Source: an uncultured Lachnospiraceae bacterium (GTDB lineage: Bacteria; Bacillota; Clostridia; Lachnospirales; Lachnospiraceae). Taken from it: DNA of 40,983 nt. Position 1 is the stretch's first letter. Each line of letters opens with the position of its first letter. This document shows, piece by piece, positions 1 to 40,983 of this stretch. Where the stretch lies: positions 1 through 40,983 of the forward strand of contig CANRMF010000017.1 in assembly GCA_947631665.1 (NCBI GenBank), read 5' to 3'. The notes beneath the pieces are model-generated. The model was not told the origin of the DNA. It did not search any database and saw nothing but the letters and a program-made list of their open reading frames with translations. A program made the translations under genes and the position numbers.

Positions 1-1018
1 TCCAATTATCAGGAATCTCAAAGGAAATAATTGAGTCGATATTTTCGATTGTATCACCTATCTTCTCATAATAAGAGTTATCATCACCTCTGAAGATGAC
101 AGATTCTTTTTTATCACGCTTGATTTTACCTTGTTTTATAAGTTTTTCTTTCTCTTCACGGATGCGTTCTAAGAGAATGGATGCAGGCTCATCATTCGGG
201 TCTTGAGGGACAAGTTTTCCTCGGATGGCGAGGTCGAGAATTTTTGATTTTATAGTTTGCAAAAGTTGTTGTAATTCTTTTTTTTCATAAGAAATATTTG
301 CTATAACATTTAATATTTTATGCAGTTTGTTTTGAATCCTATCCTGCTCATTAACTGGTGGAACAGGAATTAATTTCGGCTTTATTCTAGGTACTGTTAA
401 TTGAGGTATGCTGGAACCCTCTCCCGTTTCAATTAATGCTTCGAATACAGTTTTTAAATAATATAAATTAATTATTTTGGATGGAGTGATTGTTATAAGT
501 CTTACAATTGGAACAAACGGAGTTTCTCTTATACAACAAAATCCAATTGTACCTCGTGCAGAAATCGTGATACTTGGATTTACTACCTTAGGTTTGTTAG
601 TATATCCATATAGTCCATTATTTTCTATCCCATTAGAGAAAATTGGGATGTTACAAATTTGGGTTGGATTTTTTTCATAATTATCCGGCTTGTCACCACC
701 TGCGAAAATATCTATTGTAATAGAAGGAAGTCTACACCATTCCCACCCTTCCGGCACTTCAAACGGTATCTCATCTTCAATGCATTTCACCGTTCCATCC
801 TGGAACTTCTCATAATGTAAATTATCATCACCTTTAAAAATGATAGTATCGTTTTTCACATCCTTCGGTTTTAACTTTCCATCTTTTAACATCTGTTGCT
901 TTTCTTCTCTAATTCTTTCCAGTAAAACAGATGCTGGTTCATCTTTGGGATCTTGTGGAACTAATTTTCCTCTTATCGCTAAATCCAATATTTTTTGACG
1001 CAATGCTTTTGTATCCAT
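1..1018 (-). CDS. hsdS: Type I restriction-modification specificity subunit HsdS (5' part; runs off window)
   Basis: The frame is open from the ATG at 1018 to the left edge (about 339 codons), so the C-terminus is missing. HsdS chooses the DNA target of a type I restriction-modification complex. The product shows the usual two-fold plan. A conserved helix segment near residues 9-45 (LDLAIRGKLVPQDP..DEPAS) is followed by a first target-recognition domain opening with FEVPEGWEW. The helix segment then recurs near 190-252 nt (again LDLAIRGKLVPQDP..DEPAS), and a second recognition domain opens with FEIPDNW at the window edge. The hsdM stop and this start overlap as TAATG, implying translational coupling. 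The two conserved segments agree in protein but differ in codon choice, the second being more GC-rich, which hints at domain exchange. Family assignment is firm; the target sequence cannot be predicted. Confidence 0.93.
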   Translation of the reverse strand, partial: MDTKALRQKILDLAIRGKLVPQDPKDEPASVLLERIREEKQQMLKDGKLKPKDVKNDTIIFKGDDNLHYEKFQDGTVKCIEDEIPFEVPEGWEWCRLPSITIDIFAGGDKPDNYEKNPTQICNIPIFSNGIENNGLYGYTNKPKVVNPSITISARGTIGFCCIRETPFVPIVRLITITPSKIINLYYLKTVFEALIETGEGSSIPQLTVPRIKPKLIPVPPVNEQDRIQNKLHKILNVIANISYEKKELQQLLQTIKSKILDLAIRGKLVPQDPNDEPASILLERIREEKEKLIKQGKIKRDKKESVIFRGDDNSYYEKIGDTIENIDSIISFEIPDNW

Positions 1019-2454
1019 TACTCTTCCTCCAAATCTCCAATTAAGGCTTTTAATGACTCAACTGCATTGCTAATATTCAATGCTTTCTGTTCTATTTCTT
1101 CCAAAAGTTCAGCCAATGTTCTATCATCGGATTTTTCTCCTGAATGAATCCAAGTGATATCTAAACTAGTCTTATCTCTATTCAAAATATCTTCATAGGT
1201 ATATTTTCTCCATCTTCCTTCCTGATTATCTTCTGAATATGTTTCTTTTCTATCTTGAATATGCCCCGCACAATAGCATTCGACAAATTCATCAAAATGT
1301 TCCTTTTTCAATGGATTAGTTTTTCCAAAGGATGGCATATTAGAGCGTAAATCGTAATACCACACCTCTTTTGTATTACCTTTATCCGTTTTTCCTCTAT
1401 CAAAGAATAAGACATTTGTTTTTACACCTTGAGCATAGAAAATACCAGTTGGTAATCTTAAAATGGTATGGAGATTACATTTTTCCATCAAATCCTTACG
1501 AATCTTCTCTCCTTCACCGTCAGCAAACAAAACATTGTCTGGTAGTACTACTGCTGCCCTTGCTGTTCCAGTGTCTGAACGTAATGAACGATAAATATGT
1601 TGCAAAAAGTTCAACTGTTTATTACTTGTAATAAAAGTTAAATCATCTCTACTCGCTCTCTCTCCACCTTTTTTTGTTCCAAAAGGTGGATTGGTCAAAA
1701 CTACATCATATCCCTTCATTGCTTTCCCTAAATTTGATAAGGTGTCTCCCAATTGGATATGTCCATCAATATCATGTAACATTGCATTCATCAAAGCTAA
1801 TCTATGCGTTTCGTGTACAAGTTCTCCACCGGAAAATGCCTCTTTTTTCTGAAATTCTTGTTGCTCATATGATAAATCAAATAATTCATCAGTCTTATCT
1901 TTTACATATCTATCTGCTGCTATCATGAATCCAAATGTTCCACATGCAGGATCATTACACTTTTCTCCCGCTTTAGGATCTATCAATTTAGTCATTACAT
2001 CAATCAATACTCGTGGTGTAAAATATTGTCCTGCTCCAGACTTCTTTTCACTAGCATTCTTTTCAAGTAATCCCTCATAAAGATTACCTAATCCTTCTTC
2101 TTTTGCAGTATACCAATCTAATTCATTTATGTTTGTAATAATTTTTTTTAAATTTGCCGGTTCTTCAATATTAGAACGTGCTCCAGAGTATATTTCCTGA
2201 ATTCTACCTTCCCCATTTTCTCCTAGTTCAGTCAATAATTTATTGTAATACTTCTTTAACTCAATTCCGTCTCTTTTGATTAACTCATCCCATCTATAAT
2301 CATCTGGAATGCTTTTCTCTGTTCCTGTTTCCTTTGCCATTTTCAAAAACAGAATATACGTAAGTTCTGTTACATACTGATGATAAGTTATCCCATCATC
2401 TCTTAACACATTACATAAATTCCACAATTTAGATACTATTTCACTATTATTCAT
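1018..2454 (-). CDS. hsdM: Type I restriction-modification DNA methyltransferase subunit HsdM
   Basis: This 478-residue N6-adenine methyltransferase protects host DNA and forms the core of the type I complex (M2S for methylation, R2M2S for restriction). It has a helical N-terminal domain (about 1-130, HsdM_N type). The QYFTPR segment follows at 143-148, the SAM-binding motif I DPACGTFGF at about 168-176, and the catalytic motif IV NPPFG at about 255-259. A helical C-terminal tail probably contacts HsdS. Length is normal for the family. The start is preceded by GGGGAG, which overlaps the hsdR stop, and lies 11 nt after that gene. The gene ends as TAATG into hsdS. No frameshift or missing motif was seen, so the subunit should be active. 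Confidence 0.96.
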   Translation of the reverse strand: MNNSEIVSKLWNLCNVLRDDGITYHQYVTELTYILFLKMAKETGTEKSIPDDYRWDELIKRDGIELKKYYNKLLTELGENGEGRIQEIYSGARSNIEEPANLKKIITNINELDWYTAKEEGLGNLYEGLLEKNASEKKSGAGQYFTPRVLIDVMTKLIDPKAGEKCNDPACGTFGFMIAADRYVKDKTDELFDLSYEQQEFQKKEAFSGGELVHETHRLALMNAMLHDIDGHIQLGDTLSNLGKAMKGYDVVLTNPPFGTKKGGERASRDDLTFITSNKQLNFLQHIYRSLRSDTGTARAAVVLPDNVLFADGEGEKIRKDLMEKCNLHTILRLPTGIFYAQGVKTNVLFFDRGKTDKGNTKEVWYYDLRSNMPSFGKTNPLKKEHFDEFVECYCAGHIQDRKETYSEDNQEGRWRKYTYEDILNRDKTSLDITWIHSGEKSDDRTLAELLEEIEQKALNISNAVESLKALIGDLEEE

Positions 2455-2465
2455 TTGTTTCTCCC

Positions 2466-5400
2466 CTAAGCACTTTCGTATAATTCATCATTAATTTCAT
2501 CAATAAATATCAACAGTTTATTTCCAAAGGCTTTATCAACTTTCACAAATCCACCCACATTTTTAAACGCCTCTGATTCAAAGGTTTCTCTATTCAGTAT
2601 CGTTTCTTGCAAAAGTTGTCCTTGTATTCTATCCAACCATTTTAATTGAATAGCATTCAACTCAGGATGCCTTAACTTAACCCTTGCAACAGCATTAACA
2701 ATTCTTTCTTCATGGCCTTCCAATGTACTACCCAATGCCTGTTGACGAATAAAGCTAATAATATCAGCAGTAATCTCCTGATTTGTCATTTCATTCCATG
2801 CAGTATTAAGTAACCGTTCTGAAAAAGAATTTCGATCCAGTTCTAATTTTAAACTTTTCAATTCTTCTCTTGTTAATTCTTTCGGTCTTTTACACACTAT
2901 ATTTAAAGCTGAAATCGTATTCATATTATTCATAATGAATTTTTTAAATTCTTCTAAATAATCCTCTGGCTTTGTCGCATTTCCATATCCTCTTGTATGG
3001 CTATACAAGATATCATCATGCACACTTACAGCCTTTAATGATGAATGAAAATAGTGATCATCTAATTCTTCAAACGCTTCTTTTGTTCCCTGCAAATATT
3101 TTATAGTGTCAGTAATATTCATTTGTTTGATTTTTTCAACAAACTGCTCCACTGATCCCTGTGTTATATCCTCAAAATTTTCCTTTTGCTCCACTGACAT
3201 TTTTTTCTTTTTTCTTTGTAATTTAGCTACTAAAACATCTATTTGACTTTTCTTTTGTTCATCGGTTTCTAATTCTTCCAAACCTTCAATCAGTTCTTGA
3301 AAACTTACAGTAGTATTTACAGCCACTGGTTTCATAGCACTAACTGGTTCTAACGCTTCATACACGCCTACTGCATCATATATTTCAAAATGATCCTTCT
3401 GAATTTCATCACACAATCTTGTTGCTCTTCCTAACATTTGCTCAAATAATATTCTTGATTTTATTCTTCTTAAAAATACTATTCGAGTTATTTCTTCTAC
3501 ATCAATACCTGTTGTAAGTAAGTCTACTGTTACCACTATGCTTGGCTTTGCATCATTTTTGAAATGTCGTATTACTTCTGCAATCTTTTTTTTATTTCCT
3601 CCCTCAATAGATCCTGTGATCTTTCTTATACAATCTTCATCTACCCCTATTTCAGCATACATATCTTTTAGTATTTTAACAATTAGATCTGCATGTGCAT
3701 CATCGACTGCAAAAATAAGAGTCTTTCCCTGCATTTTATCTTCCGGGTCTACTCCCTTGTTGTCCTCTGTAGGATGTGTTGGCAAAAAGATTTCTTGCAA
3801 AATCACTTTATTAAAGTTTTCTGTTATTATTTTTCTATTGAATTTTTCAATCTCAAAATTAATCTCATCCTCTAATTCAGCACTATTGAGCAATTCTCCT
3901 GTCTCTGGATTATAAATCGGAACAACTTCTCCCTTATGAAAAACAATACCCTCATGACTTAATTTCGTTTCTAAAATATGTGGTGCGTCATGGTCTATTA
4001 AATAACCATCTATTACCGCTGTTCTATAACTATATGTATATACAGGAGCTCCAAAGATCTCTGTTGTATGAAGTGCTGGAGTTGCTGTTAACGCCACCTT
4101 TACAGCATCAAAATACTCAATTACAGAACGATATTTACTCACAAAATCCCTTTGATCTCTGTATAATAATTCTGCCGCTCCTAATTCTTTATCAAAAATG
4201 TATCCTCTATGCGCTTCATCGATAATTATCAAGTCATAATCTGATACTGCTGGCTTTTTGTTTTCCTCATTATATAAAATTCTCTTTACCATGCTTTGAA
4301 CAGTAGCAACCTGAACTTTTGTCTCTAAATCAAATTCTTTTTTTTCCAACTCCTTGATATTGTAAATTTGATCCAATGTCATTAAATCTTCTAATTTAAC
4401 TTCTTTAAATGTATCTATTGCCTGTTCTCCTAGAGCAGTTCTATCTACCAAAAATAAAATTCTTCTAAATCTTTTTGCTTCTAAAAATCTATATATCATT
4501 CCTAGAATCGTTCTTGTTTTTCCTGTTCCTGTAGCCATTGACAAAAGAACTTCTTTCTTTCCCTCTGCAATTGCCTTCTCAGTCGCTTGAATTGCTTCGA
4601 CCTGGTAGTACCTTAAATTCAGTCCATTTTTATCTTCAAGTAAGGAATATTTCATATTTTTTAAATTTTCTTCGGCTTTTTCAATATCTTGTTTCAGTTC
4701 TTCCATTAAGCCACTCGGACTTTTCCAACCTGAAAGTGCCTTAGGCGCTTTTCCCTGTCTGACGTCTAATTCCCAAATTCCCGATTTAGTTTCTAATTGT
4801 TTTAGATATGGTCTACCATTTGTAGCATATAAGAACGGGACATAATATTCACCAAATTTATTAATACAGTATTTCTTTTGATCTTCTTTTGTTATACACT
4901 TTGCATAATCCTTACATTGTCCATCTATAACTGCAGGAATATCTGTATGTGCTTTTTTTGCTTCAATAATTCCTACCATTGTTTCCCCAACAAATAATGC
5001 ATAATCAACATATCCTCTATTCCCTACTGTAGAATCTGTTTTCCATTCAGCGATAGCTTTATTATGTCCTTTCTCCGGCTTGCTATTTGATTGTCTAATA
5101 TTATCTGTATCAGCTTCCCAACCTACTTCTCTTAATTGTTGATCAATAATTAATCTTGTGTCATGTTCAGACAACTGATATCTTTTTGCATTGATATAAG
5201 CCTTATTCCTTCTTTCAGCGGATGCCTTACCTGTGCGCTGAAGGTCTTTGATTTTATTTTCTAAATCTACAATATATATTTCCTGTTGTTTGTTTTTTGT
5301 TTCTAATTCCTCAATACTGATTGAAATATTCTTTGGTTCAACATATTGCAAAGGTTCAAAATCATACTCACCATAAGTTTGCATAAACCATGAAGTCAAA

Positions 5401-5738
5401 TCAAATGTCATTCGCAAATTTTGCTTTGCTTGATCCAATGATTCCATACCTTTATGTGCTGCATTATTTCTTGCTTTCCGAACAAAATACAAAATATTAT
5501 CTATTTCCTTCGGAAGCAAATCATTTCTCTTTAATAATTTAATCCTATTAGCATGTGTATTATCATACTTCGGTTCTTTAATACCATCATAGGCAAGCAT
5601 ATATTTTACAATATGTTCTGCTATTAAGCCCATTTTAATAAAACTAGTATTCGTATCCGTATAAACATACTGTTCAGCCAATTCTCCCATCTTTTGTAGT
5701 TCTGGCCATTTTTCACTTAAAAAATCAAAATTACCCAT
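2466..5738 (-). CDS. hsdR: Type I restriction endonuclease subunit HsdR
   Basis: This 1090-residue motor and nuclease subunit translocates DNA and cuts unmodified DNA far from the site. Domains in order: an N-terminal DUF4145-like helical region (about 1-125); a coiled coil (about 140-170); the restriction nuclease core with D245 and the E-x-K-like pair in IIEAKK (about 257-262); a superfamily 2 helicase with Walker A MATGTGKT (401-408) and DEAH box (507-510); a second RecA-like lobe with TTGIDVEEITRIVF and an arginine-rich GRATR motif; then a C-terminal EcoEI-type domain. It is first in the hsdR-hsdM-hsdS operon, with AAGGAG upstream of the ATG. It looks complete, so the system is probably a functional defence against phage or plasmid DNA. 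Confidence 0.96.
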   Translation of the reverse strand: MGNFDFLSEKWPELQKMGELAEQYVYTDTNTSFIKMGLIAEHIVKYMLAYDGIKEPKYDNTHANRIKLLKRNDLLPKEIDNILYFVRKARNNAAHKGMESLDQAKQNLRMTFDLTSWFMQTYGEYDFEPLQYVEPKNISISIEELETKNKQQEIYIVDLENKIKDLQRTGKASAERRNKAYINAKRYQLSEHDTRLIIDQQLREVGWEADTDNIRQSNSKPEKGHNKAIAEWKTDSTVGNRGYVDYALFVGETMVGIIEAKKAHTDIPAVIDGQCKDYAKCITKEDQKKYCINKFGEYYVPFLYATNGRPYLKQLETKSGIWELDVRQGKAPKALSGWKSPSGLMEELKQDIEKAEENLKNMKYSLLEDKNGLNLRYYQVEAIQATEKAIAEGKKEVLLSMATGTGKTRTILGMIYRFLEAKRFRRILFLVDRTALGEQAIDTFKEVKLEDLMTLDQIYNIKELEKKEFDLETKVQVATVQSMVKRILYNEENKKPAVSDYDLIIIDEAHRGYIFDKELGAAELLYRDQRDFVSKYRSVIEYFDAVKVALTATPALHTTEIFGAPVYTYSYRTAVIDGYLIDHDAPHILETKLSHEGIVFHKGEVVPIYNPETGELLNSAELEDEINFEIEKFNRKIITENFNKVILQEIFLPTHPTEDNKGVDPEDKMQGKTLIFAVDDAHADLIVKILKDMYAEIGVDEDCIRKITGSIEGGNKKKIAEVIRHFKNDAKPSIVVTVDLLTTGIDVEEITRIVFLRRIKSRILFEQMLGRATRLCDEIQKDHFEIYDAVGVYEALEPVSAMKPVAVNTTVSFQELIEGLEELETDEQKKSQIDVLVAKLQRKKKKMSVEQKENFEDITQGSVEQFVEKIKQMNITDTIKYLQGTKEAFEELDDHYFHSSLKAVSVHDDILYSHTRGYGNATKPEDYLEEFKKFIMNNMNTISALNIVCKRPKELTREELKSLKLELDRNSFSERLLNTAWNEMTNQEITADIISFIRQQALGSTLEGHEERIVNAVARVKLRHPELNAIQLKWLDRIQGQLLQETILNRETFESEAFKNVGGFVKVDKAFGNKLLIFIDEINDELYESA

Positions 5739-5813
5739 ACTATTTTCTCCTTCGCATAATTATTTATTATCGGAAGTTAATCAAAATTTTTTTACATCTA
5801 TTTCTAATTAATT

Positions 5814-5819
5814 ATTGTA
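5814..5819 (-). promoter_or_regulatory. Probable extended -10 of the hsdRMS promoter
   Basis: On the minus strand the sequence TGATACAAT lies about 75 nt upstream of hsdR: a TACAAT hexamer preceded by TG at the extended -10 position. No good -35 is present at 17 bp. The surrounding DNA is very AT-rich, so this is a candidate only. Confidence 0.35.
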
Positions 5820-5904
5820 TCATATGAATAAACTTCATAAAAGAACAATTACGGCTAATACCTTTATCTATACCTTTATCATATAACCATGTTTAATTGT
5901 GTCA

Positions 5905-6103
5905 TTAATGCTTTTTTATTCTATTTCTCATTTTTACATCAATAATTGTCCCTATTTTTTCAATCAAATTCTTTTTGTCCAAAGTAATTATTTGTTCTCC
6001 TAAAATAACACTTTTCTTTGGCAAACCATATCCATTCTATTGCGTCAAGTACATATCTTAACATTTCTTTCTTATTACGATTTGTTTTTATATGTACATG
6101 CAA
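5905..6103 (-). pseudogene. Broken mazF/pemK-type toxin gene (C-terminal remnant)
   Basis: Read on the minus strand, the frame ending at TAA (5905-5907) encodes GYGLPKKSVILGEQ, then ITLDKKNLIEKIG and a short basic tail. This matches the C-terminal half of MazF/PemK endoribonucleases such as Bacillus EndoA (known pattern: YGF..DSVILLEQIRTIDKQRL). In-frame it opens after a stop codon. The shifted frame immediately upstream reads KTNRNKKEM..YVLDAIE, which resembles the preceding MazF strand, so a single-base insertion near 6036 separates the two halves. Further upstream the frame meets a TAA. No N-terminal half, start codon or antitoxin gene is visible. It is a decayed addiction module beside the restriction operon; the family call rests on motif memory, not a search. 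Confidence 0.65.
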
Positions 6104-6209
6104 TTATATCTTAAATAAAAGTAAAAATATACATTGTTTTACTATTTCTTTTTATGAGAACGTCACTTTTTAATACAGATTTTTCCTCCTACTCTCCTTG
6201 GCAAGATAC

Positions 6210-6262
6210 GCACTTTGTAAAGCAAAGTGCCTCTTGTTAGGGGAATATCCCCTAATACCCCT
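6210..6262. other. oriT-like double hairpin of a mobilizable element
   Basis: A perfect 8-bp hairpin, GCACTTTG-TAAAG-CAAAGTGC (6210-6230), is followed by TTAGGGG-AATAT-CCCCTAA (6237-6255) and then TACCCCT. Paired hairpins of this type next to a CCCCTAATACCCC motif are typical of transfer origins of mobilizable elements in Clostridia, where a relaxase nicks the conserved C-rich strand. No relaxase gene is present in the window, so it may lie to the left or be lost. The role is inferred from form and context. Confidence 0.4.
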
Positions 6263-6287
6263 ATTCCATACGGAAATATACCGATTT

Positions 6288-6461
6288 CCATACAGGAATG
6301 AATTTTCCACTACTACTTTTCCGACTGGTTTCCATATGGTTTTGCATTTTCCACGAGTAACCCGATTTTATGACCATACTGAAAAACCATACAGAAATGG
6401 ATTTTCCACTACCACTTTTCCAACTGGTTTCCATATGGTTTTGCATTTTCCACGAGTAACC
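6288..6461. repeat. Two 75-bp direct repeats (99-bp period) with TGGAAA iterons
   Basis: Copy 1 (6288-6362) and copy 2 (6387-6461) are nearly identical and share the run TCCATATGGTTTTGC and the end CCACGAGTAACC. On the minus strand each copy carries several GGAAA boxes, most written TGGAAA, spaced roughly every 10-19 bp. This suggests protein-binding iterons, for example integrase arm sites, replication-protein sites or relaxosome accessory sites. An open frame across them (about 60 codons) simply translates the repeat and has no convincing start signal, so it was not called as a gene. The rest of 6462-6580 shows nothing recognisable. Confidence 0.7.
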
Positions 6462-6580
6462 AAACTTTTTCCTTATCCAAATCCTCTGCCACAGAATTCA
6501 GAAAGTCTGACATCATAAGATCCGTCAAAATAAACAGGCAGATTTTACTATCAATGGATACTCAGTCTAAAAGTTTCTTC

Positions 6581-6617
6581 AAAAAAAGACGATACAAAAC
6601 CGCTAAATTTTGTACCG
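6581..6617 (-). terminator. Rho-independent terminator downstream of the integrase/DUF6061 operon
   Basis: On the minus strand, CGGTACAAAA and TTTTGTATCG form a 10-bp stem around an 8-nt loop, followed by TC and seven T residues. It lies 16 bp after the stop codon of the small gene at 6633, so it should end the xis-int-DUF6061 transcript. Confidence 0.75.
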
Positions 6618-6632
6618 CCCATATATCTTTTT

Positions 6633-6872
6633 CTACCACACACTCATATCATCCTGTGCATCAATCCAAGCCTGAATCCCGCCATCTAACATCAGCGTTG
6701 CATACTCCAATGGTTCATCTATCGCCAGTGCATCCAATGCCCCCTGTGAGTTCGGCGTGGTCTTTAGTCCATCTTCCCATTCATTACAATTCAGCCTGAA
6801 TATTATTCCAAGTTCAATATTTCTAATCTCAATACAGTTGTGCCACTGATTGTATTCTGCATATAGAATCAT
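6633..6872 (-). CDS. Small DUF6061-like protein of mobile elements
   Basis: This is a 79-residue acidic protein beginning MILYAEYNQWHNCIEIRN and ending AWIDAQDDMSVW. It resembles the DUF6061 family, short proteins common in Clostridial conjugative and mobilizable elements: an N-terminal beta-rich segment with EIRN.ELG and LNC, then an ALAIDEPLEYATLMLDGG helix. Function is unknown. The open frame extends 39 codons upstream, but that part overlaps the integrase. The internal ATG is preceded by AAGGAG at good spacing, so that start was chosen. The gene lies 34 bp after the integrase stop in the same direction and is followed by a terminator, so it is probably co-transcribed with xis and int. Family assignment is from memory of related sequences. 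Confidence 0.65.
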   Translation of the reverse strand: MILYAEYNQWHNCIEIRNIELGIIFRLNCNEWEDGLKTTPNSQGALDALAIDEPLEYATLMLDGGIQAWIDAQDDMSVW

Positions 6873-6906
6873 ACCTGCTCCTTTCTGCTGTATGCGGTGG
6901 GCTGTG

Positions 6907-8034
6907 TTACCACAGCCCTCCTGCCATTCTGTTTCCGTAACCCTGTCCAATTGCCACCACCCTGCTTTGTGGCTGTCCGGTTGCCTCACTGTTCAGCATA
7001 TCTGCAATCTGCTTCTGTTTGTTCGGATAGAGATGTCCGTAAATATTCATTGTCGTATTTACCGAATCATGCCCCACCCTCTGGGCGATTGCCAATGGCT
7101 GCACATTTTTCTCTATGAGAAATGCGATTGCCGAATGTCGGATATCGTGGATTCTGATTTTTGTAAGTCCCAACGCCTCACTCTTACTTTTCAGTTTCTT
7201 TTGAATTGCCCTGTCAGTTACCGGAAAAATCCTGTCCTGATCCTTTAATCCATACAGAGAACCGGTATAGGCTTTCAACTCCTTCATCAAAAAATCCGGA
7301 ACCGTTACCTTTCTGTTGGAACTTTCCGTTTTGGGGGAAGTCAGATAATCCTGCCTGTTCCTCCGGTAAAATGTCTTGTTGATGTTGATGGTACTGTTTC
7401 TGAAATCCAAATCTTCATAAAGTAATCCTAACATCTCACCGCACCTGCAGCCTGTCCAGAACAGGACTTCAAAAATCAGCTTATACATTCCCTCATCTTT
7501 TCCGAAACTGCCGATAAAGATGTCAAACTCATCTTTTGTCCAGAAATTCAGTTCCCTTGCATTCGACCGTCCCATCTTCTCAATCTTTTTGCATGGATTT
7601 ACCTTCAAACCGTAATATCTTTCAGCATGGTTGAACAATGCAGTTATCTGGTTCTGTATCATTCTAAGATATGTGTCCTTATATCCCATCGACATCATTT
7701 CATTCTGCCATTTCAGGATTTCCGCCGGAGTGATTTCATTCATCTGCTTCCTTCCGAAGTACGGAAGAATTTTCTGCTCAATCATCTGCCGCTTGCTGAT
7801 GACGCTCCGCTCCTTCAGCCTTCCTTTCTTGTCTTTAAAGTAGATTTCCACAAATGGCGCCAGTTCCATGTTCATGTCTGCCTGCTCCGTCATCAGAAAC
7901 TCCCGCTCCCATGCCAGCGCTTCTTTTCTGGTGGCAAATCCACGTTTGAATTTTGTCTTTCGCTCTCCAAGCCAGTCCTTGTAGTTAAACTTACAATACC
8001 ATTTTCCTGTTTTTCCGTCTTTATATGCCGGCAT
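6907..8034 (-). CDS. int: Tyrosine site-specific integrase
   Basis: This 375-residue tyrosine recombinase catalyses integration and excision of the mobile element at its attachment sites. An arm-type DNA-binding domain lies at about 1-50, a SAM-like core-binding domain at about 58-145, and the catalytic domain at about 165-345. The full catalytic set is present: R197 (TGCRCGE), K235 (SPKTESS), H296 and R299 (HDIRH), H322 (VGHDS) and the nucleophile Y332 (MNIYGH). AAGGAGG stands 8 nt before the ATG. The gene lies 94 bp downstream of an excisionase-like gene and upstream of a DUF6061-like gene. The Gly-rich C-terminal tail (about 350-375) is beyond the catalytic fold. The enzyme looks intact, so the element may still be able to move. 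Confidence 0.95.
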   Translation of the reverse strand: MPAYKDGKTGKWYCKFNYKDWLGERKTKFKRGFATRKEALAWEREFLMTEQADMNMELAPFVEIYFKDKKGRLKERSVISKRQMIEQKILPYFGRKQMNEITPAEILKWQNEMMSMGYKDTYLRMIQNQITALFNHAERYYGLKVNPCKKIEKMGRSNARELNFWTKDEFDIFIGSFGKDEGMYKLIFEVLFWTGCRCGEMLGLLYEDLDFRNSTININKTFYRRNRQDYLTSPKTESSNRKVTVPDFLMKELKAYTGSLYGLKDQDRIFPVTDRAIQKKLKSKSEALGLTKIRIHDIRHSAIAFLIEKNVQPLAIAQRVGHDSVNTTMNIYGHLYPNKQKQIADMLNSEATGQPQSRVVAIGQGYGNRMAGGLW

Positions 8035-8128
8035 AACTTTGTCCTCCTTTTTCCATTTTTAATGTACTTATTAAAATAAATCCGGATTTCCTGCCCCGGC
8101 TGCTTCCGGAGCAGTTCCGGCTTTTTGG

Positions 8129-8314
8129 TTATTCCTGCCCTTCATATCCGTAGCACTTCTTTTCAAAGAATGCTCTTGGGACACTTCCTGATTTTGTGAA
8201 GTATCCCATAGACTTCAGTTCGTCGTTCCATTCCCGAATAGTATTGTATGCTTTTGATCTGGATACTCCGAGTTTCTCAGATACTTCTTTCACATCCATA
8301 AAAATCTGGTTCAT
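8129..8314 (-). CDS. xis: Excisionase-like helix-turn-helix protein
   Basis: A 61-residue protein whose N-terminal MDVKEVSEKLGVSRSKAYN is a winged HTH of the MerR/excisionase type (helix EVSEKLG, turn, recognition helix SRSKAYNTI). It is followed by the wing-like PRAFFEKKCYG. Its size and its position directly upstream of int match recombination directionality factors, small DNA-bending proteins that favour excision. The start is preceded by GAGGTGAGG. Its promoter carries a consensus-like -35 and -10 with an 18-bp operator between them, so it should be repressed by the divergent XRE protein. It could instead be only a small transcription factor; excisionase is the better guess given the neighbour. 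Confidence 0.7.
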   Translation of the reverse strand: MNQIFMDVKEVSEKLGVSRSKAYNTIREWNDELKSMGYFTKSGSVPRAFFEKKCYGYEGQE

Positions 8315-8339
8315 CTTTCCTCACCTCTCTTTCCTGTTT

Positions 8340-8397
8340 AGTAACACATATGTTACTGTTTTTGTATCTTGAATTATACAGTAACATATATGTTTCT
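8340..8397. promoter_or_regulatory. Operator pair O1 and O2 at the xis promoter
   Basis: O1 (8340-8357) is AGTAACA-CATA-TGTTACT, a perfect 7-bp inverted repeat. O2 (8380-8397) is AGTAACA-TATA-TGTTTCT, one mismatch. They lie 40 bp apart. O2 fills the spacer of the xis promoter and O1 sits just downstream of its likely start site. They are most likely bound by the divergent XRE-family regulator. Confidence 0.7.
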
Positions 8398-8402
8398 GTC
8401 AA
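8373..8402 (-). promoter_or_regulatory. xis-int promoter (TTGACA-N18-TATAAT)
   Basis: On the minus strand TTGACA (8397-8402) and TATAAT (8373-8378) are separated by 18 bp, both perfect consensus hexamers. The spacer is almost exactly operator O2. The predicted start is near 8366, giving a leader of about 50 nt before the xis ATG. Confidence 0.75.
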
Positions 8403-8507
8403 TACCTGTTTCCATTTCCACCATATCGGCATGGATTTCTTTTGAAATTCACCACTTTATGGTGTGTTTTTCTGACAATGAGTATGTTTTATTATCTATA
8501 TTCTGTC

Positions 8508-8536
8508 TTGTCATACAGTAACATTTATGTTATTCT
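8508..8536 (+). promoter_or_regulatory. Promoter of the XRE regulator (TTGTCA-N17-TATTCT)
   Basis: TTGTCA (8508-8513) and TATTCT (8531-8536) are 17 bp apart and point toward the XRE gene at 8673, mirroring the xis promoter. The spacer again contains an operator copy (O3), so the regulator probably represses its own synthesis. The leader would be about 130 nt. Confidence 0.55.
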
Positions 8537-8560
8537 TGTAATAGAAACAACAAAGTTACT
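8517..8560. promoter_or_regulatory. Operator pair O3 and O4 at the XRE promoter
   Basis: O3 (8517-8534) is AGTAACA-TTTA-TGTTATT and O4 (8543-8560) is AGAAACA-ACAA-AGTTACT. Relative to the perfect O1, O3 has one mismatch and O4 has one in each arm. They lie 26 bp apart. O3 overlaps the spacer and O4 the likely start region of the XRE promoter. Between the two operator pairs (8398-8516) nothing else was recognised. Confidence 0.65.
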
Positions 8561-8672
8561 GTATATTTACCGGACAATTAAGAGACAAAACGGACATTGC
8601 ATATGCTTCCGCAACAATGTCATTGCAATCCGGAACAATAATCCAAAATCACAGGAAACGAGGTATTGACTT

Positions 8673-9107
8673 ATGGCTATCGGTGAAAGAATCAAACGAA
8701 TCAGAAATTTCAGAAAAATGACACAAGCCCAGCTTGGCGAGGCTGTCGGCTTATCCGACGTCCGTATCCGCCAGTATGAAATCGGAAACAGGACACCAAA
8801 GGAAGATATGATTAAGGATTTGGCAGCTGCCCTTGACTGCAATTACCGCTCCATCTACGAACCTACTCTGTATGCTGCGGAAGATGTGATGTACACGTTG
8901 TTTGAATTAGACGAGCACTATGATATGCCCTTATATGAAGTAAAAGATAAGAAAACAAAAGAGACACACATATGCGTAGGTTTTGATTATTCTTTGCTTG
9001 ATGACTTTTTATCCGATTGGATGAAGAAAAAAGAAGAACTGGCAAAAGGCAGGATTACCAGAGAAGAATACTTTGAATGGAAAATTAAGTGGCCTCATAA
9101 TGATTAG
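8673..9107 (+). CDS. XRE-family transcriptional repressor of the mobile element
   Basis: A 144-residue protein with an N-terminal Cro/CI-type HTH (about 4-60; key segments IGERIKRIRNFRKMTQAQL, recognition helix SDVRIRQYE, GNRTPKEDMIKDLAAAL). The C-terminal half holds an acidic, aromatic region (YEVKDKKTKETHICVGF..) and a DWMKKKEELAKGRI helix that likely serves dimerisation. It is divergent from xis and int across a spacer with four matching 18-bp operators. That arrangement implies a lysogeny-type switch in which this protein shuts off excision and limits its own level. GAGGT precedes the ATG by 8 nt. A terminator follows 8 bp after the stop. DNA binding is firm; the repressor role is inferred from the operators. 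Confidence 0.85.
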   Translation: MAIGERIKRIRNFRKMTQAQLGEAVGLSDVRIRQYEIGNRTPKEDMIKDLAAALDCNYRSIYEPTLYAAEDVMYTLFELDEHYDMPLYEVKDKKTKETHICVGFDYSLLDDFLSDWMKKKEELAKGRITREEYFEWKIKWPHND

Positions 9108-9115
9108 GAAATTCC

Positions 9116-9138
9116 GGCACTGCAAAGTGCCGTTTTTC
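9116..9138 (+). terminator. Rho-independent terminator of the XRE gene
   Basis: CGGCACT-GCAA-AGTGCCG is a perfect 7-bp stem followed by TTTTTCTTT. It starts 8 bp after the stop codon of the regulator gene. Confidence 0.85.
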
Positions 9139-9175
9139 TTTGCCTGAATTCTGATAGTGCAATCGTAGCGTATCA

Positions 9176-9280
9176 GTTCGAATCCGCTTCGCTTCTTCTC
9201 ACTGAGGTGCTTCGCACCATAAAGCTAAAATTATTTATGTGCCTTGGAGCAAGCTCCGGCACACAATAATTTTTCTTTAC
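9176..9280. repeat. Double-hairpin repeat, copy A
   Basis: This copy opens with GTTCGAATCC and continues with GGTGC-TTC-GCACC (9206-9218). A longer palindrome (9221-9278) follows, whose arms run AAAG..AAAATTATT..TGTGCC and GGCACA..AATAATTTT..CTTT around an inner GGAGC-AA-GCTCC. The same order of elements, with similar sequence, recurs at 13081-13187. The 3' neighbour (9285-9367) holds a short direct repeat, GTGTATCA, spaced 11 bp apart (9290-9308), which could be an integrase-binding site, but nothing else. Confidence 0.6.
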
Positions 9281-9367
9281 GCTACTCAGGTGTATCAAAA
9301 GTGTATCAATTCCCATTTTTCAAGAGCACTTCAAGTGCACGCTCTATTTTTGTTCTGCCATCTTTTT

Positions 9368-9488
9368 GTGAGAAACGACACCTCGACTAACGTCTCGGTC
9401 GTGGCGTTCGCCACATCTTAAAACCGCATAAACGGTCTCTTTGAGCACGCTCAACCGCCCTGTTTATGCGGTTTTGTACGTTTCTCAC
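9368..9488. other. Multibranched palindromic element beside tuf
   Basis: The outer arms GTGAGAAACG (9368-9377) and CGTTTCTCAC (9479-9488) are perfect inverted repeats. Inside lie a TGGCG-TTC-GCCA-type hairpin (about 9402-9413), a 14-bp perfect stem AAAACCGCATAAAC/GTTTATGCGGTTTT (9420-9433 with 9462-9475), and an inner TTGAGC-AC-GCTCAA. As RNA this would fold into a closed multi-helix junction of 121 nt. It sits between the mobile element and the tuf terminator. It could be a non-coding RNA, an attachment-site structure or a miniature mobile element; the sequence alone does not decide. Confidence 0.5.
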
Positions 9489-9499
9489 TGCTTACACGC

Positions 9500-9537
9500 A
9501 AAAAATCCGCAACCCCTTTAATCATAAGGGATTGCGG
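9500..9537 (-). terminator. Terminator of the str operon after tuf
   Basis: On the minus strand CCGCAATCCCTT pairs with AAGGGGTTGCGG (12 bp, one G-U) around an ATGATTA-type loop, followed by ATTTTTTG. It lies about 25 bp after the tuf stop codon. Confidence 0.88.
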
Positions 9538-9561
9538 AATATTGTTTGATACTAATATTGA

Positions 9562-10749
9562 TTATTCAATAATCGTAGCAACCTTTCCAGATCCAACTGT
9601 TCTACCACCTTCGCGGATAGCGAATCCAAGACCCTGTTCCATAGCGATTGGGTGAATCAGTTCAACTGTGATTTCTACGTTGTCACCAGGCATACACATT
9701 TCTGTACCTGCTGGTAAGTTACAAACACCAGTTACGTCAGTTGTTCTGAAGTAGAACTGTGGTCTGTAGTTGTTGAAGAATGGAGTATGACGTCCACCTT
9801 CGTCTTTTGTCAATACGTAAACCTGTGCAGTAAATTTCTTATGGCATGTTACTGTACCCGGTTTAGCAAGAACCTGACCTCTTTCGATCTGATCTCTGTT
9901 GATACCTCTTAAAAGAGCACCAATGTTATCACCAGCCTGTGCTTCGTCAAGAAGCTTTCTGAACATTTCGATACCGGTTACAACAGTCTTCTGTGTTTCT
10001 TCCTTAACACCGATGATTTCAACTTCATCGTTTAAGTGCAGTGTTCCTCTTTCTACTCTACCTGTAGCAACAGTACCACGACCTGTAATCGTAAATACGT
10101 CCTCTACCGGCATCAGGAAAGGCTTATCTGTATCTCTTTCTGGATCTGGGAAGTAATCATCAACAGTAGACATGAGTTCCATAATCTTGTCGCCCCATTC
10201 TGATGATGGATCTTCAAGAGCCTTAAGAGCTGAACCCTTGATAATCGGTGAATCTTCAAATCCATATTCTTCGAGGATTTCAGTAACGTCCATTTCTACT
10301 AATTCGATTAACTCATCGTCGTCAACCATGTCACACTTGTTCAGGAATACAACGATTTTCGGAACACCTACCTGACGGGAAAGTAAGATGTGCTCTTTTG
10401 TCTGAGCCATAACACCGTCAGTAGCTGCAACTACAAGGATAGCGCCGTCCATCTGAGCAGCACCGGTAATCATGTTCTTAACGTAGTCAGCATGGCCCGG
10501 GCAGTCAACGTGCGCATAATGTCTCTTTTCTTTCTCGTACTCAACGTGAGCAGTAGAGATTGTGATACCTCTTTCTCTTTCTTCTGGAGCCTTGTCGATG
10601 TTTTCAAAATCAGTAGCTGTGTTACCTGCAACTCTCTCTGCAAGTACCTTTGTGATAGCTGCTGTCAAAGTTGTTTTACCATGATCGACATGTCCGATGG
10701 TACCAATATTACAATGTGGTTTTGTTCTTTCAAACTTAGCTTTTGCCAT
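9562..10749 (-). CDS. tuf: Translation elongation factor Tu
   Basis: This 395-residue GTPase delivers aminoacyl-tRNA to the ribosomal A site. The GTP-binding domain has G1 GHVDHGKTT near residues 19-27, switch I with RGITI, G3 DCPGH, G4 NKCD and G5 SALKALE. The beta-barrel domains II ([13 protein letters not shown]) and III (end [11 protein letters not shown]) follow. Length is normal. It is the last gene of the rpsL-rpsG-fusA-tuf operon. Its 172-bp upstream gap carries its own promoter, so it can be made in excess of the ribosomal proteins. AGGAGG lies 10 nt before the ATG, and a strong terminator follows. The right end of a mobile element lies just past this terminator. Confidence 0.98.
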
Positions 10750-10820
10750 TTTAATAATCCTCCTGATATTTTAAATTTTTCCGACCTTAATAAAAGGCCT
10801 CATTTCTAAAGGCTATCCCC

Positions 10821-10849
10821 ATTATATTTTATAATGGAAATATTTTCAA
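10821..10849 (-). promoter_or_regulatory. Internal tuf promoter (TTGAAA-N17-TATAAT)
   Basis: In the fusA-tuf gap, TTGAAA (10844-10849) and TATAAT (10821-10826) are spaced 17 bp apart on the minus strand. The -10 also forms one arm of a small CCATTATA-AAA-TATAATGG palindrome. It would give tuf a leader of about 65 nt and extra transcripts beyond the operon promoter. Confidence 0.65.
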
Positions 10850-10921
10850 GCCTATTTTCAACGATAGCACGAAAAATATTCCTCTTTTCAGATTTTTCAT
10901 GCAATTCATTCCATCAATATA

Positions 10922-13039
10922 TTATTTGCCCTTTGAAGCAACGACTTTTTCCTGTACGGACTTCGGCGCCTGCTCGTATTTTTCAAAGAACATTGAGTAG
11001 TTTCCACGTCCCTGCGTTCTGGAACGGAGATCCGTAGAATAACCGAACATTTCAGCCAGCGGAACATAACCTCTTACGATTTTTCCTCCGCCAAGATCGT
11101 CCATGCTCTCAATCCGTCCGCGTCGGGAGTTCATATCACCGATGACGTCGCCCATGTATTCCTCAGGCATTGTCACTTCCACTCTCATGATTGGCTCTAA
11201 CAATACCGGATCCGCCTTTGCCATTGCTTCCTTGAAAGCCATGGAACCGGCGATGTGGAATGCCATTTCTGATGAATCGACTTCATGGTAAGAACCGTCA
11301 AATACGGTAGCGTGTACGCCAAGCACAGGGAATCCTGCGATAATACCGGTTTTTGCCGCTTCTTCGATACCTTCGCCGACAGCCGGAATATATTCTTTTG
11401 GAATATTACCGCCGACAACGGTTGATTCAAACTTAAAGGTTTCTTCTGCGTTTGCGTCCATCGGCTCGAAACGAACTTTACAGTGACCGTACTGACCACG
11501 ACCACCGGACTGTTTTGCATATTTGCTGTCTACTTCCACAGACTTTGTAAAGGTTTCCTTGTAAGCAACCTGCGGCGCGCCGACATTTGCTTCTACCTTA
11601 AATTCACGAAGAAGTCTGTCTACGATAATTTCAAGATGGAGCTCGCCCATACCCGCGATAATCGTCTGACCTGTTTCTTCATTCGTATGCGCCCTGAAAG
11701 TAGGATCTTCTTCTGCAAGTTTTGCAAGCGCTTCACCCATCTTGCCCTGACCTGCCTTGGTCTTTGGCTCGATTGCAAGCTCGATAACCGGCTCCGGAAA
11801 TTCCATAGATTCCAGAATAACCGGGTGCTGCTCGTCGCAGATTGTATCGCCGGTACCGGTCAGTTTGAAACCGACAGCAGCGGCAATATCGCCTGAATAA
11901 ACCTTATCTAACTCTGATCTGGAGTTTGCGTGCATCTGAAGAATACGTCCTACACGCTCCTTTTTACCCTTTGTTGCATTTAATACGTAAGAACCGGAAT
12001 TTAATGTACCGGAATAAACTCTGAAGAATGCGAGTTTTCCTACGAATGGGTCTGCCATAATCTTGAACGCCAGAGCGGAGAATGGCTCGTCGTCAGAAGA
12101 ATGTCTTACGACTTCGTTTCCATCTTCGTCTGTACCTGTGATGGCAGGAATGTCTGTTGGAGCCGGCATAAACTCTAAAATTGCATCTAAGAGTTTCTGT
12201 ACGCCCTTGTTTCTGTATGCAGAACCACAGCATACCGGAACTGCCTCACATTCGCAGGTTGCCTTTCTCAGTACTTTCTTTAATTCCTGTTCACTTGGAA
12301 TTTCGTCTTCCAGATATGCCATCATCAGATCTTCATCTAATTCGCAAATCTTTTCGATTAACTCATCTCTGTACATCTGAGCATCATCTTTCATGTCGTC
12401 CGGAATATCCGTAATGGTAATATCATCGCCCTTCTCGTCATTGTAGATATATGCTCTCATTTCGAACAAGTCGATAATTCCCTTGAAATCATCTTCTTTA
12501 CCAATCGGTAACTGTGTGATGATTGCATTTTTTCCGAGTCTTGTCCGAATCTGTTCTACTGCATTGTAGAAGTCTGCGCCTAAAATGTCCATCTTATTGA
12601 TGAACGCCATACGTGGTACATTGTATGTGTCAGCCTGTCTCCAAACGTTTTCAGACTGCGGTTCAACACCACCCTTAGCGCAGAATACACCGACAGCGCC
12701 GTCAAGTACGCGCAGAGAACGCTCCACTTCTACAGTAAAGTCAACGTGGCCCGGTGTATCAATGATATTGATACGGTGCTCTAATGCACCCGGAGCCGGC
12801 TTGTTATCTTTCTGCTGCGTCCAATGACATGTGGTTGCTGCTGATGTGATTGTGATACCTCTTTCCTGTTCCTGCTCCATCCAGTCCATGGTAGCATTAC
12901 CGTCATGAGTATCACCAATTTTATAATTTACACCAGTATAATATAAGATACGCTCTGTCAATGTAGTCTTACCTGCATCGATATGAGCCATAATTCCTAT
13001 ATTTCTGGTTCTCTCTAGTGGATATTCTCTTCCAGCCAA
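10922..13039 (-). CDS. fusA: Translation elongation factor G
   Basis: This 705-residue GTPase drives tRNA-mRNA translocation and ribosome recycling. The G domain has G1 AHIDAGKTT at residues 18-26, RGITI in switch I, DTPGH and NKMD. Domain II ([16 protein letters not shown]), domain IV ([15 protein letters not shown]) and domain V ([19 protein letters not shown]) are complete. The start codon is TTG: AAGGAGG lies 8 nt upstream of TTG-GCT-GGA, no ATG is available at that place, and the product matches the [21 protein letters not shown] family start. It lies between rpsG (158-bp gap with a repeat element) and tuf (172-bp gap with a promoter). No truncation was seen. Confidence 0.97.
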
Positions 13040-13080
13040 AGGTTTTTCCTCCTTGTTTTATTCTTTTTATCCTACGCAGT

Positions 13081-13187
13081 GTTCAAACCTCGATTTCGCT
13101 TTCTCTCGGTCGAGTGCTTCGCACTATCAAAAAGAAAATTTAATTTTGCGCCCACACAGGCACGCGTAAATTATTTTTTCTTTTTTC
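13081..13187. repeat. Double-hairpin repeat, copy B (inside the str operon)
   Basis: This copy opens with GTTCAAACCT and continues with AGTGC-TTC-GCACT (13113-13125). A longer imperfect palindrome (about 13131-13187) follows, with arms AAAGAAAATTTAATTTTGCGCC and GGC..GCG..TAAATTATTTTTTCTTT. Element order and much of the sequence match copy A at 9176-9280. It fills the rpsG-fusA gap and ends beside the rpsG stop codon. Confidence 0.6.
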
Positions 13188-13197
13188 CACTGCTCTC

Positions 13198-13894
<697 letters not shown>

Positions 13895-14314
13895 CTATTT
13901 ACCTCCCTTAGGTTTCTTAGCGCCATACTTAGAACGTGCCTGGCGTCTGTTTGCAACACCTGCAGTATCAAGAGTACCTCTAATGATATGATATCTGGTA
14001 CCAGGTAAATCCTTTACCCTGCCGCCACGAATCAGAACAACACTATGCTCCTGAAGGTTGTGGCCTTCGCCCGGAATATAGCTTGTCACTTCGATACCAT
14101 TAGAAAGACGAACTCTGGCAATTTTTCTAAGAGCTGAGTTAGGCTTCTTAGGAGTTGCTGTCTTAACTGCTGTACAAACGCCGCGCTTCTGTGGGGAAGC
14201 CGTATCGTTCATCTTCTTATTTAAAGAATTGTAACTCTTTAATAAGGCAGGGGCAGTAGACTTCTTCACTGCTGTCTGACGTCCTTTTCTTACTAACTGG
14301 TTAAATGTAGGCAT
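13895..14314 (-). CDS. rpsL: 30S ribosomal protein S12
   Basis: This 139-residue decoding-centre protein begins [13 protein letters not shown], with AGGAGGTG just upstream. An upstream in-frame ATG at 14389 was rejected because it adds a non-family extension and lies close to the promoter. Lysines in [11 protein letters not shown] and GRVKDLPG, the sites of classical streptomycin resistance, are wild type. The C-terminus [11 protein letters not shown] is normal. It is first in the rpsL-rpsG-fusA-tuf operon, downstream of a perfect consensus promoter, with a leader of about 85 nt. Confidence 0.97.
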
Positions 14315-14404
14315 TTCGTTTTCACCTCCTGTTATTAGAATTTTGTGTAAATCACACTGTTTATGCACGTTTGGGCAGACTACACCCATTAAGCGTGCCT
14401 ATCT

Positions 14405-14433
14405 ATTATAAAAAAAGGGCTGACAAATGTCAA
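14405..14433 (-). promoter_or_regulatory. str operon promoter (perfect TTGACA-N17-TATAAT)
   Basis: On the minus strand TTGACA (14428-14433) and TATAAT (14405-14410) are separated by exactly 17 bp. The -35 and the spacer also form a palindrome, AGGGTTGACA-TT-TGTCAGCCCT, followed by seven T residues. This could end transcripts arriving from the histidine kinase gene just upstream of the operon's own start. Confidence 0.85.
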
Positions 14434-14450
14434 CCCTAAAAATGCAACCC

Positions 14451-14652
14451 ATTCAGCCATGCACATAAAAACGTAAATAAGCGGAAAGACTGCTTGCAGG
14501 ATTTCCAAATATTTACGTTTTTATGTATTTGGGGAACCCAAATCAGCGAGAATTAGCGAAGCGAATTCGAGCTGGCATGGCTGGCTCACTTTGTATTTTG
14601 GGAACCCCTACATCTCGAAGCTACGAAGCAATTCGAGCTGGCATGGCTGAAT
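14451..14652. repeat. About 200-bp element with terminal inverted repeats, hairpin and tandem repeats
   Basis: ATTCAGCCATGC (14451-14462) is the exact reverse complement of GCATGGCTGAAT (14641-14652). Inside lies a 62-nt hairpin with 15-bp perfect arms, CATAAAAACGTAAAT and ATTTACGTTTTTATG (14464-14525), holding an inner GGAAA..CTGC-TT-GCAG..TTTCC. Two tandem ~66-bp units follow, sharing TTGGG-GAACCC and AATTCGAGCTGGCATGGCTG (14564-14583, 14630-14649). It has no coding capacity. The form suggests a miniature inverted-repeat or REP-like element between the kinase gene and the rpsL promoter; it may also serve as a terminator for the kinase. Confidence 0.6.
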
Positions 14653-14656
14653 TCCT

Positions 14657-17047
14657 TTATTTTTGTTCCTGTTGAAACAAATCTAAGGTCAGCGTTGCTT
14701 TAAATAAATCCCCATCTGATAAAATCTCTAGATCCCCGTTCTGACGTTTTGCAATGGACTGCGCAATGGAAAGTCCCAGACCGCTTCCTTCCGTATTTCT
14801 TGAAACATCTCCCCGTACAAACCGCTCCATCAGTTCGTCGCCGCTGTAATTGAGCGGGGTTTCGGAAATATTTTTTATGGATACCGAAACCCTCTGCTGC
14901 TCCACGCAGATGTCCACATAAATGCGGGTACCGGACATTGCATATTTTGCCACATTGTTATAGAGATTATCTAACAGCCTCCATGTCTTTCTGCCGTCTG
15001 CAAGCACATAAATCGGTTCGTTCGGAATATTCTTTACGACCTGAAGATTTCTTTTCGCAAAACGGTCTTCATATTCTGCCAGACTTTGATTTACAAGCTG
15101 CGTCAAATCAATGCGCTCCATTTCCATTTCCGCCACGCCGGAATTCAATTTTGACGCTTCCACAAGGTCTTCGGTCAGTGTTTTCAGACGTTGCGATTTC
15201 TGTGATAAAATCTCCAGATATTCCTTTGCCTTTTCGCTGTCAAGACCTTCTGTCTTTAACAAATCCACATAATTGATAATAGACGTCAGCGGCGTTTTCA
15301 AATCATGGGAAACATTCGTAATGAGTTCAGTCTTCATACGTTCATTTTTCATGCTTTCCTCCACCGCCTGATTCAGTCCGGTTCCAATCTCATTGATTTT
15401 TCCCGCCAACTGCCGGTTGCTGAAAAAATACATCTGCTCATCAATTTTATGGTGAATTTCCCCGCCGGCAATTTTTTCAATTCCCTTCACAAGTTTTTGT
15501 TTTTCGTACAGATAAATACAGAAAATAATACATAAAACCAAAAACGGAAACCAAATCGTAAGCACTGACGCTGCAGTCAGGGAAGACGCTTCAAAGTTTT
15601 CTATAAGCGCATACGCAATAAAACTCCATATGAGCGCAACTGCAAGAAATATCAGCATTTTTATGCGTATTAACCTCTGCCGGAACAGATTTATCAACAT
15701 TCCCACCACCGGTTTGAAGATTTTTTTGAAAAATTTCAGCAGTTTCCCAATCAGGGTTGTTTCTACAAGTGTTTTTGTCTGTATTCTTCTGACAAGACTT
15801 TCCACTGTCAGCAGCGCAAGTTCAACACTTCCTGTAATTCCTGTGGCGCAGAGCACAAAGCACAAAATCCGCAGATTTTCTTCCCAGTACAATTCTCCTG
15901 TGAGAAAAACTCCAAAAAAGACCATTCCCGTAAGAATTGCTGTGCTCACGTCAATCCACAATCTGTCGATAGCGCAGGTTTGTACCTGACCGCCCTTTTG
16001 ATTCTTTCCCGTAATGCAAAGCAGCGGTATTGCCAAAACGATAACTGCGATTGCCGATGCCGCCGCAGCTACAAACAGAAGTCCGATTTTCTTTTCCTCC
16101 TGCTGTATCTTCTCTATGGAAGGTGCGTTGAAATATTGATTTCTGCTGTAATAATAGATATATTTAGTTCCTATTACATCAATTCCTTCTTTATAAGGCA
16201 CCGCATTTTTCAATTCTTTTTCAAATTTTTCAAGTTTCTCCGGACTGATGTCCACCGCAAACCATGCGCTTGTCACAGAGTCAAAAAGGTCGAGATCTAC
16301 CTCCTTCTCATCAATGGAAAACACATTTTTATCCGCATTAAACGCCAAGTCTCCATTGTCAAAAGAAGCGACGCTCTCAAAATTATCACTGTTAAAATCT
16401 GTCTCCCGTCCCACGTTGGAAACAACGTACTCCTGATTTTTGATGTTACAGCAGACTTCATAACAGAAGCCCTCAAAAACCAGCCTTTGCTGATAATCCT
16501 CTGCTTTTTTTGAAATATTTTCAGGTTTGGCCTTCTCGTCGTACCCGACGAGCGTATCAATACATTCAGAAAAATCTTCCATCTGCTTTGAAATCTGTTT
16601 GTAATATTCCAGTTTTCTCCGCAGTGTTTCCTGATTCACATTTTTTTCGCTTGTGTTCTGTGTGTTCAACAATTTGTCTTCAATTTCCTCAATCTTTCCG
16701 CTGAGGGTATTTTCATACAGACCAAAACTTGCATCATCTCCATAATTATATTCGACTGCTTCGTTACGCCAGTCAAACAAATCTCTTACCTTAACGTCCC
16801 CAAACTCCCGATTCTGCAGAACAACCCGCTCAAAATTCCAATAATCCGTCTGGTATGTAATCTGCGCCTGAGCAAATTCCATGACCTGATTCAGATTGTC
16901 TGTATATATTGTACAATATGTTTCCCGTCCTTCTTCTCCTGATTCCGGAATCTGTTCCCAACGGAACGCTCCCATTGTAAATGTAACTGCCCCAATCAGC
17001 GCCAAAATCAGCGCGCAGCCATGTAATATAAGTTTTTTCCGCTTCAT
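14657..17047 (-). CDS. Large multi-pass membrane sensor histidine kinase
   Basis: The product is 796 residues. An N-terminal TM lies at about 4-28, followed by an extracytoplasmic region of about 290 residues with no recognised fold. Five further TM segments lie near 321-347, 365-385, 393-415, 462-484 and 490-514. A short linker, a HisKA helix with the phospho-acceptor H581 (NVSHDLKTPLTS) and an ATPase domain with N-box (LLDNLYNNVAKYA) and G-box (EGSGLGLSIAQS) follow. It autophosphorylates and passes phosphate to the regulator encoded upstream. The start MKRKKLIL has AGGAGAAGG in front, the regulator stop lying within that signal. Six TMs with a large outer domain resemble envelope-stress kinases; the ligand is unknown. 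Confidence 0.9.
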   Translation of the reverse strand: MKRKKLILHGCALILALIGAVTFTMGAFRWEQIPESGEEGRETYCTIYTDNLNQVMEFAQAQITYQTDYWNFERVVLQNREFGDVKVRDLFDWRNEAVEYNYGDDASFGLYENTLSGKIEEIEDKLLNTQNTSEKNVNQETLRRKLEYYKQISKQMEDFSECIDTLVGYDEKAKPENISKKAEDYQQRLVFEGFCYEVCCNIKNQEYVVSNVGRETDFNSDNFESVASFDNGDLAFNADKNVFSIDEKEVDLDLFDSVTSAWFAVDISPEKLEKFEKELKNAVPYKEGIDVIGTKYIYYYSRNQYFNAPSIEKIQQEEKKIGLLFVAAAASAIAVIVLAIPLLCITGKNQKGGQVQTCAIDRLWIDVSTAILTGMVFFGVFLTGELYWEENLRILCFVLCATGITGSVELALLTVESLVRRIQTKTLVETTLIGKLLKFFKKIFKPVVGMLINLFRQRLIRIKMLIFLAVALIWSFIAYALIENFEASSLTAASVLTIWFPFLVLCIIFCIYLYEKQKLVKGIEKIAGGEIHHKIDEQMYFFSNRQLAGKINEIGTGLNQAVEESMKNERMKTELITNVSHDLKTPLTSIINYVDLLKTEGLDSEKAKEYLEILSQKSQRLKTLTEDLVEASKLNSGVAEMEMERIDLTQLVNQSLAEYEDRFAKRNLQVVKNIPNEPIYVLADGRKTWRLLDNLYNNVAKYAMSGTRIYVDICVEQQRVSVSIKNISETPLNYSGDELMERFVRGDVSRNTEGSGLGLSIAQSIAKRQNGDLEILSDGDLFKATLTLDLFQQEQK

Positions 17048-17057
17048 TGTCCTTCTC

Positions 17058-17750
17058 CTATTGTTTTTCAATTTTATATCCCAGTCCCCAGACAACCTTC
17101 AGGTATCTCGGTTCCTTCGGATTGATTTCTATTTTCTCGCGAATGTGCCTGATATGTACGGCAATCGTATTGTCCGCTGCCACCGCCTCCTCTTTCCAGA
17201 CATTTTCATAAATCTGTTCAATGGTAAAAACTCTGCCGGCATTTTTTACCAGAAACAGTAAAATGTTGTACTCATAAGGCGTCAGCCGAACCGGCTCTCC
17301 GTCGACAGAAACCGCTTTGCTCTCATCATCAATCTCCAGCCCGCCGACCACATAAGTGTTCTCCTTTGGTTTTTCTAAGGAGCCGAACTGTGTGTACCGG
17401 CGCAAAAGCGATTTCACGCGGGCAGTCAGTTCCAGCGGGTTAAACGGTTTCGTCATATAGTCGTCCGCACCGATATCCAGTCCGATGACTTTGTCGGAAT
17501 CTTCTGATTTCGCAGATAAAAAGATAATTGGCATTTTTTCTTTTTCCCTGATTTTCATCGTTGCACGCAGACCGTCAAGGCGCGGCATCATAATGTCCAT
17601 CAAAATCAAATGCACTGTCTCTTTTTCCAAAAGTCCCATTGCTTCAATACCGTCATAGGCTTTCAACACATGGTACCCTTCTTTTGTCAGATAAATTTCG
17701 ATTGCCTCGACAATTTCCCTGTCGTCATCGCAGACTAAAATATTGTACAT
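17058..17750 (-). CDS. OmpR/PhoB-family response regulator
   Basis: This 230-residue protein has a receiver domain with acidic pocket D8-D10, phospho-acceptor D52 (LILMDIMMPRLDG), S79 and K101 (DYMTKPF). A winged-helix DNA-binding domain follows (about 135-227; RLTPYEYNILLFL, recognition helix AVHIRHIREKIE, end VWGLGYKIEK). The start MYNILVCDDD was chosen because TGGAGG precedes it and an upstream extension is not family-like. The histidine kinase gene starts 10 nt after the stop, so the two form a cognate pair. Two CTTAA boxes 11 bp apart upstream fit binding by a PhoB-type dimer and hence autoregulation. Targets are unknown, but the RND exporter nearby is a candidate. Confidence 0.94.
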   Translation of the reverse strand: MYNILVCDDDREIVEAIEIYLTKEGYHVLKAYDGIEAMGLLEKETVHLILMDIMMPRLDGLRATMKIREKEKMPIIFLSAKSEDSDKVIGLDIGADDYMTKPFNPLELTARVKSLLRRYTQFGSLEKPKENTYVVGGLEIDDESKAVSVDGEPVRLTPYEYNILLFLVKNAGRVFTIEQIYENVWKEEAVAADNTIAVHIRHIREKIEINPKEPRYLKVVWGLGYKIEKQ

Positions 17751-17794
17751 AAAAACCTCCACACTCTCTGTTTGCCCATTCGCATGAAACAGAA

Positions 17795-17824
17795 ATCTGC
17801 ATGAGTTTGATTTCCCATGCAGAT
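17795..17824. repeat. Inverted repeat in the two-component leader
   Basis: ATCTGCATG (17795-17803) and CATGCAGAT (17816-17824) are perfect 9-bp inverted repeats around 12 nt. They lie about 45-75 nt upstream of the regulator ATG, and they could be an operator or a leader hairpin. Confidence 0.5.
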
Positions 17825-17865
17825 ATAGAATAAACAATAATTTTTAAAAACAACGTATTAAAATT

Positions 17866-17881
17866 CTTAATATTTTCTTAA
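17866..17881 (-). promoter_or_regulatory. Tandem 11-bp boxes, likely response-regulator site
   Basis: On the minus strand TTAAG occurs twice with an 11-bp period (17866-17870 and 17877-17881), followed by TTTAA. Direct repeats one helical turn apart are the usual target of OmpR/PhoB-type dimers. They lie in the asnS-regulator gap and suggest autoregulation. Confidence 0.4.
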
Positions 17882-17909
17882 TGTAATCCACCGCAGATTT
17901 TACGATAAT

Positions 17910-19301
17910 TTATAACTGGCAGTTGTTGACTGTCCGCGGGAACGGAATGACGTCGCGGATATTTCCCATGCCGGTCAGATACATCACCATGCGCTCAAAT
18001 CCAAGCCCGAAGCCCGCGTGTCTTGCAGTGCCGTACTTTCTCAAATCCAGATAAAAATCATAATCGTCTATTTTCAGCCCCAGTTCCTTCATACGCGAAA
18101 CCAGCACGTCATAATTTTCCTCTCTCTGGCTGCCGCCGATAATTTCCCCAATACCCGGAACAAGACAGTCCATCGCGGCAACGGTCTTTCCATCTTCATT
18201 CAGTTTCATATAAAAGGCTTTGATTGCCTTTGGATAATCTGTCACAAAAACAGGACGTTTAAATATTTCCTCTGTCAGATACTTTTCATGCTCCGTCTGC
18301 AAATCACAGCCCCAGCTTACTTTATATTCAAACCGGTCATTATGCTTTTCCAATAGTTCAATCGCATCTGTATAGGTGATTCGGCCAAAATCGGCATTCG
18401 CCACCAGATTTAATCTATCAAGCAATCCCTTATCTACAAAACTGTTAAAGAAATTCATTTCCTCCGGCGCGTGCTCCAATACATAATGAATCACATACTT
18501 AATCATGTCCTCTGCCAGTTCCATATCGTCCTCTAAATCTGCGAAAGCAATTTCCGGTTCAATCATCCAAAATTCAGCGGCGTGTCTTGTCGTATTGGAA
18601 TTTTCCGCGCGGAACGTCGGCCCGAACGTATAAATTTTTTGAAACGCCATCGCATAGGTTTCCCCGTTTAACTGTCCGGAAACCGTAAGGTTGGTCGGCT
18701 TTCCGAAAAAATCCTGCGTAAAGTCCACCGCGCCCTGCGCGTCCTTTGGAATGTCCGCCAAATTCATGGTCGTCACCTGAAACATTTCCCCTGCGCCCTC
18801 GCAGTCGCTTCCGGTAATCAGCGGCGTATGCACATACACAAATCCCCGCTCCTGAAAAAACTGATGAATCGCATAGGCGCACAGCGAGCGCACGCGGAAT
18901 ACTGCCTGAAACGTGTTGGTTCTCGGTCTCAGATGGGAAATTGTTCTCAAATATTCAAAACTGTGGCGTTTCTTCTGAAGCGGATAATCCGGCGTGCTTT
19001 CTCCCTCGACAAAAACGTCTGTCGCCTGAATTTCAAAAGGCTGCTTGGCGTTTGGCGTTTCTACAAGCGTTCCCTCTACAATGAGTGCCGCGCCGATATT
19101 GATTTTTGAAATTTCAGAAAAATTATTTAAACGGTCGCTGTACACCACCTGCACCGGCGAAAAGAAAGTTCCGTCATTTAAGGTGATAAACCCGAACGTT
19201 TTGGAATCCCTGATACTCCGCACCCAGCCTGTGACAGTAATTTTTTTGTCCAAATACTGTTTTGTATTCTGATAAAGTTGTTTGATTTCTACTGCTTTCA
19301 T
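17910..19301 (-). CDS. asnS: Asparaginyl-tRNA synthetase
   Basis: This 463-residue class IIb synthetase charges tRNA-Asn with asparagine. It has an N-terminal OB-fold anticodon-binding domain (about 15-100; [19 protein letters not shown]). The catalytic core has motif 2 around [21 protein letters not shown] and motif 3 around [15 protein letters not shown], ending with [14 protein letters not shown]. The N-N-T-R version of motif 2 and the absence of a GAD insertion separate it from AspRS. The start [11 protein letters not shown] has GGAGG in front; a longer upstream frame reads through intergenic repeats and was rejected. No T-box was found upstream. It lies 110 bp after the RND gene and may be transcribed with it. 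Confidence 0.95.
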
Positions 19302-19313
19302 AATTTCCTCCGT

Positions 19314-19407
19314 TATCGTCCGCTGCCCTTTTTTCCGTTTTGGGCTTTCACGCATATTGTCCGTTGCAGTTCTGCTCTTTTATGTTTTCGTGCATATTGT
19401 CCGTTGC
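19314..19407. repeat. Three degenerate 40-bp tandem repeats between the RND gene and asnS
   Basis: GCATATTGTCCGTTGC occurs at 19352-19367 and 19392-19407. A weaker copy (TATCGTCCGCTGC) ends at 19326, giving a period of 40-41 bp. The flanking CGTTTT..TTTTCGTG segments repeat too, and one continues into the last codons of the RND gene. No terminator separates the two genes. Confidence 0.6.
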
Positions 19408-19411
19408 CATT

Positions 19412-22400
19412 TTACCGTTTTGCGTTTTCGTGTTTTTCCTCCTGCTCTTTCAGATAATCTCCGACCTCGTCAGGAATGTCGTCAATGTCGTCCGTTCCGA
19501 CGTCGATGACTTTCGGTTTACGACGATAGAATATATCGTACATTACCGGAACAATAAACAGCGTCATAAAGGTCGCATAAATCAGACCGAAACAGACGAC
19601 GATAGCCATCGGCTTCTGCATCACTCCGCCCGCGTCCTGTGAAAATACCATGACGCTCATTGAAAGAATGGTCGTCAGCGCAGTCATCAAAATCGGACGC
19701 ATACGGGTTTTTCCGGTTGCGACCAGCGCGTCCCTCTTTTCCATTCCCTGTATTCTCAACTGATTGACATAGTCTACAAACACAATTCCGTTGTTTACGA
19801 CCGTACCCATCAAAATCATAAAGCCCATCAGCGCCATCGCGGATATGGTCTCGCCAAAGATAATCAGTCCAATCATGCCGCCGGTAAACGCAAGCGGTAT
19901 CGTAAACAGAATAATCAGCGGTGAAAGCAGGCTTTGGAACTGCGCAACCATAATCAGATAAATCAGCAGAAATCCGAGCGCAATCGCCTGAAGAAGTTGA
20001 TAAACCATCTCCATCACCTGTTCGCTTTCTCCCTCAATTTCTATCCGGTAGCCCTCCGGCGTCTGATAGTTTTCAATCGAATCCTCCAATTCCCTTGAGA
20101 GCAGCGTCGTATTGTAATTGTCCTCCGTTTCTGAGGTCACGCTCAGATAGTTGGACTGATTGAGCCGTCTTAAGGTTTTCGGGGAGTCCTCAATTTTTGC
20201 GACTGCAAAACGCGAAAGCTCATAAGTCTTCTTTTCCTGCTCGCCCTTTTCATTGGTCGTCGTCGCCGTCACTTTTGTTTTCAGGATATTTTTATTATTC
20301 GGCGTTTTTCTCTTATCAACGATATTGACCGCAAGCTCCCTGTCGTCTTTTGAAAGCGTAATGGAACTTTTTTCCGTCGTCAGTTTCTCAGAAAGCTGTT
20401 GGAAAATCTGCGCCACTGTCAGTCCGCTTTTTGCCACCTTGTCTTTATCAAAAATTAAGTGAAGCTGCCGGTCGCTCTCCTCAATGCCGTTGGTCACATT
20501 TTTTGTTCCGTCAATTTTTTCCATCATATCCATGACGTCATGGCTGATGTCGATTAGTTTCTGCTGGTCGTCCCCGTAAATGTGGACTTCAAGCCCCTGT
20601 CCTGTCAGTGCGGAAGCGTCCATACCTGAAGATGCGACTGCAATTTCCTCACATTCAATTCCTTTTGTCTTTTCTTCCAACTGCTTCTGCAGTTTTTGCA
20701 GTCCTGAAATCGTATTCGTTTTTTCATCAGGAATGACAAAAAAGCTGAACATGGAATAATTGTCCGCGCTCACGCCGAGATTGCTTGCCGCAACCGTCGC
20801 ACTGCCGTCAATGACGCCGACTTTTTCGACGCCGTCAATTTTTGAGAATATATTCATTACCTGATCTGCGGTCTGATAAGCAGTTTCTTTATCGGTATCG
20901 CGGTCAAGCTGCATCATAACCATAATCTGTTCGCTTGCGCTCTGTCCGACCATTTCCAGTCCGGTTCTTGTCGCCTGATAAGTACAGATTGCCAGCAAAA
21001 TGACAGCGGCGGCAAGCGGCACAACTTTAAACCGAAGGCAGAATTTCAAAGCCTTCGCATAACTATTTTTTACGCGTTCAAAAATTTTATGCTTTCTCTC
21101 ATGCGTCTTTTTGAGCGCAAAAGAACTGAAGGTCGGCACTACCGTCAGCGCCACAATCAGGGACGCTACAAGCGCGTAAGTAATCGTCAGTGCAAACGGA
21201 ATTAAAAGCTGGCTGACCATTCCGGTGACAAATACCATCGGAATAAACACGCAGATTGTCGTCAGCGTAGAGGCGATAATCGGCGCAGCCACCTGTTTTG
21301 CTCCCTGCACCGCCGCTCTTGCCGGCGCAATCCCTTTTCCGCGAAGCCGGTAAATATTTTCCACAACGACGATGGAATTGTCCACCAACATTCCGATACC
21401 AAGACAGAGTCCTGCGAGCGACATGATATTTAAAGTCATCTTTGAAAAATACATAATCACAATCGCAAACAGCACGCTGAACGGAATACTGAACGCAACA
21501 ATCACCGTCGGTTTTACGTCTTTTAAAAACAGCGCCAGCACTACCACCGCCAGAAGCGCGCCGAACAGAATACTTGTGAGAATACTTTCAATCATCAGAC
21601 TGATGTAATCCGCCTGATCAATCATCGGCGTGATTTTCAGACCGCTGTTTGCCTGTTGCATTTCATCAAAAGCGTCCCTGAGGTTTTCTGAGACCTCGCT
21701 TGTATTGGCGGTACTTGCCTTGTAAATGGAGAGCAGCACCGCTTCTTTTCCATTGATTTTTGCATAGGTTTCCCCTGCATTGTCTATCACCGTAACGTCT
21801 GCGACATCGGACAGCCTGATGGTTCCCACGCCTTTTACTTTTGTCAGCGCCATTTTTTTGAGTTCCGAAGGCTCGGTATAGTGGCTTCCTACTTTTACCA
21901 ACCACTGGCTGCCCTCTTTGTCCTCGACATATCCCGCCGGCATGGAAAAGTCCTGCGCGGTAATCAGTCCTGCCAGTGTTTCCAGACTTAACAGCGTTTC
22001 GATATTGGAATTGTCAATCGCCGCCTGCTTGGACTGCTCCAACGTTTCTTTGCTCTCTTTGAGTTCCTGCTGCGCATTTTCCATCTGCGTCAGTCCCGAC
22101 GCAATCTGCGCCTGTCCTGCGCCGAAGCCTGCCGCCGCGTCGAGAGAACCCTGAAACAGTTTTGACTGCTGGTCGTCCATGCCCTCCATCTGTTTGTCCA
22201 TCTGGTCTACCAATGCCTGCGCGGCAGTAATCTCTGTTTTTAAATTGGCAAGCTCCGTATCAATCTGCGGAATACGGGTTTCCACAATGTCGTACATCTT
22301 TTGGAGATTTTCCAGCGTGACGTCTTTGAGCTGTTCTCCGTAGCCCGCCTGCTGTGCAAAGGAAACAAACGCGTTAAATTGATCCGGATTGTCCAGTGCG

Positions 22401-23362
22401 TCTTTGACGCTTTCCGGAATGGTTACGCCGGTCGACGCCGCATATTGCTGCGCCTGCGTTTTCATCTGTTCTAACGCCTGATTGAGCGCCTGATAATTTT
22501 TTTCAATGCCGGCGTCCTGATAGATTTTCTTTTCTGCCTCCAATGCGCTCCTGCTTGCTTTCAGACTGTTCAGTGAAGATTCGTAAGCCGCCTTTGTCGC
22601 CTGCGCCTGAGACAGTTTGACATAGCCGTCTGCCATCTGCCGGTTTGTCTTTTCACGCGTCTGATCCAACGTATCTTTCTGTCCCTCCAGTCCGCTTTTT
22701 GCGCTGGAAAGTTCACTCTGTGCATCGTCGATTTTCTTTTGCGCGTCCGCCAGCTTCTCGTTTGTCTGATAGAGAATCTGATCGTTGATTTTTTGAATTT
22801 TCTTTTGATTTAAACGGATTTCTACCGAATCTTCCACCGTACCCGTCGCCGAAACGCTGGCTACGCCTTCCTGACGCTCCACATACGGCAGAAGGGTATC
22901 GTTCGTAAACTTTGTAATTTCTTTGATGTCTTTTCCGTCATATTCGATGCTGGCATACATCGTAGCCATCATATCCATGCTGACTTCCATAATGTTCGGC
23001 TTTCCACATTCGTCCGGCAGTTGTATGGAATCCAAAGCCTGTGAAACGCGCACCAGCCCTGCGTTCATGTCCGTATCCTCTGCAAATTCCAGCATAATCA
23101 TACTGTAATTTTCTGACGAACTGCTCGTAATCTGCTCCACACCGCTGACTGTTCCAAGACGGCTTTCAAGCGTTTTTGTAATATCGCTTTCCACTTTTTC
23201 CGGACTGGCGCCCGGCTCGGTCGTAATGACTACCATATACGGCAGCTCCATCTCCGGAAACAAATCCGTCTGCATATTTGTCAGGCTCACTGCGCCGATA
23301 ATCATTGCAATAATCACTGCTACAATGATAATAAAAGGTTTTTTCACACTAAACTTTGTCAT
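19412..23362 (-). CDS. RND-family (AcrB/MMPL-type) exporter with a coiled-coil insertion
   Basis: This 1316-residue efflux transporter has TM1 near 8-28 and a first porter loop whose start (DLFPEMELPYMVV..PGASPE) is typical of AcrB-like pumps. A long coiled-coil, Gln/Lys/Ala-rich insertion lies at about 195-450, then porter sequence resumes (ITAQDFSMPAGYVE). TM2-TM6 carry the proton-relay Asp near 661 (GIGMLVDNSIVVVEN). A second porter loop and TM7-TM12 (MGFMILMGTVVNNGIVFVDY) end the protein. AcrB-type pumps are about 1050 residues, so the insert accounts for the excess. No membrane-fusion or outer-membrane partner gene is nearby. AGGAAAG precedes the ATG, and an extended -10 promoter lies upstream. 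Substrate unknown. Confidence 0.92.
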   Translation of the reverse strand: MTKFSVKKPFIIIVAVIIAMIIGAVSLTNMQTDLFPEMELPYMVVITTEPGASPEKVESDITKTLESRLGTVSGVEQITSSSSENYSMIMLEFAEDTDMNAGLVRVSQALDSIQLPDECGKPNIMEVSMDMMATMYASIEYDGKDIKEITKFTNDTLLPYVERQEGVASVSATGTVEDSVEIRLNQKKIQKINDQILYQTNEKLADAQKKIDDAQSELSSAKSGLEGQKDTLDQTREKTNRQMADGYVKLSQAQATKAAYESSLNSLKASRSALEAEKKIYQDAGIEKNYQALNQALEQMKTQAQQYAASTGVTIPESVKDALDNPDQFNAFVSFAQQAGYGEQLKDVTLENLQKMYDIVETRIPQIDTELANLKTEITAAQALVDQMDKQMEGMDDQQSKLFQGSLDAAAGFGAGQAQIASGLTQMENAQQELKESKETLEQSKQAAIDNSNIETLLSLETLAGLITAQDFSMPAGYVEDKEGSQWLVKVGSHYTEPSELKKMALTKVKGVGTIRLSDVADVTVIDNAGETYAKINGKEAVLLSIYKASTANTSEVSENLRDAFDEMQQANSGLKITPMIDQADYISLMIESILTSILFGALLAVVVLALFLKDVKPTVIVAFSIPFSVLFAIVIMYFSKMTLNIMSLAGLCLGIGMLVDNSIVVVENIYRLRGKGIAPARAAVQGAKQVAAPIIASTLTTICVFIPMVFVTGMVSQLLIPFALTITYALVASLIVALTVVPTFSSFALKKTHERKHKIFERVKNSYAKALKFCLRFKVVPLAAAVILLAICTYQATRTGLEMVGQSASEQIMVMMQLDRDTDKETAYQTADQVMNIFSKIDGVEKVGVIDGSATVAASNLGVSADNYSMFSFFVIPDEKTNTISGLQKLQKQLEEKTKGIECEEIAVASSGMDASALTGQGLEVHIYGDDQQKLIDISHDVMDMMEKIDGTKNVTNGIEESDRQLHLIFDKDKVAKSGLTVAQIFQQLSEKLTTEKSSITLSKDDRELAVNIVDKRKTPNNKNILKTKVTATTTNEKGEQEKKTYELSRFAVAKIEDSPKTLRRLNQSNYLSVTSETEDNYNTTLLSRELEDSIENYQTPEGYRIEIEGESEQVMEMVYQLLQAIALGFLLIYLIMVAQFQSLLSPLIILFTIPLAFTGGMIGLIIFGETISAMALMGFMILMGTVVNNGIVFVDYVNQLRIQGMEKRDALVATGKTRMRPILMTALTTILSMSVMVFSQDAGGVMQKPMAIVVCFGLIYATFMTLFIVPVMYDIFYRRKPKVIDVGTDDIDDIPDEVGDYLKEQEEKHENAKR

Positions 23363-23398
23363 TACTCTTTCCTCTCAAAAATCCATTCACTGCACTTC

Positions 23399-23426
23399 AT
23401 TATAACACGTTTCGATTTTCGCGCAA
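23399..23426 (-). promoter_or_regulatory. Promoter of the RND exporter gene
   Basis: On the minus strand an extended -10 TGTTATAAT (TATAAT at 23399-23404) has a weak -35 TTGCGC at 23421-23426 with 16-bp spacing, 37 bp upstream of the start codon. Confidence 0.55.
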
Positions 23427-23475
23427 TGAAATGCAATAAAATGTAACTAAAAAAACGGTAAATAAAATGCAATAT

Positions 23476-23522
23476 AAAAACCGGCGGCCGAATTCCAACT
23501 ACAGTGAATCCAACCACCGGTT
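23476..23522 (-). terminator. Terminator of the por operon and its trailing gene
   Basis: On the minus strand AACCGGTGG..GGATTC and GAATTC..CCGCCGGTT form an imperfect long stem around a 10-nt loop, followed by TTTTTATATT. It lies 12 bp after the stop codon of the gene at 23534. Confidence 0.75.
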
Positions 23523-23533
23523 CTGATATTTTC

Positions 23534-23965
23534 TCACATTCTAAAAACCTGCATTAAAAAGTCTGAAATATATTTTTTTGCACTCTTGGCTTTATAGCGG
23601 ACATAAACCATGACCAGCAAAAGTACGACGGCGACAATCCCGCACAGGACGATATTGTCCGTCTGCTTCTGCCATACAGAGAGTCCGAACCGCACTGCAA
23701 TCAGAAGGATTGCCACAAAAACCAATGTATAAAGATAAAATCCATAGGTGAACTTTCCTTTGAGTACGGTGCTCTCCTGCTCCTTTAAAAACTTTCCGCA
23801 AAAACGTACCGGTATCGCTCCTTCGTCCGCCGAAAATTTTTCCCTTTGCAGAAAAATTTCAACTTTATCCTGCTTTGTCAGTACATTCAGATTTTTCTTT
23901 TTCCCCATTACTTTCAGGGTATTGATGATTTCGTTTTTTTCTTTTTTGGACTGAAACTGTTTCAT
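23534..23965 (-). CDS. Unknown two-TM membrane protein trailing the por operon
   Basis: The product is 143 residues. A basic, soluble N-terminal part of about 70 residues (KKEKNEIINTLKVMGKKKN) is followed by two TM helices near 76-94 (YLYTLVFVAILLIAVRFGL) and 104-121 (IVLCGIVAVVLLLVMVYV). A short basic tail (RYKAKSAKKYI) ends it. No family was recognised. The ATG overlaps the porB stop as ATGA, so it is translated in the por operon, and a terminator follows. Whether it has anything to do with pyruvate oxidation is unknown; coupling to the operon is what the sequence shows. Confidence 0.8.
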   Translation of the reverse strand: MKQFQSKKEKNEIINTLKVMGKKKNLNVLTKQDKVEIFLQREKFSADEGAIPVRFCGKFLKEQESTVLKGKFTYGFYLYTLVFVAILLIAVRFGLSVWQKQTDNIVLCGIVAVVLLLVMVYVRYKAKSAKKYISDFLMQVFRM

Positions 23966-24897
23966 GCTCTGCTTGCCTTAAACTGTAAATCTTCCCATCT
24001 GCGGTCAACTTCTTTTTGATATTCTTCAATCAGATGCTCATTCTCCGGCTTAAATAAATGTTTAAACCTTCCCTGCGTCCTTAAAAAGTCTTCAATCGGA
24101 AGTCTGTTTTTCGGTTCATAACTGATAATCCACTTTCCGTCAACCACCTCAAACAGCGGCCAGTAATTTGTTTCCACCGCAAGACGGCAGATTTCCATAA
24201 TATCGTCCGTCTGGTATTTCCAGCCGGTCGGACATGGCGCCAGCACATTTAAAAATGCCGGCCCTTCCGTATAGATTGCTTTTTCGGATTTCTCGTGTAA
24301 ATCCCTCATGCCTTTAAAGAAGGTCGTCTGCGCCACATACGGAATTTCATGCGCCGCAAGTATGGCTGTCAAATCTTTCCGGTACTGTTCTTTTCCGTTG
24401 CTCTGACTGCCTACCGGAGTCGTTGTCGTATCCGCATACATCGGCGTTGCGGAGGAACGCTGTGTACCGGTATTCATATAGGCGCCGTTGTCGTAGCAGA
24501 CATATGTATAGTCCGTCCCCCGCTCCATCGCGCCGGACAAGGACTGGATTCCGATGTCATAAGTGCCTCCGTCGCCACCAAATACAATAAATTTATAGGT
24601 TTCGTCTATTTTTCCTTTTCGCTTCATCGCTTTATAAGCGCCCTCCACGCCGCTCATCGTAGAGCTTGCGTTTTCAAAAGCGCTGTGAATGTAACTGTCC
24701 TCCCATGCGACATACGGATACTGGAAAGAAGACACATTCAGACAGCCGGTCGCACAGCCGATGACCGCATGGTCTTCCGGTTTCAGACCGCGCAGCACAT
24801 TTCTCGCCGCAATGGTCGCTCCACAGCCGGCGCACATACGATGTCCCGGAGCAAAACGTTCCGGTTTATTCATAATTTCTTTCAAATTATAAGCCAT
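23962..24897 (-). CDS. porB: 2-oxoacid (pyruvate):ferredoxin oxidoreductase, beta subunit
   Basis: This 311-residue thiamine-diphosphate subunit of the four-part enzyme that converts pyruvate and CoA to acetyl-CoA, CO2 and reduced ferredoxin. Iron-sulfur ligands appear in MCAGCG (C22, C25) and later in the conserved PCPTGW segment. The ThDP/Mg site is GGDGGTYDIG (about 108-117), with N137 downstream. It starts 1 nt after porA and overlaps the next small gene as ATGA. A pyruvate substrate is the usual assignment for this subunit set, but a branched 2-oxoacid cannot be excluded from sequence. Confidence 0.92.
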   Translation of the reverse strand: MAYNLKEIMNKPERFAPGHRMCAGCGATIAARNVLRGLKPEDHAVIGCATGCLNVSSFQYPYVAWEDSYIHSAFENASSTMSGVEGAYKAMKRKGKIDETYKFIVFGGDGGTYDIGIQSLSGAMERGTDYTYVCYDNGAYMNTGTQRSSATPMYADTTTTPVGSQSNGKEQYRKDLTAILAAHEIPYVAQTTFFKGMRDLHEKSEKAIYTEGPAFLNVLAPCPTGWKYQTDDIMEICRLAVETNYWPLFEVVDGKWIISYEPKNRLPIEDFLRTQGRFKHLFKPENEHLIEEYQKEVDRRWEDLQFKASRA

Positions 24898-24898
24898 C

Positions 24899-26092
24899 TT
24901 ACTTTGCCTCCCTATCTCTTAATCCCATGTATCTGTAAACCTCACCGGTCTCTCCGGTTTGCGCAATGTCCTCAAGCGTCTTATAAACGCCTTCCATATC
25001 GTCTACCGTAACGTCCCTGCCGCCAATACCATACATAATGTTGATGGCTTTTGCGCTGCAGCCTGCCGTATACATCGCCTGCATGGTTTCCGCACCGACC
25101 GGCCCGCCGTTGGTAGAGAAAGACTCGCTTCGATCCATGACGGCAACTGCCTTACAGTTTTTGAGGCTTTCTCCGATTTCCCTGCCCGGAAACGGACGGA
25201 ATGAACGGATTTTTATCAGACCTGCCGCAATCCCCTGCGCTCTCATGCGGTCTGCGGCGTCTTTTCCCGCTCCCGCCGCAGAACCGATAATCACGATTGC
25301 TACTTCGGCGTCTTCCATTTTATAGGTTTCAATCAGTCCGTATTTTCTGCCGGAAATTTTTTCATATTCTGCGGCAATTTCTGTAATGACCTGCTTTGCA
25401 TTTTCCATCGCATGTGCCTGCGCTTTTCTCGATTCCATATAGTAATCGGATACCGCATACGGGCCGACTGCAAAGGTTTCCTCAGTATTTAACAGATATT
25501 CCTTCGGTTCTCTTTCGCCGACAAACTGTTTTACGACATCATCTTCCAAAATCTCCATGTCGTTGACGGCATGGCTTGTGACAAAGCCGTCCTGACAAAT
25601 CATAATCGGAAGCATCACGTCTGCGTGCTCCGCAATCCGGAACGCCATAACCATATTGTCATAGGCTTCCTGATTGTTTTCCGCATAGAGCTGAATCCAG
25701 CCGGAATCTCTCGCGCCCATTGTATCCGAATGGTCGCAGTTGATGTTCAACGGCCCTGTCAGCGCGCGGCATACTGCCGCCAATGCCACCGGAAGTCTGC
25801 TTGATGCCGCAACGCCAAGCACCTCCCACATAAAAGCCAGTCCTGCGGAGGAGGTCGCTGTCAGCGCTCTTGCGCCCGCTGCGGAAGCTCCCATCGCCGC
25901 AGACATGGAGCTGTGCTCGCTCTCTACCGTAATAAATTCTGTATCAACCAGTCCGTTTGCCACATAATTTGAAAAATATTGTGGAATTTCCGTAGACGGC
26001 GTAATCGGAAATGCCGGAAAAACGTCCGGATTGATTTGGCGCAGCGCAGTCGCTACCGCCTCATTTCCTGATAATAAAACTCGCTTTGGCAT
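24899..26092 (-). CDS. porA: 2-oxoacid (pyruvate):ferredoxin oxidoreductase, alpha subunit
   Basis: This 397-residue catalytic subunit pairs with PorB to form the active site. The N-terminal pyrimidine-binding domain has FPITPSTEIPQYF (about 26-38), TVESEHSSMSAAMGASAAGARALTATSS and the loop SRLPVALAAVCRALTG. A transketolase C-like domain follows, with VAIVIIGSAAGAGKDA and VAVMDRSESFSTNGGPVG. Length is normal. It sits between porD (1-nt gap) and porB (1-nt gap) in a tight operon. The active-site loop resembles pyruvate enzymes more than indolepyruvate ones, which are fused proteins. Confidence 0.92.
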   Translation of the reverse strand: MPKRVLLSGNEAVATALRQINPDVFPAFPITPSTEIPQYFSNYVANGLVDTEFITVESEHSSMSAAMGASAAGARALTATSSAGLAFMWEVLGVAASSRLPVALAAVCRALTGPLNINCDHSDTMGARDSGWIQLYAENNQEAYDNMVMAFRIAEHADVMLPIMICQDGFVTSHAVNDMEILEDDVVKQFVGEREPKEYLLNTEETFAVGPYAVSDYYMESRKAQAHAMENAKQVITEIAAEYEKISGRKYGLIETYKMEDAEVAIVIIGSAAGAGKDAADRMRAQGIAAGLIKIRSFRPFPGREIGESLKNCKAVAVMDRSESFSTNGGPVGAETMQAMYTAGCSAKAINIMYGIGGRDVTVDDMEGVYKTLEDIAQTGETGEVYRYMGLRDREAK

Positions 26093-26093
26093 A

Positions 26094-26396
26094 TTACTTC
26101 ACCTCCATAGAAATTGCACCGAACGGACAGGCTTTAATGCAGATTCCACAGCCCTTGCAATGGTCATAATCGATTGCCTGCCGCTGATAATCCTTTACCG
26201 GAATTGCACTGTCCGGACAAACCGGAACGCACAGCAGACATTGTTTACATTTTTCTTCATCAATCACCGGAGCAACGCTCGTCCAGTCGCCTGTGATAAA
26301 CTCTTTCGTCGTTCCACAGCCCACAATGGTATTTCCTCTGGTCACGTCCTGCCATGCGACGTCCTGCCCCAGCTTTGTAATATCTGATTTTGCCAT
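26094..26396 (-). CDS. porD: 2-oxoacid:ferredoxin oxidoreductase, delta (ferredoxin-like) subunit
   Basis: A 100-residue electron-transfer subunit with two 4Fe-4S binding motifs: CKQCLLCVPVCP (about residues 46-57) and CKGCGICIKACP (about 79-90). Electrons from the ThDP site leave through it to free ferredoxin. The ATG follows the porG TAA with no gap (TAAATG), so translation is probably coupled. The N-terminal 40 residues (TSVAPVIDEEK) are typical of PorD rather than a free ferredoxin. Confidence 0.93.
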   Translation of the reverse strand: MAKSDITKLGQDVAWQDVTRGNTIVGCGTTKEFITGDWTSVAPVIDEEKCKQCLLCVPVCPDSAIPVKDYQRQAIDYDHCKGCGICIKACPFGAISMEVK

Positions 26397-26969
26397 TTAC
26401 TGAACCTCCTTTAATGCTTTTTTCAGCGCGTTCATGTTGCCCTCGATGACTTCCGGCTTCTTTGCAAATTTATGCTCGAAAGAACCCTGCATTTCTTTTA
26501 AGAATGTTTCATCGTCAATCACGCCGGTCACTTTGACAATCGCTGCCAGCATCGGTGTGTTCGGAAAGTTTTTTCCGAGTGTATCAATCGCAATCTGTCT
26601 TGCGTCAATCGTATAGACTTTTCCTTCATAGCCTTTGAGAAACGGTATAATTTCCTCTTTGCTTTTTGCTGTGTTAATTAAAATCGCGCCGTCTTTGCGG
26701 AGACCTTTCGTCACATCAACACATTCCAACAGCGTTTCATCTACAACGACGACATACTGCGGGTCATAGATATTGGAATGAACGCGGATCGGCTTGTCGC
26801 TGATTCTGTCATACGCAGTAATCGGCGCGCCCATTCGCTCCGGCCCGTATTCCGGAAATCCCTGTGCGTTTTTTCCGGTCTTAAACGCCACTTCCGCTAA
26901 AAGAAGCGCCGCTGTTTTCGCGCCCTGTCCGCCGCGACCATGCCATCTGATTTCAAGAGTATTGCTCAT
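26397..26969 (-). CDS. porG: 2-oxoacid:ferredoxin oxidoreductase, gamma subunit
   Basis: A 190-residue subunit of the four-part oxidoreductase with the family hallmarks IRWHGRGGQGAKTAALLLAE (about 7-26), FPEYGPERMGAPITAYDRIS and NTPMLAAIVKVTG. It is first in porG-porD-porA-porB. AAGGAAAAAG lies upstream of the ATG, and a promoter with extended -10 lies about 100 bp upstream. Split four-subunit enzymes coexist with, or replace, the single-chain NifJ type in Clostridia; no nifJ lies in this window. Confidence 0.92.
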   Translation of the reverse strand: MSNTLEIRWHGRGGQGAKTAALLLAEVAFKTGKNAQGFPEYGPERMGAPITAYDRISDKPIRVHSNIYDPQYVVVVDETLLECVDVTKGLRKDGAILINTAKSKEEIIPFLKGYEGKVYTIDARQIAIDTLGKNFPNTPMLAAIVKVTGVIDDETFLKEMQGSFEHKFAKKPEVIEGNMNALKKALKEVQ

Positions 26970-27071
26970 ATCTTTTTCCTTCTTTTTCTTTTCTTATCTG
27001 AATTGATTGTATCGGACGTCCGAAAACCGACGCCGATATTTTTGCTGTGTCGTTAAAAACACGCAATTTTT

Positions 27072-27099
27072 ATTATATCAAAGGTTGTCGCATTTTCAA
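27072..27099 (-). promoter_or_regulatory. por operon promoter (TTGAAA-N16-TATAAT, extended -10)
   Basis: On the minus strand TTGAAA (27094-27099) and TATAAT (27072-27077) are 16 bp apart, with TG one base before the -10. The leader is about 95 nt and contains a small GGACGTCC palindrome. The divergent acetyltransferase starts about 60 bp away. Confidence 0.75.
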
Positions 27100-27161
27100 G
27101 TTTTTTGTGCGAACCTTGTGGATATATTGACAAATTATAAATTCTAAGATAGGCTCTTGAT

Positions 27162-27581
27162 ATGATAAAAATACGAATTGGAACAGAGAATGATAAACAA
27201 AAATTAACAGACACTTATCCCTATGTAAAAAATGTAATCGGGGAAAATGGATATCTCCTGCTTGCAGAAAATGAAAATGAAACCGTTGGTTTTTTATGGG
27301 CTTTTAAAAGGAAAATACCGGCACCGGTAGAACGGGAAGAATTATTTATCAATGTTATAGATGTAATCCATACCAATTTACAAAGAAAAGGATTGGGTTC
27401 TAAAATGGTGCAGGAAATTATTAAGATTGCAAGAACTGAAAAAGTATATCAGGTTCGCGCATATTGTGAGATTGAGAATATTTCTTCGCACTCTTTATGG
27501 ATTAAAAACAATTTTTCAATCAGTCCAATCACCATGCCTGACGGTACTATTTCCGGCTCTTTTGTCAGTTATGTTTTATAA
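27162..27581 (+). CDS. GNAT-family N-acetyltransferase
   Basis: A 139-residue protein with the GNAT fold: an N-terminal strand (IKIRIGTENDKQKL), motif A with the acetyl-CoA-binding loop LQRKGLGSKMVQEII (about 73-87; Q-R-K-G-L-G pattern), and motif B with AYCEIENISSHSLWIKNNF (about 106-124). It transfers an acetyl group from acetyl-CoA to an unknown amine. It is divergent from the por operon. The Shine-Dalgarno signal is weak (AGATAGG), and no clear promoter was found. It faces the acylphosphatase gene tail to tail, without an obvious terminator between them. The substrate cannot be told from sequence. Confidence 0.85.
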   Translation: MIKIRIGTENDKQKLTDTYPYVKNVIGENGYLLLAENENETVGFLWAFKRKIPAPVEREELFINVIDVIHTNLQRKGLGSKMVQEIIKIARTEKVYQVRAYCEIENISSHSLWIKNNFSISPITMPDGTISGSFVSYVL

Positions 27582-27650
27582 ACGCATAATACGTCAACAG
27601 ATGTACACACTCAAAAACCGGAAAGCCGAAACGAATACCTACCAGAGAAA

Positions 27651-27926
27651 CTAATACCCGCGTACGGAAAAACTGTTTTCCTGTCTGGTATCCATAGACT
27701 TTGCTTCTATCGTATCAATGTCAATATAGCGCTGCTGCTTTAACTGTATAATCATCTGGTCAATATCCTCCAACGTACCCTGTACTTCCATCTCGACGCG
27801 CCCGTCATAGCAGTTGCGCACCCAGCCGGTCAGTCCCAAAGACTGCGCAATATAATACGCCTTATAGCGGAAACCGACGCCTTGCACCCTGCCTGAGAAA
27901 AATAGATGCTTCCTGATTTTATTCAT
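27651..27926 (-). CDS. acyP: Acylphosphatase
   Basis: This 91-residue enzyme hydrolyses the carboxyl-phosphate bond of acyl phosphates such as acetyl phosphate or 1,3-bisphosphoglycerate. The phosphate-binding loop GRVQGVGFR with its catalytic Arg (about 12-20), the catalytic Asn in WVRNCYDGRVE (about residue 36) and the end SFSVRGY are all present. The start MNKIRKHLFF has GGGAGG in front. A longer open frame upstream only translates 34-bp repeats and a terminator, so it was rejected. The leader is odd: three tandem repeats and a Rho-independent terminator lie between the likely promoter and the start codon, implying attenuation. Confidence 0.95.
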   Translation of the reverse strand: MNKIRKHLFFSGRVQGVGFRYKAYYIAQSLGLTGWVRNCYDGRVEMEVQGTLEDIDQMIIQLKQQRYIDIDTIEAKSMDTRQENSFSVRGY

Positions 27927-27952
27927 TTTTAATCCTCCCTGTCTTTGAATTG

Positions 27953-27981
27953 AAAAAAGCTGCGTATATTCCATACGCAGC
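27953..27981 (-). terminator. Terminator inside the acyP leader (possible attenuator)
   Basis: On the minus strand GCTGCGTAT-GGAAT-ATACGCAGC is a perfect 9-bp stem followed by TTTTTT. It ends only 27 nt before the acyP ATG, leaving no room for a promoter between. It either ends the upstream toxin-antitoxin transcript or attenuates acyP. Confidence 0.85.
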
Positions 27982-27990
27982 CAAAACAAT

Positions 27991-28092
27991 AACTTCCACT
28001 TTCGGTAGGACTCACCGCTTTTATAACTTCCACTTTCGGTAGGACTCACCGCTTTTATGACTTCCACTCTCGGTAGGACTCACCGCTTTTAT
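27991..28092 (-). repeat. Three 34-bp tandem repeats upstream of acyP
   Basis: Units at 27991-28024, 28025-28058 and 28059-28092. The first two are identical and the third differs at two positions. On the minus strand each starts with ATAAAAGCGG and contains CGGT-GAGTCCT-ACCG, a short hairpin. There are no spacers, so it is not a CRISPR array, and 34 is not a multiple of three, so it is not a protein repeat. Confidence 0.9.
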
Positions 28093-28117
28093 AGGAATAA
28101 TTTAAAATCACTCACAA
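28088..28117 (-). promoter_or_regulatory. Likely acyP promoter (TTGTGA-N18-TATAAA)
   Basis: On the minus strand TTGTGA (28112-28117) and TATAAA (28088-28093) are 18 bp apart, with the -10 formed by the edge of the outermost 34-bp repeat. Transcripts would cross all three repeats and the terminator before reaching acyP. Confidence 0.45.
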
Positions 28118-28144
28118 AATAATCGCCATATCTTTATTAGATAT

Positions 28145-28537
28145 TTACTTGTTCAAGAATTCATATAAAAGTGTTGGAGAAAGTATTACCGGCTTTTTAA
28201 TATCCGATTCTAAAAAATCTTTATCTCCTGTCACAAGAACATCTACATCATTATATAATGCATCACTTAAAACCGGAATATCCTTCTTATCTCTTACGGT
28301 TCCAAGTTCTTCTCCTGCACTCCTGCAAAACACAAAATCTAATGTTCGATAAAGAGAATAAACTTTTTCAACCTTTGCCGGCCATTTCATTTCAAGTTTA
28401 TCCTTAAATTCTTTATCCACATACTCTGAAACATATATATAATGCTTCGACTTAAATAATTCCTGCAACAATTCCCCTGCTTTTCCCCCAAACACAAATG
28501 CTGAAATCAGCACATTCGTGTCCAACATGATTTTCAT
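28145..28537 (-). CDS. PIN-domain toxin of a type II toxin-antitoxin pair
   Basis: A 130-residue PIN-family nuclease of the kind annotated as putative toxin-antitoxin toxin. The acidic metal site is visible: D6 in LDTNVLISA, an acidic residue near 38-43 (SEYVDKEF), D86 in DKKDIPVL, and D105/D107 in VTGDKDFL. Such toxins cut RNA, often tRNA or mRNA. Its ATG overlaps the stop of the upstream antitoxin gene as ATGA, the usual arrangement for coupled translation with antitoxin made first. No active-site residue is missing. RNA target unknown. Confidence 0.85.
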   Translation of the reverse strand: MKIMLDTNVLISAFVFGGKAGELLQELFKSKHYIYVSEYVDKEFKDKLEMKWPAKVEKVYSLYRTLDFVFCRSAGEELGTVRDKKDIPVLSDALYNDVDVLVTGDKDFLESDIKKPVILSPTLLYEFLNK

Positions 28538-28773
28538 AAGCCCATTCTTTCCCTTCTAAACTCAGCCATGTCTTTAATCATACTCTCCTCAGAATCCCAG
28601 CCCTGATCATCGGAAAACATACCCTGAATCTCTTTTAATGTTGTAACACTTTTCTGCGCTCTTTCTGTTTTCCTAGAGTTTGAAAGAAATTCAATAAACC
28701 TAATTGCCACGTCGTAATCATCATCATTTAATGTACTGAGTAAATTATCAACTGTTACTGCTTTTGGTGACAT
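28534..28773 (-). CDS. Antitoxin partner of the PIN toxin
   Basis: A 79-residue acidic protein beginning MSPKAVTVDNLLSTLNDDD. A helical middle (DVAIRFIEFLSNSRK) and a C-terminal toxin-binding-like tail (GWDSEESMIKDMAEFRRERM) follow. An ATG six codons upstream contains the Shine-Dalgarno sequence itself (ATGAAGGAGG), so the start with AAGGAGG in front was chosen. It overlaps the toxin gene by 4 nt. The antitoxin role rests on size, charge, order and the partner; the DNA-binding fold is not recognisable with certainty. Confidence 0.75.
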   Translation of the reverse strand: MSPKAVTVDNLLSTLNDDDYDVAIRFIEFLSNSRKTERAQKSVTTLKEIQGMFSDDQGWDSEESMIKDMAEFRRERMGL

Positions 28774-29120
28774 AATGCTTACCTCCTTCATCTCTTTTTA
28801 TTTATTATAACGAATATTTTGCGATTATACTACCATTTCTTTTCTTTTAAAAAATACAATTATTTTTGCCACGAAGTATATGTTCTTTTTTATCATAAAT
28901 ACTTTCGGATAAAATATCTATTGCTTGAATAAACAAAATATTTTCCTTATTTTTGTATATCATTACATAAATTGCATTTTAAATGTTACTTATTTTAATT
29001 ATAAAAGTTTATGTAAACCTGATTGAACTTTTTTTAATTTTCGTGCAACAATTTCCAAAATATACTACACTATATCTGTGAAGGTATTAAAGCTTTATTA
29101 CCAGATAAAGAGGTAGCGAT
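28774..29120. other. Gene-free AT-rich gap with divergent promoters
   Basis: On the minus side TATAAT occurs at 28804-28809 and again at 28824-28829, upstream of the antitoxin gene, without convincing -35 hexamers. On the plus side a TATACT hexamer (29061-29066) and a GTTTATGTAAAC palindrome (29007-29018) lie upstream of the sigma factor gene. The middle (28840-29000) shows no open frame, repeat or hairpin of note. Confidence 0.45.
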
Positions 29121-29666
29121 ATGACATACGACAGAAAATATGTAATTGCTTCGATGGAAGGCGACCAGACGGCATTTGCCCTGCTCTATGATGAGATTTA
29201 TTCTGATTTGTACCGCATGGCAGTTTATATGTCGGGCAGTACGGCTGTTGCCGAAGACCTTGTGAGTGAGACAGTTCTTGCGGCATATCAGGGAATTGCC
29301 GGTTTGAAATCGCCGGATTCATTTGAAGCATGGATTTTTAAAATCCTTTCCACTACGGTAAGACGGAGTTTCCACCGGAAATATCACAGTTTTTCCATCT
29401 ACAATCCAAACGCCGTAACGCCGGATTGCATTGCGCAAAAGGGATTGGATTTGACCGGCAATGAAATTGTAAAAATGGATTTGCTTCGGGCAGTTGCAAA
29501 ATTAAAGCATACAGACCGTCTGATTATTTCCCTGTGCGTACTGGAGGGGTATTCAAGCCGCGAGGTTTCTCAAATTCTTTCCATGAACGCAGCAACCGTC
29601 CGATCCCGTCTGAACCGCAGCCTGAAAAAATTGAGAAATGAATTGGAGGAACATGGTTATGAGTAA
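29121..29666 (+). CDS. ECF-type RNA polymerase sigma factor
   Basis: A 181-residue sigma-70-family protein with region 2 at about 10-80 (DQTAFALLYDEIYSDLYRMAVYM..AEDLVSETVLAAYQ, then a WIFKILSTT segment that binds core and the -10). Region 4 lies at about 118-172 (KLKHTDRLIISLCVLEGYSSREVSQILSMNAATVRSRLNRS, the HTH for the -35). There is no region 3, as is usual for ECF sigmas. AGAGGT precedes the ATG. The next gene overlaps by 8 nt and encodes a single-TM protein with a cytoplasmic N-terminus, the classic place of an anti-sigma factor. So this sigma is probably held at the membrane and released by an extracytoplasmic signal. Its regulon is unknown. Confidence 0.9.
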   Translation: MTYDRKYVIASMEGDQTAFALLYDEIYSDLYRMAVYMSGSTAVAEDLVSETVLAAYQGIAGLKSPDSFEAWIFKILSTTVRRSFHRKYHSFSIYNPNAVTPDCIAQKGLDLTGNEIVKMDLLRAVAKLKHTDRLIISLCVLEGYSSREVSQILSMNAATVRSRLNRSLKKLRNELEEHGYE

Positions 29667-31980
29667 ATACTTTCATCAGGATATCGAACAGGAAAATCAA
29701 GAAATTGCCGACAGGCTCTTGGCGGAAAGTCAGAATATTCCGATTCCGGAACATCAACCGTTGGAGGAACTGTTAAGCGGTACAAAGAGAAGTATTCCTG
29801 AGGAAAAAACGCCGCAGAAATTCCGGCAGAATAAAAAGAAGGCGACCGCGCTTGCTGCCTGTCTGCTGCTTCTGGTTGGTATCGGAAGTATGCAGTTTGT
29901 AAAACAGGCTGCAGACAACGCTTCCCTTACTGAAAGAGCCTCTGTTTCATTGGCAGAGAACGCCACAGACGACATTCCTGCGCGCATGGCGACAGATTAT
30001 GACCAAATTTATAAAGCATTTCAAAATACTGTTTTTGCCGCTTCCTTTTCCCAATCAGGCAGTCATGATATTGCCAAAGAATCTCTCTCAAAGACCGGCC
30101 TGATGGATACATCGTCTGCTACCGGCATGGATTACAGCACCACGAATGTACAGACAGACGGAATTGACGAGGACGACTTGGCAAAAACTGACGGGACGTA
30201 TATTTACTCCGTCAAACAAACCGACCGGAAAAGTATCATTTACATTACAAAGGCAGAAAAAACGGCCACCCGCACGATATCTTCCATAACGGTTTCCCGT
30301 TTGCCAAAAAAAAGCAGCGACGCGGTAACGTTTCATGGAATTTACCTTTATGACCACTATCTGGCTGCTCTCTACACCAGAAATCAGTATGACACAAAAA
30401 AAGACATACAAAATATTAACCCTTTTATTCAGTCGTCCTTTTCAAAAACCGATGATGTTTTATACCCGTCCAAATCAACCGTTATCATAAAAGTTTATGA
30501 TATCGCGGACAGGGCAGATCCAAAACTGCTGCACACAAACCGGCAGGAAGGCTCTTACGTTTCTTCCCGAATGAAAGACGCCCATTTATACACCGTCACT
30601 GCAAAATCTGCCGATATCTCTGAAAAAGTTTTTGATTATCCGGCCGCATATAATGATGAATATACTGCTTTCTATTATGATGAAACCTGTATTCCGGAAA
30701 TTAACGGGGAAAAAATTCCGGCAAAAAATATTTATCTGCCGAATAAGATTGACGTTGCCGGATTCAGCATTGCAACCGTTCTCGATGTAACGGACAGCTC
30801 TGACTTTCAAAATCTGGTTTCCGTTGCCGGAACATGCGACCAGATTTATGTCAGCGCCGACAACCTGTATCTGATTAACAACTATTACGACACTGTGGAT
30901 TTATCCGAAGAAGAAAATCCATTTCAGAATAAGAAGCTTAAAAAGGGACGTTTGGTGGAAGAAGATCTCCGCAATTTAAAAAAGCAGATTCAAGACGCCA
31001 ATCCCGATATTTCCATTGAAAATATCAAAGAAGAAGTCTACCGCAGGGATATCGAGTCGGTTTCTTTCGTCAACATTGTAAAATACCGCTATGACAAAGA
31101 CCGGCTTTCCTTTGTGGCGGAGAACAATTTTGCCGGTACTGCTTACAACAACTTATTTTTTGATGAAAAAGAAGACTATCTGCGCTTTGTATCTTCAGTA
31201 GAACCGGAGTTTCACGCGGGATTTCAAATCAACCTGTATGATGAGAAAAACCGTCTGCTGAATTCTTATTACGAAAGCCGCAGATATCAAGATGAGCCGC
31301 TTACTTCGCAGGTGACGGTGCTTGACGGGAATTTAAACCGGATTGCGCTGATTGACCATCTGGCAAAGGGGGAAACGCTGTATGCCGCGCGCTATCTGGG
31401 CGATTACGGATACTTTGTGACGTTTGAAGAAACAGATCCCCTGTTTTGTGTAGATTTCAGCGACATCAGAAATCCAAAAATCACAGCCAAGCTGAAGCTT
31501 CCGGGCTACTCCTCCTATCTCGGATTTTATGGCAGTGACCTGCTCTTGGGGTTCGGCGCTGAAGATAAAGATGACCGCTCGTTACTGAAGCTTGAAATGT
31601 ACGACGTTTCCAATGGAAATGCCCTCCGGCAGGCGAAGCGGTATGTCGGAAAAAAAGACGCCTACTCCCCTGCACTTTATGACTACAAAGCGCTTCTGAC
31701 AGACGCAGGAAAAAATCTCATCGGCTTTTATTATGATGACGATATCGGCAGTGGAAATGAATATGTCCTGCAGTCTTATTACGCGCTGTATTCGTACAAA
31801 AACAAAAAGTTTTCGCGCATTGCAAACATTCCTCTGAAAGATTGTCAGTCAGACAATATTAAGGGACTCTATATCGGGCATTATTTCTATGTCGTTGACT
31901 GTGATTATGGCATTTACGCTTTTGACCTTATGAAGCCTGAATTTTATCAGACGAATGAATTTTCCGCGCCAGATAAATAA
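29659..31980 (+). CDS. Membrane-anchored beta-propeller protein, probable anti-sigma factor
   Basis: The product is 773 residues. A cytoplasmic N-terminus of about 60 residues (HQDIEQENQEIADRLLAES) is followed by one TM segment near 62-80 (TALAACLLLLVGIGSMQFV). A long extracytoplasmic region follows with TNVQTDGIDEDDLAKTDG (about 162-179), the signature at the start of the Beta_propel (PF09826) family, and repeated YLGDYGYFVTF-like blades. The start was set at the third in-frame ATG, 9 nt after GGAGG, giving an 8-nt overlap with the sigma gene. Overlap, topology and neighbour make it a likely anti-sigma sensor; the N-terminus does not clearly show a zinc anti-sigma motif. Its 3' end overlaps the convergent transporter gene by 53 bp. 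Confidence 0.85.
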   Translation: MSKYFHQDIEQENQEIADRLLAESQNIPIPEHQPLEELLSGTKRSIPEEKTPQKFRQNKKKATALAACLLLLVGIGSMQFVKQAADNASLTERASVSLAENATDDIPARMATDYDQIYKAFQNTVFAASFSQSGSHDIAKESLSKTGLMDTSSATGMDYSTTNVQTDGIDEDDLAKTDGTYIYSVKQTDRKSIIYITKAEKTATRTISSITVSRLPKKSSDAVTFHGIYLYDHYLAALYTRNQYDTKKDIQNINPFIQSSFSKTDDVLYPSKSTVIIKVYDIADRADPKLLHTNRQEGSYVSSRMKDAHLYTVTAKSADISEKVFDYPAAYNDEYTAFYYDETCIPEINGEKIPAKNIYLPNKIDVAGFSIATVLDVTDSSDFQNLVSVAGTCDQIYVSADNLYLINNYYDTVDLSEEENPFQNKKLKKGRLVEEDLRNLKKQIQDANPDISIENIKEEVYRRDIESVSFVNIVKYRYDKDRLSFVAENNFAGTAYNNLFFDEKEDYLRFVSSVEPEFHAGFQINLYDEKNRLLNSYYESRRYQDEPLTSQVTVLDGNLNRIALIDHLAKGETLYAARYLGDYGYFVTFEETDPLFCVDFSDIRNPKITAKLKLPGYSSYLGFYGSDLLLGFGAEDKDDRSLLKLEMYDVSNGNALRQAKRYVGKKDAYSPALYDYKALLTDAGKNLIGFYYDDDIGSGNEYVLQSYYALYSYKNKKFSRIANIPLKDCQSDNIKGLYIGHYFYVVDCDYGIYAFDLMKPEFYQTNEFSAPDK

Positions 31981-32635
31981 ACGGAGTATCCGCAAGGCTT
32001 GTGAAAATAAAAATCACATAACTTGAGATGACAATACTCCAAAGCGTTTTGAGGTCATAAACGCCGGCAAAAGCTCCTGTGGTAAACAGCAGATTGTTTA
32101 AAAACTGTGAAATCAGTGTAGAACCGTTATTTCTGACCCAGAGATATTTTTTGCTGTCGCCGCAGAGCTTTTCCGTAAAGTTCCACCACTTGTGATATGC
32201 CCAGACGTCAAACCGCTGTACAATGGCATAGACAATCAGGCTTGCCAGCATTGTACGGGGAGTGTTGGAAAAAATTGCTTTCATCGAGGTCATTGCCTGA
32301 TCGGAAGCGGCCGGCGTATATAAAAGCCACCACTGGGAAAATACGATAAAGGCAATGGACGTGGCAACGCCGATATTCACCGCTCTTTTTGCATCGCTCT
32401 TTCCATAAATTTCGCTGATAATGTCCGTTACCAGAAACGTTGATGCAAACAGCACGTTTCCCAGCGTCATCTCCATTCCAAAAGCCTTAACTAAAATCAG
32501 CACTTCAATATTCGCCGCGATTGTCGCGATTGCCGTAAAACAGTACAAGCCCTGTTTTCCAAATAATTTAAAAAATAAAAGTTCTGCTCCGTAAATAATA
32601 AATACAGATAAAATCAGTAAAATTTCGTTGTTCAT
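31928..32635 (-). CDS. Queuosine precursor transporter (YhhQ/VUT family)
   Basis: A 235-residue integral membrane protein of the VUT_1 family (PF02592) with about six TM helices. Hallmarks are VTDIISEIYGKSDAKRAVNIGV (about 66-87), a FSQWWLLY segment, YAIVQRFDVWAYHKWW, and RNNGSTLISQFLNNLLFTTGAF. It imports preQ0/preQ1 or queuine for tRNA queuosine. The start MNNEILLIL has AAGGAG in front; a longer upstream frame was rejected. A preQ1-I-type aptamer and two terminators lie upstream, just after rpoC, which supports the substrate. The last 53 bp overlap the 3' end of the convergent beta-propeller gene. Confidence 0.9.
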   Translation of the reverse strand: MNNEILLILSVFIIYGAELLFFKLFGKQGLYCFTAIATIAANIEVLILVKAFGMEMTLGNVLFASTFLVTDIISEIYGKSDAKRAVNIGVATSIAFIVFSQWWLLYTPAASDQAMTSMKAIFSNTPRTMLASLIVYAIVQRFDVWAYHKWWNFTEKLCGDSKKYLWVRNNGSTLISQFLNNLLFTTGAFAGVYDLKTLWSIVISSYVIFIFTSLADTPFIYLARKIHSSDKIQAS

Positions 32636-32751
32636 TTTCTTTCTGCTCCTTTGTATATTCTTTTCATGACATTGTTTTGAGATAGAACTATGAAAGCGCC
32701 GTTTTTTTACATAAAAACTCCGCAATCATAAACAGGGCAGTCCGTACAAAC

Positions 32752-32785
32752 AAAAAAAGAGTTCCTGTACTAAGGAACTCTTTTT
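32752..32785 (-). terminator. Terminator T2, the likely riboswitch-controlled terminator
   Basis: On the minus strand GAGTTCC-TTAGTACA-GGAACTC is followed by seven T residues. Its 5' arm and loop contain CCTTAGT, the exact complement of the ACTAAGG tail of the upstream aptamer, so the two pairings exclude each other. It also has A and T runs on both sides and could work on the plus strand. Confidence 0.85.
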
Positions 32786-32804
32786 GATACACTTCAATGA
32801 GAAC

Positions 32805-32830
32805 AAAAATGAACCGGCCGGTTCATTTTT
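32805..32830. terminator. Terminator T1, 26-bp perfect palindrome after the aptamer
   Basis: AAAAATGAACCGG-CCGGTTCATTTTT is a perfect palindrome; the RNA stem TGAACC-GGCC-GGTTCA is followed by TTTTTG. It may be the general rpoBC terminator, working in both directions, or part of the riboswitch platform. Confidence 0.75.
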
Positions 32831-32838
32831 GCTTCAGC

Positions 32839-32879
32839 CCTTAGTTTTGTTTATAGACAGGATGGTTCCGAACTGTCTG
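32839..32879 (-). ncRNA. preQ1-I-type riboswitch aptamer
   Basis: On the minus strand the P1 stem is GACAG (32877-32873) with CTGTC (32860-32856). The loop opens with TTC and closes with ATCC, and the A-rich tail TATAAACAAAACTAAGG supplies the CTAAGG that forms the pseudoknot. This is the known preQ1 class I layout. It sits 5' of a queuosine precursor transporter gene, as such riboswitches often do. P1 starts 7 nt after the rpoC stop, so no promoter fits between them. With preQ1 bound, ACTAAGG is held in the pseudoknot and T2 can form; without it ACTAAGG may pair with CCTTAGT and prevent T2. Confidence 0.85.
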
Positions 32880-32884
32880 TTATT

Positions 32885-35800
32885 TTATTCCGTTACTTCT
32901 GATGGCTCCTCAACAATTTCGGAAACTTCCATTTCCTCTGCTTCTTCCATTTCGCCGAGTTCGAGGATATCTTCTTCCCCAAGCGTTGGAATAGCGCTGC
33001 CTGTGTCGAGTTTTACTCCGTTATAACGTTTCATGCCGGTTCCTGCCGGAATCAGTTTACCAATCAGAACATTTTCCTTAATGCCGAGCAGCGGATCTAC
33101 CTTGCCCTTAATTGCGGCATCGGTCAGCACTCTTGTCGTCTCTTGGAAAGAGGCTGCGGACAGGAATGAATTGGTAGCCAGAGAAGACTTCGTAATACCC
33201 AGCATAATCTGTGTACCGGACGCCGGCTCTTTTCCTTCCGCTACAAGTTTTTCGTTGACTTCATTAAATTCTAACACATCAACGGTAATTCCCGGAAGGT
33301 AGTTGGAATCTCCGGCTTCGTCAACGCGGATTTTCTTTAACATCTGACGTACAATCACTTCGATATGCTTGTCATTGATGTCTACACCCTGCAGACGGTA
33401 AACCTTCTGTACTTCGCGGATCATATAATCCTGTACTGCGCGAAGTCCTTTAATGCGAAGCAGGTCATGCGGATTGATACTTCCTTCTGTCAGCTCGTCG
33501 CCCGCCTCGATGGTTCCGCCATCGGTAATCTTCGGATTCATTCTGGAACCATAAGGAATCAGATATGCCTTTTCCTCTCCGGTTTCCGGATTTGTCACGA
33601 TAATCTCGCGTTTCTTCTTGTTTTCCTTAATTTCCGTTCTTCCGCCAAATTCTGAAAGAATTGCAAGACCTTTCGGCTTTCTTGCCTCAAACAATTCCTC
33701 TACTCTCGGAAGACCTTGTGTGATATCGTCACCTGCCACACCACCGGTATGGAAGGTTCTCATCGTAAGCTGTGTACCCGGCTCGCCGATGGACTGCGCT
33801 GCAATGATACCAACTGCCTCGCCAACCTGCACTCTCTGACCGGTTGCCATGTTTGCGCCGTAACACTTCGCACAGACACCGATACGGGAACGGCAGGTAA
33901 GAATGGTACGGATTTTTACTTTTTCCACGCCGGTTGCCACAATCTTTGCGGCTCTCTTTGGCGTAATCATATGATTTACTTTGACAATCATATTGCCGTC
34001 TGCATCATAGATTGTCTCCGCAGCAGTTCTTCCGGTAATTCTCTCCTCCAGCGTCTCTACGACTTCATTTCCATTCATCAGGGTTTCAATTTCCATATAG
34101 GAAATATCATCTCTACCCTCGCAGCAGTCCACATCGCGGATAATTAAATCCTGTGATACGTCTACCAGACGTCTGGTCAGGTAACCGGAATCGGCGGTAC
34201 GGAGCGCCGTATCAGACAGACCTTTACGGGCACCATGCGCTGAAATAAAGTACTCCAATACGTCAAGACCTTCTCGGAAGTTTGACTTAATCGGAAGTTC
34301 GATGGTTTTACCGGTTGTATCCGCCATCAGTCCACGCATACCTGCGAGCTGTTTAATCTGCTGGTTGGAACCACGCGCGCCGGAATCCGCCATCATATAG
34401 ATGTTGTTATATCGATCAAGACCACCAAGCAAGGCGTCGGTCAATTCATCATCGGCTTTCTGCCATGTTCCGATAACTTCCCGATATCTTTCTTCGTCTG
34501 TCATAAATCCACGCCGGTAATTCTTTGTAATCTGTTCTACGGTCGCCTCCGCGTCGGCAAGAATCTGCTTCTTGGACTCCGGAATCGTCATATCGGAAAT
34601 GGAAACGGTCATTGCCGCCTGCGTCGAATACTTATATCCCATTGCCTTGATGTCGTCTAACACTTCTGCGGTCTTTGTTGCGCCATGGTTATTGATTACT
34701 TTTTCCAAAATCTGTTTGAGCTGTTTCTTTCCTACATGGAAATCCACTTCAAATTTCAGATAATCCTCATCACTCTCTCTTTTAACAAATCCCAAATCCT
34801 GTGGAAGAATTTCGTTAAAGAGGCAGCGTCCCAAAGTCGTGTCAATAATACCCGTAACGGTCTTTCCCTCTGCATTGTACACAGTTCTCTTTACTTTAAT
34901 TCTCTGATGAAGGGAAATATCCCCATTTTCATATGCTAAAATTGCCTGATTGACAGAACTGTAAGAGTGTCCTAAAACATCTTGCGGCAGACAGATGACT
35001 ACCCTGTCAATATCCTGATATTTGATATAATCTGAAGTTGTAATCTTTCCTTCGTTGATGGCTTTGATGATTTCCGCATCATTCTTGTAAGTTTTCGCTC
35101 TGGAAGACACTTTTGACGCAATCTGTTCGTCACCGGAATAATCCACCATCTTTTCCATCGTCAGATAGTAAATACCAAGCACCATATCCTGTGAAGGCAC
35201 TGCCACCGGTGCGCCGTCAGACGGTTTCAAAAGGTTGTTCGGTGAAAGCAGTAAAAATCTGCACTCTGCCTGCGCTTCCACAGAAAGCGGAAGATGCACA
35301 GCCATCTGGTCACCGTCGAAGTCGGCGTTAAATGCCGTACATACGAGCGGGTGAAGTTTAATCGCCTTGCCCTCTACAAGAATCGGCTCAAATGCCTGAA
35401 TACCAAGTCTGTGCAATGTAGGCGCGCGGTTTAACATTACCGGGTGCTCTTTAATGACATCTTCTAAAACGTCCCAAACCTCTGTTTCCAGACGCTCTAC
35501 CATTTTCTTTGCGCTCTTAATATTGTGTGCAATTCCCTTCAGTACCAGTTCTTTCATTACGAAAGGCTTGAACAGCTCAATTGCCATTTCTTTCGGAAGA
35601 CCGCACTGATAAATCTTCAACTCCGGCCCAACGACAATAACGGAACGTCCTGAATAGTCAACACGCTTACCAAGAAGGTTCTGACGGAACCGTCCCTGCT
35701 TACCTTTGAGCATATCGGAAAGAGATTTCAGGGCTCTGTTGCCCGGGCCTGTCACAGCCCTTCCTCGTCTTCCGTTGTCAATCAGCGCGTCCACTGCCTC

Positions 35801-36682
35801 CTGAAGCATTCTCTTTTCATTGCGGACAATGATTTCCGGAGCGCCCAGTTCGAGCAGACGGTTTAAACGGTTGTTTCTGTTAATAATTCTTCTGTACAAA
35901 TCGTTCAGGTCAGAGGTTGCAAATCTGCCGCCGTCCAACTGAACCATTGGCCGCAAATCCGGCGGGATAACCGGTATTACGTCCATAATCATCCACTCCG
36001 GTCTGTTCCCGGAATTTCTGAACGCTTCAAAAACCTCCAGTCGTTTTACGAGCTTTGCTCTCTTTTGTCCGGTAGCTTCAAATAATTCTTCTTTTAATTC
36101 CTGCGCTTCCTTATCAAGGTCAATCGCCTGAAGCAATTCCTTGATGGATTCCGCGCCCATTCCGACTCTGAACTTTCCTTCAAATTCGTCGTAAGCTTCC
36201 CTGTATTCTTTTTCCGTCAACACCTGCTTGTATTCCAGCGTGGTATCCATCGGATCCAATACAATATAAGAAGCAAAATATAATACTTTTTCCAGCACTC
36301 TCGGTGAAATGTCAAGAATCAATCCCATTCTGGAAGGAATTCCCTTAAAGTACCAGATATGAGATACCGGTGTGGCAAGTTCCACACAGCCCATACGCTC
36401 TCTACGGACGCTGGCTTTGGTGACTTCCACGCCGCAGCGGTCGCAGACGACGCCCTTATATCTGATTTTCTTGTACTTACCGCAATGACATTCCCAGTCC
36501 TTGCTCGGCCCGAAAATCTTTTCGCAGAACAGACCGTCCTTTTCCGGCTTTAAGGTTCTGTAATTGATTGTCTCAGGCTTTGTCACCTCACCGCGAGACC
36601 ATTCTCTGATTTTTTCAGGTGATGCAAGACCAATTTTTATTTTGTCAAATGACACCTGCTCACTAACATGATTGTCTGCCAT
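32885..36682 (-). CDS. rpoC: RNA polymerase beta-prime subunit
   Basis: This 1265-residue subunit holds the catalytic centre. The N-terminal zinc ribbon has C65, C67, C80 and C83. NADFDGDQM (452-460) binds the catalytic Mg. The bridge helix, the trigger-loop region ([23 protein letters not shown]) and the second zinc site ([13 protein letters not shown]) follow. The C-terminus is short and acidic ([17 protein letters not shown]). Length is at the upper end for the compact Gram-positive form. AGGGAG precedes the ATG, which lies 20 nt after rpoB. Its stop codon is followed almost at once by a preQ1-type aptamer, which links the operon to a queuosine precursor transporter gene. Confidence 0.98.
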
Positions 36683-36702
36683 ATCAAATCTCCCTTCTTA
36701 TA

Positions 36703-39700
36703 TTATTCTTCCACACCTAAATCTACGGTCTGGAGTTCTTCGCCTACAAATTCCTGCGTCTGGAAGCCTGCCTGTTCAAATTCGCGGCTTCCTTCCTGCT
36801 TCTGGCTGTAATTCTTTTCACTGTTTAAGATAGAATTAAAGTTTGTATCGCCATAATCTGTGCTTTCTTTGAGTTCAACTTCGTTGTCATTCTCATCTAA
36901 GACTTTAACGTCCAGTGCCAATGACTGAAGTTCCTTAATCAGCACCTTGAAGGATTCAGGAATACCCGGCTGAGGGATATTTTCACCCTTGATAATTGCT
37001 TCATAAGTTTTTACACGTCCGACAACGTCATCAGACTTTACGGTCAGGATTTCCTGCAATGTGTAAGATGCGCCATATGCCTCAAGCGCCCAAACTTCCA
37101 TCTCTCCAAATCTCTGTCCGCCGAACTGCGCCTTACCGCCAAGCGGCTGCTGTGTTACAAGGGAGTACGGGCCTGTGGAACGCGCATGAATTTTATCGTC
37201 TACCAGATGGTGCAGTTTCAGATAATGCATGAAACCGATAGTAACCGGATTGTCAAAATAATCGCCGGTACGTCCGTCGCGCAGACGTACTTTTCCGTCG
37301 CGGTTAATCGGAACGCCTTTCCATTCTTCCCGATGGTCGAGATGACTTCCGAGATATTCCATAACCTCCGGTTTCAAAATATCCTGATATTTCTTCTTGA
37401 AGTCTTCCCACTCTGTATTTGCATAATCGTTGGCAAGTTCAAGCGTATCCATAATGTCAATTTCGTTTGCACCGTCAAATACCGGTGTGGAAATATTAAA
37501 GCCTAATACCTTTGCGGCCAGACTCAAATGAATTTCAAGTACCTGACCGATATTCATACGGGAAGGAACGCCTAACGGATTTAATACGATATCCAGCGGA
37601 CGCCCGTTCGGAAGGAACGGCATATCTTCTACCGGAAGCACTCTGGAAACAACACCTTTGTTACCATGACGTCCCGCCATCTTATCACCTACGGAAATCT
37701 TTCTCTTCTGCGCAATATAAATGCGGACGGATTCATTAACTCCCGGCGCCAGTTCGTCGCCGTTTTCCCTCTTGAATACCTTAGCGTCCACAACAATACC
37801 GGATTCGCCATGCGGTACTTTGAGAGAGGTATCTCTTACTTCTCTTGCTTTCTCACCAAAGATTGCGCGGAGCAGCCTCTCCTCCGGCGTCAGTTCCGTT
37901 TCGCCCTTCGGCGTTACTTTGCCGACTAAGATATCGCCGGCGCGAACCTCAGCGCCAATGCGGATAATACCGCGTTCGTCCAAATCTTTTCTTGCGTCGT
38001 CGCCGACACCCGGAACATCATTGGTGATTTCTTCCGGCCCTAACTTGGTATCTCTGGCTTCTGTCTCGTATTCTTCAATATGGATTGATGTATAAACATC
38101 GTCCTGTACTAATCTTTCGCTTAATAAAACTGCGTCCTCGTAGTTATAACCTTCCCATGTCATAAAACCAATCAACGGGTTTTTACCGAGCGCGATTTCA
38201 CCGTTTGAGGTAGAAGCGCCGTCAGCAATGACTTCCCCTGCCTCGACATGGTCGCCCTTAAATACGATAGAGCGCTGGTTGTAACAGTTGGACTGGTTAC
38301 TTCTCTGGAATTTCAGCAGTTTGTAGGTTTCCTTTTCTCCGTCGTCATCATACTGAATCGTAATTTCCTGCGAAGTGGAACGGATTACCGTACCCGCTTT
38401 CTTTGCAACGACGCAGACGCCGGAATCGACTGCCGCCTTCGTCTCCATACCGGTACCAACCACCGGAGCCTCCGTTGTCATAAGCGGAACTGCCTGACGC
38501 TGCATGTTGGAACCCATCAGCGCGCGGTTTGCATCGTCATTCTGCAAAAACGGTATCATGGCTGTTGCCACAGAGAATACCATTCTTGGAGATACGTCCA
38601 TCAAGTCAATTCTTCTCTTATCAAACTGGGAAGTTTCTTCTTTAAAACGTCCGGATACATTATTATTTACAAAATGTCCGTCTTCGTCTAACGGTTCGTT
38701 CGCCTGCGCAACGATATAGTTATCTTCCTCGTCAGCAGTCAGATAAACGACCTCGTCCGTTACTCTCGGATTTTCGGCATCGCTTCTGTCTACAATACGA
38801 TAAGGCGCCTCCACAAATCCGTATTCATTTAATCTCGCAAAAGAAGCAAACGAGTTAATCAGACCGATGTTCGGTCCTTCAGGCGTCTCAATCGGACACA
38901 TTCTGCCGTAATGCGTATAGTGAACGTCGCGCACCTCAAATCCGGCGCGGTCTCTTGAAAGACCACCCGGCCCCAAAGCGGACAGACGTCTCTTGTGCGT
39001 CAGCTCGCCGAGCGGGTTGTTCTGATCCATGAACTGTGACAACTGGGAACTTCCGAAAAATTCTTTGACCGCAGCAGTCACCGGTTTAATGTTAATCAAT
39101 GTCTGTGGAGATATGCCTTCCAAATCCTGCGTCGTCATTCTCTCGCGGACAACTCTCTCCATTCTGGAAAGACCAATGCGGTACTGGTTCTGAAGCAGTT
39201 CTCCGACTGCGCGGATACGTCTGTTGCCCAAATGGTCAATATCGTCCTGTGAACCGATACCATATTCGATATTCATACAGTAATTGATGGAAGCAAAAAT
39301 ATCCTCTTTTGTAATGTGCTTTGGAATCAACTCATGCACATTTCTTCTGATGGCTTCTTTTAAGTCTTCCTCGGTCTCATTTTCTTCCAGAATTTCAGCG
39401 AGTACCGGATAGTAAACGTCCTCATTGATTCCGAGCTCTTTGCAGTCAAAATCAACATAGGAAGAAATATCAACCATCATATTGGACAGCACCCTCTCAT
39501 TTTTGGTGTCTGTCTGAATGACAACATAAGGAACTGCCGCATTCTGAATTTCAATTGCCAGTTCTTTGGAAACCGTCGTTCCTGCCTGCGCAAGCACTTC
39601 ACCGGTAGTCGTATCAATAACGTCTTCCGCGAGAACATGGCCTTTAATACGGTTTTTATATGCTAACTTTTTATTATATTTGTAACGTCCTACACGCGCC

Positions 39701-40518
39701 AGATCATATCTTCTGGCGTCGAAAAACATTCCTGCAACAATGGATTCTGCGCTGTCGACACTCAACGGCTCACCCGGACGGATTTTTTTGTAGAGTTCCA
39801 ACAGACCTTCTTCATAATTTGTACTCGGATCTTTTTCAAGGGTTGCGGTAATTTTTGCTTCCTCACCGAACAATTCCTGAATTTCCGCATTGGTGCCCAC
39901 GCCAAGTGCTCTGACAAGCACTGTCACCGGCACTTTTCTGGTTCTGTCCACACGCACATAAAATACGTCGTTAGAATCTGTCTCGTACTCTAACCACGCG
40001 CCGCGATTTGGAATCACCTGTGAAGTATAAAGTTCCTTTCCCACTTTGTCATGCGCAATGACATAATAAATGCCCGGCGAACGGACAAGCTGGCTGACAA
40101 TAACACGTTCCGCGCCGTTAATGACAAACGTACCCGTTTCCGTCATCAGAGGCAGATCGCCCATAAAAATGTCATGCTCGGTAAATTCTCCGGTTTCCTT
40201 ATTATGCAGTCTGACTTTTACTTTCAGCGGAGCCGCATAGGTAGCGTCCCGATCCTTACATTCCTCGATGGAATATTTTTTGTCCTCCTCGCAAAGTCTG
40301 AAATCAACAAACTCAAGGCTTAAATTCTGTCCATAGTCCTCGATTGGGGAAATATCGTCCAATACTTCTTTCAGACCAGCCGTTAAAAACCAGTTGTAGG
40401 AATCCCTCTGAACTTCAATCAGATTTGGCATTTCCAGCACTTCTTTCTGTCTGGAATAGCTCATACGAATACCTTTTCCTGCTTTCACAGGGGTGATTCT
40501 GTTTTTCTCCATTGACAT
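36703..40518 (-). CDS. rpoB: RNA polymerase beta subunit
   Basis: This 1271-residue subunit forms the upper jaw and the rifampicin pocket. The rifampicin region reads [20 protein letters not shown] then [18 protein letters not shown]. The residues most often changed in resistant strains (Asp in FMDQN, His in LTHKRR, Ser in RLSAL) are wild type, so target-based resistance is not expected. Other hallmarks are [40 protein letters not shown] and [20 protein letters not shown] stands 4-5 nt before the first ATG. A second ATG two codons later has better spacing and may be used instead. It has its own promoter, and the rplKAJL genes that usually precede it are absent. Confidence 0.98.
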
Positions 40519-40582
40519 TACACTCCTTGTCTTTATTTTCTAAGTTTTTTACTGCATTTTGCTTTATTTTGTTAAGTAAAAT

Positions 40583-40606
40583 GCCCCTTTTTACCTGTCA
40601 AAAGGG
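40583..40606 (-). promoter_or_regulatory. Hairpin in the rpoB leader
   Basis: On the minus strand GCCCTTTT (40606-40599) can pair with AAAAGGGGC (40591-40583) around about 7 nt, followed by ATTTTACTT. It lies about 65 nt before the rpoB start in a leader of roughly 117 nt. It may be a weak attenuator or only a stabilising stem. Confidence 0.4.
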
Positions 40607-40641
40607 CGCACTTCACCTATTGGTGCAGCATAGCAAATTTC

Positions 40642-40670
40642 ACTTTACCACTTTCCGAAAGAGATGTCAA
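40642..40670 (-). promoter_or_regulatory. rpoBC promoter (TTGACA-N17-TAAAGT)
   Basis: On the minus strand TTGACA (40665-40670) and TAAAGT (40642-40647) are 17 bp apart. It lies between the tRNA-Gly terminator and rpoB and shows that the operon is transcribed on its own. Confidence 0.8.
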
Positions 40671-40698
40671 GATAAAAGAGAAAATTCTGATTGCGGAT

Positions 40699-40729
40699 AA
40701 AAACGGACACCTTGCAGGTGCCCGTTTTT
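40699..40729 (-). terminator. Terminator after tRNA-Gly
   Basis: On the minus strand AAAAACGG-G-CACCT-GCA-AGGTG-T-CCGTTTTT forms a stem with one mismatch and a T-rich 3' arm, 12 bp after the tRNA. The A and T runs on both sides could make it bidirectional. Confidence 0.85.
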
Positions 40730-40740
40730 GCAAAAAAATA

Positions 40741-40812
<72 letters not shown>

Positions 40813-40841
40813 ATTGTCTGTGCGTTTCACACGCAAGAGAT

Positions 40842-40870
40842 ATGATACTATAAATTGAAAAAGATGTCAA
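40842..40870 (-). promoter_or_regulatory. tRNA-Gly promoter (TTGACA-N17-TATCAT)
   Basis: On the minus strand TTGACA (40865-40870) and TATCAT (40842-40847) are 17 bp apart, about 30 nt before the mature tRNA 5' end. Confidence 0.85.
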
Positions 40871-40920
40871 CACATTTTTTAACGCTTCCCTGATTCTGTT
40901 ATTTCGAGTCATTTGTAAAA

Positions 40921-40983
40921 GTTAATTCCACCTCCAAAATACCAAACATGGAATTAACTATCTCCAAAAATAATGGTGGAATT
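40921..40983. repeat. Nested inverted repeats at the right edge
   Basis: GTTAATTCCA (40921-40930) is inverted at 40949-40958 (TGGAATTAAC). AATTCCACC (40924-40932) is inverted at 40975-40983 (GGTGGAATT), up to the window end. CTCCAAAA occurs twice between them. The element is cut by the edge, so its full extent is unknown. It may be a small mobile repeat or a terminator for genes to the right. Confidence 0.5.

Follow-up and report, generated by a model that had tools for sequence, protein, structure and literature searches.

A preQ1 riboswitch behind rpoC that probably controls run-on of RNA polymerase transcripts into a queuosine-precursor transporter gene

A switch located behind the RNA polymerase genes of a group of gut bacteria probably decides, judging from the DNA sequence, whether their transcript stops or runs on into the gene for a queuosine-precursor transporter. 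We studied it in a stretch of 40,983 nucleotides from an uncultured Lachnospiraceae bacterium (the window; contig CANRMF010000017.1), in which the aptamer, the terminator, two competing pairings of the aptamer tail, the linkage within the genus and the absence of a promoter signature can be read. We consider it likely that the element is a promoterless preQ1 OFF switch that acts by termination at a hairpin named T2 and closes off the rpoBC operon conditionally at its 3' end. The preQ1 riboswitch is of a known kind; its position behind rpoC, with probable supply from the rpoBC transcript, is new and unusual, and no report of a preQ1 riboswitch behind rpoC was found among the titles and abstracts of the matches listed in the open-licence literature.

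The locus and its recurrence in the genus

All features described here lie on the minus strand. The genes for the RNA polymerase beta subunit (rpoB, 36703..40518; NCBIfam PRK00405/TIGR02013) and beta' subunit (rpoC, 32885..36682; TIGR02386, 1797.5 bits) are followed by an aptamer, two hairpins (T1 and T2) and a queuosine precursor transporter gene of the Vut_1/COG1738 (YhhQ/QPTR) family (31928..32635, ATG at 32635), whose protein matched PF02592 with 153.8 bits (cut-off 27.2) and TIGR00697 with 163.6 bits (cut-off 50.95). An earlier note on this DNA had given the same three gene names, borne out by these NCBIfam and PF02592 profile matches, and the same order of parts, which agrees with the minus-strand sequence and its folds. 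As it had also stated, stem P1 of the aptamer starts at the seventh nucleotide after the rpoC stop codon (TAA, 32887-32885), leaving a spacer of 6 nt (AATAAC, 32884-32879) that is too small for a promoter.

The earlier note raised the question of whether the rpoC-aptamer-transporter order recurs in relatives, and it does. The transporter is present in 15 of 23 genomes of the genus, and in 12 of these 15 the aptamer lies between rpoC and the transporter unit; rpoC was located upstream by tblastn in 11 of the 12, the contig of the twelfth (G017) holding just the last bases of the gene. In the remaining three transporter-bearing genomes the aptamer is absent, and the rpoC stop and the transporter ATG overlap as TAATG. 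Across ten loci the distance from the rpoC stop to the aptamer ranges from 6 to 104 nt, with 6 nt in the window; the short gap is not common to all relatives. Of 73 named loci outside the genus, 58 have queL next to the transporter, and in 72 no rpoC was found upstream of the aptamer.

The gene content of the genus is consistent with a salvage role. TGT was found in all 23 genomes and QueA in 22; four genomes, all lacking the transporter, have a QueC match of about 200 bits. We infer that the host probably salvages preQ1 instead of making it. Against this, weak QueC-family matches (18-30 bits, some above the Pfam cut-off) also occur in transporter-bearing genomes, including that of the window (29.8 bits).

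Identity of the aptamer

By its sequence, the element behind rpoC is an aptamer of preQ1 class I, type I (32835..32881). The Rfam preQ1-I model (RF00522), which the earlier note had proposed as a check, matches at this site, but with 22.0 bits (E 0.026) it stays below the gathering score of 39, a curation threshold that represents no structural feature; thus no aptamer was found at the gathering level in the window, nor any RF00522 match at E 0.001 in its own genome. Among six relatives' loci scanned with RF00522, L006 and L007 scored 28 and 29 bits, and L005, L009, L013 and L118 gave no match at E <= 0.1. Since 135 of 250 family genomes have a match at E <= 0.05 and 10 pass the cut-off, RF00522 is a poor fit to this lineage. 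The Rfam searches having given no aptamer call at threshold, a lineage model was used instead.

Two versions of this model were built. Matches of R1 in the window and the genus were not counted as proof, because R1 takes in those same rows and the result would be circular. Model R2 contains 11 aptamers, all from other genera, with the window and genus rows left out. It scored 51.3 bits on the window aptamer (E 3.1e-11) and 50.5-61.8 bits on 10 other rpoC-linked loci, two of which are near-copies. The lineage model has matches in 177 of 250 family genomes, preceding queuosine genes wherever the context was read. At the locus itself the transporter lies downstream, and in relatives queuine lyase and QueC are nearby.

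The strands of P1 (AGACAG, 32878-32873; CTGTCT, 32860-32855), seen in the sequence and in the RF00522 match, pair in all cells of the alignment, with both-side changes in 5 of the 6 pairs and a covariation score reached by none of 500 shuffles. An A-rich loop separates the 3' strand of P1 from the tail, ACTAAGG (32845-32839). The loop CC (32864..32865) and the tail GG are proposed to pair as pseudoknot P2; CC is kept in 20/20 rows and GG in 19/20, with no compensatory change in this 20-row alignment. The aptamer stretch alone shows no excess stability, 87 of 200 shuffles folding equally well, as expected for a pseudoknot with a single short stem. The type I assignment follows the consensus given in PMC11625349: UU after the P1 5' strand, UC before the P1 3' strand and C in the tail. 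The RF00522 score below the gathering level could be taken to mean that this is a plain rpoC terminator region that resembles an aptamer by chance, but the score of the independent model R2, the covarying P1 and the family-wide matches before queuosine genes make that hardly credible, and we rejected it. The claim of a preQ1-I aptamer is therefore upheld by R2 and by P1 covariation.

Tail, hairpins and promoter signals

T2 (32785-32754, with a U-run to about 32747) was recognised as an intrinsic terminator by a terminator scan, by its fold and by counterparts in rpoC-linked relatives. Together with its U-run it folds with -15.4 kcal/mol, better than 200/200 shuffles. Across its 5' arm and loop, T2 contains CCTTAGT (32775-32769), which is, as the earlier note reported, the exact 7-nt complement of the aptamer tail; when the 203-nt downstream region was put through 5000 dinucleotide shuffles, this 7-mer arose in 45 of them. 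The T2 5' arm can also provide the 3' strand of an antiterminator, with the tail as its 5' strand.

The comparison of relatives supports the proposed switch. In 9/9 rpoC-linked lineages, counted with the near-copies L002 and L014 left out and with T2 arms picked by eye, the tail and the T2 arm can form 5 to 7 contiguous pairs. At position x of the tail ACUAxGG four lineages have A, three G and two C, and in all nine the T2 arm carries the matching U, C or G (permutation value 0.0008, with kinship ignored; the lineages being related, the independent matching changes are fewer than the rows). Minimum free energy folds from tail to T2 loop gave the antiterminator in 6/6 rows with a script-delimited T2, out of 11 rows tried. 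L004 and L009 lack an exact 6-nt complement of the tail, and the only one in L003 lies far downstream of T2; in these three the tail/T2 pairing has 5 pairs or one G-U pair. A looser script found a matching site before a T-run in 10 of 11 rpoC-linked rows, missing L004 because of its short T-run (three T before an A). Applied to 51 other loci, it found a matching site before a T-run in 7, mismatching sites only in 9 and none in 35, so the tail/terminator pairing is not general outside rpoC-linked loci.

From these pairings we infer ligand binding, the direction of control and read-through from rpoBC, as follows. The riboswitch would have no promoter of its own, and polymerases coming from rpoB and rpoC would run into the aptamer. 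When preQ1 is absent, the free tail ACUAAGG would pair with CCUUAGU of the T2 5' arm and loop, the hairpin that separates the two strands, in the window T1, being looped out as a spacer; this antiterminator would block T2 and let transcription enter the transporter gene. When preQ1 is bound, the tail GG would be held by the loop CC in P2, T2 would form and the rpoBC transcript would end. As T2 would form only with preQ1 bound, the rpoBC operon would have the riboswitch as its conditional 3' terminator, and the salvage transporter would be supplied by tapping a housekeeping transcript.

Control could instead be translational, the AAGG of the tail acting as, or hiding, a ribosome binding site, and four loci (L065, L071, L074 and L116) indeed have AAGGAG directly behind the tail beside an ATG. 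In the window, however, the Shine-Dalgarno-like AAGGAG of the transporter gene (32646..32651) is well outside the aptamer, 188 nt downstream of the tail and past both T1 and T2; this reading is very improbable here and was rejected.

Promoters within coding sequence exist, and an ordinary preQ1 riboswitch could be driven by a promoter of its own that lies concealed within the end of rpoC, its place being accidental and rpoBC transcripts contributing little. For each aptamer the 70 nt before it were scored for sigma-A-like sites with approximate weights, and the highest score was set against the 99th percentile of scores from 500 windows of rpoC coding sequence. A promoter-like site above background precedes 32 of 51 aptamers elsewhere but 0 of 10 rpoC-linked ones (rank test of the scores, p 0.003). 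Within 300 nt upstream the best score in the window is just 7.1, and in one of the ten rpoC-linked loci, L003, a fair candidate stands 64 nt before the aptamer (11.04, slightly above the short-window background). Two methods found no promoter directly before the window aptamer, the sole site of the first scan lying inside the transporter gene. The earlier note had named a promoter inside the rpoC 3' end as counter-evidence, and these scans gave none in the window and no site above background in the 70 nt before any of the ten rpoC-linked aptamers. Together with the gap of 6 nt and the three aptamer-less genomes with an overlap of rpoC and transporter gene, they make a hidden promoter unlikely. 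The gene order in relatives, the missing promoter signature and the three overlaps together favour the read-through from rpoBC that had been claimed.

T1 (32830-32805), a perfect palindrome directly behind the aptamer, may also terminate. Its fold (32832-32803) reaches -15.6 kcal/mol, better than 200/200 shuffles, and it carries its own U-run, AUUUUUGUU. The earlier note had called T1 a complication, and as a possible terminator it is one, but it is not common to other lineages: among the genus loci read, its sequence is the same only in the sister species (L002), the long U-run is confined to these two species, and other lineages have an unrelated hairpin at this position, with no U-run of five. 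T1 may stop transcription irrespective of preQ1. In that case it would be the unconditional rpoBC terminator in this species, bypassing the aptamer and T2, and transporter expression would be minimal or would come from a promoter behind T2; at the beginning of the 115 nt that separate T2 from the ATG, on the T2 U-run, there is a weak promoter-like pair (score 9.4), and such pairs are weak across loci (up to 9.8 in the interval from T2 to the start codon that follows, L002 row excluded). We regard this as quite unlikely: the tail and T2 are still perfectly complementary over 7 nt, the T1 stem absorbs most of its own U-run, and the region is 98-100% identical to that of the sister species, showing no visible decay.

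Known systems and meaning of the arrangement

Several known elements resemble the proposed conditional terminator in part. The preQ1 class I riboswitch of Bacillus subtilis queCDEF (PMC11625349) has a small H-type pseudoknot, as proposed here, and a terminator platform, preQ1 favouring a downstream intrinsic terminator, but it is of type II and sits in the leader of a biosynthesis operon unconnected to rpoC. That of Carnobacterium antarcticum (PMC11625349) shares the type I consensus (UU and UC beside P1, C in the tail), on which ground the window aptamer may bind two stacked preQ1 molecules; its platform is translation, whereas that of the window is a terminator. In Clostridioides difficile a preQ1-I riboswitch before queK-qrtT-queL regulates genes of preQ1 salvage, that for queuine lyase among them (PMC11477304), but these encode a transporter of the ECF QrtT family and the switch is the leader of its own operon. 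The preQ1-responsive sequence between the cotranscribed genes lmo2683 and lmo2684 of Listeria (PMC12519234) has a similar intercistronic place; it differs in that it is no canonical aptamer, acts on an upstream reading frame and lies in a sugar transport operon. The aptamer-queL-Vut_1 units of other Clostridia have the same aptamer and genes but, apart from the lack of an rpoC found upstream, mostly have their own promoter-like site and mostly miss the tail/T2 pairing.

A further-reaching reading, possible but rather doubtful, is that preQ1 sets the 3' end of the rpoBC mRNA, giving two transcript forms according to queuosine precursor supply. The two might then be unequally stable, with an effect back on RNA polymerase itself, and where the gap is as short as here a ribosome terminating on rpoC could delay aptamer folding, coupling the switch to rpoC translation. 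If the conditional terminator operates as proposed, a salvage gene would be controlled by a promoterless riboswitch that meters read-through of a very constant transcript, and the same riboswitch would also fix where the RNA polymerase mRNA ends. Within the genus and among its relatives there is a natural series (aptamer-queL-transporter elsewhere, rpoC-aptamer-queL-transporter, rpoC-aptamer-transporter and the aptamer-less rpoC-transporter overlap) in which to follow how riboswitch control is gained or lost over a fixed transcript supply.

The rpoC-transporter interval and its aptamer

On the minus strand of the window, rpoB (36703-40518) and rpoC (32885-36682) are followed by a gene (31928-32635) for a queuosine precursor transporter of 235 aa in the Vut_1/COG1738 family. 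The 249-nt interval between rpoC and the transporter begins with a spacer of 6 nt. A preQ1 class I aptamer (32835-32881) comes next, then, on the same strand, a hairpin T1 (32830-32805) and a terminator T2 (32785-32754, plus a U-run); the last 115 nt form a leader that contains a Shine-Dalgarno-like AAGGAG. An earlier note had placed the aptamer tail ACTAAGG at 32845-32839, its complement CCTTAGT within T2 at 32775-32769 and the aptamer directly at the end of rpoC, and on re-reading of the sequence all three proved correct. The transporter gene overlaps by 53 nt (31928-31980) a convergent plus-strand beta-propeller gene (29638-31980, PF09826), which comes after a sigma-70/ECF-like gene (29121-29666); read-through beyond the transporter would therefore go antisense into the beta-propeller gene.

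The proposed aptamer class stayed below the cut-off with the RF00522 model (22.0 bits, cut-off 39), and a gathering-level search with that model reported no aptamer match, but it was supported by R2, a model whose 11 source aptamers all come from other genera and which gave 51.3 bits (E 3.1e-11) on the window. RF00522 fits this family poorly: at E <= 0.05 it matched 135 of 250 family genomes (one per genus), 10 of them above the cut-off. The source loci of R2, originally found by RF00522, lie ahead of genes that we take to encode ECF-type transporters. At ten more loci of the genus where the aptamer follows rpoC, two being near-copies, R2 scored 50.5 to 61.8 bits; with E up to 1, across the 15 sources searched, it found no match in loci L010, L011, L012 and L118. 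Alignment of 20 aptamers shows P1 paired in every row, with two-sided changes in five of its six pairs, while the loop CC and tail GG, putative partners in the pseudoknot P2, are almost invariant and give no covariation signal. Type I aptamers are recognized, in the review PMC11625349, by a UU that follows the 5' strand of P1, a UC that precedes its 3' strand and a C in the tail; the window aptamer has all three and is thus type I by that rule. The same review reports that type I aptamers bind two preQ1 molecules, and the type I examples tabulated there work on translation, whereas the platform in the window is a terminator.

Pairing between aptamer tail and terminator

In nine distinct rpoC-linked lineages a tail ACUAxGG stands opposite a T2 arm CCyU(A/G), where x is A in four lineages, G in three and C in two, and y is its complement in all nine. 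Between 5 and 7 contiguous pairs can form, with a G-U pair among them in one lineage; the T2 arms were chosen by eye from printed hairpins. Since x lies outside P1 and outside the CC/GG of P2, the agreement of y with x is most simply explained by pairing with T2. For the window, an exact 7-nt complement has a chance of about 1% (45 of 5000 shuffles). Folding from tail to T2 loop yielded this antiterminator, closing around the spacer hairpin in all six rows folded, out of 11; in the other five no T2 was delimited by the rule of the script. The P2 and antiterminator states are mutually exclusive, because both need the tail GG. This pairing is not general at aptamers away from rpoC: of 51 such loci, 7 had a matching site, 9 only mismatching ones and 35 none.

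The spacer hairpin varies in sequence among lineages, and only in L002, the sister species, and in the window does it carry a U-run of five. T1 looks like a private hairpin and T2 like the common terminator. The earlier note had suspected that T1 complicates the model, and T1 is the strongest doubt on it: in this particular species the hairpin may end much of the transcription.

Recurrence in the genus and supply of transcripts

The order rpoC-aptamer-transporter, whose recurrence the earlier note had proposed to check, does recur. Among 23 genomes of the genus, 15 carry the transporter; an aptamer precedes the transporter unit in 12 of these, with rpoC directly upstream in 11 (tblastn). The contig of genome G017 has only bases that, compared by eye, resemble the rpoC end of locus L013; the transporter of G018 is split over two contigs. 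Five of the 12 have, between aptamer and transporter, a radical SAM gene that matches queuine lyase (queL; PDB 6p78, E 2.5e-47). In G001, G006 and G013 the stop codon of rpoC and the start codon of the transporter share bases (TAATG), and no aptamer lies between the genes; R1, a lineage model including the window and genus rows, detected none anywhere in G001 or G013 and, away from this site, a single weak match in G006 (E 0.02). At ten loci, 6, 9, 11, 30, 31, 34, 34, 45, 49 and 104 nt separate P1 from the rpoC stop. In three loci (L008, L009 and L013) the stretch from rpoC stop to aptamer contains inverted repeats that lack a long U-run (by eye) and that perhaps insulate the aptamer from the ribosome. 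Similar sequence, some 45 nt around GCAGAGAAATTGATGC, immediately precedes the transporter in L003, L004 and L005, the last without queL, and is perhaps a remnant or a further element.

Promoters were scored with an approximate sigma-A weight matrix against the 99th percentile of 500 rpoC coding windows (10.91). Within 70 nt before the aptamer, none of 10 rpoC-linked loci exceeded this background, compared with 32 of 51 other loci; extending the search to 300 nt brought only L003 (11.04) above it among the ten. Between T2 and the next start codon no score passed 9.8 in eight rpoC-linked loci, and in L007 this gap is too short for a promoter; of the ten loci, L002 is left out of this count. A promoter within the 3' end of rpoC, the alternative source of transcripts, was sought before the window aptamer with the same approximate matrix, and none scored above background. 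Given this and the overlapping rpoC and transporter genes of three genomes, read-through from rpoBC is most likely the supply for the transporter. Some preQ1 aptamers outside the genus (L103, L123, L058, L095, L099, L101, L109, L110 and L111) likewise have no promoter-like site above background and may be fed by other upstream genes.

Origin of the arrangement and probable queuosine salvage

Among the best 80 named of 321 transporter relatives found, with up to 5 kb upstream, rpoC lies upstream in eight, seven from this genus plus L118, a distant lineage whose transporter stands directly behind rpoC (L118 4737-5001); the gap between its two genes has a terminator of ordinary appearance and gave no aptamer match. 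Of these 80 transporters, 64 have an aptamer upstream by R1 (E <= 0.001), and 61 have queL (58 of the 73 outside the genus). Across the family R1 matched in 177 of 250 genomes; of 70 aptamer loci read outside the genus (30 via RF00522 and 40 of the better R1 matches), none of the 68 with enough upstream DNA had rpoC upstream. In a midpoint-rooted tree of 14 genus transporters and 23 chosen others, those of the genus form one group (support 95/88), which suggests a single move behind rpoC. The aptamer-less L010-L012 are nested among the aptamer-bearing L013, L014 and L009, which makes aptamer loss in them probable.

Compared with the sister species in 200-nt bins (window 37644-29029 against L047/L002), the rpoB end and rpoC are 73-94% identical per bin, and the sequence from the aptamer through the transporter and beyond 95-100%. 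Between the two genomes, identity is 83.3% for TGT and 98.4% for QueA. From these differences, each genome appears to be a mosaic, with the rpoC end as a sharp boundary.

Four of the eight transporter-less genomes of the genus have an aptamer (42-46 bits) ahead of an operon whose first genes are presumably queD and queE, with a promoter-like pair 10 nt upstream of the aptamer (scores 9.4 to 11.6). A QueC match near 200 bits occurs only in these four, 1.7-2.0 kb behind the aptamer; the weak QueC-family matches (18-30 bits) of most genus genomes, 29.8 bits in that of the window, were taken for other members of that superfamily. TGT is found in all 23 genomes and QueA in 22. This distribution suggests that species with the transporter are salvagers.

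The observation is real, and the view that the riboswitch doubles as a conditional terminator of the rpoBC operon is supported on sequence grounds. Literature searches among open-licence papers, judged by titles and abstracts, turned up no report of a promoterless preQ1 switch ending an rpoBC operon, which is weak evidence of absence. Each component belongs to a known kind; what would be a new variant is their use, with no promoter of the switch's own, to end the rpoBC operon conditionally.
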